DNA of 64,000 nucleotides from Sporosarcina ureae (GTDB lineage: Bacteria; Bacillota; Bacilli; Bacillales_A; Planococcaceae). Below the pieces are notes generated by a model, which saw only the letters and a program-made list of their open reading frames with translations, searched no databases and was not told the DNA's origin. The translations under genes were made by a program, and so were the position numbers. Position 1 is the first letter of the stretch; each line of letters opens with the position of its first letter. Shown here in pieces: positions 1-64,000 of the stretch. The stretch lies in NCBI RefSeq assembly GCF_002101375.1, contig NZ_CP015207.1, positions 1,728,001-1,792,000 of the forward strand, read 5' to 3'.

Positions 1-1158
1 ATGGCGCTGTTCTGCAGTGACTCGGTCGATCATCGCGGTTTGCTGTTGACTCGTCGCTTGGTTTATCGACTGTTGCGTGACTGCGGCTGCTTTGCGCAAA
101 GGGATTTGCATTCCGCTTTGATACGATGCCACCTCCAAGTAGCGGTTTATTTCTTCCGCTACTTCTTCAATAAATAGAAGGGCCTTCTCTGAATGCAAAC
201 CAATTTTCTGGTCAGCTATAGCGGTTTCCCAACCTGCCACTTCAACTCGTAAAGTATGTCCCCATATGCTCTCAATGCCGTTTAGTAAACGCACAAGTAT
301 GGTACAAGTACGGGACAACTCCGTTTCCTGCAATACGTTCGGCAATTGAATATATGAGGACCATGCAGCTTTTTCCTGTCTTTTTTCATTGTGAAAATGT
401 ACAACAATTCCTTCACTTCCAAGCAGCTGTTTCATCAAACCAATGGCAGAAACTTTTTTATAAGCAATAGAAGAACCGTCAGCGGCATCGGGAAACCATT
501 CACTGTTGGAGTTGCCATGCGAACAACTCAATGCGCGCTCTGTTTGTTCAGCTTCAAATAAACTCCAAGAGCCGCACGCTTTTACTTGTTCCATAAAATA
601 ATCGGGTATACGTATATGCTTTTCTTTTACTTTGCTCGATAAAAATGATGCGATTCTACTGTCAGCAATATCCATGGTATATTGCTCTACTCTCGTCTTT
701 CGCCGATAGAATGTCTTACCGAAGAACGACATCACTTCAGCTGGTAAAGTCACATAGCCATGACTCAGTAGCCAATATGCTTCCTGTACTTTTTGTAGGC
801 GCTGGATAGTTTCATGCTGCATGGCGGCCATTGCTATGAGCATAATCCTCTCTTGAGGCAGTCCTATCGGTTTGTCATAATAATCCGATGTTACAAATTC
901 ATTCATATATTGTTGCAACAGTGCAGGAGGTATCAATCGATCGCGTTCAGCTACAATCTGTAAGCCAAGCCATTTGATTTCGCTCGCTGAATAGTCATAG
1001 ATCCATTGACCATATAATCCATCCTGTAACAGTTTCCTGACTACTTGATGAAATCCTGAATACACAGGTCTTCCACGCTGTTGTTCTACTTGTTTATACA
1101 ATAACTGCAACAGTTCACGTTCATGTATACATTCCTTCTTCTGTTCAAATACTCTCAT
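1..1158 (-). CDS. Degenerate ribonucleotide-reductase alpha-like protein, partial (3' end outside window)
   Basis: The open frame runs 386 codons from ATG at 1158 (AAAGGAG 8 nt upstream) and leaves the window without a stop. Several blocks match class I RNR large subunits in the right order: LPQERIMLIAM (about residues 100-110), QEAYWLLS (125-132), IRIPDYFMEQV with SWSLFE (182-202), an SNLCTEI-like block that reads PNVLQET (273-279), and RLLNGIES (290-297). The roughly 130-residue stretch that normally lies between the second and third blocks, which carries the SSC redox cysteine, is missing. The radical-site cysteine of NLCTE is replaced by Leu. The N-terminal ATP cone is also absent. I infer a catalytically dead paralogue or partner of an RNR subunit; an active nrd gene may lie just left of the window. 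Expression should fall when B12 is present, because the gene follows a cobalamin riboswitch and terminator. Confidence 0.6.
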   Translation of the reverse strand, partial: MRVFEQKKECIHERELLQLLYKQVEQQRGRPVYSGFHQVVRKLLQDGLYGQWIYDYSASEIKWLGLQIVAERDRLIPPALLQQYMNEFVTSDYYDKPIGLPQERIMLIAMAAMQHETIQRLQKVQEAYWLLSHGYVTLPAEVMSFFGKTFYRRKTRVEQYTMDIADSRIASFLSSKVKEKHIRIPDYFMEQVKACGSWSLFEAEQTERALSCSHGNSNSEWFPDAADGSSIAYKKVSAIGLMKQLLGSEGIVVHFHNEKRQEKAAWSSYIQLPNVLQETELSRTCTILVRLLNGIESIWGHTLRVEVAGWETAIADQKIGLHSEKALLFIEEVAEEINRYLEVASYQSGMQIPLRKAAAVTQQSINQATSQQQTAMIDRVTAEQRH

Positions 1159-1183
1159 GTCACGGTCTCCTTTCGTAAACAAC

Positions 1184-1220
1184 AAAAAACAATCATTCCG
1201 CCTCTTCGGCAAGATGATTG
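1184..1220 (-). terminator. Intrinsic terminator between B12 riboswitch and RNR-like gene
   Basis: On the minus strand CAATCAT..GCC-gaaga-GGC..ATGATTG forms a hairpin followed at once by TTTTTTG. It sits about 25 nt before the start codon of the RNR-like gene and downstream of the cobalamin aptamer. This fits a transcription-terminating expression platform that switches the gene off when adenosylcobalamin is bound. Confidence 0.85.
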
Positions 1221-1339
1221 CAATAGTTGTGAATGAGGAAACAAATTCAGGCATCTTTAAAATACTCCATACAAAAATGCATAGATGCAGATACCTTTTT
1301 TGCTTCCACTCCTCAACCCCCGAAGAAAGTGTCGCTTTG

Positions 1340-1499
1340 ACGATACGTGGCAGGTCTCCTGGCTTCACTTCATCCTTCCGCTAATGCCTTCCCATGTCTC
1401 CATAGTGGCTAATTTTAGCGGTCGTCCGTGTGTACAGTTGCGGGGACAGCTCCGGTTTACGGATTCCCTTTTACACCTTGATAGGTACCAGCGTATCGT
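1340..1499 (-). promoter_or_regulatory. Cobalamin (AdoCbl) riboswitch
   Basis: The minus strand carries the hallmark blocks in order: AAGGTGTAAAAGGGAA, CCGGAGCTGTCCCCGCAACTGT, GCCACTATGG, GGGAAGGC and the B12 box GAAGCCAGGAGACCTGCC. A closing P1 stem ACGATACG/CGTATCGT brackets the element. A terminator follows at 1184-1220. In other bacteria such switches repress B12-independent isozymes when B12 is available, including RNR operons, which matches the RNR-like gene downstream. Confidence 0.97.
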
Positions 1500-1592
1500 G
1501 CAAACTCATATATTTGATTGATTTCATTTTATCATGGATAACATAGAGGGTGGTAGCGTTTGTTTTTATTAAGGAAGTCCACATAAACAAAT

Positions 1593-1653
1593 AGGGTGCC
1601 TATGCACTAAACTACTGTGAAAACATCCACAATCGTTTTTTGCTAGGCACCCT
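1593..1653 (-). terminator. Long-loop inverted repeat downstream of small gene
   Basis: A perfect 10-bp inverted repeat AGGGTGCCTA / TAGGCACCCT is separated by about 41 nt. On the minus strand the second arm is followed by ATTTGTTTATG, a weak T-tract. It lies just after the 56-codon gene at 1675-1845, so termination is the simplest reading. The unusually long loop, containing CAAAAAACGATTG, leaves room for another RNA role. Confidence 0.5.
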
Positions 1654-1674
1654 GTATCGAGTTTTCTTCATTAC

Positions 1675-1845
1675 TTACATGAGTTGTTGTTCGCATAGAC
1701 AGCCGCAATCCGCCAATCCTTGAACATATGCCTCTTGCCATGTGATCCCATGGATGAAACCATTCTCCGAGTAACCTGTGATCAAATAGAATGTTTCGTT
1801 CTGCTCTGGTAGTGATGAATTGTTCTGATAGTCGTTGTTCTTCAT
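1675..1845 (-). CDS. Small Cys-rich-tailed protein, 56 aa, unknown
   Basis: An uninterrupted frame begins with ATG at 1845, preceded by a near-perfect Shine-Dalgarno (GGAGGT, 7 nt spacing), and ends with TAA at 1675. The product is acidic and polar, begins MKNNDYQNNSSL, has an aromatic/Gly-rich centre (FYLITGYSENGF) and ends with a CGCLCEQQLM tail carrying three cysteines. I do not recognise a family. A cre-like site lies about 95 bp upstream and a TATACT/CATATACTA -10-like element about 30 bp upstream of the RBS. An inverted repeat follows the stop. The good RBS and its own terminator-like element argue that it is a real monocistronic gene. Confidence 0.6.
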   Translation of the reverse strand: MKNNDYQNNSSLPEQNETFYLITGYSENGFIHGITWQEAYVQGLADCGCLCEQQLM

Positions 1846-2171
1846 AAGAATTACCTCCTGGATTTTATATTTTTCATAGTATATGCCTTATCGGGGAATA
1901 AAAGAACATTTTTTCGCTCTTATTGATAAAAGGCTATTTGATAGCGCTTACATTTTAGAAACGAAGGAAATAAGTTCTTTATATATTTCCGAGTAAGTTT
2001 ACTAAAGGCATATTTTATAATTCAGTGAATTCTGTTTATTGTATCATTCAAATAAACAAAAGTAAATATAAAAGTTATCATTCCGAATGAACTTTTACGT
2101 TTTTTTGAAGAGAACCTATGACTTCTGTATCATTCCATTATAAAACACGGTCTGTAAAATTCTTTCCATAC
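1846..2171. other. Intergenic region without a recognisable gene
   Basis: AT-rich. It holds a candidate cre at 1939-1953, a -10-like TATACT read leftward near 1876-1881, and a weak hairpin around 2072-2096 (AAAAGTT..ATTC/GAAT..AACTTTT) followed by a short T run on the plus strand. No open frame with a ribosome site was seen on either strand. Confidence 0.5.
1939..1953. promoter_or_regulatory. Candidate cre (CcpA) site
   Basis: Read on the minus strand, ATGTAAGCGCTATCA fits every fixed position of the Bacillus consensus WTGNAANCGNWNNCW. It lies about 95 bp upstream of the 56-codon gene, so catabolite control of that gene is possible. It was found by pattern only. Confidence 0.45.
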
Positions 2172-2210
2172 AAAAAATCTCCCTAAGTCCTCTTTACGAC
2201 TTAGAGAGAT
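2172..2210 (-). terminator. Terminator at the end of the eut-mdh transcription unit
   Basis: On the minus strand a stem ATCTCTCTAAGTC pairs with an imperfect GACTTAGGGAGAT around a short loop and is followed by TTTTTTG. It begins 7 nt after the mdh stop codon and closes the 13-kb leftward gene cluster. Confidence 0.85.
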
Positions 2211-2216
2211 CAGTAG

Positions 2217-3170
2217 TTATAAGGACATTTGCTTTTCGCAAATGTCGATGACTGCTCTGACAGAGTCAGCTGACTGATCAAGTGCTGTTTGTTCTTCCTT
2301 TGTTAACGGAAGTTCAATCACACTTTCGATACCATTGCCCCCGAGAACAGTGGGTACGCCTAAGTAAATATTTTGATATCCATATTCACCCTCTAAATAA
2401 GCGATGGACGGCAAAATTCGTTTCTTATCTTTAATAATTGCCTCAGCCATCTCTACTAAAGCCGCAGCGGGTGCGTAATAAGCGCTACCATTACCTAGTA
2501 GTGAGACAATTTCACCGCCGCCTTTTCGAGTACGCTCCACAATGGCTTCTAGCCGTTCATTCGATATGATTTTATCCAACGGAATGCCGCCGGCGTAAGA
2601 GTAACGCACAAGTGGCACCATATCATCTCCGTGTCCGCCAAGTACAAAGCCCGAAATATCCTCTACAGAAATATTCAATTCTTCGGAAATGAACGTATTG
2701 AAACGTGCAGTATCAAGCACACCTGATTGTCCAATTACACGATTTTTAGGAAATCCAGTTGTTTTATAACATACATATGTCATCGCATCTACCGGATTAC
2801 TTAAAATCAGCACGGTGCTGTCTGGGGCATGACGCTTCACTTGCTCGGAAACGGAACGCATAATCTTCGCATTGGTTGCAACTAAATCATCGCGACTCAT
2901 ACCTGGTTTACGTGCAACACCCGCAGTAATGATAACCATTGCTGCACCTTCAATATCCTCGTAATTAGATGTACCTGTAATGCGAGAATTAAATTGTTGT
3001 ACAGGACTCGTTTGAAGAAGATCTAGTGCTTTACCTTTGGTTGGATTAGAGAGATCCGGTATATCGACTAATACGATGTCACCTAGTTCTCTCTGTGCTG
3101 CCATCAATGCTACGGTTGAACCGGTGTGACCAGCTCCAATGACTGCAATTTTATGTCGTTTGAAAGCCAT
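2217..3170 (-). CDS. mdh: Malate dehydrogenase (LDH-type MDH)
   Basis: Oxidises malate to oxaloacetate with NAD, or the reverse. The 317-aa product closely resembles Bacillus Mdh: Rossmann motif GAGHTGS near the N-terminus, the MDH-specific substrate loop [11 protein letters not shown] whose Arg (rather than the Gln of lactate dehydrogenases) selects malate, [20 protein letters not shown] and the catalytic [12 protein letters not shown] at 3170 is chosen because AAAGGAG sits 8 nt before it; an upstream in-frame GTG overlaps that RBS. It is the last gene after the eut shell genes, 60 bp from the preceding BMC gene with no terminator seen between. Usually mdh sits with citrate-cycle genes, so this position is odd; it may recycle NADH made by EutE. 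Confidence 0.93.
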
Positions 3171-3230
3171 GGAAACCACTCCTTTCTATAGATTTCACTA
3201 TGAGTAATACGCTTATAGCACATGTATGCC

Positions 3231-3572
3231 TCAGTCTTTCTTCGGTGCCTTCTTCACTTCTGCCAGTTTCTTTACTTGTGGAATTTCTGAAGTAGTCGGC
3301 ACTAGGGGTTTCACCATGCCATATACTGAATCATCGGGACGCGGTATTACATGCGCGCCTAGTAATTCACCTACACGCGCTGCTGCGTCGCGACCTGCAT
3401 CAACAGCTGCCTGAACTGCTCCAACGTCACCTTGAACGATGACCGTAACGATTCCGCCATCCACCATCTCCTGTGATACTAACTCTACGTTGGATGCTTT
3501 CACCATGGCGTCCGCCGCTTCAATCGATCCAATCAATCCTTTTGTCTCAATCATTCCGATCGCTTGACTCAT
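3231..3572 (-). CDS. BMC-domain shell protein with Lys-rich C-terminal tail
   Basis: 113-aa hexameric (BMC-H) microcompartment shell protein of the EutM/PduA type. A single BMC domain occupies about residues 1-88 ([53 protein letters not shown]). A roughly 25-residue tail follows, ending [14 protein letters not shown], which is not part of the core fold. ATG at 3572 has AAAGAGGTG 6 nt upstream, and the gene overlaps the end of eutN by 26 bp, suggesting translational coupling. It is a paralogue of the 94-aa shell protein at 4775-5059 and could form a distinct facet tile or bind cargo or nucleic acid through its basic tail (inference). Confidence 0.93.
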
Positions 3573-3852
3573 GTATATCACCTCTTTTCACTTCTGTTGA
3601 ATCGATAATACCAATAATGACCGCGTCGATTGGGATCGGGTTTTCTTTCGGTAAAATAAAGCGTGAAGAACCGCCACTCGTAATGAGTACTTCATCACCA
3701 ACCCCTGCTCCAATCCGATCTGCCGCGACCATATGCGACTGTATACTATTGCCGTGTGCATCAATCGGCTGGACGATTAACAGCTTAAGTCCTGATAATC
3801 CATCCTCTTTACGGGTTGCCCATACATTACCAATCACTCTACCCATTCGCAT
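3547..3852 (-). CDS. eutN: EutN/CcmL-family pentameric vertex protein
   Basis: 101 aa. Begins with the family start M(x)[13 protein letters not shown] and continues with [11 protein letters not shown] and [23 protein letters not shown], the usual EutN/CcmL core. Members form pentamers that cap the vertices of the icosahedral shell. ATG at 3852 follows AAAGGTG with 7 nt spacing. It lies 16 bp after pduL and overlaps the next BMC gene. The last ten or so residues ([12 protein letters not shown]) form a short polar tail. Confidence 0.93.
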
Positions 3853-3868
3853 GCGTAATCACCTTTTT

Positions 3869-4741
3869 CTACTTTCTACTAGATATCGTTTTACCGAGTT
3901 CACGTGCTGTATCTCTTGCTAGTGCCGTCACAATTGTGCCTTTATTAATAACAATTTCCTTTTCTGAAATCTCGGACACGTCTTCAGCCGACAAAAGCTT
4001 TTTTGTGAATTCAAATGTCACTGGAGCATTTACTGGAGTAGTCGTCGTCACCGTTTTCATCATCGTTTGTACAGGTACCGTTTCTTTTGCATCATCCGAT
4101 TTCACTAGACGACCAATCGACCCCTGTGAAATGAAACCTGCATTTGCTTCATCGGTATCAATATGCATTTCAAGACGATATCGCTCATTCACTCGAATGC
4201 GTACATTGCGGAATGAAATAGATCTTATTCCGTCCGCTTCCACTGTGACATATTCCCCGTCTTCCACGCCAAAGCGCGTAGCGTCAGTGGGCGCCATATG
4301 GATATGTGCCTGTGCAATAATAAGACCTTGGTTTATATGCACACTACCTTTTGGTCCAATTAATGTAATCGGTGCTGATCCTTCAATATTGCCGGATTCC
4401 CGAAGTGGGGGCTTGACGCCGAGCTTCATAGCATCCGTAAAGCTGACCTCAACTTGGGTCGCTTTTCGGACAGGCCCTAAAATACGCACACGTTCAATGC
4501 TGCTTTTAGGTCCTGCAATCATCACCGTTTCATTGGCGGCGAATTGGCCCGGCTGTGAAAGCTCGGACCGCTGTGTCAATTCATACCCTGTGCCAAACAA
4601 TACTTCCACATGTTCAGGCTGTAAATGTACGTGACGGGCGGAAACTGCAATAGGAACCGCTCGTTCCGGCAATTGAACGGGAGCTTTCCCTAATTGTCCA
4701 AGAATTTCTCCGACAATTTGTTCAATCAATTGCTGATTCAT
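3869..4741 (-). CDS. pduL: Phosphate propanoyl/acetyltransferase (PduL-type) with N-terminal targeting helix
   Basis: 290 aa. Converts acetyl-CoA plus phosphate to acetyl-phosphate and CoA in the compartment lumen, standing in for EutD. Two PduL half-domains are visible, each with a metal-ligand HxH motif: ARHVHLQPEHV near residue 35 and AHIHMAPTDATRFG near 148. Residues 1-18 (MNQQLIEQIVGEILGQLG) make an amphipathic helix typical of encapsulation peptides. About 90 residues follow the catalytic part, including a Thr/Val-rich linker and a closing KGTIVTALARDTARELG segment, so the protein is longer than the usual ~210 aa. It is flanked by eutM and eutN in the same operon. The function call is strong; the role of the extension is unknown. 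Confidence 0.9.
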   Translation of the reverse strand: MNQQLIEQIVGEILGQLGKAPVQLPERAVPIAVSARHVHLQPEHVEVLFGTGYELTQRSELSQPGQFAANETVMIAGPKSSIERVRILGPVRKATQVEVSFTDAMKLGVKPPLRESGNIEGSAPITLIGPKGSVHINQGLIIAQAHIHMAPTDATRFGVEDGEYVTVEADGIRSISFRNVRIRVNERYRLEMHIDTDEANAGFISQGSIGRLVKSDDAKETVPVQTMMKTVTTTTPVNAPVTFEFTKKLLSAEDVSEISEKEIVINKGTIVTALARDTARELGKTISSRK

Positions 4742-4774
4742 TTAGTTCACGCCTTTCTACTATGTCAGCAGTGA

Positions 4775-5059
4775 TTATTCGCTTTTTGGTAACATCATTT
4801 CTAGTTCATTATGTGGTCTTGGAATTACGTGAACAGAAAGCAATTCGCCCACACGTTGTGCTGAAGCAGCACCTGCGTCTGTTGCCGCTTTTACTGCGCC
4901 TACATCACCGCGTACCATAACTGTTACGATTCCGCCGCCAACATGTACTTTACCTACCAAGTTTACGCTTGCTGCTTTCACCATTGCGTCTGCTGCCTCG
5001 ATTGCACCGATTAATCCTTTAGTTTCTACCATTCCTAATGCTGTACCTTCTCTGTTCAT
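4775..5059 (-). CDS. eutM: EutM-type hexameric microcompartment shell protein
   Basis: 94 aa, one BMC domain with the classic [20 protein letters not shown] start, [23 protein letters not shown] and [11 protein letters not shown] end. These small BMC-H proteins form the main facets, with a central pore for substrates. AGGAGG precedes the ATG at 5059 with normal spacing. It lies 24 bp after eutE. It differs from the 113-aa paralogue nearer mdh mainly by lacking the Lys-rich tail. Confidence 0.95.
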
Positions 5060-5082
5060 AATTGTTTCCTCCTAATAGTGTT

Positions 5083-6594
5083 TTATTTTGTAAGTTGTTT
5101 AACGATTTCACTAACTAAGTTCTGTACTAATGCTGGATCGATGTTGTTGTTTGTTGTGGCTGATACATTGTTCATCACACTAGATACGAGCTGGTCATTG
5201 GAACTCTCTACAGGCTCTGAGTGCTTCGGCAGTTGTACTTCCTTCGTGCCATATGCCATCCGCTTAATGTTCAACAAATGCTTAGCTGTGACATTGTCTG
5301 ATGTAATATTACCGCCAAATGTTCCGCACCCTAATGTGAATGATGGCATTAAACCTGTCGTACCACCAACTGCTCCAATAGAAGACATGGTATTGACCAA
5401 AATACGGGATACTGGCATTTCCATAGCGAATTCACGAGCTACTGCATCGATTTCGGTATGTAGTGCCAAGCTATGTCCACGCCCGCCAAGATTTAGCAAG
5501 TCGAGGCACACTTCTTTCGAGTGCTTCACACCATCCACGACATACATAGCGAAAATCGGTGATAATTTCTCCAATGAAAACGGTACGTCTTTACCAACTT
5601 TCGTTTCCATCCCAACAATCAAGCGCGTGCCTTCAGGTAAAGAAATGCCTGCCATTTTCGCGATGAACTGTGGGCTCTTACCGACCACTTTCGGATTCAC
5701 CTTACCGGGTACCGGTGAGATGATACCTTCCATAATCTTTTTCTCATCATCCGATAAAATATACGCGCCGTTTTTCTTCAACTCACGCGTAACGAGATCC
5801 ACGACGTGCTTATCGACAACAATGGCTTGCTCGGTTGCACAAATCGTACCGTAGTCAAATGATTTGCTGTCCACAATGTCTTTTACTGCTTTTTCAATCT
5901 TTGCGGAACGTTCGATATACACTGGCACATTCCCAGGCCCTACACCGTAAGCCGGCTTACCGGAGCTATATGCCGCTTTGACGAGCGCACTACCGCCTGT
6001 TGCAATGATTAGATTAACATCTTTATGCGACATTAATTGCTGTGTAGCTTCCATCGAAGCCAACGTGAGACATTGAATTAAACCTTCCGGGGCACCCGCT
6101 GCAACAGCTGCTGCATCACATACTTTTAATGCTTCGTGTGTGCATTTCACTGCGTAAGGGTGTGGACTCACGACAATAGAATTTCGTGTCTTCAATGAAA
6201 TCAACGTTTTGAAGAACGCTGTCGATGTTGGGTTGGTTGTCGGGATAATAGCGGCAACTACACCGAACGGAGCAGCAATTTCCAAGACTTTATTCATATG
6301 GTCTTCTTTGATGACACCGACTGTTTTCATATCTTTAATACTTTCATATACGTCTCGGGAGCCCACTTCGTTCTTAATTTTCTTATGAGCTGCTACCCCC
6401 ATACCTGTTTCTTCTACTGCTAGTTGCGCGAGGCGACCGGATTGTTCAAAGGCAGCATCCGCTACGGCTTTGACAATCTTGTCGACTTGTTGCTGAGAAT
6501 AGCCCATAAATTTCTCTTGTGCTTCTTTTGCAGTTTGGACGGCTGTACGCATTTGTTGCAAAGCTAATAAATCATTATCCACTAATTGGACCAA
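5083..6594 (-). CDS. eutE: Acetaldehyde dehydrogenase, CoA-acylating (EutE), C-terminal targeting helix
   Basis: 503 aa. Oxidises acetaldehyde with CoA and NAD to acetyl-CoA in the compartment. The aldehyde dehydrogenase fold shows [14 protein letters not shown] near 117, [10 protein letters not shown] near 219 and the catalytic Cys252 in [12 protein letters not shown]. The start is TTG at 6594, preceded by AAAGGAG with about 9 nt spacing. The C-terminal residues 479-503 (ending [14 protein letters not shown]) form an amphipathic helix behind an Asn/Ser-rich linker and look like an encapsulation peptide; EutE of enteric bacteria carries its peptide at the N-terminus instead. NADH produced here needs an oxidant, yet no eutG alcohol dehydrogenase is in the locus. 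Confidence 0.95.
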
Positions 6595-6625
6595 ATTTAA
6601 CCACTCCTTTCTACATGCTTATCTA

Positions 6626-7270
6626 TCAGTAACTTAACGGATCATCTGCCATCTTCTGTATCGCTTCCCGGAATGCGTCGGCTGCAGCATTGCAAGAAGA
6701 TTGACTGCCTGTCAACAGGCCACCGCCGAAGTTTGTTTCGGAGGGAGGTGCATAGAGTACACAAAGTGTAACGTCAGCTGCTTTTAAAGCAGCGTCCAAA
6801 CCGATAACAGCTTCAACAGGCGGTGCAATCAAGTATGCCAATGACTGTCCATCGGATACATTGGCCATGTCAGCCAAATAACTCCCACAACTGGAGATGG
6901 TATGCGCATATAACGCATGATTCGGGTTTCCGTTGATCGCTTCAAAATACGCTTCGTGCTCTATCGTTATACGAATTGAATCAAGGCCGCTTTTCACTTC
7001 TTCCGGTGACGAGCCCGCAATGATTCCAATAAACTCTCCCGATAACGGGCCAGAAGAATGAGCTGAACCCGCGTAAAAGCTTTTTGCGTAGACCACTTCC
7101 ACATCACTATGCTTCGTTGCTGCATCAATTGCTGTATAGCCGACGTCGTCAATTGTCGTCGTTACTATCCCAAGGCTTCGCTGGTTAGACTTCAATCGAA
7201 ACTTCTCAGCAAGTTCCGGACTGACATTTGATATGACTTGCATCGACAATATATCTGCATAGATTTTCAT
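6626..7270 (-). CDS. eutL: EutL trimeric (tandem-BMC) shell protein
   Basis: 214 aa, two fused BMC domains that form pseudohexameric trimers with a gated central pore. Family signatures include DDVGYTAIDAATKHSDVEVVYAKSFYAG in the first half and a second half with SYLADMAN, PPVEAVIGLDAALKAA and FGGGLLTGSQSSC. ATG at 7270 follows GGGAGGGCAA; the upstream in-frame start at 7327 would overlap eutC and has no better RBS. It lies 16 bp after eutC. EutL in other systems binds ethanolamine near the pore. Confidence 0.95.
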   Translation of the reverse strand: MKIYADILSMQVISNVSPELAEKFRLKSNQRSLGIVTTTIDDVGYTAIDAATKHSDVEVVYAKSFYAGSAHSSGPLSGEFIGIIAGSSPEEVKSGLDSIRITIEHEAYFEAINGNPNHALYAHTISSCGSYLADMANVSDGQSLAYLIAPPVEAVIGLDAALKAADVTLCVLYAPPSETNFGGGLLTGSQSSCNAAADAFREAIQKMADDPLSY

Positions 7271-7286
7271 TTGCCCTCCCCCTTCC

Positions 7287-8276
7287 TTATCCTTCCTTTT
7301 GAACAAGCGATACACCGCTCGCTTCATACTTTAAGATTTTCTGAATAATCGTCCCGAGGAATGCACCCGCCTCGACAGGAGGGATTCCTCCTTTATGGAT
7401 ATTCGAGATGACCATACGATCTGCTTCAATCGTGCCATGTCGAGGTTTGTAGCACATATAAGCACTTAGCGACTCTGCAGAAACAAGACCTGGACGTTCA
7501 CCGATCAGCATGATGACAACATCAGGTTGCAACAGCTCTCCGATATCATCCATTACGGCAACTCGTCCCTTATCGACATAAAATGTTGTTCCCATATCAA
7601 TATTCAAGTTGTTAAGTGATTGTTGTAATGACAAGTAGACGTCTTCCAAGTTTTCTTCTATCGCTTTCGCACTCAGTCCGTTTGACGCTACGATTTGTAC
7701 GACGGGTGATTTCTTACAACGCTCCTGAATTAAAGATCTTGCTTCGTCTGAAAGCTTTCTACCAAGATCCGGGCGTCGAATGTATTCTTCTTTATCTGCC
7801 ACTTTGGATTGCACTTGGAACAATCCTAGCTGTTCAAGCAAGTTATCCGGTACTTCACCGTAGACCGCGTCAACCGCTGCTGCATGATCCAGTCGGAACT
7901 GTAGCCACGTTTTTGTTTTCGGACGTGAGCCTGCGCGCCCAACTCCTACGCGCGCTGGTGTTTTCTTACGATATTCTGCCAGCTTATCTTCTTCAGAAGC
8001 TATTTGTGGTTTTGATTTCGGGTTACCATACGCTGTCGTCGGCTTGGGTTTTACAGTAGAAATATTTCGCTTCGGCTCTTTCGTCGTACTATGGAATGTC
8101 ACTGCGCCACTAGGCGAATTCCCCACAGTTTCCACTTCCAAATGTCCGATCGGTTGCTGTGAAAATAGTTCTATTTTCTGTTCATTCGTTGACGGTTGTA
8201 TTTTTTGACTGCTATTTGCGGCCTCCAGTTTTTCCACAACCATTTTTGTGATTTGCTGAATTAATTCTTCATTCAA
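7287..8276 (-). CDS. eutC: Ethanolamine ammonia-lyase small subunit
   Basis: Together with EutB it forms the AdoCbl-dependent lyase that splits ethanolamine to acetaldehyde and ammonia. Residues 1-20 (MNEELIQQITKMVVEKLEAA) form an amphipathic helix like known EutC targeting signals. Residues ~20-115 are a low-complexity linker rich in Lys, Pro and Ser, and the lyase domain follows (ARVGVGRAGSRPKT, LQFRLDHAAAVDAVYG, SNGLSAKAIEENL, ERPGLVSAESLSAYMCYKP). I place the start at TTG 8276 because GGAGG is 9 nt upstream; an ATG two codons earlier (8282) abuts the RBS. At 329 aa it is longer than enteric EutC because of the linker. Confidence 0.94.
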   Translation of the reverse strand: MNEELIQQITKMVVEKLEAANSSQKIQPSTNEQKIELFSQQPIGHLEVETVGNSPSGAVTFHSTTKEPKRNISTVKPKPTTAYGNPKSKPQIASEEDKLAEYRKKTPARVGVGRAGSRPKTKTWLQFRLDHAAAVDAVYGEVPDNLLEQLGLFQVQSKVADKEEYIRRPDLGRKLSDEARSLIQERCKKSPVVQIVASNGLSAKAIEENLEDVYLSLQQSLNNLNIDMGTTFYVDKGRVAVMDDIGELLQPDVVIMLIGERPGLVSAESLSAYMCYKPRHGTIEADRMVISNIHKGGIPPVEAGAFLGTIIQKILKYEASGVSLVQKEG

Positions 8277-8289
8277 GTCCATCCACCTC

Positions 8290-9654
8290 CTATCGATTGA
8301 AGAGCGTGAGATCTCCGGCATGTTTGCTCAGCATGCCATTTTCATAAATCCCCATCTTTTCAAGCCATTTCAAGTATTCAGGTGCTGGTGTTTTGCCCAT
8401 CGTCTGAAGAACAGTCGCCACGTCATGGAAGCTCATGGACTGGTAATTCAACATAACGTCATCACCCATTGGTGCTGCGATGATGAAGTTCACACCTGCC
8501 GCTGATAATAAGATACTTAAATCCTCAATGTCATTTTGATCTGCTTTAATATGGTTCGTATAGCAAATATCTACACCCATCGGAAGACCATGAAGCTTGC
8601 CCATGAAGTGATCTTCAAGGCCAGCACGGATTACTTGCTTGCTGTTGTACAAGTATTCTGGTCCAATAAATCCGACGACTGTGTTAACGATGTACGGATC
8701 ATAATGTCGTGCAAATCCGTAGTTACGTGCTTCCATAGTTACTTGATCTACGCCGTAATGCGCTTCAGCCGATAATTCAGATCCTTGTCCTGTTTCAAAA
8801 TACAACGTTTGAGGACCTGTACCCGTGCCCATTTTCAGTGATAGATCTTTCGCTTCTGCAATTAATTCTGCCGAAATCCCAAATGAACGGTGAGCTTTTT
8901 CTGTTCCCGCGATACTTTGGAAAATCATATCGGCAGGTGCCCCCTGTTCGATTGCTTTCATCTGTGTCGTAACATGTGCGAGTACGCAGTTTTGCGTCGG
9001 AATTTCCCATTCATCAATGAAATCTTTCGTTGCATTCAACACACGCTTTACACTTTCCACAGAATCATCTACTGGATTGATTCCAATTACCGCATCACCG
9101 ATACCGTAAGACAAGCCTTCTTTTAACGAAGTGATGATTCCATCAATATTGTCTGTCGGATGATTCGGTTGCAGACGGGAAGACAATGTACCTTTTTGAC
9201 CGATTGTAATATTACATGTTGATAAGATTTCAATTTTATTAGCCGCGTGCACTAAGTCGAGATTAGACATTAGCTTTGTGACGGCTGCGATGACTTCCGA
9301 AGTCAATCCACGGCTGAGACGCTTTAATTCGCGGTCGCCTACTTCATTACTCAAAATGTATTCACGCAGCTCTGCGATGCTCCAGTTCTGGATTTCACCA
9401 TAGACCTTCTCGTTAATATCATTTTCAATAATTAGTGAGACTTCATCACTTTCAATTGGAATCAGTGGATTGTTACGGATATCGCTTACAAGCAACTCAC
9501 TGACGACTGTTTTGGCAGCGATTCGTTCTTGCACGGTTTCCGCCGCAATTCCTGCGAGACGATCTCCAGATTTCTCTTCATTCGCTTTTGCTAGCACTTC
9601 TTTTAGGTCATGGAACACATATCGTTCGCCGCCTAATGTAGTGGATAAATTCAC
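8290..9654 (-). CDS. eutB: Ethanolamine ammonia-lyase large subunit
   Basis: 454 aa, the catalytic TIM-barrel subunit that binds ethanolamine and, with EutC, adenosylcobalamin. It begins NLSTTLGGERYVFHDLKEVL and contains the characteristic KANEEKSGDRLAGIAAET, NNPLIPIESDEVS, GINPVDDSVESVKRVLN, GTGTGPQTLYFETGQGSE and MGVDICYTNHIKADQND segments. The start is GTG at 9654, preceded by AAAGGAGG with 8 nt spacing; a longer open frame upstream overlaps eutA and is not used. It lies 14 bp after eutA and 13 bp before eutC. Confidence 0.97.
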   Translation of the reverse strand: MNLSTTLGGERYVFHDLKEVLAKANEEKSGDRLAGIAAETVQERIAAKTVVSELLVSDIRNNPLIPIESDEVSLIIENDINEKVYGEIQNWSIAELREYILSNEVGDRELKRLSRGLTSEVIAAVTKLMSNLDLVHAANKIEILSTCNITIGQKGTLSSRLQPNHPTDNIDGIITSLKEGLSYGIGDAVIGINPVDDSVESVKRVLNATKDFIDEWEIPTQNCVLAHVTTQMKAIEQGAPADMIFQSIAGTEKAHRSFGISAELIAEAKDLSLKMGTGTGPQTLYFETGQGSELSAEAHYGVDQVTMEARNYGFARHYDPYIVNTVVGFIGPEYLYNSKQVIRAGLEDHFMGKLHGLPMGVDICYTNHIKADQNDIEDLSILLSAAGVNFIIAAPMGDDVMLNYQSMSFHDVATVLQTMGKTPAPEYLKWLEKMGIYENGMLSKHAGDLTLFNR

Positions 9655-9668
9655 GTACAAGACCTCCT

Positions 9669-11114
9669 TTACGTTGTATGGAAAGTTAAGGTTTTCACGA
9701 CGACCGGCACGACGCCTGAAGTGAGCGCATTGCCGATATCGATGTAATCGCCTGTTTCCACATTGATTTGATCTATACAAATAATACTTTGTTTCACGTG
9801 TAACGCTGCCAGTGTTTGGCCAATCACTTTGGCATGATCTGATTGAATGACCAATATAATCGGTTGTTCAGGTCGCGGCCTCTCGTTCATGATCTGAACA
9901 ATTGCACTAGCCAGTTTCTGCACATCGCGAAATCCGAGATAGGGAAGATTGGATAGATAAAGTGCGAAGTTTTGCCCTTCTTTTGCTGAATCGTATAAAG
10001 TAACTGCCTGCTGAACCGCATCTTCGAACTGGGATAATCCTGTCTCCAGATTTTCTTCAAAGTCGTATTGATAAATTGGGATGTTCTTTAATGGCAACTC
10101 ATGTGGTGCAACCTGTATGGTAGCCCCGCTAATTTCAGTAGTCTGTGTTCCAGCTCCCAACACAGTAGCCCTCACAGTTTCCACTGGCTCCTGCCAAGTA
10201 AAGTGTTGCAACGATGTATTTTGTAGCAGCGCTTCCGCGAGTTGAATTCCAATATCATCGTACTTCGCTTCTTGAACTTCTTCAGTTGTGTGATGATACA
10301 TACATTCGGATATACCACCTGAAAAGACGATCGTATCGACCGGCTGCAACCAGTTCGGTTCATGACCGAGCAGCAGCACTTGATCTTGAGCATGAACTTC
10401 ATTTTTCAAAATACGTGCCATCGCTTCTGCCATATAAGTCGTTACAAAAGTTACTGCTGATGCATTTTGTGGATCTCCAACTTGTAACGTATAGCCTTGG
10501 TCTTGCAATAACCGTTCGACAGGCGGTGAAATTGTACGGACTTTTCCGTGTTCAAATTCGATCAAGCGACCGCCAATATGCATCGTACATGTGCCAAGCA
10601 GTTGCTTGTCTTGGAACACTGCAATATTTGCCGTTCCGCCGCCAATGTCTATATTGGCGATTACTTGCCCACTTTTTCCAGACAATTCATAGCTGCCTGA
10701 TCCTTTTGCTGCAATGATGCCTTCTAAGTCAGGGCCTGCCGTTGCTACGAGGAAATCACCTGCTTCATCAGATAAAAGATGCAACATTTCACTGGCATTT
10801 CGCTTGGTAGCGGTTTCACCGGTAATAATAACAGCTCCTGTTTCGATCTGAGAAGGCTGGATTTCGGCTTTTTCATATTCTCTGCGTATAATCTCTTGGA
10901 CACCTGCTACATCAATCGTCACTGCATCTTGTAATGGCGTTCGGAATACCGGACTTTTATAAAGTATTTCTTTGTCTGTAATTTCTATTCTTGGCACATG
11001 TGTTGCGCCCGCCACATTACGTAGGGAAAATCGACTGATAATCAGTTTCGTCGTGCTTGTGCCAATATCAATTCCTGCACTAATAATGGTTTCGTGCTTA
11101 TTGAAATTGCTCAC
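9669..11114 (-). CDS. eutA: EutA, ethanolamine ammonia-lyase reactivase
   Basis: 481 aa. EutA uses ATP to release damaged cobalamin from EutBC so that fresh AdoCbl can bind. An actin/Hsp70-like ATPase fold is indicated by AGIDIGTSTTKL at the N-terminus and IDIGGGTANIAVFQ near residue 165, with IVFSGGISECMY later. GTG at 11114 is preferred because GGAG lies 7 nt upstream; the GTG two codons earlier touches the RBS. Its own promoter and an attenuator leader precede it (11160-11272), so it begins a sub-operon with eutB onward. Confidence 0.93.
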   Translation of the reverse strand: MSNFNKHETIISAGIDIGTSTTKLIISRFSLRNVAGATHVPRIEITDKEILYKSPVFRTPLQDAVTIDVAGVQEIIRREYEKAEIQPSQIETGAVIITGETATKRNASEMLHLLSDEAGDFLVATAGPDLEGIIAAKGSGSYELSGKSGQVIANIDIGGGTANIAVFQDKQLLGTCTMHIGGRLIEFEHGKVRTISPPVERLLQDQGYTLQVGDPQNASAVTFVTTYMAEAMARILKNEVHAQDQVLLLGHEPNWLQPVDTIVFSGGISECMYHHTTEEVQEAKYDDIGIQLAEALLQNTSLQHFTWQEPVETVRATVLGAGTQTTEISGATIQVAPHELPLKNIPIYQYDFEENLETGLSQFEDAVQQAVTLYDSAKEGQNFALYLSNLPYLGFRDVQKLASAIVQIMNERPRPEQPIILVIQSDHAKVIGQTLAALHVKQSIICIDQINVETGDYIDIGNALTSGVVPVVVKTLTFHTT

Positions 11115-11159
11115 GCCCACACTCCTTTCTGATTACTTATTGTCCTCCACTTTTGATAT

Positions 11160-11218
11160 AAAAAAGACGCCTTTACAAACCCATGGATTTTTCCACGGGA
11201 TGTAAAGGCGCCTTTGCC
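11160..11218 (-). promoter_or_regulatory. Attenuator leader of eutA with ANTAR-type hairpin
   Basis: On the minus strand a strong terminator (GCGCCTTTACA pairing TGTAAAGGCGT, tip CCCGTGG-AAAAAT-CCATGGG, then TTTTTT) lies between the eutA promoter and gene. Its 5' arm is overlapped by a small hairpin GGC-AAAGGC-GCC (11207-11218). The hexaloop has A at position 1 and G at position 4, the signature of RNA targets of ANTAR antiterminators. EutV binding would therefore prevent termination when ethanolamine and AdoCbl signals are present. A convincing upstream partner hairpin was not found. Confidence 0.75.
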
Positions 11219-11243
11219 GTTTTTATTCACTTGTATGAAATTT

Positions 11244-11272
11244 ACTATATCAAATTCCTACTTACCTGTAAA
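11244..11272 (-). promoter_or_regulatory. SigA-type promoter upstream of eutA
   Basis: TTTACA and TATAGT are separated by exactly 17 bp on the minus strand, just inside the gap after the eutP stop. The start point would fall about 20 bp before the ANTAR/terminator leader, giving eutA-eutB-and-later genes separate control. Confidence 0.7.
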
Positions 11273-11277
11273 GAATA

Positions 11278-11775
11278 TTAGCCGAGAAAGATCAAGTGCT
11301 GGTCAGCTTTTGACTCTGCGTAATGTCGCATCGCTTGAAGGTCGTTAAGCTTTGTCAATTCCTTAAGATGTTCGATGCCCATGCCCGTTTTAGAAGAAAC
11401 CATAACGATAGGCCCTTCGTTCATGACAGTCTTTAACATGCCAAGTGAACGATCTATATCCGCATCCGGAAGGTCGCATTTGGTGATCACTCCAATGGGT
11501 AGTTTCGGGATGCCCATGCTGAAACCTGGCGGGAAAATAAGCTTCTCACTCGTTGCGTCTTGCAAATACAATACGTGCGTTACTTCAAGCGCGGTAGCCA
11601 TAATATTTTTGTAGAACATTGGATTTTCTGTGTACTCGCCCGGAGTATCAACAATCCAATCATAATAACTGAGCGTTTGCGTTTTGAAAGCTTCTACTTC
11701 TCGGCCCAATAAGGCATTTGTCAATGTAGACTTTCCCGCCCGTACCGCACCGATCAGCATCGCCTTGTTTCGCAT
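11278..11775 (-). CDS. eutP: EutP-family P-loop protein
   Basis: 165 aa Ras-like GTPase-fold protein with Walker A GAVRAGKST, DTPGEYTENP (G3-like) and TKCD (G4). Members are found in eut/pdu loci; some were reported to act as acetate kinases, which would let acetyl-phosphate from PduL yield ATP. ATG at 11775 has GGAG 8 nt upstream; the GTG three codons earlier overlaps the RBS. It follows eutS by 12 bp. Confidence 0.9.
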   Translation of the reverse strand: MRNKAMLIGAVRAGKSTLTNALLGREVEAFKTQTLSYYDWIVDTPGEYTENPMFYKNIMATALEVTHVLYLQDATSEKLIFPPGFSMGIPKLPIGVITKCDLPDADIDRSLGMLKTVMNEGPIVMVSSKTGMGIEHLKELTKLNDLQAMRHYAESKADQHLIFLG

Positions 11776-11787
11776 CGTCCTCACTCC

Positions 11788-12129
11788 TTATGATTTTGTA
11801 ATTTCAGCTGGCGTATACTTTAACTTCTCCGATAAAAAGCGATTTATCTCTAGCATAGCCATCTCTACTTCCGAAACACTACCTACAACGACAAGACTAC
11901 CGGTAAATCGATCGAGGAATCCAATGCGAACATTCGCTGCTTTCGTAGCCAAGTCACCTGCAATAATTACCGTTTCACTCGGTGTGCAAGTGAGGATACC
12001 TAAGGCACCGGCCTCTTGGATGCCTAACTTCTGAAACATATCAGGATCGGGATTAGCAATCAAATGACTGAGTGTAATCTGTTTTCCTGGAACAAATTCC
12101 TGTATAAATCGTTTCTTTTCTTCGCTCAT
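11788..12129 (-). CDS. eutS: EutS shell protein (circularly permuted BMC-H)
   Basis: 113 aa. The order of elements, with an N-terminal beta segment FIQEFVPGKQITLSHLIANP before AGALGILTCTPSETVIIAGDLATKAANV and GSLVVVGSVSEVEMAML, is that of the permuted EutS/PduU group, which form bent hexamers at shell edges. ATG at 12129 has AGGGTG about 8 nt upstream. It lies 22 bp after eutH and 12 bp before eutP. Confidence 0.93.
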   Translation of the reverse strand: MSEEKKRFIQEFVPGKQITLSHLIANPDPDMFQKLGIQEAGALGILTCTPSETVIIAGDLATKAANVRIGFLDRFTGSLVVVGSVSEVEMAMLEINRFLSEKLKYTPAEITKS

Positions 12130-12151
12130 TATACACACACCCTATATAGTT

Positions 12152-13420
12152 TTATACTTTAGTAGCAGAAGCTTCTGGTTCAATGTTTTCAGTATCGTAC
12201 TCACCTTTTTTAATAATTCCAGCTTCACGATCTTGCTTCTCTAGCTTTAATGCTGTTGGTACAGATAGCTTGTACGCAATAATAATTGCAATGATTCCTG
12301 CACTTAATTTACCTAGTATAACCGGTAAAATAATATTTGGCTGGAAATTCGCTGTGAACGATAAATGATCGCCCAACAAGAATGCAGCACAGACTGCGAA
12401 CGCAATATTAATAACTTTATCTTTTGGCCTCATATAACGAACCAATGAGAACATCGCCAAGATATTTGCGACGGTTGCAAGTAGACCAGCGCTACCTTCA
12501 GGTGAAAGCCCAATTTTCTTCCCCGCAGATTCTAAAGGTCTTCCCATATACTTCCGAATCAAATAAATCATTGGGAATGCACCCGCTAGCATGATACCAA
12601 TGTACCCCGCCGTTTCAAGTGCACGGAACTGGTCTGCTTTATCTGCCATAATGGGATCGAAGCCCCAAACACCAAAGATTTTAGTGAAAATGCCTGTAAA
12701 TATTTCAACAATAGAGAACACTAACACTAGTTTAATAGCAGCGTCCATCACGCGGCCAAAAATCATAAACCCGTTAATCATCATACGCGGGAAGAACTTC
12801 AGTCCGACTGCAATCAACACAACAAATATTAATAATGGCAATAAATTTATAAAGATCTGTAAATAACTAATTGCAAACTCATAATTGGATGTAGCAGTCG
12901 TGCTAATTACATCACGCACATCAGTGTTAAATAACACTACTAAAACAGATGCGATAAAAGCACCTATTGGAATCGTTAATACACCTGACATGATACCAAG
13001 CGCCATATATTTATGGTCACGCTTATCTAGCATCGCAAGTCCCATTGGAATAGAGAATACAATGGTTGCACCAGACATAAAACCGACGATTAACGCCATA
13101 ATCCATCCTTCATTTGTTACTTTCAAAGCTTCTGCTAACTGATATCCGCCCATATCTGAAGCCAAAATCGTCGTTGCTGCAATAGCTGGATCTGCTCCTA
13201 TTGAGTTAAAAATGGGACCGATAAATTTACTGATGAACCACGTTAAGTATGGTATGGACGCCATAATTCCCGCCGCAGGAACGAAGATATGTCCTACTGC
13301 GTGTAATCCAGACATGAATTCCTTACCTAATCCTTCTTCCGGATTTTTGATTGAAGCAAATGCCCCTGCAACTGCACAGGCCATGATGATATACACAATC
13401 ACCGTGCCGATCATTTCCAT
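12152..13420 (-). CDS. eutH: EutH ethanolamine transporter
   Basis: 422-aa polytopic inner-membrane protein with about ten or eleven hydrophobic segments. Family segments include ACAVAGAFASIKNPEEGLG near the N-terminus, ILASDMGGYQLAEAL near 110, FSIPMGLAMLDKRDHKYMALG and LLATVANILAMFSLV. It allows ethanolamine entry when external levels are low. A GAGGGGG RBS precedes ATG 13420. The gene is first after the eutV terminator/antiterminator leader, so it should be induced by EutWV. Confidence 0.95.
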   Translation of the reverse strand: MEMIGTVIVYIIMACAVAGAFASIKNPEEGLGKEFMSGLHAVGHIFVPAAGIMASIPYLTWFISKFIGPIFNSIGADPAIAATTILASDMGGYQLAEALKVTNEGWIMALIVGFMSGATIVFSIPMGLAMLDKRDHKYMALGIMSGVLTIPIGAFIASVLVVLFNTDVRDVISTTATSNYEFAISYLQIFINLLPLLIFVVLIAVGLKFFPRMMINGFMIFGRVMDAAIKLVLVFSIVEIFTGIFTKIFGVWGFDPIMADKADQFRALETAGYIGIMLAGAFPMIYLIRKYMGRPLESAGKKIGLSPEGSAGLLATVANILAMFSLVRYMRPKDKVINIAFAVCAAFLLGDHLSFTANFQPNIILPVILGKLSAGIIAIIIAYKLSVPTALKLEKQDREAGIIKKGEYDTENIEPEASATKV

Positions 13421-13531
13421 CTGAGTTTCCCCCTCTTACTGTCATATTGTGTAGTCTTTTACTTAATCCTAGTCTAAAAAACACCGCCCTCTTATCACTA
13501 TTCGTGTGTTATTCGCGAAAAAAGAAGACAA

Positions 13532-13573
13532 AAAGACGCTTAAAGAATGTATCTCTTTAAGCGTCTTTGCTTA
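13532..13573 (-). promoter_or_regulatory. Terminator/ANTAR antiterminator leader between eutV and eutH
   Basis: On the minus strand AAAGACGCTTAAAGA pairs with TCTTTAAGCGTCTTT and is followed by TTTTTG, a strong terminator after eutV. Overlapping its 5' arm is TAAGC-AAAGAC-GCTTA (13558-13573): a perfect 5-bp stem with a hexaloop having A1 and G4. It matches the published eut leader consensus AGCAANGRRGCUY at all but one position. EutV should stabilise this hairpin and let polymerase read into eutH-S-P. Confidence 0.85.
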
Positions 13574-13580
13574 GATCTAT

Positions 13581-14150
13581 TTACTTGTGCGAATCAATAA
13601 TTTCCATGGCAAGTGACTCCATTGTCATTTGCCGAGACATACTCGTATCACGCATTCTTTTAAAAGCTTGTTGCTCGGTTAATTGCTCCATGTTCATCAG
13701 AATACCTTTTGCCCGCTCTATGACTTTTCGCTTTTCCACTTCTTGCTTAGCCTGCTGAACATCTTTCTTCAGCCGTTTTGCTTTGTCTGATTGGTGAAGA
13801 GCTACTTCGATTGCCGGTATTAAATTGGATTCAGATATAGGTTTGACCAAATAGCCAACTATATTGTCTTGTTGTGCTTTTTCTACGAATTCCTTTTGGC
13901 TGTACGCGGTGATAATGAGAATAGGTATATCCAGTTGTTCTCCAATGATACGGCTCGCTTTCAGACCGTTCATCTTCGGCATTTTGATATCCATCAAAAT
14001 CAAATCCGGTTTATGCAAGAAGGCTAGCTCGATCGCCCTGTCCCCATCGCCTGCTTCCCCAACTACTTCATAGCCATGGTCTTGCAAGGTCATTTTCAGG
14101 TCCATGCGAATGATGGATTCGTCTTCCGCAATCAAGATTCGTTTACTCAT
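13581..14150 (-). CDS. eutV: EutV, response regulator with ANTAR RNA-binding domain
   Basis: 189 aa. Receiver domain (1-120) with acidic pocket AEDES, phospho-acceptor Asp54 in LMDIKMP, and GYLVKPIS. A coiled segment then leads into a C-terminal ANTAR domain (about 135-185: VIERAKGILMN, EQQAFKRMRD, MTMESLAMEI). Phosphorylated EutV dimers bind paired hexaloop hairpins and block terminators, and two such leaders lie downstream. ATG at 14150 has GGAGGTG upstream and overlaps the end of eutW by 8 bp, indicating coupled translation. Confidence 0.95.
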   Translation of the reverse strand: MSKRILIAEDESIIRMDLKMTLQDHGYEVVGEAGDGDRAIELAFLHKPDLILMDIKMPKMNGLKASRIIGEQLDIPILIITAYSQKEFVEKAQQDNIVGYLVKPISESNLIPAIEVALHQSDKAKRLKKDVQQAKQEVEKRKVIERAKGILMNMEQLTEQQAFKRMRDTSMSRQMTMESLAMEIIDSHK

Positions 14151-15573
14151 CAAAAATTTCCACCTCCGCACCCACTGGAAAATTAACTACTGCATGAGTT
14201 CCGATCTCCCTGGGCACATATAGAAACTCACCATTCAAGTCATTGGTAACCAAATTGTGAATGATTTCCGTACCAAGAGATGTTTGCGGATTCTTCATTC
14301 CAACGCCGTTGTCGGACACATGAATCTCTACAAAATCATTTTCCACGGTAAATTCCACATCAATAATCCCCTCTTCTTTGCCTTGAAATGCATGTTTTAA
14401 AGAGTTTTGTATAAGCTCATTGACGATAAGCGCGATTGAAACCGCTTTCTTAGAGGTTGTTACTATTTTATTGTTATTCGGCTCAATAATCAAGTCTACT
14501 TTCAAATTATATTCATTCAGCACCATAGTTGAGCATATTTTTCTTGTCAAATTTATGATATTTACATCATCGTCATCTGCATGTTCTTTAGTGAGGATAA
14601 TTTCATAAACAGACGAAATACTGTATATACGATTAAGTGTTTCTTCAAATGAAGAGCGACTTTCGGCCGGCATACCATTACGCATTTGCAGCCTTATCAA
14701 GCTTGCAACTGTTTGCAGATTATTTTTTACACGATGATGTATTTCTTTTATCACGACTGACTTCATCATCAATTCTTTTTCCTTTGTACGAAGTTCGGTA
14801 ATATCTTGTATAATCAACAACGTTTCTTGAGATTTATTTTTTTCACGCATTCTTATCTTTTTCACTATTAAGTTTTTCCGCTGGATTGTTAGTTCAAAAA
14901 CAAACACATCATCTTCCTGCTCATAAACCGTCCTCAAAAAAGGTAATAATTCTAATAAATCACGGTTAAGCACATCATCTTTCTCACTCATTTCAGAAAT
15001 GAGTCTTAACCCTGAAGGATTCGCGTATACCAACCGATTACTTTCATCTGTCAAAATGAGCATTTCCATCAATAAGTCCGAAACTACACCCAGTCCCGAA
15101 TTTGTCATCTGATCTTCCGCGGTTTCTGTAACTACCGAAAATTTCTGTACATTGCCTGTTGGAGTCGGTGAAACAACCTGCTTCTCTGAAATCAGTACAC
15201 CAATCACTTGATGGTTTGTATTCTTAATTGGTACCACGGTCTGGTCCACCACGATACCTTCTTGTGTCATCGCCTGTCTTATGATCGACTTTTTTCCGTT
15301 GCGATAAGAATAAAATACACCTGGCTCAAAAGATTCAAAAACAATCTTTCCAATAACCGAGTTATTATATAGCGGTGTACTACCGACTGGAAAAGCCTCC
15401 GCAACGACTATTGCTTGGTTACTTGGTTTTAATTTGCAATCAATGAACATATATGAATCCGATAAATCAGCGTAAGTCTGCAAACTAAACGCCATTTCCT
15501 GAAGAATCTGCACATCTTGATCAGTCAGTTCCGTATGCTGTTTACAAAGTTGCTCTACTGTTGATTTTACCAC
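14143..15573 (-). CDS. eutW: EutW, ethanolamine-sensing histidine kinase
   Basis: 476 aa, soluble (no membrane segments). An N-terminal GAF-like sensing region occupies about 1-150, a PAS-like domain 165-265, a HisKA_2-type dimerisation box follows with the phospho-acceptor His in KEIHHRVKNNLQTVASLIRLQ, and a HATPase domain ends the protein (NELIQNSLKHAF, HVSDNGVGM). It autophosphorylates on ethanolamine binding in related systems and passes phosphate to EutV. GTG start at 15573 with AAGG about 10 nt upstream; a SigA promoter lies 55-80 bp upstream. First gene of the locus. Confidence 0.93.
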   Translation of the reverse strand: MVKSTVEQLCKQHTELTDQDVQILQEMAFSLQTYADLSDSYMFIDCKLKPSNQAIVVAEAFPVGSTPLYNNSVIGKIVFESFEPGVFYSYRNGKKSIIRQAMTQEGIVVDQTVVPIKNTNHQVIGVLISEKQVVSPTPTGNVQKFSVVTETAEDQMTNSGLGVVSDLLMEMLILTDESNRLVYANPSGLRLISEMSEKDDVLNRDLLELLPFLRTVYEQEDDVFVFELTIQRKNLIVKKIRMREKNKSQETLLIIQDITELRTKEKELMMKSVVIKEIHHRVKNNLQTVASLIRLQMRNGMPAESRSSFEETLNRIYSISSVYEIILTKEHADDDDVNIINLTRKICSTMVLNEYNLKVDLIIEPNNNKIVTTSKKAVSIALIVNELIQNSLKHAFQGKEEGIIDVEFTVENDFVEIHVSDNGVGMKNPQTSLGTEIIHNLVTNDLNGEFLYVPREIGTHAVVNFPVGAEVEIFDE

Positions 15574-15625
15574 TGCGCCACAACCTTACTCTGGGGAAGT
15601 ACTGCTTCTCCGACTTTGTAGAATT

Positions 15626-15654
15626 AGTATAGGGCTGTTAGCAGAAGAGGTCAA
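15626..15654 (-). promoter_or_regulatory. SigA promoter of eutWV
   Basis: TTGACC and TATACT spaced by exactly 17 bp on the minus strand, upstream of eutW with no gene between. It probably gives constitutive sensor expression, while the eut enzymes wait on antitermination. Confidence 0.8.
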
Positions 15655-15689
15655 TTGCAAACTATTATTCATACATACCAGGAATATAA

Positions 15690-15725
15690 AAGAAAAGAGA
15701 AAGTCCAAAAACTTTTCTCCTTTCT
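15690..15725 (-). terminator. Probable terminator after the M20 peptidase gene
   Basis: On the minus strand GGAGAAAAG..CTTTCTC followed by TTTTCTTTT lies about 20 bp after the stop of the peptidase gene. The stem is imperfect and AU-rich, so the call is tentative. Confidence 0.5.
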
Positions 15726-15744
15726 AATGATGTAAATGTATTTG

Positions 15745-16989
15745 TTATCTTCGACGCTCAAGCAACGGATTGGAAACTCCGTCACAACCGAGGAGTGCAA
15801 TAATCGTTAAAAACACTTTTTGCACACCAAAATGTGCGTCTGTTGGATCAAAATACTCTTCTAACGTATGAAAGCCTCCTGCATCTCCGCCCCCTCCAAG
15901 CGTAACTGCAGGGATTCCTAGATGAATTGGAACATTTGAGTCTGTACTGGAGGCTTCATCTAAAACGGGTTCAAATCCTAGAGCTATTGTAGACGCTAGC
16001 GCGGTCTGAACGATGCAGGAATCTTCACTTTGAGTACCGGCTGGCCGGCTACCTACTGCTTTACATTCTACTATTACTTCATCATTCTTTCCCCAACATG
16101 CATTCTCTGCATTCGCAGCCTTATGTACAATATCCAAAACTCTCTCTTCCAACTTAACCAATTCTCGCTGTTCATTGGAACGAAGATCGATTGTCATGGA
16201 GGCTGTTTCTGAAATCGTATTGACAGAGGTCCCTCCATTTATAACTCCCACATTAAAGGTGGTTTTAGGTATTGCTGGGGTTTCCAGAGAGGATATTTCA
16301 GCAATCGCACGACCAAGTGCATGGATTGGATTCGCTGTCCCAAAACTCCCAAAGCTATGTCCACCAGGTCCCTTATACGTCACAATATAACGTTTGCTAC
16401 CTGTACCTAAATATGTGATGCGTTCTGGGTTACCGGGTTCGATAGATATAAATCCGTCAATATCATCTCGTGTATCGAAAAGATGTTTTACTCCTTTTAA
16501 ATCGCCTAGCCCTTCTTCACAGACTGTGGCACCAATTATGAGATCACCAGTTGTTTTGATAGCACTGGCATTAAGGGCACGTATGATAGTCAGTACCGAT
16601 GCCAGTCCCCTTCCGTCATCAGAAATACCAGGTGCAAATATCTTCCCATCTATACGTTTTGCCACTACGTCTGTTCCTGCTGGAAATACTGTATCTAAAT
16701 GTGCACAGACGACTAGTGAAGGTCCGTTTCCGGTACCTCTTCTAATACCGAAAACATTTCCCACTTCATCCATTTTCACATCGTCAATTCCTAGTTCCTG
16801 CAATTTCTTTTTGTAAACACTACCTCTGTTCTGCTCTTCAAAAGTTGGTGATTCAATTGCGGTAATTTCTATTTGCTCTTCCGCCGTATTCATATTATCA
16901 GACTCAAGAAAATCCAGTCCTGCTTGCACTTGCTCATTTTTAAGAAGTACATTCATTACATCAGAAGTCATACTATTTACTAATATCAT
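15745..16989 (-). CDS. M20-family metallopeptidase (PepT/CPG2-like)
   Basis: 414 aa, cytosolic zinc peptidase. Metal-ligand motifs appear in order: CAHLDTVFP (about 93-101), DDGRGLAS, ATVCEEGLGDLKG with the general-base Glu pair, SIEPG, and a C-terminal GGDAGGFHTLEEYF His. The lid domain between carries GGHSFGSFG and NPIHAL. Probably cleaves short peptides or acyl-amino acids; the substrate cannot be read from sequence. AGGAGG 8 nt before ATG 16989. It follows the S9 peptidase gene by 21 bp and belongs to the peptide-uptake operon read leftward. Confidence 0.88.
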   Translation of the reverse strand: MILVNSMTSDVMNVLLKNEQVQAGLDFLESDNMNTAEEQIEITAIESPTFEEQNRGSVYKKKLQELGIDDVKMDEVGNVFGIRRGTGNGPSLVVCAHLDTVFPAGTDVVAKRIDGKIFAPGISDDGRGLASVLTIIRALNASAIKTTGDLIIGATVCEEGLGDLKGVKHLFDTRDDIDGFISIEPGNPERITYLGTGSKRYIVTYKGPGGHSFGSFGTANPIHALGRAIAEISSLETPAIPKTTFNVGVINGGTSVNTISETASMTIDLRSNEQRELVKLEERVLDIVHKAANAENACWGKNDEVIVECKAVGSRPAGTQSEDSCIVQTALASTIALGFEPVLDEASSTDSNVPIHLGIPAVTLGGGGDAGGFHTLEEYFDPTDAHFGVQKVFLTIIALLGCDGVSNPLLERRR

Positions 16990-17010
16990 TAATACTACCT
17001 CCTAAAGTTT

Positions 17011-18804
17011 TCATACGCGTAAATATCGGTCAAAGAATGCGACAGTCTCCATATGCATCGTAATTTGGTTTGAAGTTTTTTCTGTATGATGGCCTTCATC
17101 TTCGAAAACAATAAACTTCACCGGCGAGTTACGTGATTGTAAATCATCTACTAGCTGCTGCGCTTCACTTACTGGCACCCGTGTATCATTACGTCCATGG
17201 AAAACTAATAAAGGAGCTTTAATTTTATCCGTTAAATTCATAGGAGCAATCTTATCAAAGTAATGGCTATAGTGTTCCAATGAACCATATTCACTCTCAC
17301 GTAAATACCTGCGCCATTCTCCTGTGTTTTGTAAAAATGTTTTCAGATTTGACATACCGACGATATCGACCCCTGCCGCCCACAGCTCAGGATAATGTGT
17401 CAAAGCAGATAGGACCATAAAGCCGCCATAGCTTCTGCCTATAATACCAATTTTGTCTTCAGCCACGTGATGTGACTCTGTTAATTCTTTCGCTAAACAA
17501 GCCAGGTCTTTAACCGCATCCAAGCGTTTTTCAGCGTCATCCAGTTGTAGAAATGATCTGCCATAACCGTTACTACCACGAATATTTGGTGTCACAACAG
17601 CCATTCCCTTGTGCACTAAGTATTGGACAACGGGATTGTATTCGGCTTTTGTTTGAGATTCAGGCCCGCCATGTACATAAATCACAGCTGGCTGATTAAC
17701 TGATTCATGTTGATTATAGAAAAAGTAAGGAATCTCCAATCCATCAAATGAATGAAACGTACGTAATTCCGGCTCACGCCAAAGTTTTCCGACAGTTTTT
17801 GATTGACCAATAAAAGTTTGTCGTTTCACTTTTTTTCGAATCACATCATAACTCCAAATATCTCCCGGCGCCACAGGAGTTTTTAACGTAAAGATAAGAG
17901 TTTCGCTTGTAAGCCACGACATGGAGCTGATAACGCCTTTAGGAATACTATCGGCTAACTCGCAGGCTTGTGTTAGTGGAGAATAAAGTCCTAAACGACT
18001 AATACCTCCTTCATTCAACGTAAAGGCGAGTAACTCCTTTTCAGGTGAAAGACTGATTTCTTCTATATCCCACTTTTCCCAGTGAAGTAGTTTTTCAATT
18101 TGTCCGGGTTGATCTGCTGAAAACTTGCATAGATGTAAGGTCTCTTCTTTGTAATCACTTAATACATACACCTCATTTGAAAGCGGGTTGGCAATCGGCA
18201 TTTCATATCGCGAAGAAACATCCTGATTTCCAATAATACTTGTTGAACCGTCATGGATATGTATTATACACAGCACACTATCGATGTTCGTTACTTTACT
18301 GCTTACAATTAAGCTTTCATCATTGATCCAGCTTACCGGTATACAGTTTGCATCGTGCGTATATACTTTCTTAATTTCTCTAGTATCAATATCAACAATA
18401 AACACGTCAAAAAGACCTGTACCTCTTCTATTACTCGAAAAGGATAGAAATTTGCCGTTAGGAGACCAGCCCCCGATATGGTGGAAGTGGTTTGGTGACA
18501 CCACCAAAGCTTCCAATTCTTTCTTTTCATCACCAATGCGATATGCATATATTTGTTGTTTTTCATTTCCTTTACAATCCATGCCAATCACAGTCCAATC
18601 GCCTTTTGGACTGTGATAAACATCCATTACACGATCAGGCGTTTCAATAATCTGTTCCGGTTTATTCTTTTCATTCAACTTCCAAAGTTCGGCTTTCCCT
18701 GTGAACTTAGACAGGAACGTGAATTCACCTTTTCCAGAAATAGCTTGTGATTGAAAAGCGGAATTCACTTTTAAAAAGTCTACTAAGATTTCTTCTTCCG
18801 ACAT
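17011..18804 (-). CDS. S9-family serine peptidase (acylaminoacyl/dipeptidyl-peptidase type)
   Basis: 597 aa without a signal peptide. The N-terminal two-thirds is a WD-like beta-propeller with repeated strand patterns (SPKGDWTVIGMD, SPNGKFLSFSS). The C-terminal alpha/beta-hydrolase (about 370-597) has YVHGGPESQ, nucleophile Ser in GRSYGGFMVLS, Asp in HGRNDTRVP and His in EDEGHH. The propeller limits access to short peptides. GGAGGG precedes ATG 18804. It sits between an M20 peptidase and an oligopeptide ABC transporter, consistent with degrading imported peptides. Confidence 0.9.
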   Translation of the reverse strand: MSEEEILVDFLKVNSAFQSQAISGKGEFTFLSKFTGKAELWKLNEKNKPEQIIETPDRVMDVYHSPKGDWTVIGMDCKGNEKQQIYAYRIGDEKKELEALVVSPNHFHHIGGWSPNGKFLSFSSNRRGTGLFDVFIVDIDTREIKKVYTHDANCIPVSWINDESLIVSSKVTNIDSVLCIIHIHDGSTSIIGNQDVSSRYEMPIANPLSNEVYVLSDYKEETLHLCKFSADQPGQIEKLLHWEKWDIEEISLSPEKELLAFTLNEGGISRLGLYSPLTQACELADSIPKGVISSMSWLTSETLIFTLKTPVAPGDIWSYDVIRKKVKRQTFIGQSKTVGKLWREPELRTFHSFDGLEIPYFFYNQHESVNQPAVIYVHGGPESQTKAEYNPVVQYLVHKGMAVVTPNIRGSNGYGRSFLQLDDAEKRLDAVKDLACLAKELTESHHVAEDKIGIIGRSYGGFMVLSALTHYPELWAAGVDIVGMSNLKTFLQNTGEWRRYLRESEYGSLEHYSHYFDKIAPMNLTDKIKAPLLVFHGRNDTRVPVSEAQQLVDDLQSRNSPVKFIVFEDEGHHTEKTSNQITMHMETVAFFDRYLRV

Positions 18805-18825
18805 ACATATCCCTCCTGCACGATA

Positions 18826-19821
18826 TTACTCATATAAGTGACATGAAACAAAATGCTCCTTTTCAATCTCTCTGCTTTGCGGTTTGATTTCCTTACACTT
18901 ATCCATTGCGAAAGGACAGCGCGTATGGAATACACAACCAGAAGGAGGGTTTAAAGGAGATGGAATCTCACCTTTTAATGTAATTCTCTCCCTTTTAATT
19001 CTTGGATTTGGCATAGGTATTGCAGATAAAAGTGCTTGTGTATAAGGATGCAATGGATTCTCAATTAACTTTTCTGTAGGTGCGGTCTCTACTAAATTAC
19101 CAAGATACATGACGCCAATACGGTCAGAAATATGACGAACCACACTAATATCATGGGCGATAAACAAATACGTCAGTTTAAATTCCTTTTGCATGCGCTG
19201 TAATAAATTGATAACTTGCGATTGGACCGAAACATCAAGTGCAGAGACAGGTTCATCACAAATAATTAACTTTGGATTTGCAATCAACGCTCTAGCCAAA
19301 CCAATTCGCTGACGCTGTCCACCAGAAAACTCATGAGGATATCGATAATAATGGTCTAATTGAAGACCGACCTTTTGCATAATTTCCATCACACGCTCAG
19401 TATGTTCTTTCCGCTCACCAAGCCCATGAATAATTAAAGGTTCCTCCAATGTTTTACCTATTCTTTTTCTTGGATTCAATGATGAATAAGGATCTTGAAA
19501 CACCATTTGGATTTCTTCACGAGTTTTACGCATTTCCTTATGCGACTGCTGAAAAATATCGTTTTCCCGATAAATTGCTTCCCCTTCAGTAGGCTCCATC
19601 AATCTCATGATTGTCCGACCGGTAGTACTTTTACCGCAACCAGATTCTCCTACGAGACCAAACGTTTCACCTTCGTATAACGTAAAGTTCAAATCATCCA
19701 CTGCTTTTACAACTTGTTGATTGCTTTTTAGCATTCCCATTGAACCTTTTACAGGGAAGTACTTCTTTAATCCCTTCACTTCTAAAAGAACTTTACGTTC
19801 TGACTCATTTTGCTGTAGCAT
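18826..19821 (-). CDS. Oligopeptide ABC transporter ATP-binding protein (OppF/AppF type)
   Basis: 331 aa. Walker [14 protein letters not shown]-loop [13 protein letters not shown], signature SGGQRQRIG, Walker [13 protein letters not shown] and H-loop FIAHDIS, followed by the OppF-type C-terminal iron-sulfur/zinc-like cysteine region ([14 protein letters not shown]). ATG at 19821 overlaps the end of the partner ATPase gene by 17 bp, using a GGGGG-rich RBS inside that gene. It pairs with the next ATPase to energise the two permeases. Confidence 0.92.
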
Positions 19822-20827
19822 ATTCCGCCGCCCCCTCTCTATTTGCAATTTCTTCAAAATGCCAGCATCTGACTTTCTTGCTATCACTCGCTACTTCGAG
19901 TTCAGGCACTTTTGTTCTGCATAAATCATCCGCAAATTCACATCTTGCCGCAAATCGACAGCCTTGTGGAACATTATCCAACGACGGTACAATCCCTTTA
20001 ATGACATGAAGTTCTTCTCCTCTGTCACCATCCATTTGCGGGATTGATTTAATCAACCCTTTAGTATAAGGATGCAACGGGTTTTCGAATAAGCTGTAAA
20101 TGTCTGCCTCTTCAACAATTTGTCCTAGATACATTACAACTACACGATCACAAAGCTCAGCCACTACGCCAAGATCATGCGTGATAAATACAACTCCCAT
20201 ATTAAACCGCTCATTTAAATCTTTTATCAAGTCTAATATTTGCGATTGTATTGTTACGTCAAGAGCTGTAGTTGGCTCGTCAGCAATTAATAATCTGGGA
20301 TTACAAGCCAAGGACATTGCAATCATTACACGTTGTCTCATCCCACCCGATAGTTGGTGGGGGTAATCATGTACTCTTTTCTCTGGCGCGGGAATACCCG
20401 TCAACTTTAGCATCTCCACAGCTTGCTTATACGCTTCTTCTTTGGATACCTTCTGATGCAGCATAATCGACTCGGCAATTTGAAACCCGATTGTCAATAC
20501 CGGATTTAATGAACTGAGTGGATCTTGGAAAATCATAGAGATTTCATTACCACGGGCATCTCGCATTTCAGATTGAGACAGCTTCAGCAAATCCGTATCT
20601 CCTCTAAATATGATTTCTCCTTCATATTCAACTAAGTATTTCTCGTCAAATAATCGCAGAATAGACTGGGATGTAACACTTTTCCCGCAACCCGATTCCC
20701 CTACTACACCTAATATCTCCCCGCTGTTCACATGAAATGATACGTCATCGACAGCAGTTACACGTCCCGTCTCGGTATTAAAGTGCGTCTTCAAGTTTCT
20801 AACATCCAATAGTTTATTTCCAGCCAT
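19805..20827 (-). CDS. Oligopeptide ABC transporter ATP-binding protein (OppD/AppD type)
   Basis: 340 aa. Walker [14 protein letters not shown]-loop MIFQDPLSSLNPV, signature LSGGMRQRVMIAM, Walker B LLIADEPTTALD, H-loop FITHDLG, and the C-terminal oligopeptide-transporter cysteine module (PQGCRFAARCEFA..C..C). It works with the OppF-type partner encoded next, with which it overlaps. 39 bp follow the permease gene upstream. Confidence 0.92.
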   Translation of the reverse strand: MAGNKLLDVRNLKTHFNTETGRVTAVDDVSFHVNSGEILGVVGESGCGKSVTSQSILRLFDEKYLVEYEGEIIFRGDTDLLKLSQSEMRDARGNEISMIFQDPLSSLNPVLTIGFQIAESIMLHQKVSKEEAYKQAVEMLKLTGIPAPEKRVHDYPHQLSGGMRQRVMIAMSLACNPRLLIADEPTTALDVTIQSQILDLIKDLNERFNMGVVFITHDLGVVAELCDRVVVMYLGQIVEEADIYSLFENPLHPYTKGLIKSIPQMDGDRGEELHVIKGIVPSLDNVPQGCRFAARCEFADDLCRTKVPELEVASDSKKVRCWHFEEIANREGAAEYATAK

Positions 20828-20866
20828 GAAGTAAGCCTCCTTTTCACTGCGTTGCTCATCGTTCTA

Positions 20867-21769
20867 TTATTTACGTGTATGCGGATCAATGTAATCGCGA
20901 ATTCCATCACCCAGTAAATTAAGCCCTAAGACGGACAGCACAATCAGGATTCCAGGGAATACCGTCATCCACCATGCACTAAATATAACTACCTTGCCAT
21001 CATGCAAGATATTACCCCAGCTGGGTTCAGGTGCCGGAATTCCTGCACCAAGGAAACTTAGAGCCGCTTCCGTAATAATGGCATCAGCAAAAATAAAAGA
21101 TGCCTGAACTACTAGCGGTGCAATAGTGTTTGGTGCAATATGTAATACAATAATTCTCCAAGTTTTTGCCCCTTGAGCACGTATTGCTTCAATATATGTT
21201 TCTTCTCGTACGACGAGCGCTGCTGACCGTACTACACGTGCTACGTTTGGAATAAATACAATCGTTAACGCGATGATTACGTTTTCTTTTTTTGGTCCAA
21301 GTGCTGCCACTAAAGCAATTGCAAGAAGAACTCCTGGTATCGCCATAAGTCCATCGCATATTCTCATTAAAATATTGTCAAGCGCGCGGTAATAGCTCGC
21401 TAACAGGCCAAAAATCATTCCAAAGAAACATGCCAATGCAGCAACTGATAAGCCAACGCTCAGCGATACACGCGCACCGTATGCCATCCTTGTTAACAGA
21501 TCTCGGCCAAAGTTGTCTGTACCAAGCAAATGTGCAGCGCTTGGAGCTTGCAAGCGATCTGTTACAATCATTTCGTAGGGTCCATAAGAAATGAGAAAGG
21601 GACCGACAATAGCCAATAATAATAGGAAAATCATCGTGATTCCCCCAATTACAATACCACGGTTTCTCATGATCCTTCTGACCATCAAAGTTCTTTGTTG
21701 TTTCTTTAAACGCTTCTTTGCTTCTATAAATTCATCCTGCAATACATTATTTTCTTGAATAAGATTCAT
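20867..21769 (-). CDS. Oligopeptide ABC transporter permease (DppC/OppC type)
   Basis: About 300 aa with an N-terminal cytoplasmic stretch of charged residues, then about six membrane segments. The binding-protein-dependent transport motif GAKTWRIIVLHIAPNTIAP contacts the ATPases, and LGTDNFGRDLLTR is characteristic of DppC. ATG at 21769 is preferred over 21775 because GGAGG then has 7 nt spacing. Partner permease lies 15 bp upstream. Confidence 0.9.
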   Translation of the reverse strand: MNLIQENNVLQDEFIEAKKRLKKQQRTLMVRRIMRNRGIVIGGITMIFLLLLAIVGPFLISYGPYEMIVTDRLQAPSAAHLLGTDNFGRDLLTRMAYGARVSLSVGLSVAALACFFGMIFGLLASYYRALDNILMRICDGLMAIPGVLLAIALVAALGPKKENVIIALTIVFIPNVARVVRSAALVVREETYIEAIRAQGAKTWRIIVLHIAPNTIAPLVVQASFIFADAIITEAALSFLGAGIPAPEPSWGNILHDGKVVIFSAWWMTVFPGILIVLSVLGLNLLGDGIRDYIDPHTRK

Positions 21770-21784
21770 GCTCATCCCTCCCCA

Positions 21785-22735
21785 TTACTTTTTATTCAAA
21801 CGAACACGCGGATCTACTACACCGTAAAGTAAATCAATAATCAAATTGATGAATACATATGTACATGTAACAAACAGAACAACACCTTGAATGACTGCAT
21901 AGTCTCTGCGTTCTACGGAGTTAATGATAAGTTGACCGATACCGGGAATGTTAAAGATTGTTTCTGTTACGACAGCACCGGCAATAAGTGCTCCTAATGT
22001 TTGTCCGATAACGGTTAATATTGGAAGAAAAGAGTTACGCAATGTGTGTCTCATTACGACTAGAAATTCGCTTACACCTTTTGATCTAGCAGTTTTAATA
22101 TAGTTCATATTAAGAACTTCTAATAGGCTGGAACGAGTCATTCTGGCGATTAATGCCGCATGCATAGAACCTAAAGCAATAGAGGGTAAGATTAAATATT
22201 TAATATGTTCAACAAATCCTGAGCTCAATGGCTGGTAGCCTGCTACAGGTAACCATTGAAGTTTAACACCGAACAGCAATATCAAGAATAGACCGAGCAA
22301 AAAACTGGGTACACTCATACCGAGTAAAGAAATACCCATCACTGTACGATCCGTATTCGTTCCTCTACGTGTTGCAGCCAAAATACCAATCGGAATCGAA
22401 ATGATCAATGAGATGAACGCTGCAATAATAGCTACCGAAACGGTTGGTGCCAAGTGACTCATAATCGCGTCGATCACGGGTTGCTTCATGAAATAAGATG
22501 TTCCTAAATCACCTTGCAGCGCATTTAGAATCCAATGACCGTATTGCGTAATAATGGGTAAATCCAAGCCAAGCTCTTCTCGTAAATCCTGAATTTGCTG
22601 TTCACTCGCTTCTTCTCCCAGCAACATTGCTGCCGGATCACCGGGCGTCAAATGAATAATCATGAAAATGATAACGGAAACTATAAATAAAACAGGGATC
22701 AAAGATAGTAATCTATTTATAAAGTATGATCTCAT
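21785..22735 (-). CDS. Oligopeptide ABC transporter permease (DppB/OppB type)
   Basis: 316 aa, about six membrane segments, DppB features HLTPGDPAAMLLG near the N-terminus and the EAA-like loop ARSKGVSEFLVVMRHTLRN. ATG at 22735 has AGGAGG 9 nt upstream; the upstream TTG frame start covers the RBS. It follows the substrate-binding protein gene, separated by a terminator-like hairpin that should lower permease relative to binding-protein expression. Confidence 0.9.
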   Translation of the reverse strand: MRSYFINRLLSLIPVLFIVSVIIFMIIHLTPGDPAAMLLGEEASEQQIQDLREELGLDLPIITQYGHWILNALQGDLGTSYFMKQPVIDAIMSHLAPTVSVAIIAAFISLIISIPIGILAATRRGTNTDRTVMGISLLGMSVPSFLLGLFLILLFGVKLQWLPVAGYQPLSSGFVEHIKYLILPSIALGSMHAALIARMTRSSLLEVLNMNYIKTARSKGVSEFLVVMRHTLRNSFLPILTVIGQTLGALIAGAVVTETIFNIPGIGQLIINSVERRDYAVIQGVVLFVTCTYVFINLIIDLLYGVVDPRVRLNKK

Positions 22736-22792
22736 TAACTTTTTCCTCCTAATCAATACGTAGTAGGCAGATTGCTCTGCTCCCTTAAATAA

Positions 22793-22823
22793 TAACGGCT
22801 CTAACTTCTACGTAAGAGCCGTT
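22793..22823 (-). terminator. Attenuating hairpin between substrate-binding and permease genes
   Basis: On the minus strand AACGGCTCTTA pairs with a matching TAGAGCCGTT and is followed by ATTATTT. The weak T-tract suggests partial readthrough, a usual way to make more binding protein than permease. Confidence 0.65.
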
Positions 22824-22830
22824 CCCAGAA

Positions 22831-24399
22831 TTAATTATTTTTCTTTACATTCCAAAGTAATGCTGTATTTAAGATCTCGACGTTCTCTATTTTATCTGTA
22901 GTAGTAATGATGGAAGCATAGTGTCCGAATAATGTATGTGGTAAATAATCATTCCACATATACGCTTGTAAATCACTCCATTGCGCCAAGGCATCTTCTT
23001 TTGTTTCCGCTACACGAATTTCTTCAAGTGAAGCCGTAATTTTTTCGTCATCTGTCCATCCAGAGTACGTCGGATTCAACACCAGCAACTGAGATGGTGT
23101 CGTAACATATCCTGTACCAACAAGGAGAAGATCCCAGTTATCAGGGTTTGAGCGTTTTTCCAGTAATGTGGGCCAATCGTATATTTCTAACTTCGCGTTG
23201 ACACCCATCTGTGAAAGTTGTTCTTTTAGTACGACTGCTGCATTGTAGTGGTGATCATAGTCTTTAGTAGAATAAACGACAACTTCTTCGTTTTTATAGC
23301 CCGCGTCTTTTAACATCTTTTTCGCTTTTTGGGGATCGTTTTGGTTGTAGCTCTCGCTTCCCGCATCTGTTGCCCAATCTTCATTTTCGGGACTCATGTA
23401 GCCAGCATCCAGTTTATATAGATCTTCATTTCCTACTGCTGCAAGCATAATGGAGTTAGCATCGATCCCTTCATTAATTGCCTGTCTAATGGCTTGATTA
23501 CTCATTACACCAGTCTTTTTGTTATACGCAACGCTGATGGTTCCGCTATCAAAAGAGGAGAATGTATTTAAGTTCTTCGTATTAATCAATTGATCATAGC
23601 TGTCAAATGGCATATTCAATGCGATATCGTATTCACCAGTCTGAATACCTGCAAGTCGAGTAGAAGAATCTGTTACGATATGGAATTCAATCGCATCAAG
23701 ATGTGGTTTTTTATCTCCAACCAAACCGTCCGAATCGCCTTCAGCTGCTGTATACTGATCGAATTTCTCCAAACGGATGAACTGGTCTTGCTTCCACTCT
23801 ACAAACTTAAATGGGCCCGTACCAATATTTTCTGTTACGCCATCTTCTTTTGCGGAAGCTATAACTTCAGATGGCATGATAGCAGGGAATTGACCACGGC
23901 CTGCCATAATATCCAGTACATCAGTTACCGGAGTCTGTAATTTCATTTCGACTGTATAGTCACCAGTCGCTTCAAACTTTGTACCTTCTAAGAGAAGCAG
24001 AGCGCGGGATGATTTTTCTAACCATCTATTCATAGAAGCTACTACGTCTTCAGAAGTCATTTCCTTTTCGTTGTGGAATTTGACTCCTTTTCGTAATTCG
24101 AATGTATATGTAAGTCCGTCATCACTTTTCTCTATTTTTTCTGCAAGCATAGGTTCTGCCTGTTGTTTACTATTTTGAGCTACAAGTGTTTCGTAGATAT
24201 TGATCGCAACATCAATTGCGTCTGTTGAAGTAGTCAATTGAACATCCAGCGTCGGTGGTTGAGCACTCATTGCTACTTTCACTTCTCCGCCATCCGGTGC
24301 TTCTGATATTCCTTCTGCTGTTTTCCCACTATCTTTACCACACCCTGCAAGTGCAAATAGTAAAGCGAATGCCCACAATAAAATACTAATCTTTTTCAT
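22831..24399 (-). CDS. Oligopeptide-binding lipoprotein (SBP family 5)
   Basis: 522 aa. Lipoprotein signal peptide with lipobox LAGC (Cys about residue 20) followed by a GKDSGK linker, then the SBP_bac_5 fold: PPTLDVQLTTSTDAID, the family signature DGLTYTFELRKGVKFHNE, and ADYDWPTLLEKRSNP-like segments near the C-terminus. It captures peptides outside the membrane for the DppBC-type permease. Strong RBS TTGGAGGAG. A cre overlaps its promoter. Confidence 0.92.
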   Translation of the reverse strand: MKKISILLWAFALLFALAGCGKDSGKTAEGISEAPDGGEVKVAMSAQPPTLDVQLTTSTDAIDVAINIYETLVAQNSKQQAEPMLAEKIEKSDDGLTYTFELRKGVKFHNEKEMTSEDVVASMNRWLEKSSRALLLLEGTKFEATGDYTVEMKLQTPVTDVLDIMAGRGQFPAIMPSEVIASAKEDGVTENIGTGPFKFVEWKQDQFIRLEKFDQYTAAEGDSDGLVGDKKPHLDAIEFHIVTDSSTRLAGIQTGEYDIALNMPFDSYDQLINTKNLNTFSSFDSGTISVAYNKKTGVMSNQAIRQAINEGIDANSIMLAAVGNEDLYKLDAGYMSPENEDWATDAGSESYNQNDPQKAKKMLKDAGYKNEEVVVYSTKDYDHHYNAAVVLKEQLSQMGVNAKLEIYDWPTLLEKRSNPDNWDLLLVGTGYVTTPSQLLVLNPTYSGWTDDEKITASLEEIRVAETKEDALAQWSDLQAYMWNDYLPHTLFGHYASIITTTDKIENVEILNTALLWNVKKNN

Positions 24400-24427
24400 A
24401 ACTTCTCCTCCAACCTATTATTTTCTC

Positions 24428-24448
24428 AGTATAATGAAGCGCTTTCAT
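24428..24448 (-). promoter_or_regulatory. cre site at the peptide-transporter promoter
   Basis: ATGAAAGCGCTTCAT (24434-24448, minus strand) is a near-palindromic cre fitting WTGNAANCGNWNNCW. It lies directly upstream of a TATACT -10 box (24428-24433), i.e. inside the promoter spacer. CcpA binding there would repress the transporter operon in the presence of preferred sugars. Confidence 0.75.
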
Positions 24449-24515
24449 TTTCAGTTAACCTATATTCATTACTAACAAAATATCTTTCCGCAATGTTAAT
24501 ACTTCTTACTAAAAT

Positions 24516-25832
24516 TCATTTTTCAGCATGGAATTTGGCAATCCCTCCAATGATTTCAATGTAAGATGATAGCGCTATCTCTAATACTTTTTCATCTATG
24601 TCGAATCTCTCATGATGATGACCTGCAGCAAGTTCTGTACCAAAAATCATATACGTACTAAGTCCACCATTTTCAATCACGTGATTCATCATATATGTTG
24701 CATCTTCTGAACCTATAGGAAATGGTGCACTATTTAATACTTCATCTACAATTGGCACGTTATCTAAGGCGTTTTGAATATAATTCTTCAATCGTTTACT
24801 GGATTGACTCGTATTCGCCTCTCCAACAATGTCCACTTTATAGTCAATACCATACATTTGTGCAGCGCCCTTGATAATATTCATTGCCTTTGCCACCATA
24901 TATGTATTGATTTCTGTCGTTTCTCCACGCGTTTCTACCAGCATTTCAGCAAAAGCAGGAATAATATTACGATCATAGCCCGAACTTAATTTGCCTACAT
25001 TTATTTGTGATTGACCCTTACCACTTCTCGGAATGCTGTGCAGATTGAGTACCGCTGAGGCTGCAGCCAGTAAAGCATTTTTACCCTCTTCCGGGGAACC
25101 ACCCGCATGGGAAGCTTTGCCTTCAAATACAACATTGAATTTCGTAGTGGCAAGAAAATTATCAATTCCACTGACCACCGTTCCTAAATCAACATTAATA
25201 CCTACATGTGATGTTAGGAAGATGTCTACGTCATCAACAACTCCCGCTGCGACCATCGACTTTGCTCCTCTTACGCCTTCTTCGGCAGGTTGGAAAATTA
25301 ATTTATATGTGCCCACAAGATGGTCACGATTTTTCGCAAGAAAATTCGCTATGGCAAGCCCAATCGATGTATGCGCATCATGTCCACATGCATGCATCTC
25401 TCCTTTATGAATAGAAGCGAAATTTTTCTTCATTGGCACATGATTGATGTCAGCGCTTTCATTAATATGAAGCGCATCCATATCAAAACGAATGCCAACA
25501 GTGGGACCCGGTTTATTCATTCGAATTGTCCCTACTACCCCCGTGTAACCACCAGTAAAATAATCCATCCATTTTCTATTTGCACCTTCATCAATTGCCC
25601 TTTGTTCATGCATGGCAAGTATCTTATCGGAAGGAACACCCATACGTGACTGTTCATCAAGAACCTCTTTACCCAGTTGCAATTCAAAACCAAGAGTCTC
25701 TAATTCATCTGCCACAATAGATGCAGTTCTGAACTCCAGCCAGCCAGGTTCTGCATACTTATGAAGATCTCGGCGCCAACAAGTCATTAAGGGAATCAAC
25801 TCATCGATAGACCGAGTTTGCTGACTATCCAT
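24516..25832 (-). CDS. M20 amidohydrolase, aminobenzoyl-glutamate hydrolase subunit A-like
   Basis: 438 aa, the length of E. coli AbgA (about 436), and similar through its whole length: CWRRDLHKYAEPGWLEFRTA, SRMGVPSDK insert, GIRFDMDALHI, metal site HACGHDAHTSIGL, QPAEEGVRGAKSM, AGGSPEEGKNALLAA, and the C-terminal AAGHHHERFDID. AbgA pairs with AbgB to split p-aminobenzoyl-glutamate, but no abgB is in this window, so it may act alone on other acyl-amino acids. ATG at 25832 is chosen for its AGAAGG RBS and for length match; an in-frame ATG at 25862 is weaker. It sits upstream of the peptide transporter and downstream of a regulator. Confidence 0.85.
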   Translation of the reverse strand: MDSQQTRSIDELIPLMTCWRRDLHKYAEPGWLEFRTASIVADELETLGFELQLGKEVLDEQSRMGVPSDKILAMHEQRAIDEGANRKWMDYFTGGYTGVVGTIRMNKPGPTVGIRFDMDALHINESADINHVPMKKNFASIHKGEMHACGHDAHTSIGLAIANFLAKNRDHLVGTYKLIFQPAEEGVRGAKSMVAAGVVDDVDIFLTSHVGINVDLGTVVSGIDNFLATTKFNVVFEGKASHAGGSPEEGKNALLAAASAVLNLHSIPRSGKGQSQINVGKLSSGYDRNIIPAFAEMLVETRGETTEINTYMVAKAMNIIKGAAQMYGIDYKVDIVGEANTSQSSKRLKNYIQNALDNVPIVDEVLNSAPFPIGSEDATYMMNHVIENGGLSTYMIFGTELAAGHHHERFDIDEKVLEIALSSYIEIIGGIAKFHAEK

Positions 25833-25936
25833 AAAAAACCTTCTCTCTAATTTATTAAAGGACATTTCCTTTATCATTCCGTTAATAATAATTTCAATTC
25901 ATATTATTGTCAATACTTTTTAATAAATTCGAAAAT

Positions 25937-25995
25937 AAAAAAGAAACCAATGCCCAGAAACTGTTGTAACTCCCAGGTTCTGAACCATTGGTATC
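25937..25995 (-). terminator. Terminator after the sensor/winged-helix regulator gene
   Basis: On the minus strand ACCAATGGTTCAGAACCTGGG pairs imperfectly with CAGTTTCTGGGCATTGGT and is followed by TTCTTTTTTATT. It isolates the regulator from the AbgA-like gene. Confidence 0.8.
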
Positions 25996-26056
25996 TTTAT
26001 AATGAACTGTTTGTACGATAGTGTATGCAATGTTCTTCATTTAAAATCGTCTGCAT

Positions 26057-27349
26057 TCAAATGAATTGCAGTTGATAGACTTTGCGTGGTCTGCCACGTT
26101 GACCAGACTGTTCTTCTCCAGCTACTTTTGCTAGTCCGACATTTTCTAACTCGGTAAGTATTCTTCTAGCATTACGTTCCGTACTATTCATCCAAGACGC
26201 TAACTCTTTGGATGTAATTTCGTTTTTTCTATAGTGCAATGCTAATGAATAAATCCGGTCTACTGTTGCGGGACCTATTTCAGCAGCTACTAGCAGTTCA
26301 TTCCACTCACTGCTAACCTTTCGATTATCATAAGATATAGAGTGCTCATGACCTTCAGATTCTATGATCTTTTTATTTTCATCTACGAAAACAATAATTT
26401 TCTTTTCTTTACCTCTGACGTATTGAATTGCTAATCGGGCATTTTGTTCAGCTTCTAATGATGTAATACCATAACCAAGCCCAATACGTATTTCAAGCTT
26501 ACTTTGTAGCTCAGCTTCTAGAATTAAATCAAACAGTGAATCCTCACTTAGCTGAAGCTCCATTTCTCCTCTTGTTGTATAGAGAAAATAGCGACCGTCA
26601 CCTATTTCTACAAATGAACCATTAATACGCTCAGCATAATTTAGAAGCAGTTTCTTTAATTCTAATTCTTGATATTTCATTTTATAAGAAAAGTGACCTT
26701 CCCAGCCGCTTTGGAAAATTTCAATCGCAATAATGGCGATTTGTGCTTTACGATACCACTGTGATACCCCTCTTTGCTTTAAATACTGGATAATTAGACG
26801 AACTGCGATAACATCGGGAGCTACTTTATAGCATGGTATTCCTAATTGTCGTAACTTTTTATGTACAGTATTTACGCAAGTAATCGCCGCATCAATCTGA
26901 CCATCCTCGAATGCTTTCAGATGAAAATCAATAATTTCATTGATCGGATGGTAGCCTTCATAAGGAAATGTGCGTACAGTCAGGTGATTCAAAGGTGTCT
27001 GGTCTTCGACATCTTTTGTCTGGATCGTGTCTAAACTTATAGAGCGAAAGATTCTCTGTTCTTGCAACTGAGCTTCTAAAAGCGTTTTATTAAGACTGTT
27101 GCTATTTAAGGGCGCAAAGAGTCCTTCCTCTTCCATAATTAATTGATTAGATACTGCATAGTCGTATGGTGCTTGACCAGAAAAGAACCATTGATCTACA
27201 TATTTTTTGTTTGCTATAATAATATCTTTTGTTTCTTCCATCTCTGTATATGGAAAAGGAAGGAACATGATTTCATCAAATTCTTTTACCGCATTCTTTA
27301 TAATCTCAATCGAATGACCTGGTCCTATCACACCTAAACGAATTTTCAA
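26057..27349 (-). CDS. Uncharacterised transcriptional regulator: ligand-sensing N-terminus, GGDEF-like middle, winged-helix C-terminus
   Basis: 430 aa, start TTG with GGAGG 9 nt upstream. Residues 1-200 resemble a receptor/PrpR-like sensing module (MKIRLGVIGPGHS at start, AITCVNTVHKKLRQLGIPCYKV). Residues about 205-330 look like a divergent nucleotide-cyclase/GGDEF-type fold (IAIEIFQSG, LGYGITSLEAEQNARLAI, FVDENKKIIE) without a GGDEF active site. Residues 365-428 form a helix-turn-helix (SKELASWMNSTERNARRIL) ending in a basic GQRGRPRKVYQL wing. The same architecture recurs at 41803-43053. It lies next to AbgA-like and peptide-uptake genes and probably regulates them. I do not know a named family. 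Confidence 0.75.
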   Translation of the reverse strand: MKIRLGVIGPGHSIEIIKNAVKEFDEIMFLPFPYTEMEETKDIIIANKKYVDQWFFSGQAPYDYAVSNQLIMEEEGLFAPLNSNSLNKTLLEAQLQEQRIFRSISLDTIQTKDVEDQTPLNHLTVRTFPYEGYHPINEIIDFHLKAFEDGQIDAAITCVNTVHKKLRQLGIPCYKVAPDVIAVRLIIQYLKQRGVSQWYRKAQIAIIAIEIFQSGWEGHFSYKMKYQELELKKLLLNYAERINGSFVEIGDGRYFLYTTRGEMELQLSEDSLFDLILEAELQSKLEIRIGLGYGITSLEAEQNARLAIQYVRGKEKKIIVFVDENKKIIESEGHEHSISYDNRKVSSEWNELLVAAEIGPATVDRIYSLALHYRKNEITSKELASWMNSTERNARRILTELENVGLAKVAGEEQSGQRGRPRKVYQLQFI

Positions 27350-27372
27350 TTATGTATACCTCCTTTCACTTA

Positions 27373-28347
27373 CTAGTACTGGCTAGAAATAGCTGATACA
27401 TGCTGATGAATGAATTCCTCCGCTCTCTTCTTATACGCTTCCTGATCCATCACAAACGCTTCCCCGTGATTCGCATCATCTACTAAAAAAATGTCCGCAT
27501 CACTCTCCGTTACTTCATACAGTTTCTTTGCCATATCTGTCGGGACAAATGTGTCAGCGTTGCCGTGTATATACAGGATGGGTACAGTTGCACGCTGTAC
27601 AGCACTCAGCGCATCTGCTTCCTTCAACGAATATCCAGCTTTTGCATTTGTCAATAAGTTCATATTATCAAGCAGTGGAAAGGCTGGCAAATGGAACATC
27701 CGATTTAATTGATAGGCAAAAAGCTGATACACGGATTGATACGGACTATCTGCAATGATTGCCTTCACTTGATTCGGAAGATTTTCACCACTCGCCATCA
27801 ATACCGTTGCAGCACCCATAGACAATCCGTGATAGATCACTTGTGTGTTAGTACCCGCTTTTTTGGTAAGCAAGTTCGTCCAATCTATCAAATCCAAACG
27901 ATCAGGCCAACCAAATCCATAATAATCTCCACCGCTTTTTCCATGTCCTCTAGCATTTGGCATGAAAATATTATAGCCGAGTTCTTCATAATAAAATTGA
28001 CCGTACAATCCCATCTGTTTTGCGTGGCCTAAATAACCATGTGTCAAAATCACTAATTTGTCAGTTGGCTGTTTGGCCGGCAAGTAATATCCCATTAACT
28101 CTAAACCATCTCTAGAAGTCATATGCATTTCTTCAAACTCCTGTTTATCAACCCAATCTAACCAGTCTCCATTTAAAAATACATCCATAGTTTCGGCTGA
28201 TACTTTCAAGTCGGCATTGCTTGTAAGGAAGTCTTTGGGACCACGTTTGATGGCCAAATTATAGAAGAAAAAGCTACCTGCTATCTGAAAGACAATAAAG
28301 ATCGTAACTAGTAAAACAACGACCTTTTTCCAACTTATTTTTTTCAT
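27373..28347 (-). CDS. Membrane-anchored alpha/beta hydrolase
   Basis: 324 aa. One N-terminal membrane segment (about 8-28) without a lipobox, then an extracytoplasmic hydrolase domain: oxyanion region LTHGYLGHAKQ, ARGHGKSGGDYYG, nucleophile elbow GLSMGAAT, ADSPYQSVY, acid in HGNADTFVP and His in DDANHGEAF. Similar Bacillus proteins are annotated as YqkD/YfhR-like hydrolases with unknown substrates. A small gap (23 bp) separates it from the regulator gene, so they may be cotranscribed. Confidence 0.85.
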   Translation of the reverse strand: MKKISWKKVVVLLVTIFIVFQIAGSFFFYNLAIKRGPKDFLTSNADLKVSAETMDVFLNGDWLDWVDKQEFEEMHMTSRDGLELMGYYLPAKQPTDKLVILTHGYLGHAKQMGLYGQFYYEELGYNIFMPNARGHGKSGGDYYGFGWPDRLDLIDWTNLLTKKAGTNTQVIYHGLSMGAATVLMASGENLPNQVKAIIADSPYQSVYQLFAYQLNRMFHLPAFPLLDNMNLLTNAKAGYSLKEADALSAVQRATVPILYIHGNADTFVPTDMAKKLYEVTESDADIFLVDDANHGEAFVMDQEAYKKRAEEFIHQHVSAISSQY

Positions 28348-28430
28348 TTCTATATCCTCGTTCTCTTTGTCTTAGCATTTACTTTTATTATACAGTGAAA
28401 GCGTAGAATCCGTTAGGACGATTTCATGAG

Positions 28431-28465
28431 AAAAACCCCAGTAGTTGGATAACGACTACTGAGGC
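28431..28465 (-). terminator. Terminator downstream of the 44-codon gene
   Basis: CCTCAGTAGTCG-ttatc-CAACTACTGGGG followed by TTTTTC on the minus strand. It lies just after the small gene at 28491-28625. Confidence 0.85.
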
Positions 28466-28490
28466 ACACCACATTTACTATTTTTATGTC

Positions 28491-28625
28491 TTACTTCTTC
28501 TTGTTATCTTGCTCGGTAGCCTTATCTGCTCGTTTATACTCTTTGGCGTACAATACTTCCTGTGCGGATGAAAGACCATTATTTTTATCAGTCAATGTTT
28601 TGTGCGGCTGCTTATTTTCACTCAC
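28491..28625 (-). CDS. Small highly charged protein, 44 aa (possibly YfhE-like)
   Basis: A GTG start at 28625 has AAAGGAG with about 9 nt spacing, and the frame ends at TAA 28491 followed by a strong terminator, so it is a complete single-gene unit. The product is hydrophilic, with NNGLSSAQEVLYAKEYKRAD in the middle and a Lys-rich end. The SSAQEVLY segment reminds me of short Bacillales YfhE-like proteins of unknown function, but this is from memory and unverified. No membrane segment. Confidence 0.65.
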   Translation of the reverse strand: MSENKQPHKTLTDKNNGLSSAQEVLYAKEYKRADKATEQDNKKK

Positions 28626-28703
28626 GTTTCAACACTCCTTTCAGTCTAATTTCAGTGTTCCACAAATCCTTGAAATTAAACGCAGAAAGACAGTTATCGT
28701 TCA

Positions 28704-28732
28704 TTGGGTTTCTTCCTCAAACAACGTATACT
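28704..28732 (+). promoter_or_regulatory. Probable SigA promoter of the OsmC-like gene
   Basis: TTGGGT and TATACT separated by 17 bp, about 23 bp upstream of the start codon of the OsmC-family gene with an AAAGGAG RBS in between. Confidence 0.6.
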
Positions 28733-28755
28733 AACTGTAAAAGGAGCTGAACCAT

Positions 28756-29145
28756 ATGAAATTTTATATGACAGAACACGGATTTGATACCGAAACGGAA
28801 TTCGGTACATTACACATTTCATCAAATGAAGAAAAAGGGTTTCGTCCCTATCAGCTAATGGTTGCATCGATCGCTGTTTGTGGTGGTGGCGTCATGCGAA
28901 AAGTCCTTGATAAAATGCGTTTGCCGGCAGAAGATATTGCAATTGATGTAAAAGAGGTTGTACGTTCTCAAGACGATGCAAGCCGCCTACTAAAGATCCA
29001 TCTTCATTTCACTATTATTGGATCAGACGTTACAGAAGAAAAAATGCCACGAGTCATGATGCTGACGGAGAAAAATTGTTCTATGCTGCAATCCGTGATG
29101 GGTTGTATCGATGTTGTGAAAACATACGAGATAGGTACAAAGTAA
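28756..29145 (+). CDS. OsmC/Ohr-family protein
   Basis: 129 aa. The family's two conserved cysteines are visible in the usual settings: ASIAVCGGGVMRKVLDKM near residue 40 and EKNCSMLQSVMG near 110. Members reduce organic or fatty-acid hydroperoxides using the Cys pair. It lacks N-terminal extensions and has a strong RBS (AAAGGAG). Single-gene unit with its own promoter. Confidence 0.85.
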   Translation: MKFYMTEHGFDTETEFGTLHISSNEEKGFRPYQLMVASIAVCGGGVMRKVLDKMRLPAEDIAIDVKEVVRSQDDASRLLKIHLHFTIIGSDVTEEKMPRVMMLTEKNCSMLQSVMGCIDVVKTYEIGTK

Positions 29146-29261
29146 GTTTCAATAATCCGACAAGAGAATTCCTTCTTTTGTCGTTTTTATTGTTTAAAGA
29201 TCCTTATTTTCCCATTAAAGTCCTGTATAATTAATAGAATACCTAAAGGAGGTCTACCTAT

Positions 29262-30617
29262 ATGAAGAATAAACTAGTCGGGTTGTTAACAGTTTTATTG
29301 ATTTTTGCAGCAATACCATTTCATGCACAAGCTGCCGCACAATTTTCTGACGTAGACAAGCATTGGGCAAAGAAAGAAATTATGTATTTAGCCGACCGTA
29401 ATATCATCGGTGGTTTTCCAGATGGTACCTTTAAGCCTAATGATCCCATTACACGGGCGCAAGCGTCTTCTATGCTAATAAAAGCATTGAAAATTCCATT
29501 GATAAAAAACCCTACAGTGCAATTCAAGGACGTCTCGAAAAAATCTCCATACTATCAAATTCTCGCAACTGTGAATGAAAAAGGCATCATGCGAGGAGAC
29601 AATGGTTTCATGCGTCCTGGTGAAGATACTTCACGTGCACATATGGCCGCGATCATTCGTCGTTCATTTAACATACCTGTCGACCATCAAGCAACGTTTG
29701 TAGACGTATCACCGACCCATTGGTCATTCCCCGATATTAATGGAATTGCGAAAAAAGGCATTACGGGCGGCTCTGAAGGTAAATATATGCCAGCAGACTC
29801 CGTTACACGTTCTCAGTTTGCTGCATTTTTAGTACGCGCACTGGATGATTCCATGAAGTTGAAAGACTATCGTTCTTATGTAAGTGTTAAAGGAAAAACG
29901 ATTGAACAGAACGGTTTTACTTATACCATTGCAAAAGATAAAACTTCTACTAAGCTATTGAAAGAGAGTAAAAAAGCAGGAATACGTTTAACACTCTTGG
30001 ATAGCGCGACTATGCCAGACAACGGAATCAACCGAGTACTGCTCATGTCCGGTTATCAAATGATTCTATACAATGATGATCTTTTCATTCCGTATTGGAA
30101 CTTGATCAGTGCAGGAAATAAAATGCCCGCAGGTTATAATCTAGTGAAATTGAATGTAAATGACCGGAGTTACACAATTGGTAGTATTTCAATTGATCAA
30201 AAGTTCCGCAATATGTTCATTTGGAACGATCGCATTTACTATACACTTGAAAAGAACAAAGAGCGTGTTTTCGATTCCAAATTCGATCCCACAACTCCAC
30301 TAGACGATCCGTTAACGCTGTATTCAGTAGCGATGGACGGAAAAAATAAAAAGACATTATTGAACTTCGACGCACGCGTTATTTTTGATGAAGTCGAAGC
30401 TACTTCGAAAACCAACCAAGTAAGTCAAAATAATAAGTCCGTAGCGTTTGATCTTTCTACGATGTATTATTTCAACAAAACAGGTGTCTATAAATATAAT
30501 CTGTTAGATAAAAAGACAAGCAAGATTTCTACTATTCTTGCGAAAGATATGGAAGTTACCGCTACACAGTTAATCGTGACAGATCAAGCAGGTAAGAAAC
30601 ATACACTTAAGAAATAA
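29262..30617 (+). CDS. SLH-domain surface protein
   Basis: 451 aa. Signal peptide (about 1-25, cleavage near AQAAA), then three S-layer homology repeats at about 27-85, 90-145 and 148-205 (FSDVDKHWAKKEI, GGFPDGTFKPNDPITRAQ, FVDVSPTHWSFPDI, PADSVTRSQFAAFLVRAL). SLH domains attach proteins to pyruvylated secondary cell-wall polymers. The C-terminal 240 residues have repeated beta-strand patterns resembling a DUF5050-like propeller (MILYNDDLFIPYWN, NDRIYYTLEKN). AAAGGAGG upstream. Terminator follows the stop. Confidence 0.9.
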   Translation: MKNKLVGLLTVLLIFAAIPFHAQAAAQFSDVDKHWAKKEIMYLADRNIIGGFPDGTFKPNDPITRAQASSMLIKALKIPLIKNPTVQFKDVSKKSPYYQILATVNEKGIMRGDNGFMRPGEDTSRAHMAAIIRRSFNIPVDHQATFVDVSPTHWSFPDINGIAKKGITGGSEGKYMPADSVTRSQFAAFLVRALDDSMKLKDYRSYVSVKGKTIEQNGFTYTIAKDKTSTKLLKESKKAGIRLTLLDSATMPDNGINRVLLMSGYQMILYNDDLFIPYWNLISAGNKMPAGYNLVKLNVNDRSYTIGSISIDQKFRNMFIWNDRIYYTLEKNKERVFDSKFDPTTPLDDPLTLYSVAMDGKNKKTLLNFDARVIFDEVEATSKTNQVSQNNKSVAFDLSTMYYFNKTGVYKYNLLDKKTSKISTILAKDMEVTATQLIVTDQAGKKHTLKK

Positions 30618-30621
30618 GAAG

Positions 30622-30657
30622 AATGGCATGCCTCTAATTTAGTGGCATGCCATTTTT
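30622..30657 (+). terminator. Terminator after the SLH-protein gene
   Basis: AATGGCATGCC-tctaatttagt-GGCATGCCATT followed by TTTTCT, immediately after the stop. The reverse strand also has a short A/T run, so it may serve the convergent membrane-protein gene too. Confidence 0.9.
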
Positions 30658-30658
30658 T

Positions 30659-31024
30659 CTATCGATCTATAACGAGCTTAGCAATCGTCCGAATCAATAA
30701 TTGTCCAATGAAAACTGGGATCGCTGTTAGCAAGATGACAACGTCTCGACCAAATGGCTTGAACCATCCACCATCATCTGAGATGAAATTCATAGCCAAT
30801 ATTAGAGAGACTATGGCTATAATTATATTCATTAGTAAGATGTAACGAACCTTTATAATACTAGATAAAATGCCTGTTATCACAATATATAAAACAGATA
30901 CTGCTAGTAAATACTTTGCATCTTCTCGCTTCATATACTGACCGTACTCGTAAAAATGAAATAGGAATGGCGCTGGAATCAGACTCATAACGAGCCATAC
31001 TATGTTCAAATATCGTTTTACCAT
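30659..31024 (-). CDS. Small membrane protein, unknown
   Basis: 121 aa with four hydrophobic segments (about 5-25, 40-58, 62-82, 93-112) separated by short charged loops such as YGQYMKRED and SDDGGWFKPFGRD. No family recognised. Convergent with the SLH-protein gene. It may be a Bacillales-specific inner-membrane protein. Confidence 0.6.
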   Translation of the reverse strand: MVKRYLNIVWLVMSLIPAPFLFHFYEYGQYMKREDAKYLLAVSVLYIVITGILSSIIKVRYILLMNIIIAIVSLILAMNFISDDGGWFKPFGRDVVILLTAIPVFIGQLLIRTIAKLVIDR

Positions 31025-31177
31025 TACTTCACCGCTCCAATTAGCTAAGGATAAAAATGCACTGTGTATTCCACATGATTATTGAGCCATTACACACCTG
31101 ACGTGCTCGCAATGACTACAAAAGCGAGCCGTGTAAATATTAGTTATTTCTTTTCCTTCTACTTCATTACCGTTTAT

Positions 31178-32335
31178 TCACGGCTTCTTCACTGGCACAT
31201 AACCTACTTTCTCCACTAATTCCTGTCCTTGCGGTGAAACCATCCATTCAATGAACTTCTCAACATTCGGATTGTCTGTCCCCGCTGTGATAACATAAAA
31301 TTCTGTTGCAATTGGGTATTCATCAGTACGGATTGTATCTTTCGTCGGCTCTACACCATTGATTGAGAGTAGCTTGATTTCATCGTTACTTACCATTTCC
31401 ATTGAGTAATAGCGAAATGTATAGCCAATCGCATTTTTATAATTCCTATACTTGGAGACCTCTGTTATTATTCCACCCATTCCTTCGGGCACATTTTCCT
31501 TTGGAGCATCCATAATCGGAATATCCCCCATCAGCCGTTCCAAGCCTGTTTGACTACCACTATCTGCCGGTCGTTGGAATGCACGAATCGGCTCGTTTTT
31601 ACCACCAACTTCTTCCCAGTTGGTGATTTTCCCTGCATAGATATCTTGAATTTGTTTTAATTCTAGATGATCAATGGGATTTTTTTGATTAACAAAAAAG
31701 ACAAATGCTTCTCTTCCAACTGGTGTTAAATTCAGCTCAAGCCCTAGTTGTTCCGCTACTTTCATTTGGGCGTCTGAAGGTCCTGCTGCAAAAATTATAT
31801 CTACCTCGCCAGAAAACAGATTTTCATAAGCGATAGGTGTTGTATTGACCATTACTTCACTATCATACGGATTGTATTCTTTTCTAGGATAGACTGCTTG
31901 AACAAAAGCTGCATACAGGGGATATAGTGCGGTAGCACCGTCTATTCTCGGTAAATCATCCTTCAGTTCGAGTGTAGCCGCCTCATCAAGTACGACAAGC
32001 TTGGATTCCTGTCCAATTGTAAACGGCTCATAATAACGTACTTCCACTTCGGCATCCACTGTTGAAATACTTTCTTTATATATATGCATTATCGGCCAAA
32101 CTGCCGCTCCGAGTAGAACTGCTCCTGCCATAATACCGAACAATCGCTTTCGTTGCGGCGTGTTGAAGACATGAAAGATCATCATAACGATCCACACATA
32201 AACAATGATCATTGCACTTAGCGCTAACGGAATATAGTGGATCAATCCCATTAACAATAAATACAATAATCCAATTCCCGTGAAAAATAGTAACGCTATC
32301 AATAAAAGTACCGCAAATGCTATGGGTGCAATCAT
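31178..32335 (-). CDS. Membrane-anchored PstS-like substrate-binding protein
   Basis: 385 aa. Three hydrophobic segments in residues 1-90 replace the usual signal peptide and lipobox, then a type-2 periplasmic-binding domain of the phosphate (PstS/PBP_like_2) kind follows: RIDGATALYPLYAAFV near 130, DIIFAAGPSDAQMK, GREAFVFFVNQKNPID, YAGKITNWEEVGG, QRPADSGSQTGLERLMG and the C-terminal SPQGQELVEKVGYVPV. No permease or ATPase genes are nearby, so it may sense rather than transport phosphate or a similar anion. It is 15 bp downstream of an XRE regulator in the same unit. Confidence 0.85.
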   Translation of the reverse strand: MIAPIAFAVLLLIALLFFTGIGLLYLLLMGLIHYIPLALSAMIIVYVWIVMMIFHVFNTPQRKRLFGIMAGAVLLGAAVWPIMHIYKESISTVDAEVEVRYYEPFTIGQESKLVVLDEAATLELKDDLPRIDGATALYPLYAAFVQAVYPRKEYNPYDSEVMVNTTPIAYENLFSGEVDIIFAAGPSDAQMKVAEQLGLELNLTPVGREAFVFFVNQKNPIDHLELKQIQDIYAGKITNWEEVGGKNEPIRAFQRPADSGSQTGLERLMGDIPIMDAPKENVPEGMGGIITEVSKYRNYKNAIGYTFRYYSMEMVSNDEIKLLSINGVEPTKDTIRTDEYPIATEFYVITAGTDNPNVEKFIEWMVSPQGQELVEKVGYVPVKKP

Positions 32336-32350
32336 ACGCGTCCCTCCTTT

Positions 32351-32803
32351 TTACTTTCCACTCAGTTCCTCCAGCCGATGCCGTGCCTCGTCTTCATCAA
32401 ACGAACTGTACCAACGATAATGCTCATTATCCAAAATACGGAAATGCTGACTAATTACATTTTGCTGTAAACGAAATTGTCCTTTCATTTCCAAGTCACG
32501 CCACCACACTTTACCGCCCATAGATTGATCCATTCGGCGGTCAATACCGTCATGCGCAATGGTTTCCAGTACTTCTAACGGATCACCACCGACAGTAGCT
32601 TGCAATACCTCACTTTCACGAAATAAAGCACAGACAGCTATGACAGCTGTCCAACTAGCCGTTGCCCTTGCCTTTTCAATTTGAATCAACGTCTTTTTGG
32701 AAAGCCCTAACACATCCGCCATTTTTTGTTGAGAATATTCTTTCTCCAATCGGATTACCCGTAACTTTAATGAAATCAGTTGTACGAATTGTTGTTGATT
32801 CAC
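32351..32803 (-). CDS. XRE-family transcriptional regulator
   Basis: 150 aa. An N-terminal HTH_3 domain (about 10-65: LRVIRLEKEYSQQKMADVLGLSKKTLIQIEKARA) is followed by an 85-residue domain of unknown fold (GGKVWWRDLEMKGQFRLQQNVISQHFRIL, HYRWYSSFDEDEARHRL). It is cotranscribed with the PstS-like gene. A perfect 18-bp palindrome lies at the likely transcription start upstream, so autoregulation is expected. Confidence 0.85.
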   Translation of the reverse strand: MNQQQFVQLISLKLRVIRLEKEYSQQKMADVLGLSKKTLIQIEKARATASWTAVIAVCALFRESEVLQATVGGDPLEVLETIAHDGIDRRMDQSMGGKVWWRDLEMKGQFRLQQNVISQHFRILDNEHYRWYSSFDEDEARHRLEELSGK

Positions 32804-32835
32804 TAGATCACCCCGTGGTTACATTTCACATCTAA

Positions 32836-32853
32836 TGGTGTAATATTACACCA
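32836..32853. promoter_or_regulatory. Perfect palindromic operator upstream of the XRE gene
   Basis: TGGTGTAATATTACACCA reads the same on both strands. On the minus strand it starts just after a -10 TATAAT (with TTTTGA 17 bp upstream), so a bound repressor would cover the start site of the XRE/PstS-like operon. It may also affect the divergent NSS gene 120 bp to the right. Confidence 0.8.
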
Positions 32854-32975
32854 ACATTATAGATTAGGCAAATTGTTTTCAAAACTCTCTGTTAACTTCA
32901 CAACTATCGATTCTTTCTTAAAATTATGATAAGATTTATTAACTTTGTGATTTAGTTAAAGAAACGAGGACTCTT

Positions 32976-34298
32976 ATGAAACAGCGTGAACAATGGACAT
33001 CCAAGATTGGTTTTATTTTAGCGGCTGCTGGCAGTGCTATCGGTCTAGGTGCAATCTGGAAGTTTCCTTATATGGCCGGAACAAACGGTGGCAGCGTGTT
33101 TGTGCTGTTATTTATTATTTGTACATTATTGATCGGTCTACCGATTTTATTGGCTGAGTTTGTTATTGGCCGAAGAGGACAGGCAGATGCCGTGACTTCT
33201 TTGAAAAGATTATCAACGAGACGCAATTGGGGATGGGTTGGATGGATGGGACTTGTCTCTTCTTTCATCATCTTATCGTTTTACAGTGTTGTCGGTGGAT
33301 GGATTTTATCGTATTTGGCGCGAGCCTTTACGTTTAAATTAGGTGGACTGGATTACGGCGAGCTATTCAATGCAACGATTGCGAATCCATGGGAAGTATT
33401 ATTAGCACAAGCGTTATTTATGGCGTTAACAATCTTTATCGTTCAAAGCGGGATTCGTGGAGGAATTGAACGGGCCAGCCGCTGGATCATGCCTTTGTTA
33501 TTCTTGTCATTCATTGTGTTGGCGATTCGTTCGCTAACACTAGACGGTGCGATGGAAGGTGTACGTTTCTTATTCGTACCAGATTGGAGTTACTTTAACG
33601 GAACTACTTTCTTGGTTGCGTTGGGACAGGCATTCTTCTCACTAAGTGTCGGTGTGACGGCGATGATGACCTATGCTTCCTATCTTTCGAAAGAGGAGAA
33701 GCTCGGACAGTCCGCGTTTAATGTCTCTATGCTGAACATTGGGATTTCGATCCTAGCGGGACTTGTTATTTTCCCAGCAGTTTTCGCGTTAGGACATTCA
33801 CCGGAAGCGGGACCAGGACTTATTTTCGTCATCCTGCCAGCTATTTTCAATGAAATTCCATTTGGCGGCGTGTTTTTAATTATTTTCTTTTTCTTGATGC
33901 TGTTTGCTACATTGACATCTGCTATAGCGATGCTCGAAATCGTAGTTTCTACAGGTATACGTAAAAAGCATGATAGAAGAAAGCGTGCTTCTTGGGTGTT
34001 TGGCGGGCTAATCTTTTTAGTAGGAATTCCAAGTGCCTTATCGTTTGGGTTATTATCTGACGTCAGTATTTTCGGCAACTCCATTTTTGATTTCGCTGAT
34101 TTGCTGACAAGTAGAATTGCGATGCCGCTCGGGGCATTAGCTGTGTCTTTATTTGCCGGTTTCGTACTGACGAAAGAGGATACAGCGGAAGAGTTAGGGA
34201 TGCACCCGGCTCTTCACTCTTTGTGGAAAGTACTTGTACGCTATTTCGCACCGATTGCGATCGTCGTCATTTTCTTTACTTGGATTTTAGGCATGTAA
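32976..34298 (+). CDS. Sodium-dependent transporter, NSS (SNF) family
   Basis: 440 aa, about eleven membrane segments. The N-terminus has the NSS hallmark GSAIGLGAIWKFPY with the Na/substrate-binding unwound region of TM1, followed by TNGGSVFVLLF; LGQAFFSLSVG occurs in TM6. Bacterial relatives with 11 TMs carry amino acids with sodium. Start ATG 32976 with GAGG upstream. Single-gene unit ended by a strong terminator. Confidence 0.92.
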   Translation: MKQREQWTSKIGFILAAAGSAIGLGAIWKFPYMAGTNGGSVFVLLFIICTLLIGLPILLAEFVIGRRGQADAVTSLKRLSTRRNWGWVGWMGLVSSFIILSFYSVVGGWILSYLARAFTFKLGGLDYGELFNATIANPWEVLLAQALFMALTIFIVQSGIRGGIERASRWIMPLLFLSFIVLAIRSLTLDGAMEGVRFLFVPDWSYFNGTTFLVALGQAFFSLSVGVTAMMTYASYLSKEEKLGQSAFNVSMLNIGISILAGLVIFPAVFALGHSPEAGPGLIFVILPAIFNEIPFGGVFLIIFFFLMLFATLTSAIAMLEIVVSTGIRKKHDRRKRASWVFGGLIFLVGIPSALSFGLLSDVSIFGNSIFDFADLLTSRIAMPLGALAVSLFAGFVLTKEDTAEELGMHPALHSLWKVLVRYFAPIAIVVIFFTWILGM

Positions 34299-34299
34299 A

Positions 34300-34335
34300 A
34301 ACCACGCCGGGGATTTTCTCCGGCGTGGTTTTTCT
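34300..34335 (+). terminator. Terminator after the NSS transporter gene
   Basis: AAACCACGCCGG-ggattttct-CCGGCGTGGTTTTT, directly after the stop codon; the flanking A and T runs make it usable in both directions. Confidence 0.93.
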
Positions 34336-34455
34336 AACTATAATTTAACAAGTGGTCGACATTTCAAGCGGACGCTTTCTCCGAGAGCTCGCGGTGAACC
34401 TTTGGGAGTCGACTTGCACTTACAATCTACTCCTGTCGTTTTCTTTAGAAAAGAC

Positions 34456-34590
34456 GCTCATTCTGCCACGTTATCCGCTCAATAAACCCTCATAAGTGCT
34501 CTATCTATTTATTTAACCGCTCTATGAACCCCGGTAATTGCTCTATCCTACCAGTTAGGCGCTCTATGCCACTCAGCGACCGCTCTTACC
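34456..34590. repeat. 21-bp tandem array (GCTCTAT units), decayed heptapeptide repeat
   Basis: The word GCTC recurs at 34456, 34477, 34498, 34519, 34540, 34561 and 34582, an exact 21-bp period over seven units, most continuing as GCTCTAT. Read on the minus strand each unit gives a heptapeptide of the form I-E-R/Q/H-L-x-G-x (IERLTGR, IEQLPGF, IERLNK-stop, IEHL-stop-GF, IERITWQ), with stop codons in at least two units. It lies between convergent genes. It is either a degraded repeat-protein gene or a non-coding spacer repeat. Confidence 0.75.
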
Positions 34591-34656
34591 TATCTCCAAA
34601 ACGGCCTCTACCTGGAACGCAGAGTAACGTCTCTCTCACCTTCAGCTATTCTTCTC

Positions 34657-35139
34657 TCAAATATGTTTCATTAGCGCTTTTACTACTTGCGTCAATCCCA
34701 CTAAATCGTCTTCCGTAAAGCGATCTAATTCGGGGCTGTCGATGTCGAGCACACCAAATACTTCCCCATCTTTAATCAGCGGTACAACAACTTCGGAACG
34801 AGATGCTGCGTCACATGCAATATGGCCTGGGAATGCATTGACATCTGCTACGACCAAGCCCTCTTTCGTCTTCGCCACCGTCCCGCAAACACCTCTACCA
34901 AGCGGTATACGGATACAAGCCGGTAATCCCTGGAATGGTCCGAGCACGAGCTCATCACCATCCATCAAGTAAAATCCTACCCAATTGATGCGGTCGAAGA
35001 ATTGATTAAGTATTGCAGATGCATTGCTTAAGTTTGCGTATACGTTTGGCTCTCCTGACAATAGTGCATCCAACTGTGTTGTTAGTTGCGCGTACTTCTC
35101 TTGTAAATTATTGGAATAATCAATGGGTGTGTACATACT
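34657..35139 (-). CDS. Free methionine-(R)-sulfoxide reductase (GAF-domain fRMsr)
   Basis: 160-aa single GAF domain. The family's three cysteines are present: GLPACIRIPLGRGVCG and HIACDAASRSEVVVP; these cycle through a disulfide during reduction of free Met-R-sulfoxide. Begins MYTPIDYSNN like Bacillus YtsP relatives. ATG at 35139 with GGGA upstream; a longer open frame to 35217 lacks an RBS. Role in oxidative-stress repair in the cytosol. Confidence 0.88.
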   Translation of the reverse strand, partial: SMYTPIDYSNNLQEKYAQLTTQLDALLSGEPNVYANLSNASAILNQFFDRINWVGFYLMDGDELVLGPFQGLPACIRIPLGRGVCGTVAKTKEGLVVADVNAFPGHIACDAASRSEVVVPLIKDGEVFGVLDIDSPELDRFTEDDLVGLTQVVKALMKHI

Positions 35140-35230
35140 AATTCCCTGCTTTCTGTGTATAGTTCTTACTTTTATCATACACAGAATAATAGTATTGGAA
35201 AAGTAATCGAGCTTCATTCCTTGTTTCTAA

Positions 35231-35473
35231 TCAATCTAATTTTACCTTCAATACCTCACCGGTCACGGCATCTATTTTGACTTCATACTTATGTCCTTCT
35301 GCTGTGCGAATATCCACTTCATAGATCAACATACCGTCATCAAATTCCAGTTCTGACTTCACCACTTCACCCGGTACTCTTTGTAATGCAATTTCATTTG
35401 CCTGCTCCATTGAAATTCTACGATATTGCGGATGTTGCCAGTGATTCATCCAATACTCACTTTGCTGATTCAA
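35231..35473 (-). CDS. PepSY-domain protein
   Basis: 80 aa, no signal peptide. A single PepSY domain covers about 20-80 (ISMEQANEIALQRVPGEVVKSELE, YEVDIRTAEGHKYEVKIDAVTGEVLKVK). PepSY domains are often peptidase-inhibitory. The His/Trp/Tyr-rich first 18 residues (YWMNHWQHPQYRR) are unusual. GGGAGG RBS upstream. Lies 92 bp from the fRMsr gene, possibly one unit. Confidence 0.8.
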   Translation of the reverse strand: MNQQSEYWMNHWQHPQYRRISMEQANEIALQRVPGEVVKSELEFDDGMLIYEVDIRTAEGHKYEVKIDAVTGEVLKVKLD

Positions 35474-35562
35474 TATTCGATCCCTCCCATTTCTTTCTAC
35501 GTTGTTAATCTATGTGGAAGAGTGGAGCGATGCCACACAGCTAAGCATGTCGGTTACGAATG

Positions 35563-35598
35563 AAAAACGGATTATTTCCAAGGAAATAATCCGTTTTT
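35563..35598 (-). terminator. Terminator after the MFS gene
   Basis: ACGGATTATTTCC-tt-GGAAATAATCCGT flanked by A and T runs, immediately after the MFS stop on the minus strand. Confidence 0.92.
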
Positions 35599-35599
35599 G

Positions 35600-36892
35600 T
35601 CAGGCGGTTTGTGCTGAAACATTTTTTTGTTTATAACGCATCCAAATTACGAGTGGAATAAGTAGTAAGGAAATATATGTTCCAAGGAAACTTAACATGG
35701 AAAACCCTAAAAACGCCACGACAATTCCTGAAGCCAGCCCACCCGCAGTCCCTGCTAGTGCGACAAACACATCGATGCTTCCCTGGATCTTCGCACGAGT
35801 CAACACATCAGTAGAATCGATAACAATCGCCGTTCCACTGATTAATCCGAAGTTCCAGCCAACCCCCAGTAATATGAGCGAGACAGACATCCACACTATC
35901 GATTCTCCCGCTACATAAGCCGCGAGAATACCTGCTAGCGCAAGTGTCACTCCTGATGCAATTACCATAGTCGGTCGCCCGATTCGGTCTACTAATACAC
36001 CAGTAAAAATGGACGGCAAGTACATTCCTGCGATATGTAAACCGATAACTAAACCAATTCCTGATATCGAAGCACCGTGATGTTGCATATGGACAGGGGT
36101 CATTGTCATAATAGCCACCATGACGCCATGCGACAGTACGAGTACTATGCCTCCTACCCAAATCCCCATCTTATTTGCCGTATGTTGATGAGCAACATGT
36201 CCTTCACTAGACTCTCCACGTTCTTTTTGTTTGGCCAATTCAATCTCACGTGCAACGAGTAAAGGATCGGGATGTAAAAACAGTAAGAATGTCAGCCCGG
36301 ATAATACATAGGCGACACCTGCTAATAGAAATACACCGGTCAATGAAGGTATACCTATGAAATCTGCCACATGTCCCATAGGTAAGACGAGATTTGGTCC
36401 GGCTACTGCACCGACTGTGGTTGAAACCAACGCGACACTGACTGCAGTGGCCCGTTGCTTTTCATTCGCAAGATCTGTTCCGGCATAGCGGGCTTGTAGA
36501 TTGGAGGAGGTCCCTGCTCCATAGATAAACAGAAAGAGGAATAACACAGCAAGACTTCCGGTCATCACTGCAAAGATTACCCCGAATGCTCCTACACCAC
36601 CGGTAATAAAGCCTGCACCGAGACCAAGGCGACGGCCATAACGTTGAGATAGCCTGCCGACGAGATAAGCAGAGAATGCGGAACCAAAAGTGGACAGTGC
36701 AATCGGCATACCCGCTAAGCTTTCATTTCCCGTCATGTCTTGAATTAATAGCGCCCCTACTGTAATGCCAGCTGCCAGTCCGGCACCACTAAATATCTGG
36801 GAAATGATCACGACAAGTAAGGAGCGCTTATACAATTGTTTCTGCGCTTCTTTGGATTTTGTGTAGTAAACATAATCTTGCCGTTTTGACAT
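35600..36892 (-). CDS. MFS transporter
   Basis: 430 aa, twelve predicted membrane segments. The loop 2-3 motif GRLSQRYGRRLGLG and its second-half copy GVLVDRIGRPTMV are typical major-facilitator signatures. A His-rich central loop (ERGESSEGHVAHQHTANK) lies between the halves. Substrate unknown; related Bacillales proteins are listed as efflux permeases. ATG 36892 is chosen over the TTG at 36904, which overlaps the AAAGG RBS. Confidence 0.88.
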   Translation of the reverse strand: MSKRQDYVYYTKSKEAQKQLYKRSLLVVIISQIFSGAGLAAGITVGALLIQDMTGNESLAGMPIALSTFGSAFSAYLVGRLSQRYGRRLGLGAGFITGGVGAFGVIFAVMTGSLAVLFLFLFIYGAGTSSNLQARYAGTDLANEKQRATAVSVALVSTTVGAVAGPNLVLPMGHVADFIGIPSLTGVFLLAGVAYVLSGLTFLLFLHPDPLLVAREIELAKQKERGESSEGHVAHQHTANKMGIWVGGIVLVLSHGVMVAIMTMTPVHMQHHGASISGIGLVIGLHIAGMYLPSIFTGVLVDRIGRPTMVIASGVTLALAGILAAYVAGESIVWMSVSLILLGVGWNFGLISGTAIVIDSTDVLTRAKIQGSIDVFVALAGTAGGLASGIVVAFLGFSMLSFLGTYISLLLIPLVIWMRYKQKNVSAQTA

Positions 36893-37004
36893 GAAATTTC
36901 CCAACCTTTCTATTTCTATATAATAGACGTATAAGTTAATTGACTTTTCACACCTTATTCATCTTAACATATATTGATAAATCAAAAGATAGGTCTTTTC
37001 CATA

Positions 37005-37046
37005 CAAAAAACAAGCAATCCCGATTTTTCTAGGGCTGCTTGCTTC
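37005..37046 (-). terminator. Terminator after the YugN-like gene
   Basis: GAAGCAAGCAGCCC-tagaaaaatc-GGGATTGCTTG followed by TTTTTTG on the minus strand. Confidence 0.88.
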
Positions 37047-37063
37047 TTTTAAAATATGAAGTT

Positions 37064-37492
37064 CTATATTAGCGGAGCGATAAAAATAGGGTGATCTGAA
37101 AATTTTGCTATTCGTGCTTCACCTTCACGAACCCATTTTTCATCGTATACAATAGGTCCATCTTTATCTTCGGGTGTTTGGAACTGGTCTAGGCCAACAG
37201 AAGCTAATACAGGACTGTCATCGTCATCCAATCCAATATTTACTACGTGATTAATAATAAATGGTACGTCAAATTCGATCATGGCACTATCTTCATCGAG
37301 TTCCCCGTCAACTACGTGAAAAGGTATTCTTAAGTAGATCGTATCACTACCGTCTTGATTCAAAATGGTATCGAAGTTTCCGCGATCGAAGTCCCAGTTA
37401 CCTCCCATTTGGATATCATGTTCTATGAGTATGTTACACGCATCTCCAAATAGCGACTTTTTTCCCGGCAAATTTGTTTTAAGTTCGATCAT
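37064..37492 (-). CDS. YugN-like family protein
   Basis: 142 aa, acidic and soluble. The core MGGNWDFDRGNFDTILNQDG, YLRIPFHVVDGELDEDSAMIEF and PFIINHVVNIG matches the YugN-like fold of Bacillus, whose function is unknown. Single-gene unit between two terminators, with GAGGAAATGTC just before ATG 37492. Confidence 0.78.
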   Translation of the reverse strand: MIELKTNLPGKKSLFGDACNILIEHDIQMGGNWDFDRGNFDTILNQDGSDTIYLRIPFHVVDGELDEDSAMIEFDVPFIINHVVNIGLDDDDSPVLASVGLDQFQTPEDKDGPIVYDEKWVREGEARIAKFSDHPIFIAPLI

Positions 37493-37674
37493 GACATTTC
37501 CTCTTTTCTATATGAGTTTTTCTTGTTGAATGTCTGACTGATGATAGTTTTTAGAATACCCTATTTAATCATTTGACAAACTTTTGCATTTTATCGAACT
37601 GAAAAATAATTACTTGAATTGTAAGTATGCGCGAGGGCAAATTCCATCAACTAGTTTTTTTCACGTAATAGAAA

Positions 37675-37696
37675 AGACTACCCAAAAGGATAGTCT
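37675..37696 (-). terminator. Terminator after selU
   Basis: AGACTATCC-tttt-GGGTAGTCT followed by TTTCTATT on the minus strand, just after the selU stop. Confidence 0.8.
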
Positions 37697-37704
37697 AACT
37701 TCAC

Positions 37705-38739
37705 TTATTTCATTAGCTTTTTATACCGTTTCAAGCATTCTTCATACGCTTCTTGTACGGTTTCAGCTTGGATGACATCTTGGTCATTTGTAGCAAAGCG
37801 GGCTACGGAGTGTTCGTATTGTGGGTCGTAGTAGTGAGTCAATAGCTGTTCTACTGCTTCTGTGAATCGTCCGTTCTCCAGATCTTGTTGAATTTGTACG
37901 GCGATTGGTTGATGAATACGTTTGCGAATTCTTGCAAATGCTTCTAGAAACAAATCCGGTTGTTTTTCCGGTTCATACTCGGAAAGGATTTCTTCGACAC
38001 GTACATTGACTGGTAGTCTAATAACCCATTGTGGACTCTGTCCTTTTTTCTCAAACAGTAGTTCCGGCATATGTACTTGTCCTATGCGTTTGCTTTCGCC
38101 CTCTATAAAGATATACGGTTCATTTTCATACTTTTCGAGTTTATTTGCAATTAGCAATTCGAATTTTTTCTGGTTGTTCGGCTGAACACCGATTTGTCCG
38201 AATATCGAACCACGATGACCTGCCATCCCTTCTAGATCAATGACCGGACAACCGTCTTCCTTCAGCTTATGAAGAATCTTCGTCTTACCGCTTCCTGTAT
38301 AACCGTTTAGTACGAGCAATTTAGGTTTGATTGGTTCTTGCAGTCGTGCAATGACCCACTGACGATAGGTATGAATCCCGCCACTGATTCGACTAGAGCG
38401 GATTCCCATCAATTCCAATACGGTCATTGCAGTTTTGCTTCGCATGCCGCCACGCCAGCAAAACACAGTGATTTGCGTGTCGATTTTCCTAAACTCCGCA
38501 ATGAATTCGGGTAGCTTCTTAGAGAAGATAGCCAAACCATGATCCATCGCGGCTTGTTTTCCTACTTGCTTATAAAGTGTACCCACTTCCGCACGTTCTT
38601 CATTGGTGAAAATCGGAATGTTGATACTACCTGGAATAGTTGCTTCTTCAAACTCTTTCGGAGAGCGTACGTCGACTAATGTATGTGAATGATTTTTCTG
38701 TAATTCGAGCGCTTCCGTCAATGCAATGTCTCGTACCAT
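37705..38739 (-). CDS. selU: tRNA 2-selenouridine synthase (SelU/MnmH)
   Basis: 344 aa. Replaces sulfur by selenium in 2-thiouridine at the tRNA wobble position, using selenophosphate. N-terminal rhodanese domain with VDVRSPKEFEEATIPGSINIP and catalytic Cys in FCWRGGMRS (about 93-101). C-terminal P-loop domain with GYTGSGKTKIL and IDLEGMAGHRGSIFG. ATG at 38739 (AAGGAG lies 12 nt upstream; the ATG at 38751 abuts it). It follows selD by 21 bp, forming a selenium operon. Confidence 0.93.
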   Translation of the reverse strand: MVRDIALTEALELQKNHSHTLVDVRSPKEFEEATIPGSINIPIFTNEERAEVGTLYKQVGKQAAMDHGLAIFSKKLPEFIAEFRKIDTQITVFCWRGGMRSKTAMTVLELMGIRSSRISGGIHTYRQWVIARLQEPIKPKLLVLNGYTGSGKTKILHKLKEDGCPVIDLEGMAGHRGSIFGQIGVQPNNQKKFELLIANKLEKYENEPYIFIEGESKRIGQVHMPELLFEKKGQSPQWVIRLPVNVRVEEILSEYEPEKQPDLFLEAFARIRKRIHQPIAVQIQQDLENGRFTEAVEQLLTHYYDPQYEHSVARFATNDQDVIQAETVQEAYEECLKRYKKLMK

Positions 38740-38760
38740 GTAATTTCCCATCTCCTTGAT

Positions 38761-39807
38761 TTACTGCACGATGATTCGACCATTATACTCATCAGTTACT
38801 TCTCCAATAATATGTGCATCGACTCCAGCTTCACGCAAGTTCTCATGCAAACGATGTGCTTCATTTCCAGCAACTGCTACAAGCAAACCGCCAGAAGTTA
38901 CTGCGTCACATAAAATCCATCTGCCAACTTGATCCAATGATTCAGGATATTCGACCATATTTTCTATATGTGCAAAGTTGTTTTTCGTACCACCTGGAAC
39001 TGAACCGGATTCTGCCAGTTCTCTTGTACGTGGTAAAACAGGAACTTTCTCGTTATCGATTCGCAAGCATACTCCACTACCTGTTGCCATTTCAGAAGCA
39101 TGTCCAAGCAAACCAAAGCCCGTCACGTCTGTTGAAGCATGAATACTGTAATTATCCATCACTTCAGCAGCAGTTTTATTGAGCGTTGTCATCACTTTTG
39201 TAACGTGAATTTCTTCTTCTTCAGATAATAATCCGTTTTTCAACGAAGTGGTCATGATACCTACGCCAATTGGTTTTGTCAGAATCAACACATCGCCAGG
39301 TTTTGCTCCTGCATTTGTACGAATCTTATCAGGATGCACAGTTCCAGTTACTTGCATACCAAACTTTGGCTCTTGATCGTCAATGGAGTGGCCACCAACG
39401 AGTACTGCACCGGCTTCTTTCAATTTGTCAGCAGCTCCGCGCAAGATCTCCGTCAAGATACTGCGATCAAGTGTGTGAATGGGAAATGCGACGATGTTCA
39501 ATGCTGTAATTGGTGTACCACCCATTGCATAGACATCACTGATTGCATTTGCCGCCGCCACTTGTCCAAAATCGTATGGATCATTGACAATGGGTGTGAA
39601 GAAATCAAGTGTCTGCACGATAGCAGTCGTATCATTTATCTTATATACACCTGCGTCGTCGCCTGTATCCAATCCAACAAGTAAATTAGGATCCGCGAGA
39701 CCAGGAGGCAGTGTACGAAGAACTTCAGCTAAATCAGCAGGTCCTATTTTACAACCACAGCCTCCTTTTGAAGATAATGAAGTGAGGTTTATAGAAGATT
39801 TTCGCAT
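38761..39807 (-). CDS. selD: Selenide, water dikinase (Cys form)
   Basis: 348 aa. Makes selenophosphate from selenide and ATP. The start region SSINLTSLSSKGGCGCKIG aligns with E. coli SelD so that catalytic Cys17 and Lys20 are in register; the residue is Cys, not selenocysteine. Glycine-rich ATP-binding features follow (GLDTGDDAGVYKI, VGGHSIDDQEPKFG, STDVTGFGLLGHA). ATG at 39807 with AAAGG upstream; the longer frame to 39891 does not fit the family N-terminus. No selA/selB in the window, consistent with use for tRNA selenouridine. Confidence 0.93.
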   Translation of the reverse strand: MRKSSINLTSLSSKGGCGCKIGPADLAEVLRTLPPGLADPNLLVGLDTGDDAGVYKINDTTAIVQTLDFFTPIVNDPYDFGQVAAANAISDVYAMGGTPITALNIVAFPIHTLDRSILTEILRGAADKLKEAGAVLVGGHSIDDQEPKFGMQVTGTVHPDKIRTNAGAKPGDVLILTKPIGVGIMTTSLKNGLLSEEEEIHVTKVMTTLNKTAAEVMDNYSIHASTDVTGFGLLGHASEMATGSGVCLRIDNEKVPVLPRTRELAESGSVPGGTKNNFAHIENMVEYPESLDQVGRWILCDAVTSGGLLVAVAGNEAHRLHENLREAGVDAHIIGEVTDEYNGRIIVQ

Positions 39808-39906
39808 TACGGATATCAACCTTTCAATTTGTAGTTCCTTAATTTTACCATAGAGTTTGCATTCTACATCTGTTGGGCACTTGAAAATCATCCGGCGAAT
39901 GAAAAA

Positions 39907-39932
39907 AAGACTACGCTTTACGGCATAGTCTT
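39907..39932 (-). terminator. Terminator after the GNAT gene
   Basis: AAGACTATGCCG-taaa-GCGTAGTCTT followed by TTTTTTC on the minus strand. Confidence 0.85.
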
Positions 39933-39948
39933 ACATGTTACAAATCTA

Positions 39949-40605
39949 TTATTTCACGTATATTACATACCAATGGTCGTCTTTTCTCTCAATATATTCC
40001 CCAATCCAACCTTCTTCCAGCAATTTTTGTTGCTCTTCAGTATTCTCCATTAGAAGAGATTTTTGTTGCGAAGTCTTTTCACAGAAAGGCTCTTGAAGAT
40101 CCTTGAATAAAATATAACGAAGTTTATGGCCATATTTAACTTTGAGTCCTTTAATTCGTAAACCCAGTGCAAATTTATCTTTCAAGCTCGGGATATTAAA
40201 AGGTGCAACAGTTGTACAAATATAGCGATAGCGATCTTTCTCTACATGTTCCATCAGCCATTTACCCAATGTCGTCTGTAATCCGTTTCCCCTAAAGTCT
40301 GGATCCACAGCTGAAATCTCCGAGTACAGCACATTGGATAATTCGTTTTGCGATATTCCCACATCGATTCCTAAATGCTCATCGTCTTCACCAGGATCCA
40401 ACATGGCACGGAAAGCGACGAGACGACCTTCTACGAAAGCTCCCGCCATTATGCCATTGCCGCGTAAGATATACACAAACTCTTCATTCGTTAACGATTG
40501 CAGGAATTCCGGTTGCTCGAGAACAGCAATGACCCGTTCTTGTAAAGCTACAACTTCTGGCAAATGATCTTCAGTTAGAAGTGAAAGTGATGCTTGCAAC
40601 GTCAT
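39949..40605 (-). CDS. GNAT-family N-acetyltransferase
   Basis: 218 aa. The acetyl-CoA-binding core is seen at about 85-150 (EISAVDPDFRGNGLQTTLGKWLMEH, YICTTVAPFNIPS). Its start codon overlaps the stop of the upstream enolase-superfamily gene (ATGA), so translation is coupled and the two proteins probably act in one pathway. An acyltransferase next to an amino-acid/dipeptide epimerase could acylate the amine group before or after racemisation, as known for N-succinylamino-acid pathways; here that is only inference. Confidence 0.82.
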   Translation of the reverse strand: MTLQASLSLLTEDHLPEVVALQERVIAVLEQPEFLQSLTNEEFVYILRGNGIMAGAFVEGRLVAFRAMLDPGEDDEHLGIDVGISQNELSNVLYSEISAVDPDFRGNGLQTTLGKWLMEHVEKDRYRYICTTVAPFNIPSLKDKFALGLRIKGLKVKYGHKLRYILFKDLQEPFCEKTSQQKSLLMENTEEQQKLLEEGWIGEYIERKDDHWYVIYVK

Positions 40606-41714
40606 AAAGACACCTTTTCTTTACGCACTGTCAATTCTTCTAAAGCTTGCTCATCTACATCGATACCCAATCCAGGTTTTTCATTGAGTTCAATAAACGG
40701 TACATCATAGTGCAGATTGCCGACGTCTTTACTGAATTTCAACGGCCCAGTCAATTCTACACTTGTCATCGCTTTTTGTGAGAAAGCTACATGGAAGCCC
40801 GCTGCAGATCCAATAGACGACTCCACCATCGATCCAACCTGACATTCCATACCCGCCATCTCAGCCATATGTGCAAGCTTCATTGCAGGATACATACCCC
40901 CACATTTCATGAGTTTGATATTCACTTTATCTGCTGCACGCTTTGCGATAATTTCACGCATTTCGCGCACTCCACGCAATCCTTCATCTACCATTAAAGG
41001 TGTCGCGATTTTCGATTTGATTTCTACCATTGCATCGATATCATCCGCTTTTACTGGTTGCTCGAGCCAATCCAGTTCACAGCTTTCCAATTGCTTCATT
41101 GCTTGTAATGTCGTAGAGCTGTTAACCCAGCCTTGATTGACATCCACACGGATTGCGGTTTCTTTCCCTACGCGCTCGCGCACTGCTTGAATTCGCTTGA
41201 CGTCTTCCACTGCATTGGTACCGACTTTCATCTTTAATGAACTATAGCCCAATGCTACACGTTCGGCAGCCTCTTGTGCCATATGTTCAGGTGAAGCGAT
41301 ACTTAATACATGTGTAACCGGAAACTTCTCATGATAACGTCCACCAAGTAAATCATAAGCGGGGATACCATATATCTTGCCTACTACGTCAAAGCACGCC
41401 ATGTCGAGCGCTGCTTTTGCTGTAGGCACACCATAAATCGCCTGATCCATCACTTCATGAATTTTCCCAAAGCGACTTGGATTTTCACCAAGTAAAATAG
41501 GAGCAAGTGTATGGCGGAGTACAGCAAATGTACCTTCCCAACTTTCCCCTGTTACATGATCGTCCGCTACTGCTTCACCGTACCCAACATGCCCAGTATC
41601 TGTCGTCATTTTTACAATAATAGATGGCATATCACTATACGATGCATAGCTGATCACAAATGGTTCATAGAGCGGTAATCTAATCGCAAACACTTCAATT
41701 TCAGTTATTTTCAT
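40602..41714 (-). CDS. Enolase-superfamily epimerase, dipeptide-epimerase-like
   Basis: 370 aa. An N-terminal capping domain (1-125) precedes a barrel with the catalytic set of the muconate-lactonising/dipeptide-epimerase subgroup: Lys-x-Lys in SSLKMKVG, metal ligands Asp in RVDVNQGW, Glu in WLEQPV and Asp in MVDEGL, and the second-side Lys in NIKLMKCGGM, then GSMVESSIGSAA. The KLMKCGG and GSMVESS blocks are closest to L-Ala-D/L-Glu-type dipeptide epimerases. Substrate specificity cannot be read reliably. Overlaps the GNAT gene and is divergent from a regulator gene. Confidence 0.85.
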   Translation of the reverse strand: MKITEIEVFAIRLPLYEPFVISYASYSDMPSIIVKMTTDTGHVGYGEAVADDHVTGESWEGTFAVLRHTLAPILLGENPSRFGKIHEVMDQAIYGVPTAKAALDMACFDVVGKIYGIPAYDLLGGRYHEKFPVTHVLSIASPEHMAQEAAERVALGYSSLKMKVGTNAVEDVKRIQAVRERVGKETAIRVDVNQGWVNSSTTLQAMKQLESCELDWLEQPVKADDIDAMVEIKSKIATPLMVDEGLRGVREMREIIAKRAADKVNIKLMKCGGMYPAMKLAHMAEMAGMECQVGSMVESSIGSAAGFHVAFSQKAMTSVELTGPLKFSKDVGNLHYDVPFIELNEKPGLGIDVDEQALEELTVRKEKVSL

Positions 41715-41802
41715 TATTTCTCTTCCTTTCCTATTGGCAGCATTTCATCTGTATTGTATGATTGTCGTTAAATAGTCGTTAATGAAAAGAGGGGGTCCCA
41801 TT

Positions 41803-43053
41803 ATGAAGGTTACCATTGCATTGATCGGCTCACAAGAATTTTGTCGGCAAGCAGAGAGTATTATGTTGCCCCATACTATACGAATTGATTACTATCGATA
41901 CGACAGGCCGTCTGATGCTCCCTATCTACTACAGACAATGAAACCTTGTCACGCCATTTTGTTCTCTGGCTCCTTGCCTTACGAGGCGTCCAAACAAGTT
42001 CTTCAGACCATCTCAATTCCAGCATTTTATATCCAACAAAATGAACATACAATCGCTGTCACTTTATTATACCTTGCTTCAGAAAAAAATATGGCAATTC
42101 ATGATATTTCTATAGATATAAAAGAACGAAAACATATCGAACAGATCCTACAAGATATCGATCCTTTCTCTTCCATACAAAAGCCTGCTATACATGAACT
42201 GCAATCCAACAGTGATTTACAAGCGGTTGTGAATTTTCATATTGAGCATGTTACAAGCGGAAAGTCAAAAATGGCAGTAACTAGTGTGCATGCCGTATAC
42301 GATCAATTACAAGCGGCAGGCATCCCATCATTTCGAATGCTCGATCCTGCAAGCAATATTTTACGTGCACTAGAACATGCAGTCCAACAAGCAGATTTTG
42401 CAAGAAGCGAAGCAACTAAGGTCGCTGTTGGAGTACTACAAGTTCATCAACCTAAGAAACTTCCTCAGGACGCCATAGAAAAACTAGCAAACTACTTGCA
42501 GGCGCAATGGATAGAAAAAGAGGACAGCTTCTTTTTCTACACTACCCTAGGCACCATCGAATTTATTTTCGCGTTAAAAGTCTTCGTCCAGTTCTGTGAA
42601 TCGCTTCAACCTGCATCCACGTTGTCTTTTGGATTAGGACTAACAACGGTAGAAGCAAGTGACAATGCGATCAGTGCACTGCAACTCTGCAAACAAGCGG
42701 TCAACAAAGGAGTCTTTATGCTAGATGAACATAAGAACCTACACGGTCCTTTGCCTGCAACAAAGCCGTCAGTTGCCATGAAGTTGGACAACCCAGATTT
42801 GCTTACGATCAGTGAAAAGACTACATTGAGCCCTGCAGTCATTTCCAAGCTAACGCAGTTTGATGAATTCAGACAATCTGCCCCGTTCACCGCTAATGAC
42901 TTGGCAGGGTATTTAGCCGTCTCCAGAAGAACTGCTGAACGGACAATTAAAAAGCTAATGGAACAACAATTCATCTATACGGTTGGCGAAGAAATGACTT
43001 ACAGCCAAGGAAGACCACGCGCATTGTACAAAATGAAGCTTACGATTTATTAA
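41803..43053 (+). CDS. Paralogous sensor/GGDEF-like/winged-helix regulator
   Basis: 416 aa. Same three-part plan as the 26057-27349 product: an N-terminal sensing part (VTIALIGSQEFCRQ, VTSVHAVYDQLQAAGIPSFRM), a middle divergent cyclase-like part (VAVGVLQVHQPK, FGLGLTTVEASDNAISAL, VFMLDEHKNLHG), and a C-terminal helix-turn-helix (ANDLAGYLAVSRRTAERTI) ending SQGRPRALYKMKL. ATG 41803 has GAGGGGG 7 nt upstream. It is divergent from the epimerase/GNAT operon and convergent with nhaC, so either is a plausible target. Confidence 0.75.
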   Translation: MKVTIALIGSQEFCRQAESIMLPHTIRIDYYRYDRPSDAPYLLQTMKPCHAILFSGSLPYEASKQVLQTISIPAFYIQQNEHTIAVTLLYLASEKNMAIHDISIDIKERKHIEQILQDIDPFSSIQKPAIHELQSNSDLQAVVNFHIEHVTSGKSKMAVTSVHAVYDQLQAAGIPSFRMLDPASNILRALEHAVQQADFARSEATKVAVGVLQVHQPKKLPQDAIEKLANYLQAQWIEKEDSFFFYTTLGTIEFIFALKVFVQFCESLQPASTLSFGLGLTTVEASDNAISALQLCKQAVNKGVFMLDEHKNLHGPLPATKPSVAMKLDNPDLLTISEKTTLSPAVISKLTQFDEFRQSAPFTANDLAGYLAVSRRTAERTIKKLMEQQFIYTVGEEMTYSQGRPRALYKMKLTIY

Positions 43054-43054
43054 A

Positions 43055-43092
43055 AAAGCAAAGCCGTTAATAACTCGGCTTTGCTTTTTTAA
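43055..43092. terminator. Bidirectional terminator between regulator and nhaC
   Basis: AAAAAAGCAAAGCCG-ttaataact-CGGCTTTGCTTTTTT, a perfect stem with A and T runs on both sides between two convergent genes. Confidence 0.92.
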
Positions 43093-44541
43093 TTATTCAA
43101 GTTGCGCCTCAAGTTCCAACTTCGCTTCTTGCTCATTCATTTCCACAATTTCTTCAGATGTCATTTTGACAATAGAAAAACCGGTTAAAGCATAGATAAT
43201 CGAAATCAGAGGTACAGCGAAATTCAATATAGCGTATGGGCCGTATTCTACTACACTGACACCGAGCGTACCAAATATAAACACACCACAAGTATTCCAA
43301 GGAATAAATACGGATGTAAGTGTCCCACCGTCTTCCAGTGCACGCGACAGGTTCTTCGAGCTCAATCCCATATCTTTATATGTCTTACTAAACATTCTGG
43401 AAGGTACAACAATCGAAACGTATTGTTCAGAACAAGTGGCATTGGTCATGACACATGCACCAATCGTTGAAATAATTAATGTAGACGTCGACTTTACCAC
43501 TTTCAGCAATTGCATCATAATTGCCCGTAACATACCTGAATACTCAAGAATACCACCGAAGGTCATGGCCACAATAGTCATAGAGACGGTATACATCATA
43601 CTATCTAAGCCACCGCCATTAAATAGTTTATCAACTAGCTGGTTGCCTGTCTCGATTGCGAAACCACTTTGCAGAGCACCGAGCGCATCTGCAAAAGTCC
43701 CCGATTGAATAGTTACTTGCGCTAAAAAACCTAAAACAATTCCAATAATCAATGCCGGTACTGCAGGAATCTTCATTGCGACCATTACGATGACTACCAA
43801 TGGAACTAGCAATAGCCAGGGCGATATAACGAAGTTCTCTTGCATGACTTGGGACGTTTTTGCAATCGACGTCAATTCAGCTTCACCCGATCCAAATTTT
43901 CTTCCCAAGAATGTAAACACAGCCAAAGCTATAACTAATCCAGGAATCGTCGTATACAACATATGTTTAATATGATCGAACAAATCCGTTCCTGTAAGAC
44001 CTGCGGCTAAGTTGGTTGTGTCCGATAGTGGTGACATCTTATCTCCAAAGTACGCGCCAGAAATTACAGCCCCCGCTACCATACCAGCAGGAATTCCCAT
44101 ACTTAAGCCGATACCCATACCTGCTACACCAATTGTTGCCATTGTGGACCATGAACTACCGATCGCTAAGGAAACGATAGCACAAATTAACGCAATCGCA
44201 ACAAGGAACCAAGATGGTGTAATGATTTTCAATCCATAAAATATCATCGTAGCGACAATTCCACCGCCCATCCATGAGCCAATCACTAATCCAACGAGCA
44301 TAATAATGATTACTGCAGGAAGTGCTAAGCGAATTCCCTTGTACATCATTTCTTCGATCTCTTTCCAAGAGAAACCATGGCGCCAAGCGACAAGAGCTGC
44401 AATGGAAGTACCTACTATTAACGGCATATGCGGACCTTGCTCTAGTTTTACCACCGTTACAATCATAACCATAATCATTAATACTAGTGGCAGGATCGCC
44501 CACCAAAAACTTATATCCTTTTTCTGTCTCTGTGTTTCCAT
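43093..44541 (-). CDS. nhaC: Na+/H+ antiporter, NhaC family
   Basis: 482 aa, about twelve membrane segments. Typical NhaC segments: MGGGIVATMIFYGL, IGSSWSTMATIGVAGMGIG, GAVISGAYFGDKMSPLSDTTNLAAG (with the conserved acidic ion-binding Asp), and TNATCSEQYVSIVVPSRMF. Might instead be a malate/lactate or amino-acid antiporter, as some NhaC relatives are. ATG at 44541 follows GGGGGAAATC. A promoter with cre-like sites lies upstream. Confidence 0.9.
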   Translation of the reverse strand: METQRQKKDISFWWAILPLVLMIMVMIVTVVKLEQGPHMPLIVGTSIAALVAWRHGFSWKEIEEMMYKGIRLALPAVIIIMLVGLVIGSWMGGGIVATMIFYGLKIITPSWFLVAIALICAIVSLAIGSSWSTMATIGVAGMGIGLSMGIPAGMVAGAVISGAYFGDKMSPLSDTTNLAAGLTGTDLFDHIKHMLYTTIPGLVIALAVFTFLGRKFGSGEAELTSIAKTSQVMQENFVISPWLLLVPLVVIVMVAMKIPAVPALIIGIVLGFLAQVTIQSGTFADALGALQSGFAIETGNQLVDKLFNGGGLDSMMYTVSMTIVAMTFGGILEYSGMLRAIMMQLLKVVKSTSTLIISTIGACVMTNATCSEQYVSIVVPSRMFSKTYKDMGLSSKNLSRALEDGGTLTSVFIPWNTCGVFIFGTLGVSVVEYGPYAILNFAVPLISIIYALTGFSIVKMTSEEIVEMNEQEAKLELEAQLE

Positions 44542-44599
44542 GATTTCCCCCACCAATCTCCAGATAATTCTAAACCGTCGCCATACTGTCGTTTAACTT

Positions 44600-44629
44600 A
44601 TAGTAAGCGTTTCCTGAATTGCTTGTCAA
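44600..44629 (-). promoter_or_regulatory. SigA promoter of nhaC
   Basis: TTGACA and TACTAT spaced 18 bp on the minus strand, about 60 bp upstream of the start codon. A cre-like AGGAAACGCTTACT overlaps the -10 box. Confidence 0.7.
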
Positions 44630-44637
44630 TGCAAATT

Positions 44638-44652
44638 TTGTAAGCGTTTTCG
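44638..44652. promoter_or_regulatory. cre-like site upstream of nhaC promoter
   Basis: Minus-strand CGAAAACGCTTACAA, or TTGTAAGCGTTTTCG on the plus strand, fits the cre consensus with a single mismatch. Just upstream of the -35 box. Confidence 0.45.
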
Positions 44653-44671
44653 AAACATGCTTTTTGCACAT

Positions 44672-44701
44672 AAAAAGACAGCCGCACTTGGCGACTGTCT
44701 T
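44672..44701 (-). terminator. Terminator after the MDR oxidoreductase gene
   Basis: AAGACAGTCGCC-aagt-GCGGCTGTCTT followed by TTTATG on the minus strand. Confidence 0.85.
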
Positions 44702-44714
44702 GTAAATATTTGTC

Positions 44715-45635
44715 TCACTTATTCATCGATAATACTAATTTCCCCCTGGCATGTCTCGTCTGTGTTTTTTTTAAAGCTTCAAACCCTTCAGCAAAAGGAT
44801 AGACTTCCTCTATGACCAGTTTCATATCATTATCTGCAATGCGCTTCACCATTCGGCTCAGTTCATTACGTATATCCAATTGATGCGATACTATTTCTAC
44901 TGACACTCCGCGCTCAGAAGGTACTTGATCACCCGAAATACTGGTGACATGTCCACCGTCTTTCACTACCTTCATACTGTCTGTCGTCGTTTTTGGCTGT
45001 ACTGCAATGGCTGCGTCCACGCCTCCAGGCATCCAGTCAGTAATCTGCTGTTGCCAATTTGCATCGCGATAATCTACTGTAAAGTCGGCACCCAGCTCCT
45101 TCATATACTGATGATTCCTTTTCGAAGCTGAACTTGCCACTACATATCCCTTTTCTTTTGCTAATTGAATCAAAAATGTACCAATCGCACCGGACGCACC
45201 AGCAATAAATATAGAATTCCCAGGCCGAAGTTGCAGTGGCTCAATTGCTTTTAATGCCGTATTGCCAGCTACCGGAATAGCCGCTGCTTGCTCAAACGTC
45301 ATATTTTCAGGGATACGGAAGCTGAGAGAATCTTTATGGACCGCTACGTATTCTGCCCACGTTCCGCCTTTTGGCTGCAGCATGCTGATAAACGCAATCC
45401 GGTCGCCTTTTTCATAGGACGAAACAGAACTTCCTACTTCTTGTACCACTCCGGCGGCTTCGATTCCAATTGTGTACGGATAAGAAATATTCTGTGGCAG
45501 AAAGTATTCATCATGTATTCCTACACCTATTGCCCGAACTTCAATCAGAAGCTCATCATTATTTATTTCCGGAACAGGGACTTCCAATAAAGCAATGTCA
45601 TTTGTTTTTGCACTCTGTTTAACAATCGCTTTCAT
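44715..45635 (-). CDS. NAD(P)-dependent quinone oxidoreductase-like (MDR family, zinc-free)
   Basis: 306 aa. GroES-like N-terminal domain (VPEINNDELLIEVRAIGVG, GIEAAGVVQEVG, GDRIAFI) and Rossmann domain with FIAGASGAIGTFLIQLAKEKG. The Cys/His zinc ligands of alcohol dehydrogenases are missing, placing it with quinone oxidoreductases. Stand-alone gene. It likely reduces quinones or enones using NADPH. Confidence 0.88.
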   Translation of the reverse strand: MKAIVKQSAKTNDIALLEVPVPEINNDELLIEVRAIGVGIHDEYFLPQNISYPYTIGIEAAGVVQEVGSSVSSYEKGDRIAFISMLQPKGGTWAEYVAVHKDSLSFRIPENMTFEQAAAIPVAGNTALKAIEPLQLRPGNSIFIAGASGAIGTFLIQLAKEKGYVVASSASKRNHQYMKELGADFTVDYRDANWQQQITDWMPGGVDAAIAVQPKTTTDSMKVVKDGGHVTSISGDQVPSERGVSVEIVSHQLDIRNELSRMVKRIADNDMKLVIEEVYPFAEGFEALKKTQTRHARGKLVLSMNK

Positions 45636-45785
45636 ATTATCCTCCCCTTCTATTTCATACTAAGTTAATCTTACCGTTTCTCTTCCATTAATTCGAAGAA
45701 ATCAGCTCCTATGTAGAATACGTTTATAAAACTTCACAAACGGGAATAATATAAAGTACTTACAAAAATGGGAGGCGCGCTGCCA

Positions 45786-46637
45786 TTGACAGCTAATATA
45801 CAAAAAACTGATTCTATAAAATGTATAACGGAATACGATACGTTACGCCGAGTCATTTTATGCCCGCCAGAATTTATGGCGATCGATGAAGTCATTAACG
45901 AAGTACAGAAAAAGTATGAAGATGAAAATATCGATATACAACGTGCAATGAGTCAGCACGCAGAATTTGAAAAGCTCTTGAAAGAAAATGGAGTGGAAGT
46001 CATCACGCTCCCTACTTCTGAAAAATACCCTGAACAAGTTTTTACACGAGATATCGGATTCACGATCGGCAATGATGTATTCATTGCCGACTTAGCTGCA
46101 AATATTCGAAAAGGTGAAGAAATCACACTCAAAGAATGGCTGGTTGCGCAAGATATTCCCTATCAGTCCGCCACCGATCGAATGGAAGGTGGCGACATTA
46201 TCGTCGACCGTGATACGATCTATATCGGTATCAGCAGCCGTACATCCGTGGAAGCGGTCAGTAAACTCGAAGGAAAATTGCCTGATCATAACATTAAGCG
46301 AATTCCGTTCGATGGGCGCTACTTACATTTGGATTGCGTCTTCAATCTTCTGTCATCCAAGAAAGCACTCTACTTCCCTGCCGCTTTTGATCAGCAAACA
46401 ATCGATTTGTTTGCTGCTTCCTATGAGCTTATTGAAGTAGCCGAGGATGAACAGTTCTCACTTGGTACGAATGTACTTTCAATAGGCAACAATAAAGTAT
46501 TCAGCTTGCCTCAAAATGAAAAAGTGAATAAAGACTTGCGTGCACACGGTTTTAAAGTCATTGAGGTCGACTTTTCTGAAATCATTAAATCAGGCGGTTC
46601 GTTCAGATGTTGCTCGATGCCTGTAGAACGCGGTTAA
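45786..46637 (+). CDS. DDAH/amidinotransferase-family hydrolase
   Basis: 283 aa pentein-fold enzyme. Catalytic features: Asp/Glu in FTRDIGFTIG and MEGGDIIVD, His in RYLHLDCVFN and nucleophile Cys in GGSFRCCSMP. Related Bacillus YkgA-type proteins are annotated as dimethylarginine dimethylaminohydrolases, but substrates in Bacillales are uncertain. I place the start at TTG 45786 because GGGAGG is 10 nt upstream; an ATG at 45768 is contiguous with that RBS and has none itself. Confidence 0.85.
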   Translation: MTANIQKTDSIKCITEYDTLRRVILCPPEFMAIDEVINEVQKKYEDENIDIQRAMSQHAEFEKLLKENGVEVITLPTSEKYPEQVFTRDIGFTIGNDVFIADLAANIRKGEEITLKEWLVAQDIPYQSATDRMEGGDIIVDRDTIYIGISSRTSVEAVSKLEGKLPDHNIKRIPFDGRYLHLDCVFNLLSSKKALYFPAAFDQQTIDLFAASYELIEVAEDEQFSLGTNVLSIGNNKVFSLPQNEKVNKDLRAHGFKVIEVDFSEIIKSGGSFRCCSMPVERG

Positions 46638-46645
46638 AGAGAAAG

Positions 46646-46698
46646 ACTGAAGTCAATCACCACACTAGTTAGTGTGCTGATTATGCTTCAGTTTTTTT
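46646..46698 (+). terminator. Terminator after the DDAH-like gene
   Basis: ACTGAAG..CACACTAG-TTAGTGTG..CTTCAGT followed by TTTTTT: a two-part stem with a CACACTA inner helix. Confidence 0.85.
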
Positions 46699-46894
46699 AT
46701 TCGAGTACATCTATATAGTAGTTTTGCTCATCATTCAGCTCAGGTATATCGAGCTCAATTGATTCAGGAATCGACAAGTGAATTGTCATGACACCCGACA
46801 CGGTCCCCGAGGAATTCCCATGTGTTTTTTCTCCTGTAGACTGATTCAATAGGTTTGAGTTATGGTAAAGCACCTACTAACCATACATATGTTA

Positions 46895-48529
46895 TTACTG
46901 TAATGTATGCAAAGTTTCTTCTTCTTTTTTAGAAGTCAGCGGCTTTGTATCCTTGGAGGAAACTAATGGAATCGCGCGCAGGAAGATCGTGACAATGACT
47001 GCTACTATCATAATGCCTGCACCGGCAAAGAACGTTGTTGTCAATGCATCACTGAATACATCCTTGACCGAAGCGATCATGTCTGCCGCCACACTTTGCA
47101 ATTCTACCGGCAAACCATTTTGAATTGCTTCTAGTTTTGGTTGATTCATCAAAATTTCCGGATTCATTAACTGCCCTAGTTGCTGCGCTTGTTCAGGCGG
47201 TATTTTTGACGTATCGACTACACTGCCTTCTTCAGCGAGCATCTCTTTTATCCCGGAGGCCATTCGTGAACTCATGATAGCTCCTAAAATCCCGATACCC
47301 ATCGTATTGCCGAGTGAACGGAACAGTTGGGAAGACGCGGATGCGACGCCGAGCTGTCGTAAGCTGACAGCGTTTTGTACCGTTAATGAGAAAACGGGCA
47401 TACTTGCTCCAAGTCCAACGCCAATAATACATAGATACACAATCATCACATACACTGGCGTAGTAATCGTGATCGTCGACAGTAAAAAGATCCCCACTGT
47501 CGTAACGCTTAAGCCGATAATCGCCAGTCCTTTATATTTACCAGCCTTGGTCATATAGGCTCCCGCAAAGGTGGTAGCAAATACCATGAAAATCGACATC
47601 GGCATCATAATGAGCCCTGAACCGCTTGGTGAAATCCCTTTTACTCCTTGAATGAAGAATGGTGTATAAATCATGACACCCATCATCCCCATTCCAAGAA
47701 GGAATCCAGCGAGATTCGAAATCGTTACGATATCATTTTTAAACAATGACAATGGAAGTACAGGTGTCTTCACTTTTGTCTCTGTAATTATGAAGGCAAT
47801 CAATGCCACCACAGTCAATGCGAATAAACTGAGAATCTGCCAGGAAGACCAAGCAAATTTCCCTGCTCCTTCCCCCGCTAAACTGAATGACATTAACAAA
47901 GCAACAATCGTGACCGTTAGGAAGAATGAGCCAAAGTAATCGATAGATTCCCCTTCACGACGCGGAACTTTCGGGAATAGCTTGAAGATCATGGCAAACG
48001 CAATAATTCCAAGCGGCAAGAACACCCAGAATACCCAGTGCCAGTCAAGATTATCTACAATATACCCGCCCATCAATGGGCCTAAGACACTTGAAATGCC
48101 AAAAATACCACTCATTAAACCGGTCCACTTTGCCCTTTCACGTGGTAAATATAAATCACCGACCGCAGTAAACGCGGTAGACATGATCATACCCGCACCA
48201 ACTCCCGTAATCCCACGGTACACGATTAGTTGGAAAATATCAGCAGATAGACCAGATAAAAATGCGCCTATTACGAAGATCCCGATACCGCCAAGCAGAA
48301 ACGGTTTTCGTCCATAAATATCAGACAGTTTCCCTACCAATATAGTAGCTACCGCCATCGTCAGTAAGTAAATCGTTATCACCCATGTATAATAGTCCAA
48401 ACCGCCAAGTGTCGCAATGATTCGTGGCATCGCAACACCGATAATCGTTTGATTGATCGCAGAGAAAAACATTGCCGTCATAATCGCAATCATGATGGTT
48501 ACTTTCTGTTTATCATTCAAATCGTTCAT
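46895..48529 (-). CDS. DHA2-family drug exporter (EmrB/QacA type MFS)
   Basis: 544 aa, fourteen membrane segments. Motif A GKLSDIYGRKPFLLG, motif C-like GIFGISSVLGPLMGGYIVDNLDWHWVFW and the N-terminal FSAINQTIIGVAMPRI are typical of proton-driven multidrug exporters. Starts with the stop of a MarR regulator (4-bp overlap), so both are made together and the efflux pump should respond to the regulator's ligand. Confidence 0.9.
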   Translation of the reverse strand: MNDLNDKQKVTIMIAIMTAMFFSAINQTIIGVAMPRIIATLGGLDYYTWVITIYLLTMAVATILVGKLSDIYGRKPFLLGGIGIFVIGAFLSGLSADIFQLIVYRGITGVGAGMIMSTAFTAVGDLYLPRERAKWTGLMSGIFGISSVLGPLMGGYIVDNLDWHWVFWVFLPLGIIAFAMIFKLFPKVPRREGESIDYFGSFFLTVTIVALLMSFSLAGEGAGKFAWSSWQILSLFALTVVALIAFIITETKVKTPVLPLSLFKNDIVTISNLAGFLLGMGMMGVMIYTPFFIQGVKGISPSGSGLIMMPMSIFMVFATTFAGAYMTKAGKYKGLAIIGLSVTTVGIFLLSTITITTPVYVMIVYLCIIGVGLGASMPVFSLTVQNAVSLRQLGVASASSQLFRSLGNTMGIGILGAIMSSRMASGIKEMLAEEGSVVDTSKIPPEQAQQLGQLMNPEILMNQPKLEAIQNGLPVELQSVAADMIASVKDVFSDALTTTFFAGAGIMIVAVIVTIFLRAIPLVSSKDTKPLTSKKEEETLHTLQ

Positions 48530-48978
48530 ATATTGTTTTCCTCTCTAATCGTAGTGATGACACTGGATGCTTCTTCGAACGTATCAATGAATTGCTGTAA
48601 CTCTTCTTCCGTTAAATGCGCAAATACGGTCTTCATCGTTTGTCGACCTTGCGTCCGTAATTCCGACATAGTCTCTCTGCCTTTGTCTGTTATTTTCAGA
48701 TAGACAACGCGACGATCTTTCTCATCACGAAATCTTTCTACATAACCGTGTTCGATCAATTTGTCAGAGGCACTTGTTACCGCTCCTGCCGTTAGATTCA
48801 GGGCACTTGCCAGTTCAGACATACGCATCGTGCCACGGCGTTCCAAAGTAAAGACCAAGTGTGACTGCGAACCAGGAAAATGCTCGTCAAAAATCTTCTT
48901 CCAGATCTGCCCCATATTCCGTGTCACTTGCCAAAACAATTCCTCGAAACGGGAAAACAACTCTTTTTCATCTGCCAC
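48526..48978 (-). CDS. MarR-family transcriptional regulator
   Basis: 150 aa. Winged helix with MRMSELASALNLTAGAVTSASDKLIEHGYVERFRDEKDRR (about 55-95), flanked by helices for dimerisation. GTG at 48978 has GGAGG 8 nt upstream. Overlaps the exporter gene. A perfect 19-bp palindrome over the promoter is the likely operator. Confidence 0.92.
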   Translation of the reverse strand: MADEKELFSRFEELFWQVTRNMGQIWKKIFDEHFPGSQSHLVFTLERRGTMRMSELASALNLTAGAVTSASDKLIEHGYVERFRDEKDRRVVYLKITDKGRETMSELRTQGRQTMKTVFAHLTEEELQQFIDTFEEASSVITTIREENNI

Positions 48979-49013
48979 TGGCCATACCTCCAATATATAA
49001 TTTAATCGCCAAA

Positions 49014-49032
49014 TACTTTAATGATTAAAGTA
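49014..49032. promoter_or_regulatory. MarR operator palindrome
   Basis: TACTTTAATGATTAAAGTA is a perfect palindrome about the central G. It overlaps the -10 box of the marR-exporter promoter, so binding should block polymerase. Confidence 0.85.
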
Positions 49033-49057
49033 TAATGCTCAAAAAATATGTTGTCAA
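49029..49057 (-). promoter_or_regulatory. SigA promoter of the marR-exporter operon
   Basis: TTGACA and TATACT spaced by 17 bp on the minus strand, a near-consensus promoter overlapped by the palindromic operator. Confidence 0.85.
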
Positions 49058-49133
49058 ATAATGATTTAAATGAATAAATAGATCATCTTATACACATCCT
49101 ATCTACTTACACTGTATGTTAGGAGTGAATAAG

Positions 49134-49466
49134 ATGAATACAGTAAAGGATTTTCCTATTCAACAAAACAGATTATTGAATGTGGGCTTTCTATTAGCTT
49201 GCCTTTGTTTATTAGACGCCCTATTCACTGATTACGGTTTGCGAACCGGCCACATAGAGGAAGCTAATCTGTTTGTCGCATTTATGTATGAAACAAGCAT
49301 TTTTTTGTTTTATGCCGTCAAATTAGGTTTGCCGCTACTGCTTTTATATCTGCTAACCATTCGATCGTCGGGAGTCGTCGTGCGCATTACCTTGACGACT
49401 GCCTTATTTCTTTATATTGCTGTGTTGTTCATTCATATTTTTTGGTTAATTGTAGTGGCGTTTTGA
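49134..49466 (+). CDS. DUF5658-like small membrane protein
   Basis: 110 aa with three to four hydrophobic segments. The N-terminal membrane segment ends LDALFTDYGLRTGHIEEANLF, resembling the DxxxTxxGLxxGxxxEANP signature of DUF5658-type proteins. Function unknown. ATG 49134 has AGGAG about 8 nt upstream. Confidence 0.65.
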   Translation: MNTVKDFPIQQNRLLNVGFLLACLCLLDALFTDYGLRTGHIEEANLFVAFMYETSIFLFYAVKLGLPLLLLYLLTIRSSGVVVRITLTTALFLYIAVLFIHIFWLIVVAF

Positions 49467-49540
49467 AATGATAGTATCCTTCCTGCAAACCGTATGTATT
49501 GTATACTGTATATATGAATATGCGGAAAGAAGGGAACTTA

Positions 49541-50200
49541 TTGAACATTTCTCCAACATTACGAACGTTGGCAATCGGGTTGCCACGTACTTTGCAGACA
49601 ATGAGTGGAAAAGAATTTGTCAGCGCTATATGTAAACAAACATCTGCGGAAGTCTATCTTTCTAAAGAAGGTTTTCAAGGTGATGGGATTGCTGATACGA
49701 AACATCATGGTGGACCTGATCGCGCAGTCTGTATCTATCCGGGGGAGCATTACACTTTCTGGGAAAAAGAGTTCTCCTGCATATTGCCCTCTTCTACTTT
49801 CGGAGAAAACCTCACAGTGGACGGGATGCTAGAGGAAGACATATGCATCGGAGACATTTTCCAGGTAGGTGAAGCCATTATTCAAGTAACGCAAGGTCGG
49901 GTTCCTTGCAGCACAATTAGTAAGCGTACTGGCTTGCCTAATCTGATGAAAGAGATGGTCAACACTGGATTCACAGGCTATTTATGCCGTGTCGTGAAAG
50001 AAGGAATTGTTCGTTCAGATTCTGCAATTACTTTGCTTCAACAAGATCCAAACGAAGTTTCCATCCTCTATGCAAATGAAGTGTATTTTCAGCGCCCTAA
50101 AGATGTGGAAGGATTGAAGCGAATTTTAGAAGTCGATGCACTGGCTAAAGAGTGGCAAGACATGCTGATGAAACGGCTAGAGAAGCTCAAGAATATCTAA
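49541..50200 (+). CDS. MOSC-domain protein (YiiM-like)
   Basis: 219 aa. The MOSC domain (about 35-165) has GDGIADTKHHGGPDRAV, FGENLTVDGM, IGDIFQVGEAIIQVTQGRVPC with the conserved cysteine, and a following 3-alpha region. YiiM-type proteins reduce N-hydroxylated compounds with a molybdenum cofactor. TTG start at 49541 with GAAGG 7 nt upstream; earlier in-frame ATGs lack an RBS. Confidence 0.85.
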   Translation: MNISPTLRTLAIGLPRTLQTMSGKEFVSAICKQTSAEVYLSKEGFQGDGIADTKHHGGPDRAVCIYPGEHYTFWEKEFSCILPSSTFGENLTVDGMLEEDICIGDIFQVGEAIIQVTQGRVPCSTISKRTGLPNLMKEMVNTGFTGYLCRVVKEGIVRSDSAITLLQQDPNEVSILYANEVYFQRPKDVEGLKRILEVDALAKEWQDMLMKRLEKLKNI

Positions 50201-50202
50201 AT

Positions 50203-50252
50203 AAAAGAACTGACACTACGATAGTTACATATCGTCCGTCAGTTCTTTTTTT
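50203..50252. terminator. Terminator between MOSC and ferredoxin-reductase genes
   Basis: AAAGAACTGAC..GATA-gttaca-TATC..GTCAGTTCTTTTTTT between two convergent genes; the T run serves the plus strand best, and a shorter run serves the minus strand. Confidence 0.88.
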
Positions 50253-50254
50253 GT

Positions 50255-51301
50255 TTATATGAGCTGTTTGACCAATTCACGATTTCGTTCCTTGAAGAGT
50301 TCATTGTGAGAAGATACCATACCATTTTCATTTGCTTCGGGATCAATATAGAGTTTGGCGCAGTTCACAGCATTCGCTGCATCCTGAAATGCCCCTGCTA
50401 TTAAATGTAGTTTGCCTGTGTGGCTCAGTACATCCCCTGCCGCATACATCCCCTCTATAGACGTAGCACTCGTGCACGTTCCGGCAATCTGTTTATGTTC
50501 CGTTAGTTCAACACCTAGTTGCTGGTCGCCAATTAACGAAGTATCACGCTCGTAACCGTGATTAATGATGACTTCATCTACGGCTATCGTGGTAACTGTT
50601 TCTTCTTCATTGTCTCGTAGCTCCACTTTCTCAATTGAACTATGATCCGCAGACGCAATGAATCGAGATATATTCGTATTAAAGTGACAGACCACACCAC
50701 TCTCAAAGAGTTGTCGCACTTGCGCTTCATGGCCGTTTAAATTCTCTTTTCGATAAGTTAGGTACACTTTCTTAGCGATCGGTTGCAGTTCATTGGCCCA
50801 GTCAATTGCCGCGTTCCCACCGCCTGAAATCAGGACGGTCTTTCCTTTGAAACGTCTTAAAGATTTTACCGTATAGTTCAAATTCGACACTTCAAAGCGT
50901 TCTGCGCCTTCCACTTCAATCTTCTGTGGATTCAAAATACCTGTACCAGTTGCTACTATTACGGTTTTGCTGTAATGAACAGTACCGGATGAGCCATGTA
51001 ATGCAAAATGCTTGTCTGCTATCTTTTCGATCTTCACTATTTTCTCATTGAGCACGACTTCCGGATCAAAAGTTAACCCTTGGGCCACAAGCCGTTCAAT
51101 TACCTGCGCTCCTGGTGCCGGTGTCATACCGCCAATATCCCAAATCATTTTTTCTGGGTAGACATGGATCTTTCCACCAAGTTGCTGCTGGTATTCAATG
51201 ATTTTCGTCTTCATTTCACGCAATCCACTATAAAAAGCAGCATATAACCCCGCAGGTCCGCCGCCGATAATCGTTACGTCCAGTAGCTGATCTTGTTTCA
51301 T
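50255..51301 (-). CDS. yumC: Ferredoxin/flavodoxin-NADP+ reductase, thioredoxin-reductase-like (YumC type)
   Basis: 348 aa. FAD-binding IIGGGPAGLYAAFYSG near the N-terminus, IWDIGGMTPAPG, NADPH site VLISGGGNAAIDWANEL and GMYAAGDVL near the C-terminus; the CxxC of thioredoxin reductases is missing, as in Bacillus FNR2. It supplies electrons to ferredoxins and to Fur-regulated siderophore-iron release. ATG at 51301 with GGGAGAAG upstream. Divergent from a siderophore operon across a Fur box. Confidence 0.9.
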   Translation of the reverse strand: MKQDQLLDVTIIGGGPAGLYAAFYSGLREMKTKIIEYQQQLGGKIHVYPEKMIWDIGGMTPAPGAQVIERLVAQGLTFDPEVVLNEKIVKIEKIADKHFALHGSSGTVHYSKTVIVATGTGILNPQKIEVEGAERFEVSNLNYTVKSLRRFKGKTVLISGGGNAAIDWANELQPIAKKVYLTYRKENLNGHEAQVRQLFESGVVCHFNTNISRFIASADHSSIEKVELRDNEEETVTTIAVDEVIINHGYERDTSLIGDQQLGVELTEHKQIAGTCTSATSIEGMYAAGDVLSHTGKLHLIAGAFQDAANAVNCAKLYIDPEANENGMVSSHNELFKERNRELVKQLI

Positions 51302-51371
51302 TCCATCTTCTCCCTTATAAATAATTATTGACATCACTTGCATTTCAATTTATAGTTTTCATTGTAACGAT

Positions 51372-51390
51372 ATTGATAATCATTATCAAT
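51372..51390. promoter_or_regulatory. Fur box
   Basis: ATTGATAATCATTATCAAT is a perfect 19-bp palindrome containing the classical 7-1-7 TGATAAT-C-ATTATCA. It lies between divergent yumC and siderophore-uptake genes and should repress both when iron is plentiful. Confidence 0.93.
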
Positions 51391-51423
51391 GATTACTTAG
51401 TAGGAAAGGTATGATTTCACGAA

Positions 51424-52218
51424 ATGGCTCGCTTGTATGCAGAAAATCTACACGTTTCATACGATGATCACCTGATTGTTAAAGGGTTATCGGTTCAAAT
51501 ACCTGACAAGAAAGTAACTGCCATTATCGGAGCAAACGGATGTGGCAAATCAACTTTTCTAAAAGCCGTCACGCGCTTAATTCCGCATCAGTCAGGAGAA
51601 GTGATAATAGATGGCGAAAATATTGTTAAACAAAAGACGAAGCAGCTCGCGCAAAAGATGGCTATTCTTCCTCAGACACAAGAAGCTGCCAGCGGTTTAA
51701 CAGTTGGTGAATTGGTATCCTACGGTAGATTTCCTTACCAGAATGCACTGGGACGTTTGACAGCGCGTGATATGGATGTTATCAATTGGGCGCTTGAAGT
51801 CACCAATACGACTGATTTCAAATACCGTCAAGTCGATGCATTATCCGGTGGTCAACGCCAGCGTGTTTGGATCGCGATGGCACTTGCCCAGGAAACAGAT
51901 ATCATCTTCCTAGATGAGCCGACTACCTATTTAGATATGGCACATCAACTAGAAGTGCTAGAGCTATTGCAAAGGCTTAATGAAGAGCAGCAACGCACCA
52001 TTGTCATGGTCCTTCATGATTTGAATCAAGCAGCACGTTTTGCCGATTTTATCATTGCCATGAAAGATGGAGACATTGTATGCGCAGGCGTGTGCGAGGA
52101 CGTAATACGGCCAGATATACTGCGAGAAGTATTTCGAATTGATGCCGAAATTGGAACGGATCCAAGAACGGGCAAACCGTTATGTATCACATATGATCTA
52201 TTAAAAGGAGACGAATAA
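51424..52218 (+). CDS. Iron-siderophore ABC transporter ATP-binding protein
   Basis: 264 aa. Walker A GANGCGKSTF, Q-loop LPQTQEAA, signature LSGGQRQRVWIAMA, Walker B IIFLDEPTTYLD, H-loop VLHDLNQAAR; the last is typical of FecE/FhuC-type cobalamin/siderophore ATPases. The AAAGG before ATG 51424 is about 14 nt upstream, an unusually long spacing. First gene of a four-gene Fur-regulated operon, 3 bp before the binding-protein gene. Confidence 0.92.
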   Translation: MARLYAENLHVSYDDHLIVKGLSVQIPDKKVTAIIGANGCGKSTFLKAVTRLIPHQSGEVIIDGENIVKQKTKQLAQKMAILPQTQEAASGLTVGELVSYGRFPYQNALGRLTARDMDVINWALEVTNTTDFKYRQVDALSGGQRQRVWIAMALAQETDIIFLDEPTTYLDMAHQLEVLELLQRLNEEQQRTIVMVLHDLNQAARFADFIIAMKDGDIVCAGVCEDVIRPDILREVFRIDAEIGTDPRTGKPLCITYDLLKGDE

Positions 52219-52221
52219 CTG

Positions 52222-53154
52222 TTGAAGAAAATTCTATTACCTGCTCTTCTGCTTTTCGTACTTGCGTTAGCAGCTTGCGGCAATAAACAGGAAGAACCTG
52301 CGAAAGAAGATACACCTGCAAAAGAACAAGGAGCAAGCGACACGATTACTTATGAATCAGAAGAAGGTCCAGTGGAGGTTCCCGCAGATCCACAACGGGT
52401 TGTAGTGTTATCTAGTTTTGCCGGTACTGTACATGAATTTGGCGTGAATTTGGTGGGAGCTGAGTCTTGGTCAAAAGATAATCCAAGCTTTGATTTATTT
52501 TTGAAAGATGTAGAAGAAGTGTCGGACGAAAACATTGAAAAGATTATTGAACTGGAGCCGGATTTAATTATTGGACTTAACACTATTAAGAACATTGATA
52601 AACTAAAAGAAATTGCCCCTACTGTTACGTATACATACGGAAAAGTAGATTATTTAACACAGCAAATCGAAATCGGTAAGTTATTGAATAAGGAAAAAGA
52701 AGCGACAGAATGGGTAGATGCATTTAAGGCACGTGCGCAGCAGGCAGGAAAAGACATTAAAGCCAAAATTGGAGAAGATACGACAGTTTCCGTCATCGAA
52801 GAGTTTGACAAACAAATTTACGTCTTCGGCGATAACTGGGGAAGAGGAACGGAAATCCTCTACCAGGAAATGAAACTGGCTATGCCTGAAAAAGTAAAGG
52901 AAATGACTGAGAAAGACGGATATTATGCTCTTTCTGCAGAAGTTTTGCCTGAATTTGCCGGGGACTATGTCATCTTGAGTAAAAGTGATACAGGAGATAA
53001 TTCATTCTTGGAAACGGAAACATACAAGAATATTCCTGCCGTCAAAAATGATCAAGTCTACCAGGTAAACACAGCAGAATTCTCTTTCAATGATGCCTAT
53101 ACACTTGATAATCAGCTTGATTTCTTCATCAAAAGCTTTTTAGGAACTAAGTAA
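52222..53154 (+). CDS. Iron-siderophore-binding lipoprotein
   Basis: 310 aa. Lipoprotein signal with lipobox LAAC near residue 19, an acidic KQEEPAKEDTPAKEQ linker, then a two-lobed periplasmic-binding fold of the FecB/FhuD cluster (PQRVVVLSSFAGTVHEFG, ELEPDLIIGLN, LPEFAGDYVILS). Start TTG with GGAG about 11 nt upstream. A terminator-like hairpin separates it from the permease genes. Confidence 0.9.
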   Translation: MKKILLPALLLFVLALAACGNKQEEPAKEDTPAKEQGASDTITYESEEGPVEVPADPQRVVVLSSFAGTVHEFGVNLVGAESWSKDNPSFDLFLKDVEEVSDENIEKIIELEPDLIIGLNTIKNIDKLKEIAPTVTYTYGKVDYLTQQIEIGKLLNKEKEATEWVDAFKARAQQAGKDIKAKIGEDTTVSVIEEFDKQIYVFGDNWGRGTEILYQEMKLAMPEKVKEMTEKDGYYALSAEVLPEFAGDYVILSKSDTGDNSFLETETYKNIPAVKNDQVYQVNTAEFSFNDAYTLDNQLDFFIKSFLGTK

Positions 53155-53157
53155 TCA

Positions 53158-53193
53158 AACAAAATGGGTTCTTCATTGAAGAACCCATTTTGT
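53158..53193 (+). terminator. Attenuating hairpin between siderophore-binding and permease genes
   Basis: AACAAAATGGGTTCTTC-att-GAAGAACCCATTTTGTT, a perfect 17-bp stem ending in a TTTTGTT run. It should end most transcripts after the binding protein, leaving less permease mRNA. Confidence 0.8.
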
Positions 53194-53221
53194 TATGACA
53201 AGAAAGGAGCGGATGAATAAA

Positions 53222-54229
53222 ATGGATAAACCCGTTAAAAAAGCTATACCATTTAGTTTTAAATTATTTGCTAGCATGATACTTTTACTAATCAGTTTCC
53301 TATTCGCCATGAAGCTTGGTGCCGCTCACACTTCATGGCAAGATGTCTACCTTTCATTCACGTCAAACCAAGAGGATTCTATTCTAATCCTGAAAGAAAT
53401 ACGCTTTCCGCGTGAAATAGGTGCTGTATTTGTAGGTGCGGCTTTGGCCGTATCAGGGGCGATCATGCAAGGCATGACGCGAAACCCATTGGCTGATCCG
53501 GGGTTGCTTGGACTGACTGCCGGGGCAAATGCCGCATTAGCCATTGCGCTTGCATTGATTCCAACTATTAACTATTTCGGCATCATGACAGCTTGCTTCA
53601 TCGGCTCTGCTGTTGGTGCGCTGATCGTCTTTGGTATTGCTTCCGCGAGGCGAGGCGGCTTTGCACCTATTCGGCTGGTCTTGGCAGGCGCAGCCGTCTC
53701 TACATTTTTATTCGCTATCGCTCAGGGCGTTGGTTTGTATTTTAAGATTTCAAAGGATGTGGCAATGTGGACGGCTGGCGGATTGATCGGCACTTCATGG
53801 GGACAATTACAGACCATTGCGCCAGTCATCATCATAGGTATTTTCGTCGCATTCGTACTTTCACGTCAGTTGACATTATTGAGTCTGAATGAAGAAGTAG
53901 CGATTGGACTTGGACAAAATACAGTGAAAATAAAAGTCTTGTTGTTTATGGTTATTATCTTATTAGCAGGAGCCGCTGTGGCATTAGCGGGTAATCTAGC
54001 ATTTGTTGGTTTAATGATTCCACATATTGTCCGTGCAATCGTCGGAACAGATTATCGATTCATCATCCCCATTTCCGCTATTTTAGGCGCAACTTTTATG
54101 TTGCTAGCGGATACGGTTGGACGAATATTACAAGCACCGTTTGAAACTCCTGTTGCTGCATTAATTGCAATCATCGGATTACCGTTCTTTCTCTTAATCG
54201 TACGCAAAGGTGGTCAGGCATTCTCATGA
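53222..54229 (+). CDS. Iron-siderophore ABC permease (FecCD type)
   Basis: 335 aa from ATG 53222, with about ten membrane segments. FecCD signatures: RFPREIGAVFVGAALAVSGAIMQGMTRNPLADPGLLG and, near the end, FVGLMIPHIVRAIVGTDYRF and ADTVGRILQAPFETPVA. ATG at 53213 is an alternative; GGAG is 3 nt before it and 12 nt before 53222. Overlaps the partner permease by 4 bp. Confidence 0.9.
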   Translation: MDKPVKKAIPFSFKLFASMILLLISFLFAMKLGAAHTSWQDVYLSFTSNQEDSILILKEIRFPREIGAVFVGAALAVSGAIMQGMTRNPLADPGLLGLTAGANAALAIALALIPTINYFGIMTACFIGSAVGALIVFGIASARRGGFAPIRLVLAGAAVSTFLFAIAQGVGLYFKISKDVAMWTAGGLIGTSWGQLQTIAPVIIIGIFVAFVLSRQLTLLSLNEEVAIGLGQNTVKIKVLLFMVIILLAGAAVALAGNLAFVGLMIPHIVRAIVGTDYRFIIPISAILGATFMLLADTVGRILQAPFETPVAALIAIIGLPFFLLIVRKGGQAFS

Positions 54230-55233
54230 TACTTCCACATATACGGAGAAAACAAAGAATTCTTTTGGCATGCTTCATTGTATTGATTCTCTTCCTGACA
54301 ACTCTTGCACTTGGCTTAGGATCTGCTTCTATTGAATGGAGCCGGCTAGTCCCTACTCTTCTTGGTCAAGGCACTTTCAAAGAAGAGTTTGTACTGTTTT
54401 CTATTCGCCTCCCACGAATCATCATTACGTTGTTGGCCGGTGCCGCGCTTGCCTTGTCAGGTGCTATTTTACAAGGAATCACACGTAATGACCTTGCTGA
54501 TCCCGGTATCATCGGGATAAATTCTGGTGCTGGAGTCGCAATTGCACTATTTTTCTTATTTGTACCGATCGAGGCTGGCGCGTTCACTTACTTATTACCG
54601 TTAGTAGGATTTGGGGGAGCCCTCATCACTTCGGTTTTAATTTACCTTTTTGCTTACAGTAGAAAAAACGGACTACAGCCTATGCGCCTTGTACTAGTGG
54701 GTATTGGGTTTTCAATGGCTCTATCAGGTGTGATGGTCGTATTGACTTCTTCCGCCAAGCAAGAGAAAGTCGATTTTATTTCAAGATGGATAGCCGGGAA
54801 TATTTGGGGAACTGATTGGCCTTATATTTGGGCACTGGCACCTTGGTTGCTCATATTGATCCCGTTCGCACTATTTAAAGCACACCGGCTCGATATGCTT
54901 GGTTTGAATGAAGCTGTAGCGACGGGAATTGGTGTGTCGCTTGGACGGGAGCGTCTAGTGCTATTGCTGACCGCTGTAGCTTTAGCTGCATCCGCTGTGT
55001 CGGTTACAGGTGGTATCGCGTTCATCGGTCTGATGGCGCCTCATATCGCCAAATCCCTAATCGGTCCACGCCATCGAATGAATTTACCTATTGCGATCTT
55101 GCTCGGCAGTTTTCTTCTGTTGTTAGCAGACACAATCGGACGAAATATCTTGGAACCGAGTGGTATTCCAGCGGGTATTATCGTTTCATTGATAGGCGCA
55201 CCATACTTTTGCTATTTACTATTGAAGAAATAA
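54226..55233 (+). CDS. Iron-siderophore ABC permease (FecCD type)
   Basis: 335 aa, about ten membrane segments; RLPRIIITLLAGAALALSGAILQGITRNDLADPGIIG, FIGLMAPHIAKSLIG and ADTIGRNILEPSGIPAGI mark it as the second half of the FecCD pair. It begins with ATGA overlap of the first permease, ensuring equal translation, and completes the siderophore importer. Confidence 0.92.
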   Translation: MILPHIRRKQRILLACFIVLILFLTTLALGLGSASIEWSRLVPTLLGQGTFKEEFVLFSIRLPRIIITLLAGAALALSGAILQGITRNDLADPGIIGINSGAGVAIALFFLFVPIEAGAFTYLLPLVGFGGALITSVLIYLFAYSRKNGLQPMRLVLVGIGFSMALSGVMVVLTSSAKQEKVDFISRWIAGNIWGTDWPYIWALAPWLLILIPFALFKAHRLDMLGLNEAVATGIGVSLGRERLVLLLTAVALAASAVSVTGGIAFIGLMAPHIAKSLIGPRHRMNLPIAILLGSFLLLLADTIGRNILEPSGIPAGIIVSLIGAPYFCYLLLKK

Positions 55234-55267
55234 AAATGCCAGAACTACCCGCTTTGGGTGTTCTGGC
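55233..55267 (-). terminator. Terminator downstream of the SSS symporter gene
   Basis: GCCAGAAC-acccaaagcgggta-GTTCTGGC followed by ATTTTTATTT on the minus strand. On the plus strand the hairpin has no T-tract. It lies 95 bp past the symporter stop. Confidence 0.75.
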
Positions 55268-55363
55268 GATCACTAATTCCATCCTTATTGTCTATGCATT
55301 ATAATAATCATATATTGTTCCATTTAAATTTAATTTACAAGCACAAGAAAGTATGTTGAATAG

Positions 55364-56833
55364 TTAACTGTTTGTTACGTTGTCTGCTCCCAAAGTTTCA
55401 TCACCGGTTATTTTTCTAGACGCGGAAGGAAGATCCTCCCAATATACTGCTTTCACGATCTCTTCCGATGAATGTTTAGTCATTAAACTTACAATAACTA
55501 ATCCCATTATAGAAGCCAAGAGTCCAGGCACTACTTCATCGAGTCCTGTATTAAAAAATGGCCATATGACAGTGACAAAACCAGCTACTAACATACTGGC
55601 AACGATACCCCGTGCTGTCGTCCTTCTCCAGAACATCACTGCCAAAAATGGAAAGACAATTGTAGTTGCGGAAATTCTTAATGCCCACTGATAAACACTG
55701 ATGATATCTGTCATGAAGTAAGAAACAATTAATGCCAAAACAGAAATTATTACTACACTAAAACGAGCAACAAACATCATTTGCTTACCTGAGGCATTAG
55801 GATTAATCATACGAAAATACAAATCTTGTGCAATATTGGAACTGCCTTGAAGTATAAATGAATCTGCACCTGTCATTAATGCAGCTAGTAAACCTACAAT
55901 TACGATGCCTCCAATTGCCGGATGTAATAAATCAACAGTTACATACGAAAATATTAAATCAGCATGAATATCCGCTGGCACAAATTGACGAGCTGTTACA
56001 CCGATTACAAAAGGAAATATACTAATAATAGATGTTATAACATAACCCGTTATTCCTGCTCGAATAGCAACCTCTTCGTTTTTCGATGCAAAAATCCGTT
56101 GCCATGTTGATTGCCAGATTAGGTAGAATGGAGCTACTGTCAATGCAAACATTAACACCTCTCCAATTCCATGGGGACCAGCAGGAGATAAATACTCTAT
56201 CGGCGTTTGGGCTAGCACACTTGAAATGCCGCCACCAAACTTTAGTGCTGCAAATGCCAGTATGAACAAACCAATTACTAGGATAAAGCTTTGTAATGCG
56301 TCTGTGACGATAGCAGCTACTAGACCACCGAGTATTGTAAAGCCAAGAATCAGTGCAAACGATAAGAAGATTCCTACCTTCACGTCAATATGAAAAACTA
56401 TACTAAATACTGTACTCATTCCAACAATTTGAAGTGCTGTAGCAGGAACCGAATAAATAAAAGCAGATAATACTGATGGTATAATCCCTGTTTTAGAACC
56501 AAACCTTTCGCCAAACAAATCTGCCATCGTATATAATCTCTGTCTTCTAAGCGGTTTACTAAAAACGTAAATTAGTAATATACTCGTCAGATAAGCTGGT
56601 AAAGCAAACTTAAAATAGCCGGACATGCCTACAGTAAAACCCATTCCTACCCAACCAATAAAAACTGCTGCTCCCACATTCGTACTGATTGTTGTGCCTA
56701 CTATACTCCAAAACTTCATATTCCAACCTGCTATTAAGTAGGAGTCCGCATCTTTTACCTTTGTAAAGTAATAAATACCGATAGCAAACATTGCTATGAA
56801 GTATACTGATGAATAAGTTACATACCAAGCCAT
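55364..56833 (-). CDS. Sodium:solute symporter (SSS family)
   Basis: 489 aa, about thirteen membrane segments. GWNMKFWSIVGTTISTNVGAAVFIGWVGMGF near residue 40 and GLLAALMTGADSFILQGSSNIAQDLY near 320 are SSS/PutP-like sodium-binding regions. Substrate unknown; related systems carry proline, pantothenate or organic acids. It is transcribed with the YtcJ-like amidohydrolase 48 bp upstream, so it probably imports that enzyme's substrate. Confidence 0.9.
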   Translation of the reverse strand: MAWYVTYSSVYFIAMFAIGIYYFTKVKDADSYLIAGWNMKFWSIVGTTISTNVGAAVFIGWVGMGFTVGMSGYFKFALPAYLTSILLIYVFSKPLRRQRLYTMADLFGERFGSKTGIIPSVLSAFIYSVPATALQIVGMSTVFSIVFHIDVKVGIFLSFALILGFTILGGLVAAIVTDALQSFILVIGLFILAFAALKFGGGISSVLAQTPIEYLSPAGPHGIGEVLMFALTVAPFYLIWQSTWQRIFASKNEEVAIRAGITGYVITSIISIFPFVIGVTARQFVPADIHADLIFSYVTVDLLHPAIGGIVIVGLLAALMTGADSFILQGSSNIAQDLYFRMINPNASGKQMMFVARFSVVIISVLALIVSYFMTDIISVYQWALRISATTIVFPFLAVMFWRRTTARGIVASMLVAGFVTVIWPFFNTGLDEVVPGLLASIMGLVIVSLMTKHSSEEIVKAVYWEDLPSASRKITGDETLGADNVTNS

Positions 56834-56881
56834 TTACATTCCTCCATTTATCAAGTAAGTCCACTATAGGTATCTGTTATT

Positions 56882-58531
56882 TCATGGCTTCTTATACGCT
56901 AATTCACCATCAATAATTGTCATTTCTACTATAATATCTTTTATTCTCATAGGATCAATTTCCACAGGATTTTCGTTCAATACTACAAAGTCTGCTGCTT
57001 TCCCTAATTCAATACTACCTACCTCATCCTCTTCAAAATTCAGCTGAGCACCATAAATCGTCATTGATTTCAACGCAGATTCCACATCTATCTTTTGATT
57101 TTCACCTAAGACTTTTCCGTCTCGAGTAACGCGATTGACAGCTACCCAGATAGAGAATAACGGGGAGATGGGTGTGATGGGACAGTCAGAATGAAGTGTA
57201 TAAAGCATATCAAGATCCTTAGCATCGCGTAATGCATTCATTCGCTTAGCCCGCTCTGGTCCCAAGAAGATATCACGGTGGCGATCACCCCAGTAGTAAA
57301 TATGATTTATGAAGAATGAAGCTGCGATATTTAACGACTTCATCTTTTTCAAATCTTCTCCTGTTGCTGTTTGGACATGTTCTATACGATGATGATGATC
57401 ACGCTGTTCCCCATTATTGATAGCGCTTTCATAGGATTCTATAATGGAATTTATTGCACGGTCTCCATTACCGTGTGTAGCAATTCTAAAACCTCTTTGA
57501 TGGAAGTCTAACACATAATCATTTAATTGTTCCTGCGTGTATATTAAATCTCCATACAGCTTATCATCGCAGTAGTACGGTTTCCGCAATGCACCTGTCA
57601 GCCCTTGGATTGAGCCATCTTGAAATAGCTTTGCACTATCTAACTTTGCACGGTCATTTGTCTTTTTCCGGATTTCCTTATCAAGTTCTACAGCAGTATA
57701 TTCACTAAACACTCCGCCTTTTTCCAACAGATAACTTAATATCATGAGACGCATTTTCATAGGATTCGCCTTTGATTGAACAGCCAGTATATGAGCATCA
57801 AATTCTCTCTCAAGCAAATGTAAACCTACTCCTGCATCTGTATTGGTTGTAATACCCTGCGCAAGATAATCAAGAGCTCCTTGTCTTATCAGTTCAACTA
57901 TTTCTTCAGTACTTGGTATTGGCACGAAGTCAAATACTAGATCCATAGCTCCAGGTTCATATAGCACTCCTGTAAGTTCACCGTTCTGATCCTTTCCAAA
58001 ATAACCGCCATCAGGTTTTGGTGTATCCTTATTCACCCCGGCAAGCTCTAAAGCAACCGTATTAGCCGCAGCTAAGTGGCCTGAAATATGTCGAATGAAA
58101 ATCGGATGAACTGTACTTATTGCGTCTAAATCCTCTTTAGATGGATGTCGTTTTTCATCGAGCATGGTATCGTCATATCCATATCCTAAGATCCATTCTC
58201 CTTTTTCTTTAACCGAGCACTCTTTAGTCACGCTGGCTTGTATATCTTTTATACTTTTATGTAAAGGCGATGAACAGTTTACTTGGGCCTTATTCTGAGA
58301 ATACATCAGCAAATGATTATGAGTGTCTATAAAACCCGGCATTATAGTTTTACCATTCAAGTCTATTTCCTCTACTTTTTCCGCCCGCATTATTTTCTCT
58401 TCAGGTGGTTTTTCTGCATCCCATATACCCGTTATACGTCCCTGATAACTCGTAAGCGAACGCCCCTTAGTGCTATCTTTATCAAGGGTTAAAACCGTGC
58501 CATTGTGAATAATTAAATCGGCTTTTATCAT
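56882..58531 (-). CDS. YtcJ-like metal-dependent amidohydrolase
   Basis: 549 aa. Amidohydrolase-3 type: composite beta-sandwich ends with a TIM barrel; metal motifs GFIDTHNHLL (about 69-78), HRIEHVQTAT, and TLHSDCPITP, and a closing KAADFVVLNENPVE. Members hydrolyse amides or imino bonds of unknown substrates. It begins the symporter operon and is preceded by a 376-bp gap shared with a GntR regulator. Confidence 0.88.
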   Translation of the reverse strand: MIKADLIIHNGTVLTLDKDSTKGRSLTSYQGRITGIWDAEKPPEEKIMRAEKVEEIDLNGKTIMPGFIDTHNHLLMYSQNKAQVNCSSPLHKSIKDIQASVTKECSVKEKGEWILGYGYDDTMLDEKRHPSKEDLDAISTVHPIFIRHISGHLAAANTVALELAGVNKDTPKPDGGYFGKDQNGELTGVLYEPGAMDLVFDFVPIPSTEEIVELIRQGALDYLAQGITTNTDAGVGLHLLEREFDAHILAVQSKANPMKMRLMILSYLLEKGGVFSEYTAVELDKEIRKKTNDRAKLDSAKLFQDGSIQGLTGALRKPYYCDDKLYGDLIYTQEQLNDYVLDFHQRGFRIATHGNGDRAINSIIESYESAINNGEQRDHHHRIEHVQTATGEDLKKMKSLNIAASFFINHIYYWGDRHRDIFLGPERAKRMNALRDAKDLDMLYTLHSDCPITPISPLFSIWVAVNRVTRDGKVLGENQKIDVESALKSMTIYGAQLNFEEDEVGSIELGKAADFVVLNENPVEIDPMRIKDIIVEMTIIDGELAYKKP

Positions 58532-58907
58532 GTTGTCATCCTTCCCATTTAAGTGAATTTAATGAGTGTCGAATAAATCAACCAACGAATTAGTAGTGAA
58601 AAAATACGAATGGCTTATCTATTTTCAACGTCAAATAGTATAATTCTCAACTCATCATGTTGTCCGTACCAGTTAAGAATTGTTTATATACTAGCATAAG
58701 TAAAGATTTGTGTACACTACATATTCCGAATAATATAATATATTGAAATATTCTATAGATTCGTTCTCTTTCCTTGTTCAGACCCCCATTTATATCCATA
58801 TAGGAAACTTCATTTGTGCTCATCTACAAAAGATGATTTCAAAGAAGTCTTTTTTGCGATTTCCGTTATTCAACTAATTTACTAATATACGGAGGTGTGA
58901 AATGAAT
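58532..58907. other. Intergenic region between YtcJ-like and GntR genes
   Basis: AT-rich with no gene recognised. A GTTGTCCGTACC word near 58660, read on the other strand as GGTACGGACAAC, shares GACAAC with the GntR operator at 59656-59684, and a TATACT lies downstream of it on the minus strand. A GGAGGTG plus ATG at 58891-58903 (plus strand) leads only to a 6-codon frame. Confidence 0.4.
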
Positions 58908-59627
58908 TCACCTTTCTCTTGATAGCTTAATGTGAAAAGAATACATATCAGCTTTACAATTAGCGATATAGTATTCAATCAACGAACCTTTCGTATCCGT
59001 CAAAAACCTTTCCGTTTGCAGAGTATTATCTGATTGGTTAATTCCTAATAACTCTGTATCTTCACTATTCAAAGTGTTGCTCGTTATAATCTGTTCCGCT
59101 TCTGATAATTGAATATGGAGTTCATTTTCTAGCAAATCATAAATTGCACCATTAGCAATGTCGAGCCCTGCCAACTCTCTTCCTATATCCACAGGATAAT
59201 AATGAGTTTCAATGGCTAATGGAGTTTCATCAGCATACCGTAGGCGCTTGATTACATACATTTCAGCCTCATCTGTAAAGTTTCGAACCGGTTCTGGAGT
59301 TTTCACAACCATATGCTCTATTAACTTCGCCCCCGGCTTCATGCCCATTTGATTAATTGTTTCAGTCATACTGCTTAAAGATCCTAGCCAGTCATGTATT
59401 GGTTTTATCGATATGAACGTTCCTTTACCATGTTTCTTTTCCAGCATACCTTCCCTAACTAGTTGGGACACAGCCTCTCTTACTGTAGCTCTACTTACAT
59501 CATGTTGTTCTGTTAGCTCTCTTTCACTAGGGATCTTGTCTTGATAAAGACCTTCTTCGATAGAGTTCTTGATTATTTCTTTAAGTTGAACGTGTAGTGG
59601 TAATGGACTATGAGGATCTAATTTCAT
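58908..59627 (-). CDS. GntR/HutC-family regulator with UTRA effector domain
   Basis: 239 aa. N-terminal winged helix (about 5-75: PLHVQLKEIIKNSIEEG, IPSERELTEQHDVSRATVREAVSQLVREG, KHGKGTFI) and C-terminal UTRA/chorismate-lyase-like ligand domain (YVIKRLRYADETPLAIETHYYP, GAIYDLLENELHIQLSEAEQ). The typical MKLDPHSPLPLHVQLKE start is intact. It likely controls the adjacent symporter/amidohydrolase operon and responds to its substrate. Confidence 0.92.
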   Translation of the reverse strand: MKLDPHSPLPLHVQLKEIIKNSIEEGLYQDKIPSERELTEQHDVSRATVREAVSQLVREGMLEKKHGKGTFISIKPIHDWLGSLSSMTETINQMGMKPGAKLIEHMVVKTPEPVRNFTDEAEMYVIKRLRYADETPLAIETHYYPVDIGRELAGLDIANGAIYDLLENELHIQLSEAEQIITSNTLNSEDTELLGINQSDNTLQTERFLTDTKGSLIEYYIANCKADMYSFHIKLSRER

Positions 59628-59655
59628 ACCACACTTTCCTTTCTCATCGGTTTAT

Positions 59656-59684
59656 CAGACAACTATATTTCTAATAGTTGTCTG
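59656..59684. promoter_or_regulatory. Inverted-repeat operator upstream of the GntR gene
   Basis: CAGACAACTAT-attCTA-ATAGTTGTCTG is an 11-bp perfect inverted repeat with a 7-bp spacer, 28 bp upstream of the regulator gene. The size suits a GntR/HutC dimer and suggests autoregulation. Confidence 0.8.
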
Positions 59685-59736
59685 GTAAATTCCGTTATTT
59701 AGTATATTGTATGGACATTTTATAGGCTCGCAATCT

Positions 59737-60669
59737 TTACATTCCCCTATCTTGCTTCACATAACGTATCAGTTCTTTTTCCCGCGCAGAATGTATCTCC
59801 TCAGTAAACGAAGTATTCCACTCATAATACCCCTTACCTGTTTTACTACCGAGCTCTCCCGCTTCCACCAATTCCTGCATACTAGCTGCGGATTGGTGTG
59901 CATTCGATAAATCCTTATATAGATAATTCGATATGTCTGTGTAAACATCCAGACCACCCATATCTGCCGATAAGAAAGGACCCGTGACAGGTAATCTTCT
60001 ACCGATACTGTAAAGAACTGCGGCATCTATATCTTCTTTGGTCGCAATTCCTTCTTGTAGAATATGCTGTGCTTCACGCAACAAAGCGAATTGTAGACGA
60101 TTCCCTACAAATCCGGGCGCTTCCTTTTTCACTTCGATCGGCTTTTTATTTAGCCCATTCATTAATGCTATCGAACGTTCAACTGTCTGGTCGTTTGTTC
60201 TCTCTCCTCTAACTACTTCGACTAATGGAATCAAATGCGCCGGATGCCAAAAGTGTGTGATGACCGTACGTTCAGGATGTTTCGTTTGAGCCGCAATGTC
60301 AGTTGGACTGATTGCCGAAGTATTACTTGCCAGAATAACGGATGGATCGCAAAGCTCATCGAGTTGTTTGAAGATTTGTTGCTTCAACTCGAGACGTTCA
60401 GGCACTGCTTCGATAATGAACGTAGCACCTTTCACCGCTTCATCCATTGTTGTTACTGTAGTAATTCTGTCTTTCACTGATTGTACTTCTTCAACCGCCA
60501 ACAAATCATTATCCCTTAGCACTTGCAACTTACTTTCAATACTTGTCAGCGCACGCTCTAGTTCTTCAATGGCTATTCCATACATCGTTACATCGTATCC
60601 CGCCCACGCAGCACTCAATGCAATTGAATGACCCATTGTACCGCATCCGATAATTGCTATTCTTTCCAT
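59737..60669 (-). CDS. 3-hydroxyacyl-CoA dehydrogenase family protein
   Basis: 310 aa. NAD-binding domain with IAIIGCGTMGHSIALSAAWAGY, FIIEAVPERLELKQ, SNTSAISPTDIA and HFWHPAHLIPLVEVVRG, then the helical dimerisation domain PGFVGNRLQFALLREA. The HFWHP variant is that of short 3-hydroxyacyl/3-hydroxybutyryl-CoA dehydrogenases. ATG at 60669 with AAGGTG upstream; the long upstream frame is not supported. A terminator separates it from scoB. Confidence 0.88.
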   Translation of the reverse strand: MERIAIIGCGTMGHSIALSAAWAGYDVTMYGIAIEELERALTSIESKLQVLRDNDLLAVEEVQSVKDRITTVTTMDEAVKGATFIIEAVPERLELKQQIFKQLDELCDPSVILASNTSAISPTDIAAQTKHPERTVITHFWHPAHLIPLVEVVRGERTNDQTVERSIALMNGLNKKPIEVKKEAPGFVGNRLQFALLREAQHILQEGIATKEDIDAAVLYSIGRRLPVTGPFLSADMGGLDVYTDISNYLYKDLSNAHQSAASMQELVEAGELGSKTGKGYYEWNTSFTEEIHSAREKELIRYVKQDRGM

Positions 60670-60698
60670 CACCTTGCCCCCAATTCTGTTATCCAAAT

Positions 60699-60732
60699 GA
60701 AAAAGACGACACCTTTGCAAGCTGGTATCGTC
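60699..60732 (-). terminator. Terminator between scoB and 3-hydroxyacyl-CoA dehydrogenase gene
   Basis: GACGATACC-agcttgcaaa-GGTGTCGTC followed by TTTTTC on the minus strand, 8 bp after the scoB stop. Partial readthrough would still link the genes. Confidence 0.75.
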
Positions 60733-60739
60733 AATCGAA

Positions 60740-61396
60740 TTATCTAGCCGTAAAGTTTGGAGAAATTGTAAAACTTGCTTCCGTCTTGTCTTGTACTTCA
60801 TCTATGGAAATACCAGCGGAAGTTTCGACAAGCACCATGCCATCCCGTGTGAAATCAAACACAGCCAAATCCGTAATGAGTCGATCTACCACACCAATAC
60901 CCGTTAACGGCAACGAACACGTTTTCTTAACTTTCGATTCACCGTGTTTATTGACATGATCCATGATGATTACGACACGTTTTGCACCGACAACCAAGTC
61001 CATTGCGCCGCCCATTCCTTTCACCACTTTTCCTGGTATCATCCAGTTGGCCAGGTCTCCATTTTCAGATACTTCCATACCACCGAGAATTGCCAAGTCA
61101 ATGTGTCCACCACGAATCATTGCGAACGATTCCGCACTATCAAAGAAGGACGAGCCTGGGACTGTCGTAATCGTTTCCTTTCCAGCGTTGATCAGATCTG
61201 CATCCTCTTGCCCTTCTACTGGATAAGGCCCGATGCCAAGCAGGCCATTTTCCGATTGCAATAAAACCGTCATACCAGCTGGAATTTCGTTAGCAACAAG
61301 GGTGGGCATACCGATACCGAGGTTGACGTTCATACCGTCCTGAATTTCTTCTACCGCACGTTTTACGATTATATTTCGTGTTTCCGTCATGTTCAT
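60740..61396 (-). CDS. scoB: 3-oxoacid CoA-transferase subunit B
   Basis: 218 aa. Catalytic Glu in SENGLLGIGP (about 50); other signatures are NLGIGMPTLVANEIP, GGHIDLAILGGMEVSENGDLANWMIPGK and KGMGGAMDLVVGAKRV. It moves CoA from succinyl-CoA to acetoacetate together with subunit A, encoded 9 bp upstream. Confidence 0.93.
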   Translation of the reverse strand: MNMTETRNIIVKRAVEEIQDGMNVNLGIGMPTLVANEIPAGMTVLLQSENGLLGIGPYPVEGQEDADLINAGKETITTVPGSSFFDSAESFAMIRGGHIDLAILGGMEVSENGDLANWMIPGKVVKGMGGAMDLVVGAKRVVIIMDHVNKHGESKVKKTCSLPLTGIGVVDRLITDLAVFDFTRDGMVLVETSAGISIDEVQDKTEASFTISPNFTAR

Positions 61397-61405
61397 CTCT
61401 CCTTT

Positions 61406-62101
61406 TTACGCTTTATTCACTGTTAAGCGTTCAATGCGTTTTTCGTAATCTGTTCCGAGTAGTACTCGCTGTACGTAGATGCCTGGCGTATCAATTTCTT
61501 CTGGAGTAAGCTCACCGGCTTCCACGATTTCTTCTACTTCCGCAATCGTTATTTTACCTGCTGTTGCAGCTAACGGATTAAAGTTCATCGCTGTCTTGCG
61601 GTAAACCAGATTTCCAAGTGTATCCGCCTTCCAAGCTTTCACAAGCGCAAAGTCTCCGACGATACCTTCTTCAAGTAGATACGTCTTGCCGTTAAATTCT
61701 TTTGTCTCTTTACCTTCAGCGATTGGTGTACCTACCCCTGTTGCTGTGTAGAATCCAGGAATCCCTGCACCCCCCGCTCTAATTCTCTCTGCAAGCGTTC
61801 CTTGGGGACTCAATTCTACTTCTAGCTCTCCATTAAGAAACTGCTTTTCAAACGTCTTATTTTCTCCCACATAAGAAGCAATCATCTTCTTTATCTGTTT
61901 ATTATCTAGTAACTTTCCAAGACCCGCATCATCTATTCCACAGTTATTGCTTGCAACCGTTAAATCCTTTACGCCACTATCTTGTAACGCCTGTATGGAT
62001 TTTTCCGGAATACCACATAAACCGAAGCCTCCCACAATTAACGTAGCACCATCTTGAATATCTGAAACCGCTTCCATAAATGAATTCATCACTTTACTCA
62101 T
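61406..62101 (-). CDS. scoA: 3-oxoacid CoA-transferase subunit A
   Basis: 231 aa. [13 protein letters not shown] near residue 24, [12 protein letters not shown], and [25 protein letters not shown] are the CoA-transferase family 1 alpha-subunit signatures. Strong GGAGGAGG RBS. Starts the operon, divergent from a LysR regulator. With the dehydrogenase gene it suggests ketone-body or hydroxybutyrate use. Confidence 0.93.
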
Positions 62102-62179
62102 ACCGTAACCTCCTCCAACTCTTTAGTAATAGTGTACAGATTTCTGACTTATATGTAAAATGAATATAGTGAATGAAAC

Positions 62180-62198
62180 TTATTCTTAATTGGAATAA
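62180..62198. promoter_or_regulatory. LysR-type binding box
   Basis: TTATTC-TTAATTG-GAATAA, an inverted repeat with LysR T-N11-A geometry in the 115-bp gap between scoA and the divergent LysR gene. Confidence 0.65.
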
Positions 62199-62216
62199 CT
62201 GAAAGGTTGGATCGCT

Positions 62217-63083
62217 ATGGAACTTAAAGACCTTCATGCTTTTATAGAAGTAGCAAATCATCTAAGCTTTACAAAGGCGGCTGAACATTCTTATATATCA
62301 CAGCCCACTCTAAGTAAATCAGTGAAAAAACTTGAAGAAAAACTGAATGTTATCCTTTTCAACCGTTCTACTCGTAGCCTCCGTTTGACAGATGCAGGAG
62401 TAATTGTATATGAGCAAGGACAACAAATTCTCCAATTGTTCGGCGAGCTCCCTGTCTTACTCGAAGATCTTGCCGAGGGCGTATCAGGAGAAATTAAAAT
62501 CGGCATGCCACCTTTGATTGGCACATTGTTCTTTCCGCAGATCGCTAAACGTCTTTCAAAGAATTACCCTCATATTAAAATTGAATTGCATGAACTAGGT
62601 GCCAAAGTCGTCGAAGAGCTTGTAGATAAAGGCCAGATTGATGTCGGTATTATCGTGCTACCAACAGATCAAGACGCTTTCCAAGTTCAGCCTTTTATCT
62701 CAGATACATTCTTCCTGTTTGTCCATACTGATCATCCTTTTGCAAAACGAGATGCTGTCGCTTTATCTGAGTTAATAAACGAGCAGCTTATCCTATTTTC
62801 TAAAAGTTTTACCTTACACCGCTATATCATAGGTGCTTGCAAAGAGGCCGGGTTTAATCCTACTATATCGTATGAAAGCTCCCAGTGGGATTTGATCATT
62901 GAACTGGTTGCAGCAAAACTGGGGATCACGCTTCTTCCCCGATCGATATCGACGAAATTTACTAATGAAAACATTAAGATGATTCCCATCGAAGGACCAC
63001 CTTTACTATGGAAGCTCGGCATCGTCACTAAGAAAAACAGTTATCATTCATTTGCATTGAAAAAATTTATGCAGATGTTTTGA
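62217..63083 (+). CDS. LysR-family transcriptional regulator
   Basis: 288 aa. N-terminal winged helix (MELKDLHAFIEVANHLSFTKAAEHSYISQPTLSKSVKKLEEKL) and a C-terminal two-lobed effector domain (GEIKIGMPPLIGTLFFPQIAKRL, PISDTFFLFVHTDHPFAK-like stretch, KLGITLLPRSI). Related to YwfA/CitR types; effector unknown. Divergent from scoAB and probably controls it. Confidence 0.92.
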   Translation: MELKDLHAFIEVANHLSFTKAAEHSYISQPTLSKSVKKLEEKLNVILFNRSTRSLRLTDAGVIVYEQGQQILQLFGELPVLLEDLAEGVSGEIKIGMPPLIGTLFFPQIAKRLSKNYPHIKIELHELGAKVVEELVDKGQIDVGIIVLPTDQDAFQVQPFISDTFFLFVHTDHPFAKRDAVALSELINEQLILFSKSFTLHRYIIGACKEAGFNPTISYESSQWDLIIELVAAKLGITLLPRSISTKFTNENIKMIPIEGPPLLWKLGIVTKKNSYHSFALKKFMQMF

Positions 63084-63145
63084 AGCACGTGTAATAAAGC
63101 TGTACAAAACATTTCAATTAAACCAAGTATTATAAGTTATTGAAA

Positions 63146-63176
63146 CAAAAAACCAACCGTTACCGGTTGGTTTTTG
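63146..63176. terminator. Bidirectional terminator between LysR and ABC-F genes
   Basis: AAAAAACCAACCG-ttac-CGGTTGGTTTTT: a perfect stem with A and T runs between convergent genes. Confidence 0.93.
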
Positions 63177-63200
63177 TTTCACGTGGAACAGGTTAGTTTT

Positions 63201-64000
63201 TTAGAACATCTTCGTAGTCCATGTCTCCCCATTCCAAATAGTAGATACTACATCTTCATAAAAGTCAGGTTCATGTGAAATAAGTAAGATACTTCCTTTA
63301 TACTCTTTTAGAGCACGTTTCAGTTCTTCTTTTGCATCATAATCCAAGTGGTTTGTTGGTTCATCTAAAACTAATAAATTGGTTTCACTATTTACCAGTT
63401 TACAAAGACGCACCTTCGCACGTTCTCCTCCACTTAATACCTTTACCTTACTTTCAATATGTTTCGTCGTTAATCCGACTCGCGCTAAAGCCGCACGTAC
63501 TTCATATTGTGCAAAGTGAGGAAATTCACTCCAAATCTCTTCCAAGCACGTATTGTCCGTGTCTGTTTTCATTTCCTGTTCGAAGTAACCGATTGCTAGA
63601 TGCTCACCTTGCTCCACTTTACCTGAAAGAGCGGTTATTTCCCCGAGAATACTTTTTAACAACGTCGTTTTCCCAATCCCGTTTGCTCCTGCAAGAGCAA
63701 TCTTCTGTCCACGTTCCATTGAAAGATTCAAAGGCTTCGACAGCGGCTCATCGTATCCAATGACTAGATCTGTCGTTTCAAATAAATATTTCCCAGGTGT
63801 TCTTGCCGTTTTAAAATCAAAATGAGGTTTCGGTTTTTCAGAATCCAACTCAATGATGTCCATCTTATCTAGTTTTTTCTGTCGAGACGTTGCCATTCGA
63901 CTCGTTGCCGCATTCGCTTTATTACGCGCTACGAAGTCTTTCAAATGAGAGATTTCTTTCTGTTGCTTTTTATAAGCAGCTTCGACCTGTTGCTGTCTCA
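63201..64000 (-). CDS. ABC-F family ATPase, partial (5' end outside window)
   Basis: The frame is open from 64000 to the stop at 63201, so only the linker and second ATPase domain are seen. The linker (QQKEISHLKDFVARNKANAATSRMATSRQKKL) is the inter-domain ribosome-contacting element of ABC-F proteins. Second domain: Walker A GANGIGKTTL, signature LSGGERAKVRL, Walker B LLVLDEPTNHLD, H-loop LISHEPDF. These soluble factors bind the ribosomal E site; whether this one is housekeeping (YkpA/YfmR-like) or resistance-linked cannot be decided from the fragment. Confidence 0.92.
   Translation of the reverse strand, partial: RQQQVEAAYKKQQKEISHLKDFVARNKANAATSRMATSRQKKLDKMDIIELDSEKPKPHFDFKTARTPGKYLFETTDLVIGYDEPLSKPLNLSMERGQKIALAGANGIGKTTLLKSILGEITALSGKVEQGEHLAIGYFEQEMKTDTDNTCLEEIWSEFPHFAQYEVRAALARVGLTTKHIESKVKVLSGGERAKVRLCKLVNSETNLLVLDEPTNHLDYDAKEELKRALKEYKGSILLISHEPDFYEDVVSTIWNGETWTTKMF

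Follow-up and report, generated by a model that had tools for sequence, protein, structure and literature searches.

A conserved non-catalytic relative of the ribonucleotide reductase large subunit behind a cobalamin riboswitch in Sporosarcina

A gene of Sporosarcina ureae that extends into the 64,000-nucleotide stretch of DNA analyzed here (the window; contig NZ_CP015207.1, positions 1,728,001 to 1,792,000) belongs to a real, conserved family of non-catalytic homologs of the ribonucleotide reductase (RNR) alpha subunit, encoded behind a cobalamin (B12) riboswitch. The family combines homology to RNR, loss of the residues involved in catalysis and purifying selection, the features of an RNR-derived pseudoenzyme. 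Given this conservation, the paralog is probably regulatory rather than junk. The reading that we prefer, at a probability of roughly one in four, is that these proteins are genus-specific pseudoenzymes that were cut down stepwise from the class I enzyme NrdE and would act as a brake or buffer, switched on at low B12, by capturing the radical subunit NrdF. The features of the locus are listed in Table 1.

Table 1. Features of the paralog locus and its conserved neighborhood (window coordinates).
Feature	Position	Strand	Remarks
NrdE-derived non-catalytic paralog	1..1158	-	codons 1-386 of 424; Pfam and alignment
Shine-Dalgarno sequence AAAGGAGA	1166..1173	-	7 nt before the paralog ATG
Intrinsic terminator (hairpin followed by a U-run), 3' of the riboswitch and 5' of the paralog start codon	1184..1221	-	
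Cobalamin riboswitch aptamer RF00174	1332..1508	-	95.1 bits vs gathering threshold 31.5, E 2e-22
Terminator-like hairpin 3' of mdh, separating the eut operon from the paralog unit	2176..2211	-	
Ethanolamine utilization (eut) microcompartment locus with mdh; conserved neighbor, not part of the gene	2217..15573	-	

The paralog is a complete frame of 424 codons on the minus strand that starts with the ATG at window positions 1158-1156; its last 38 codons and stop occupy the 117 bases to the left of the window, and the whole gene spans L004:12884-14158. Two Pfam domains of the RNR large subunit score above their cut-offs (PF02867, 39.5 bits vs 23.9; PF00317, 29.5 bits vs 28), with the best barrel stretch covering only 63 of the 523 positions of PF02867, and the protein stays below the NCBIfam equivalog cut-off for NrdE (PRK09209; 96.3 bits vs 1057), which the NrdE of the same genome passes with 1268.8 bits. 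The RNR landmarks picked out in the first-pass annotation (PQERIMLIAM, QEAYWLLS, RIPDYFMEQV and RLLNGIES) are present and, in the alignment, collinear with this NrdE. The possibility that the missing core lies nearby, masked by misassembly or a frameshift, was considered and rejected: the frame is open, the gene recurs in 20 other genomes, and the active nrdE lies about 550 kb away.

The good ribosome-binding site and the B12 control element that had been proposed from the sequence are both in place (Table 1), and both are general features of the family. All 21 known loci retain a good ribosome-binding site, a cobalamin riboswitch located 151-214 nt upstream of the start codon, and a hairpin with a U-run 92-152 nt after the riboswitch (19 found by scan, and those of L043 and L045 by separate inspection). 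In the window, this hairpin has a folding energy of -15.5 kcal/mol (z -3.70), and none of 200 shuffled sequences is equally stable. A further terminator-like hairpin follows mdh, so the paralog looks like a transcription unit of its own. In the source genome, cdaR starts 66 nt downstream of the paralog and may be read together with it; as a constant operon partner, cdaR was rejected, being present in many loci but not found in L042, L043 and the tiers of about 616 and 275 aa described below, and reduced in L040 to a piece of 85 aa. Between mdh and the riboswitch, positions 1675-1845 of the minus strand hold a 56 aa frame with a ribosome-binding site (CAGGAGGTAA) and a CGCLC motif near its end.

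The loss of the catalytic apparatus is evident from an alignment of 20 paralogs with 24 NrdE sequences, in which the one frameshifted paralog (L041 in genome G032) was left out of the residue counts. Nine positions, namely, C216, N434, C436, E438, C470, Y723, Y724, C735 and C738 in the numbering of the NrdE of the same genome, are conserved in 24 of 24 NrdE sequences and in 0 of 20 paralogs. Judging by motif, we take C216 to be the first redox cysteine, N434, C436 and E438 to form the radical-cysteine block, C470 to be the second redox cysteine, Y723-Y724 to be the Tyr-Tyr pair of the radical path, and C735 and C738 to be the C-terminal CxxC tail. The first cysteine and the radical-cysteine block are deleted in paralogs of all sizes, with nearly identical borders in the forms of about 616, 471 and 424 aa. 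The first-pass annotation was right about the loss of the segment with the first redox cysteine, which is a deletion relative to the genome's own NrdE, and mistaken in assigning a Leu to the radical-site Cys: the NLCSE block (434-438 of NrdE) is deleted outright rather than substituted, and the paralog segment SSYIQLPNV aligns with NrdE SSINLGRAV, just past the second active-site cysteine, as is clear from the 614-618 aa forms. The absence of an ATP cone, also noted at first pass, turns out to be uninformative, as the active NrdE of this genome likewise has no Pfam ATP-cone match. The segment that follows the first cysteine is mostly or wholly cut out in paralogs of every size, which have lost most of the S-site segment. 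According to an excerpt of a study of Bacillus subtilis NrdE (PMC6572854), the S-dimer interface includes residues 175-238, which come shortly after C170. With the catalytic positions and a segment of this type lost, the paralog should neither catalyze nor dimerize in the way NrdE does, and, all catalytic positions being gone, almost certainly would not reduce ribonucleotides.

Within the genus, the paralog is present in 21 of 68 genomes, including the source genome, and absent from 47; it is thus dispensable in many. The 21 carriers, ten of which are named genomes, all Sporosarcina, comprise 14 with matches at no less than 58% identity, three with long forms and four with short forms. By size, the proteins fall into four tiers: 614-618 aa (three genomes), 471 aa (four), 406-424 aa (nine, plus the frameshifted gene of G032) and 271-279 aa (four), the longest being about 50% identical to NrdE; the S. 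ureae laboratory strain DSM 2281 carries a paralog of 424 aa. Twenty of the 21 frames are intact. The 20 further genomes provide the close homologs with internal deletions that the first-pass annotation called for. Its expectation of a constant length linked to a riboswitch holds for the riboswitch, which together with a terminator is present in all relatives, and fails for the length, which comes in four tiers. Similarly, the compact form that it looked for across Bacillales is shared, with its deletions, by relatives in the genus, but no such form turned up in the 18 remaining genera of the family among the matches listed for the 261 genomes searched. In that search, long forms would have ranked high enough to be among the listed matches, and the shortest form was sought separately; a search at the order level returned the same number of genomes.

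The paralog evolves under selection at the protein level. Pairwise dN/dS values among paralogs, again leaving out the frameshifted gene, range from 0.087 to 0.248 in those 40 of the 51 pairs for which dS is finite, dS being saturated in the other 11. In 12 pairs compared for nrdE, dN/dS is 0.017-0.060, so the values of the paralog are 2 to 10 times higher; because the nrdE frames were taken from stop to stop, a few upstream codons may raise the nrdE figure. The constraint on the paralog is weaker than that on the enzyme and far from neutral. Slow decay of an eroding nrdE duplicate, with a frame that is open by chance, could produce the drop in size from 616 to 471, 424 and 275 aa, the one frameshift in 21 copies, the absence from 47 of the 68 genomes and the elevated dN/dS. 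However, dN/dS stays between 0.09 and 0.25 until dS saturates, all but one of the 21 frames are open, and the start, ribosome-binding site, terminator and riboswitch are all kept, which makes this explanation very unlikely and bears out the initial view that the gene is no ordinary decayed pseudogene.

In a maximum-likelihood tree (LG+F+G4, 424 columns, three outgroup sequences; no NrdE sequence for G030, G032 and G044, and the frameshifted paralog left out), the 20 paralogs form one clade (UFBoot 100) beside the NrdE of the genus (95), with a support of 97 for the joint clade. The branches are long, which calls for caution, and the common deletion borders and common neighborhood agree with the tree, pointing to a single origin of the family by duplication of the genus's nrdE. 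A cobalamin riboswitch precedes nrdE in all 19 paralog-carrying genomes examined (G030 and G032 left out) and also at two of the three outgroup loci, so that the duplicate most simply inherited its riboswitch. Very probably, then, nrdE was duplicated once, together with its riboswitch, in an ancestor shared by these Sporosarcina species, after which one copy would have remained the enzyme and the other would have lost the catalytic core and been retained by selection as a shorter protein.

The RNR barrel family matches three places in the S. ureae genome: the paralog, a 740 aa NrdE and an 853 aa NrdJ. The active nrdE is located at about 2.28 Mb, in an operon nrdE - flavodoxin - nrdF with a cobalamin riboswitch of its own (81.4 bits); the flavodoxin scores above the cut-off for PRK09271 and just below that for the RNR flavodoxin TIGR01754. 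An active RNR had been suspected immediately to the left of the window: a class I enzyme does coexist with the paralog, but at a distance of about 550 kb rather than next to it. NrdJ (PRK08115) is the B12-dependent class II enzyme, and no cobalamin riboswitch was found within the 12 kb examined near it. NrdJ matches at 79% identity or more are present in 21 of 21 paralog carriers vs 29 of 47 other genomes (Fisher 6e-4, with relatedness ignored). Nine cobalamin riboswitches were found genome-wide. At L088, L089 and L091, a cobalamin riboswitch precedes a long frame with a signal-peptide-like start, possibly that of a B12-capture protein. One near-complete genome of the genus, G026, contains NrdJ and eut, and NrdE was not found in it.

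In Streptomyces, class I RNR genes are controlled by a cobalamin riboswitch and coexist with a B12-dependent class II enzyme. Sporosarcina resembles Streptomyces in having both B12-riboswitch class I genes and a class II RNR and differs in that a controlled gene encodes a non-catalytic paralog. Going by the riboswitch class, bound cobalamin would promote formation of the terminator, and under cobalamin scarcity the paralog would be made together with NrdEF.

The most conspicuous constant of the family is its neighborhood. The mdh gene and a microcompartment cluster lie near the paralog in 21 of 21 loci (20 loci and the window), although in L047 and L049 the stretch examined includes mdh and a shell protein with identities of only 65-67%, with eutE just outside. 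In the window, EutB, EutC and EutH score above their NCBIfam cut-offs, EutA and the acetaldehyde dehydrogenase give matches that fall short of the cut-off, and the remaining eut gene names were assigned by reading the sequences. At a threshold of at least 79% identity, eutE is found in 25 of the 68 genomes, including all 21 paralog carriers (Fisher p 7e-14, ignoring relatedness and physical linkage); the four others are G020 (NrdJ not found), G026, G027 and G052. Put differently, the paralog is present in 21 of the 23 genomes that combine eut, NrdE and NrdJ and in none of the 45 remaining genomes (Fisher 1e-15, a value that also disregards relatedness and linkage). The location next to eut and the co-occurrence with eut, NrdE and NrdJ are new observations.

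Such a strict link with eut suggests a different possible partner. The protein could have left RNR biology behind and serve the ethanolamine pathway, holding back or protecting, at low B12, the B12-dependent EutBC encoded next door. Against this stand the terminator-like hairpin that separates the eut and paralog units and the two genomes, G027 and G052, in which eut, NrdE and NrdJ are present and the paralog was not found. Furthermore, in ten genomes (among the matches listed), three of them without the paralog, the distance between nrdE itself and eutE is 10-34 kb, with nrdE located elsewhere in the S. ureae group. This proximity makes local duplication a likely origin of the paralog, and the eut neighborhood can then stem from local duplication and joint loss. 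We consider a role in the ethanolamine pathway unlikely, yet a rival to be taken seriously.

The same neighborhood brings to mind Rli55 and EutX of Listeria and Enterococcus, the B12-riboswitch RNAs of eut loci that are non-coding sponges for the response regulator EutV. If the Sporosarcina locus worked in this way, the transcript rather than the protein would matter. The likeness lies in the B12 riboswitch adjacent to a eut locus that encodes a response regulator and a sensor kinase, resembling EutV and EutW, and in hexaloop hairpins of the ANNGNN type before eutH and eutA (window 13558-13573 and 11207-11218, minus strand), which, by reading, overlap terminator stems, as we would expect of EutV-type antitermination. 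Unlike Rli55 and EutX, the Sporosarcina transcript contains a coding sequence under selection, and an RNA sponge would leave the selection on the protein in every tier unaccounted for. A crude scan found no tandem ANNGNN (ANTAR-type) hairpins in 21 of 21 paralog transcripts, which is weak counterevidence, since the scan had no positive control and detected none at the eut leaders either. We regard an RNA sponge as highly improbable.

Returning to NrdF capture as the preferred reading, the proposal is that the paralog works by protein contact on the class I RNR, which appears plausible from the retained segments at somewhat less than even odds, with NrdF, held by its C-terminal tail, as the first-choice target. 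The class I enzyme would thus be throttled while the cell shifts its dNTP synthesis from the B12-dependent to the oxygen-dependent route. In all four tiers, the helix that directly precedes the lost Tyr-Tyr pair is retained, with L710, A714 and W715 unchanged, and a second retained helix (PDLFMEQV) presumably lines the cleft for the NrdF tail. In B. subtilis NrdE, this hydrophobic cleft, which receives the C-terminus of NrdF, is partly buried by residues 660-665, located 19-24 positions ahead of Y684 of the radical path, according to another excerpt of PMC6572854. The persistence of the helix in every tier together with this cleft underlies our preference for a class I RNR target. In Escherichia coli, the inner part of the beta tail lies on the hairpin 642-655 and next to the Tyr-Tyr pair, as described in part of PMC11482829. 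The matching region is missing in three of the four tiers, which counts against NrdF-tail capture, and the retained helices are no more NrdE-like than the rest of the protein (consensus identity 0.33-0.39 vs 0.00-0.48 in other segments).

Strong divergence from NrdE across most of the retained segments is what would be expected of a protein that acquired a new function, with neither an RNR nor a eut partner, such as nucleotide binding or some unrelated action at low B12; we found no positive evidence of an RNR- and eut-independent function and consider it improbable. A structure model built from the paralog sequences alone was useless (mean pLDDT 41.7). When 15 NrdE-type sequences from viral contigs (15 of 21 loci) were added, the model reached a pLDDT of 82.2 and a pTM of 0.78, and Foldseek matched it to the RNR alpha subunit 7agj_B (E 6.7e-18, TMq 0.78, rmsd 7.3); because NrdE sequences guided this model, the RNR-like fold indicates consistency rather than independent proof.

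Among known proteins, the paralog is closest to class I NrdE of the PRK09209 type, encoded in nrdE-flavodoxin-nrdF operons, with which it shares homologous segments and the same kind of upstream riboswitch; unlike NrdE, it lacks the catalytic, radical-path and redox residues, most of the S-site segment, the radical-cysteine block and the C-terminal CxxC tail. Inactive relatives of the RNR large subunit are reportedly found in betaherpesviruses, where the R1 homologs HCMV UL45 and MCMV M45 are said to be kept for contact functions and to act on host signaling. These viral homologs are near full length, whereas the paralog is bacterial and chromosomal, is reduced to 271-618 aa and lies behind a B12 riboswitch. 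A literature search at the level of titles and the beginnings of abstracts, with most subscription papers outside its scope, found no bacterial case of an inactive RNR alpha subunit. Control of RNR is exerted by nucleotides, in bacteria also by NrdR, and in eukaryotes by small inhibitor proteins. A catalytically dead alpha subunit that is kept by selection and governed by a vitamin would represent a new layer of bacterial RNR control. The four size tiers amount to a natural deletion series that could reveal which part of RNR alpha suffices for a non-catalytic job.

Eight short NrdE frames (G045 and G060 in the genus; G119, G118, G111, G115, G098 and G186 outside it), among the matches listed, were checked as further cases and rejected, none being the paralog: the nrdE frame of G060 breaks, that of G186 runs off the contig, and the other six are complete NrdE genes that carry an insert immediately behind the radical-site cysteine (residue 436). 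In many genomes of the genus, the NrdJ match falls into pieces, with breaks near residues 271, 483 and 653, as if by introns or inteins, and the source copy is whole. The six nrdE inserts (L154 and L156-L160; one in the genus, five in another genus) range from a few hundred to about 1100 bases and likewise look as if an intron or intein had settled at residue 436.
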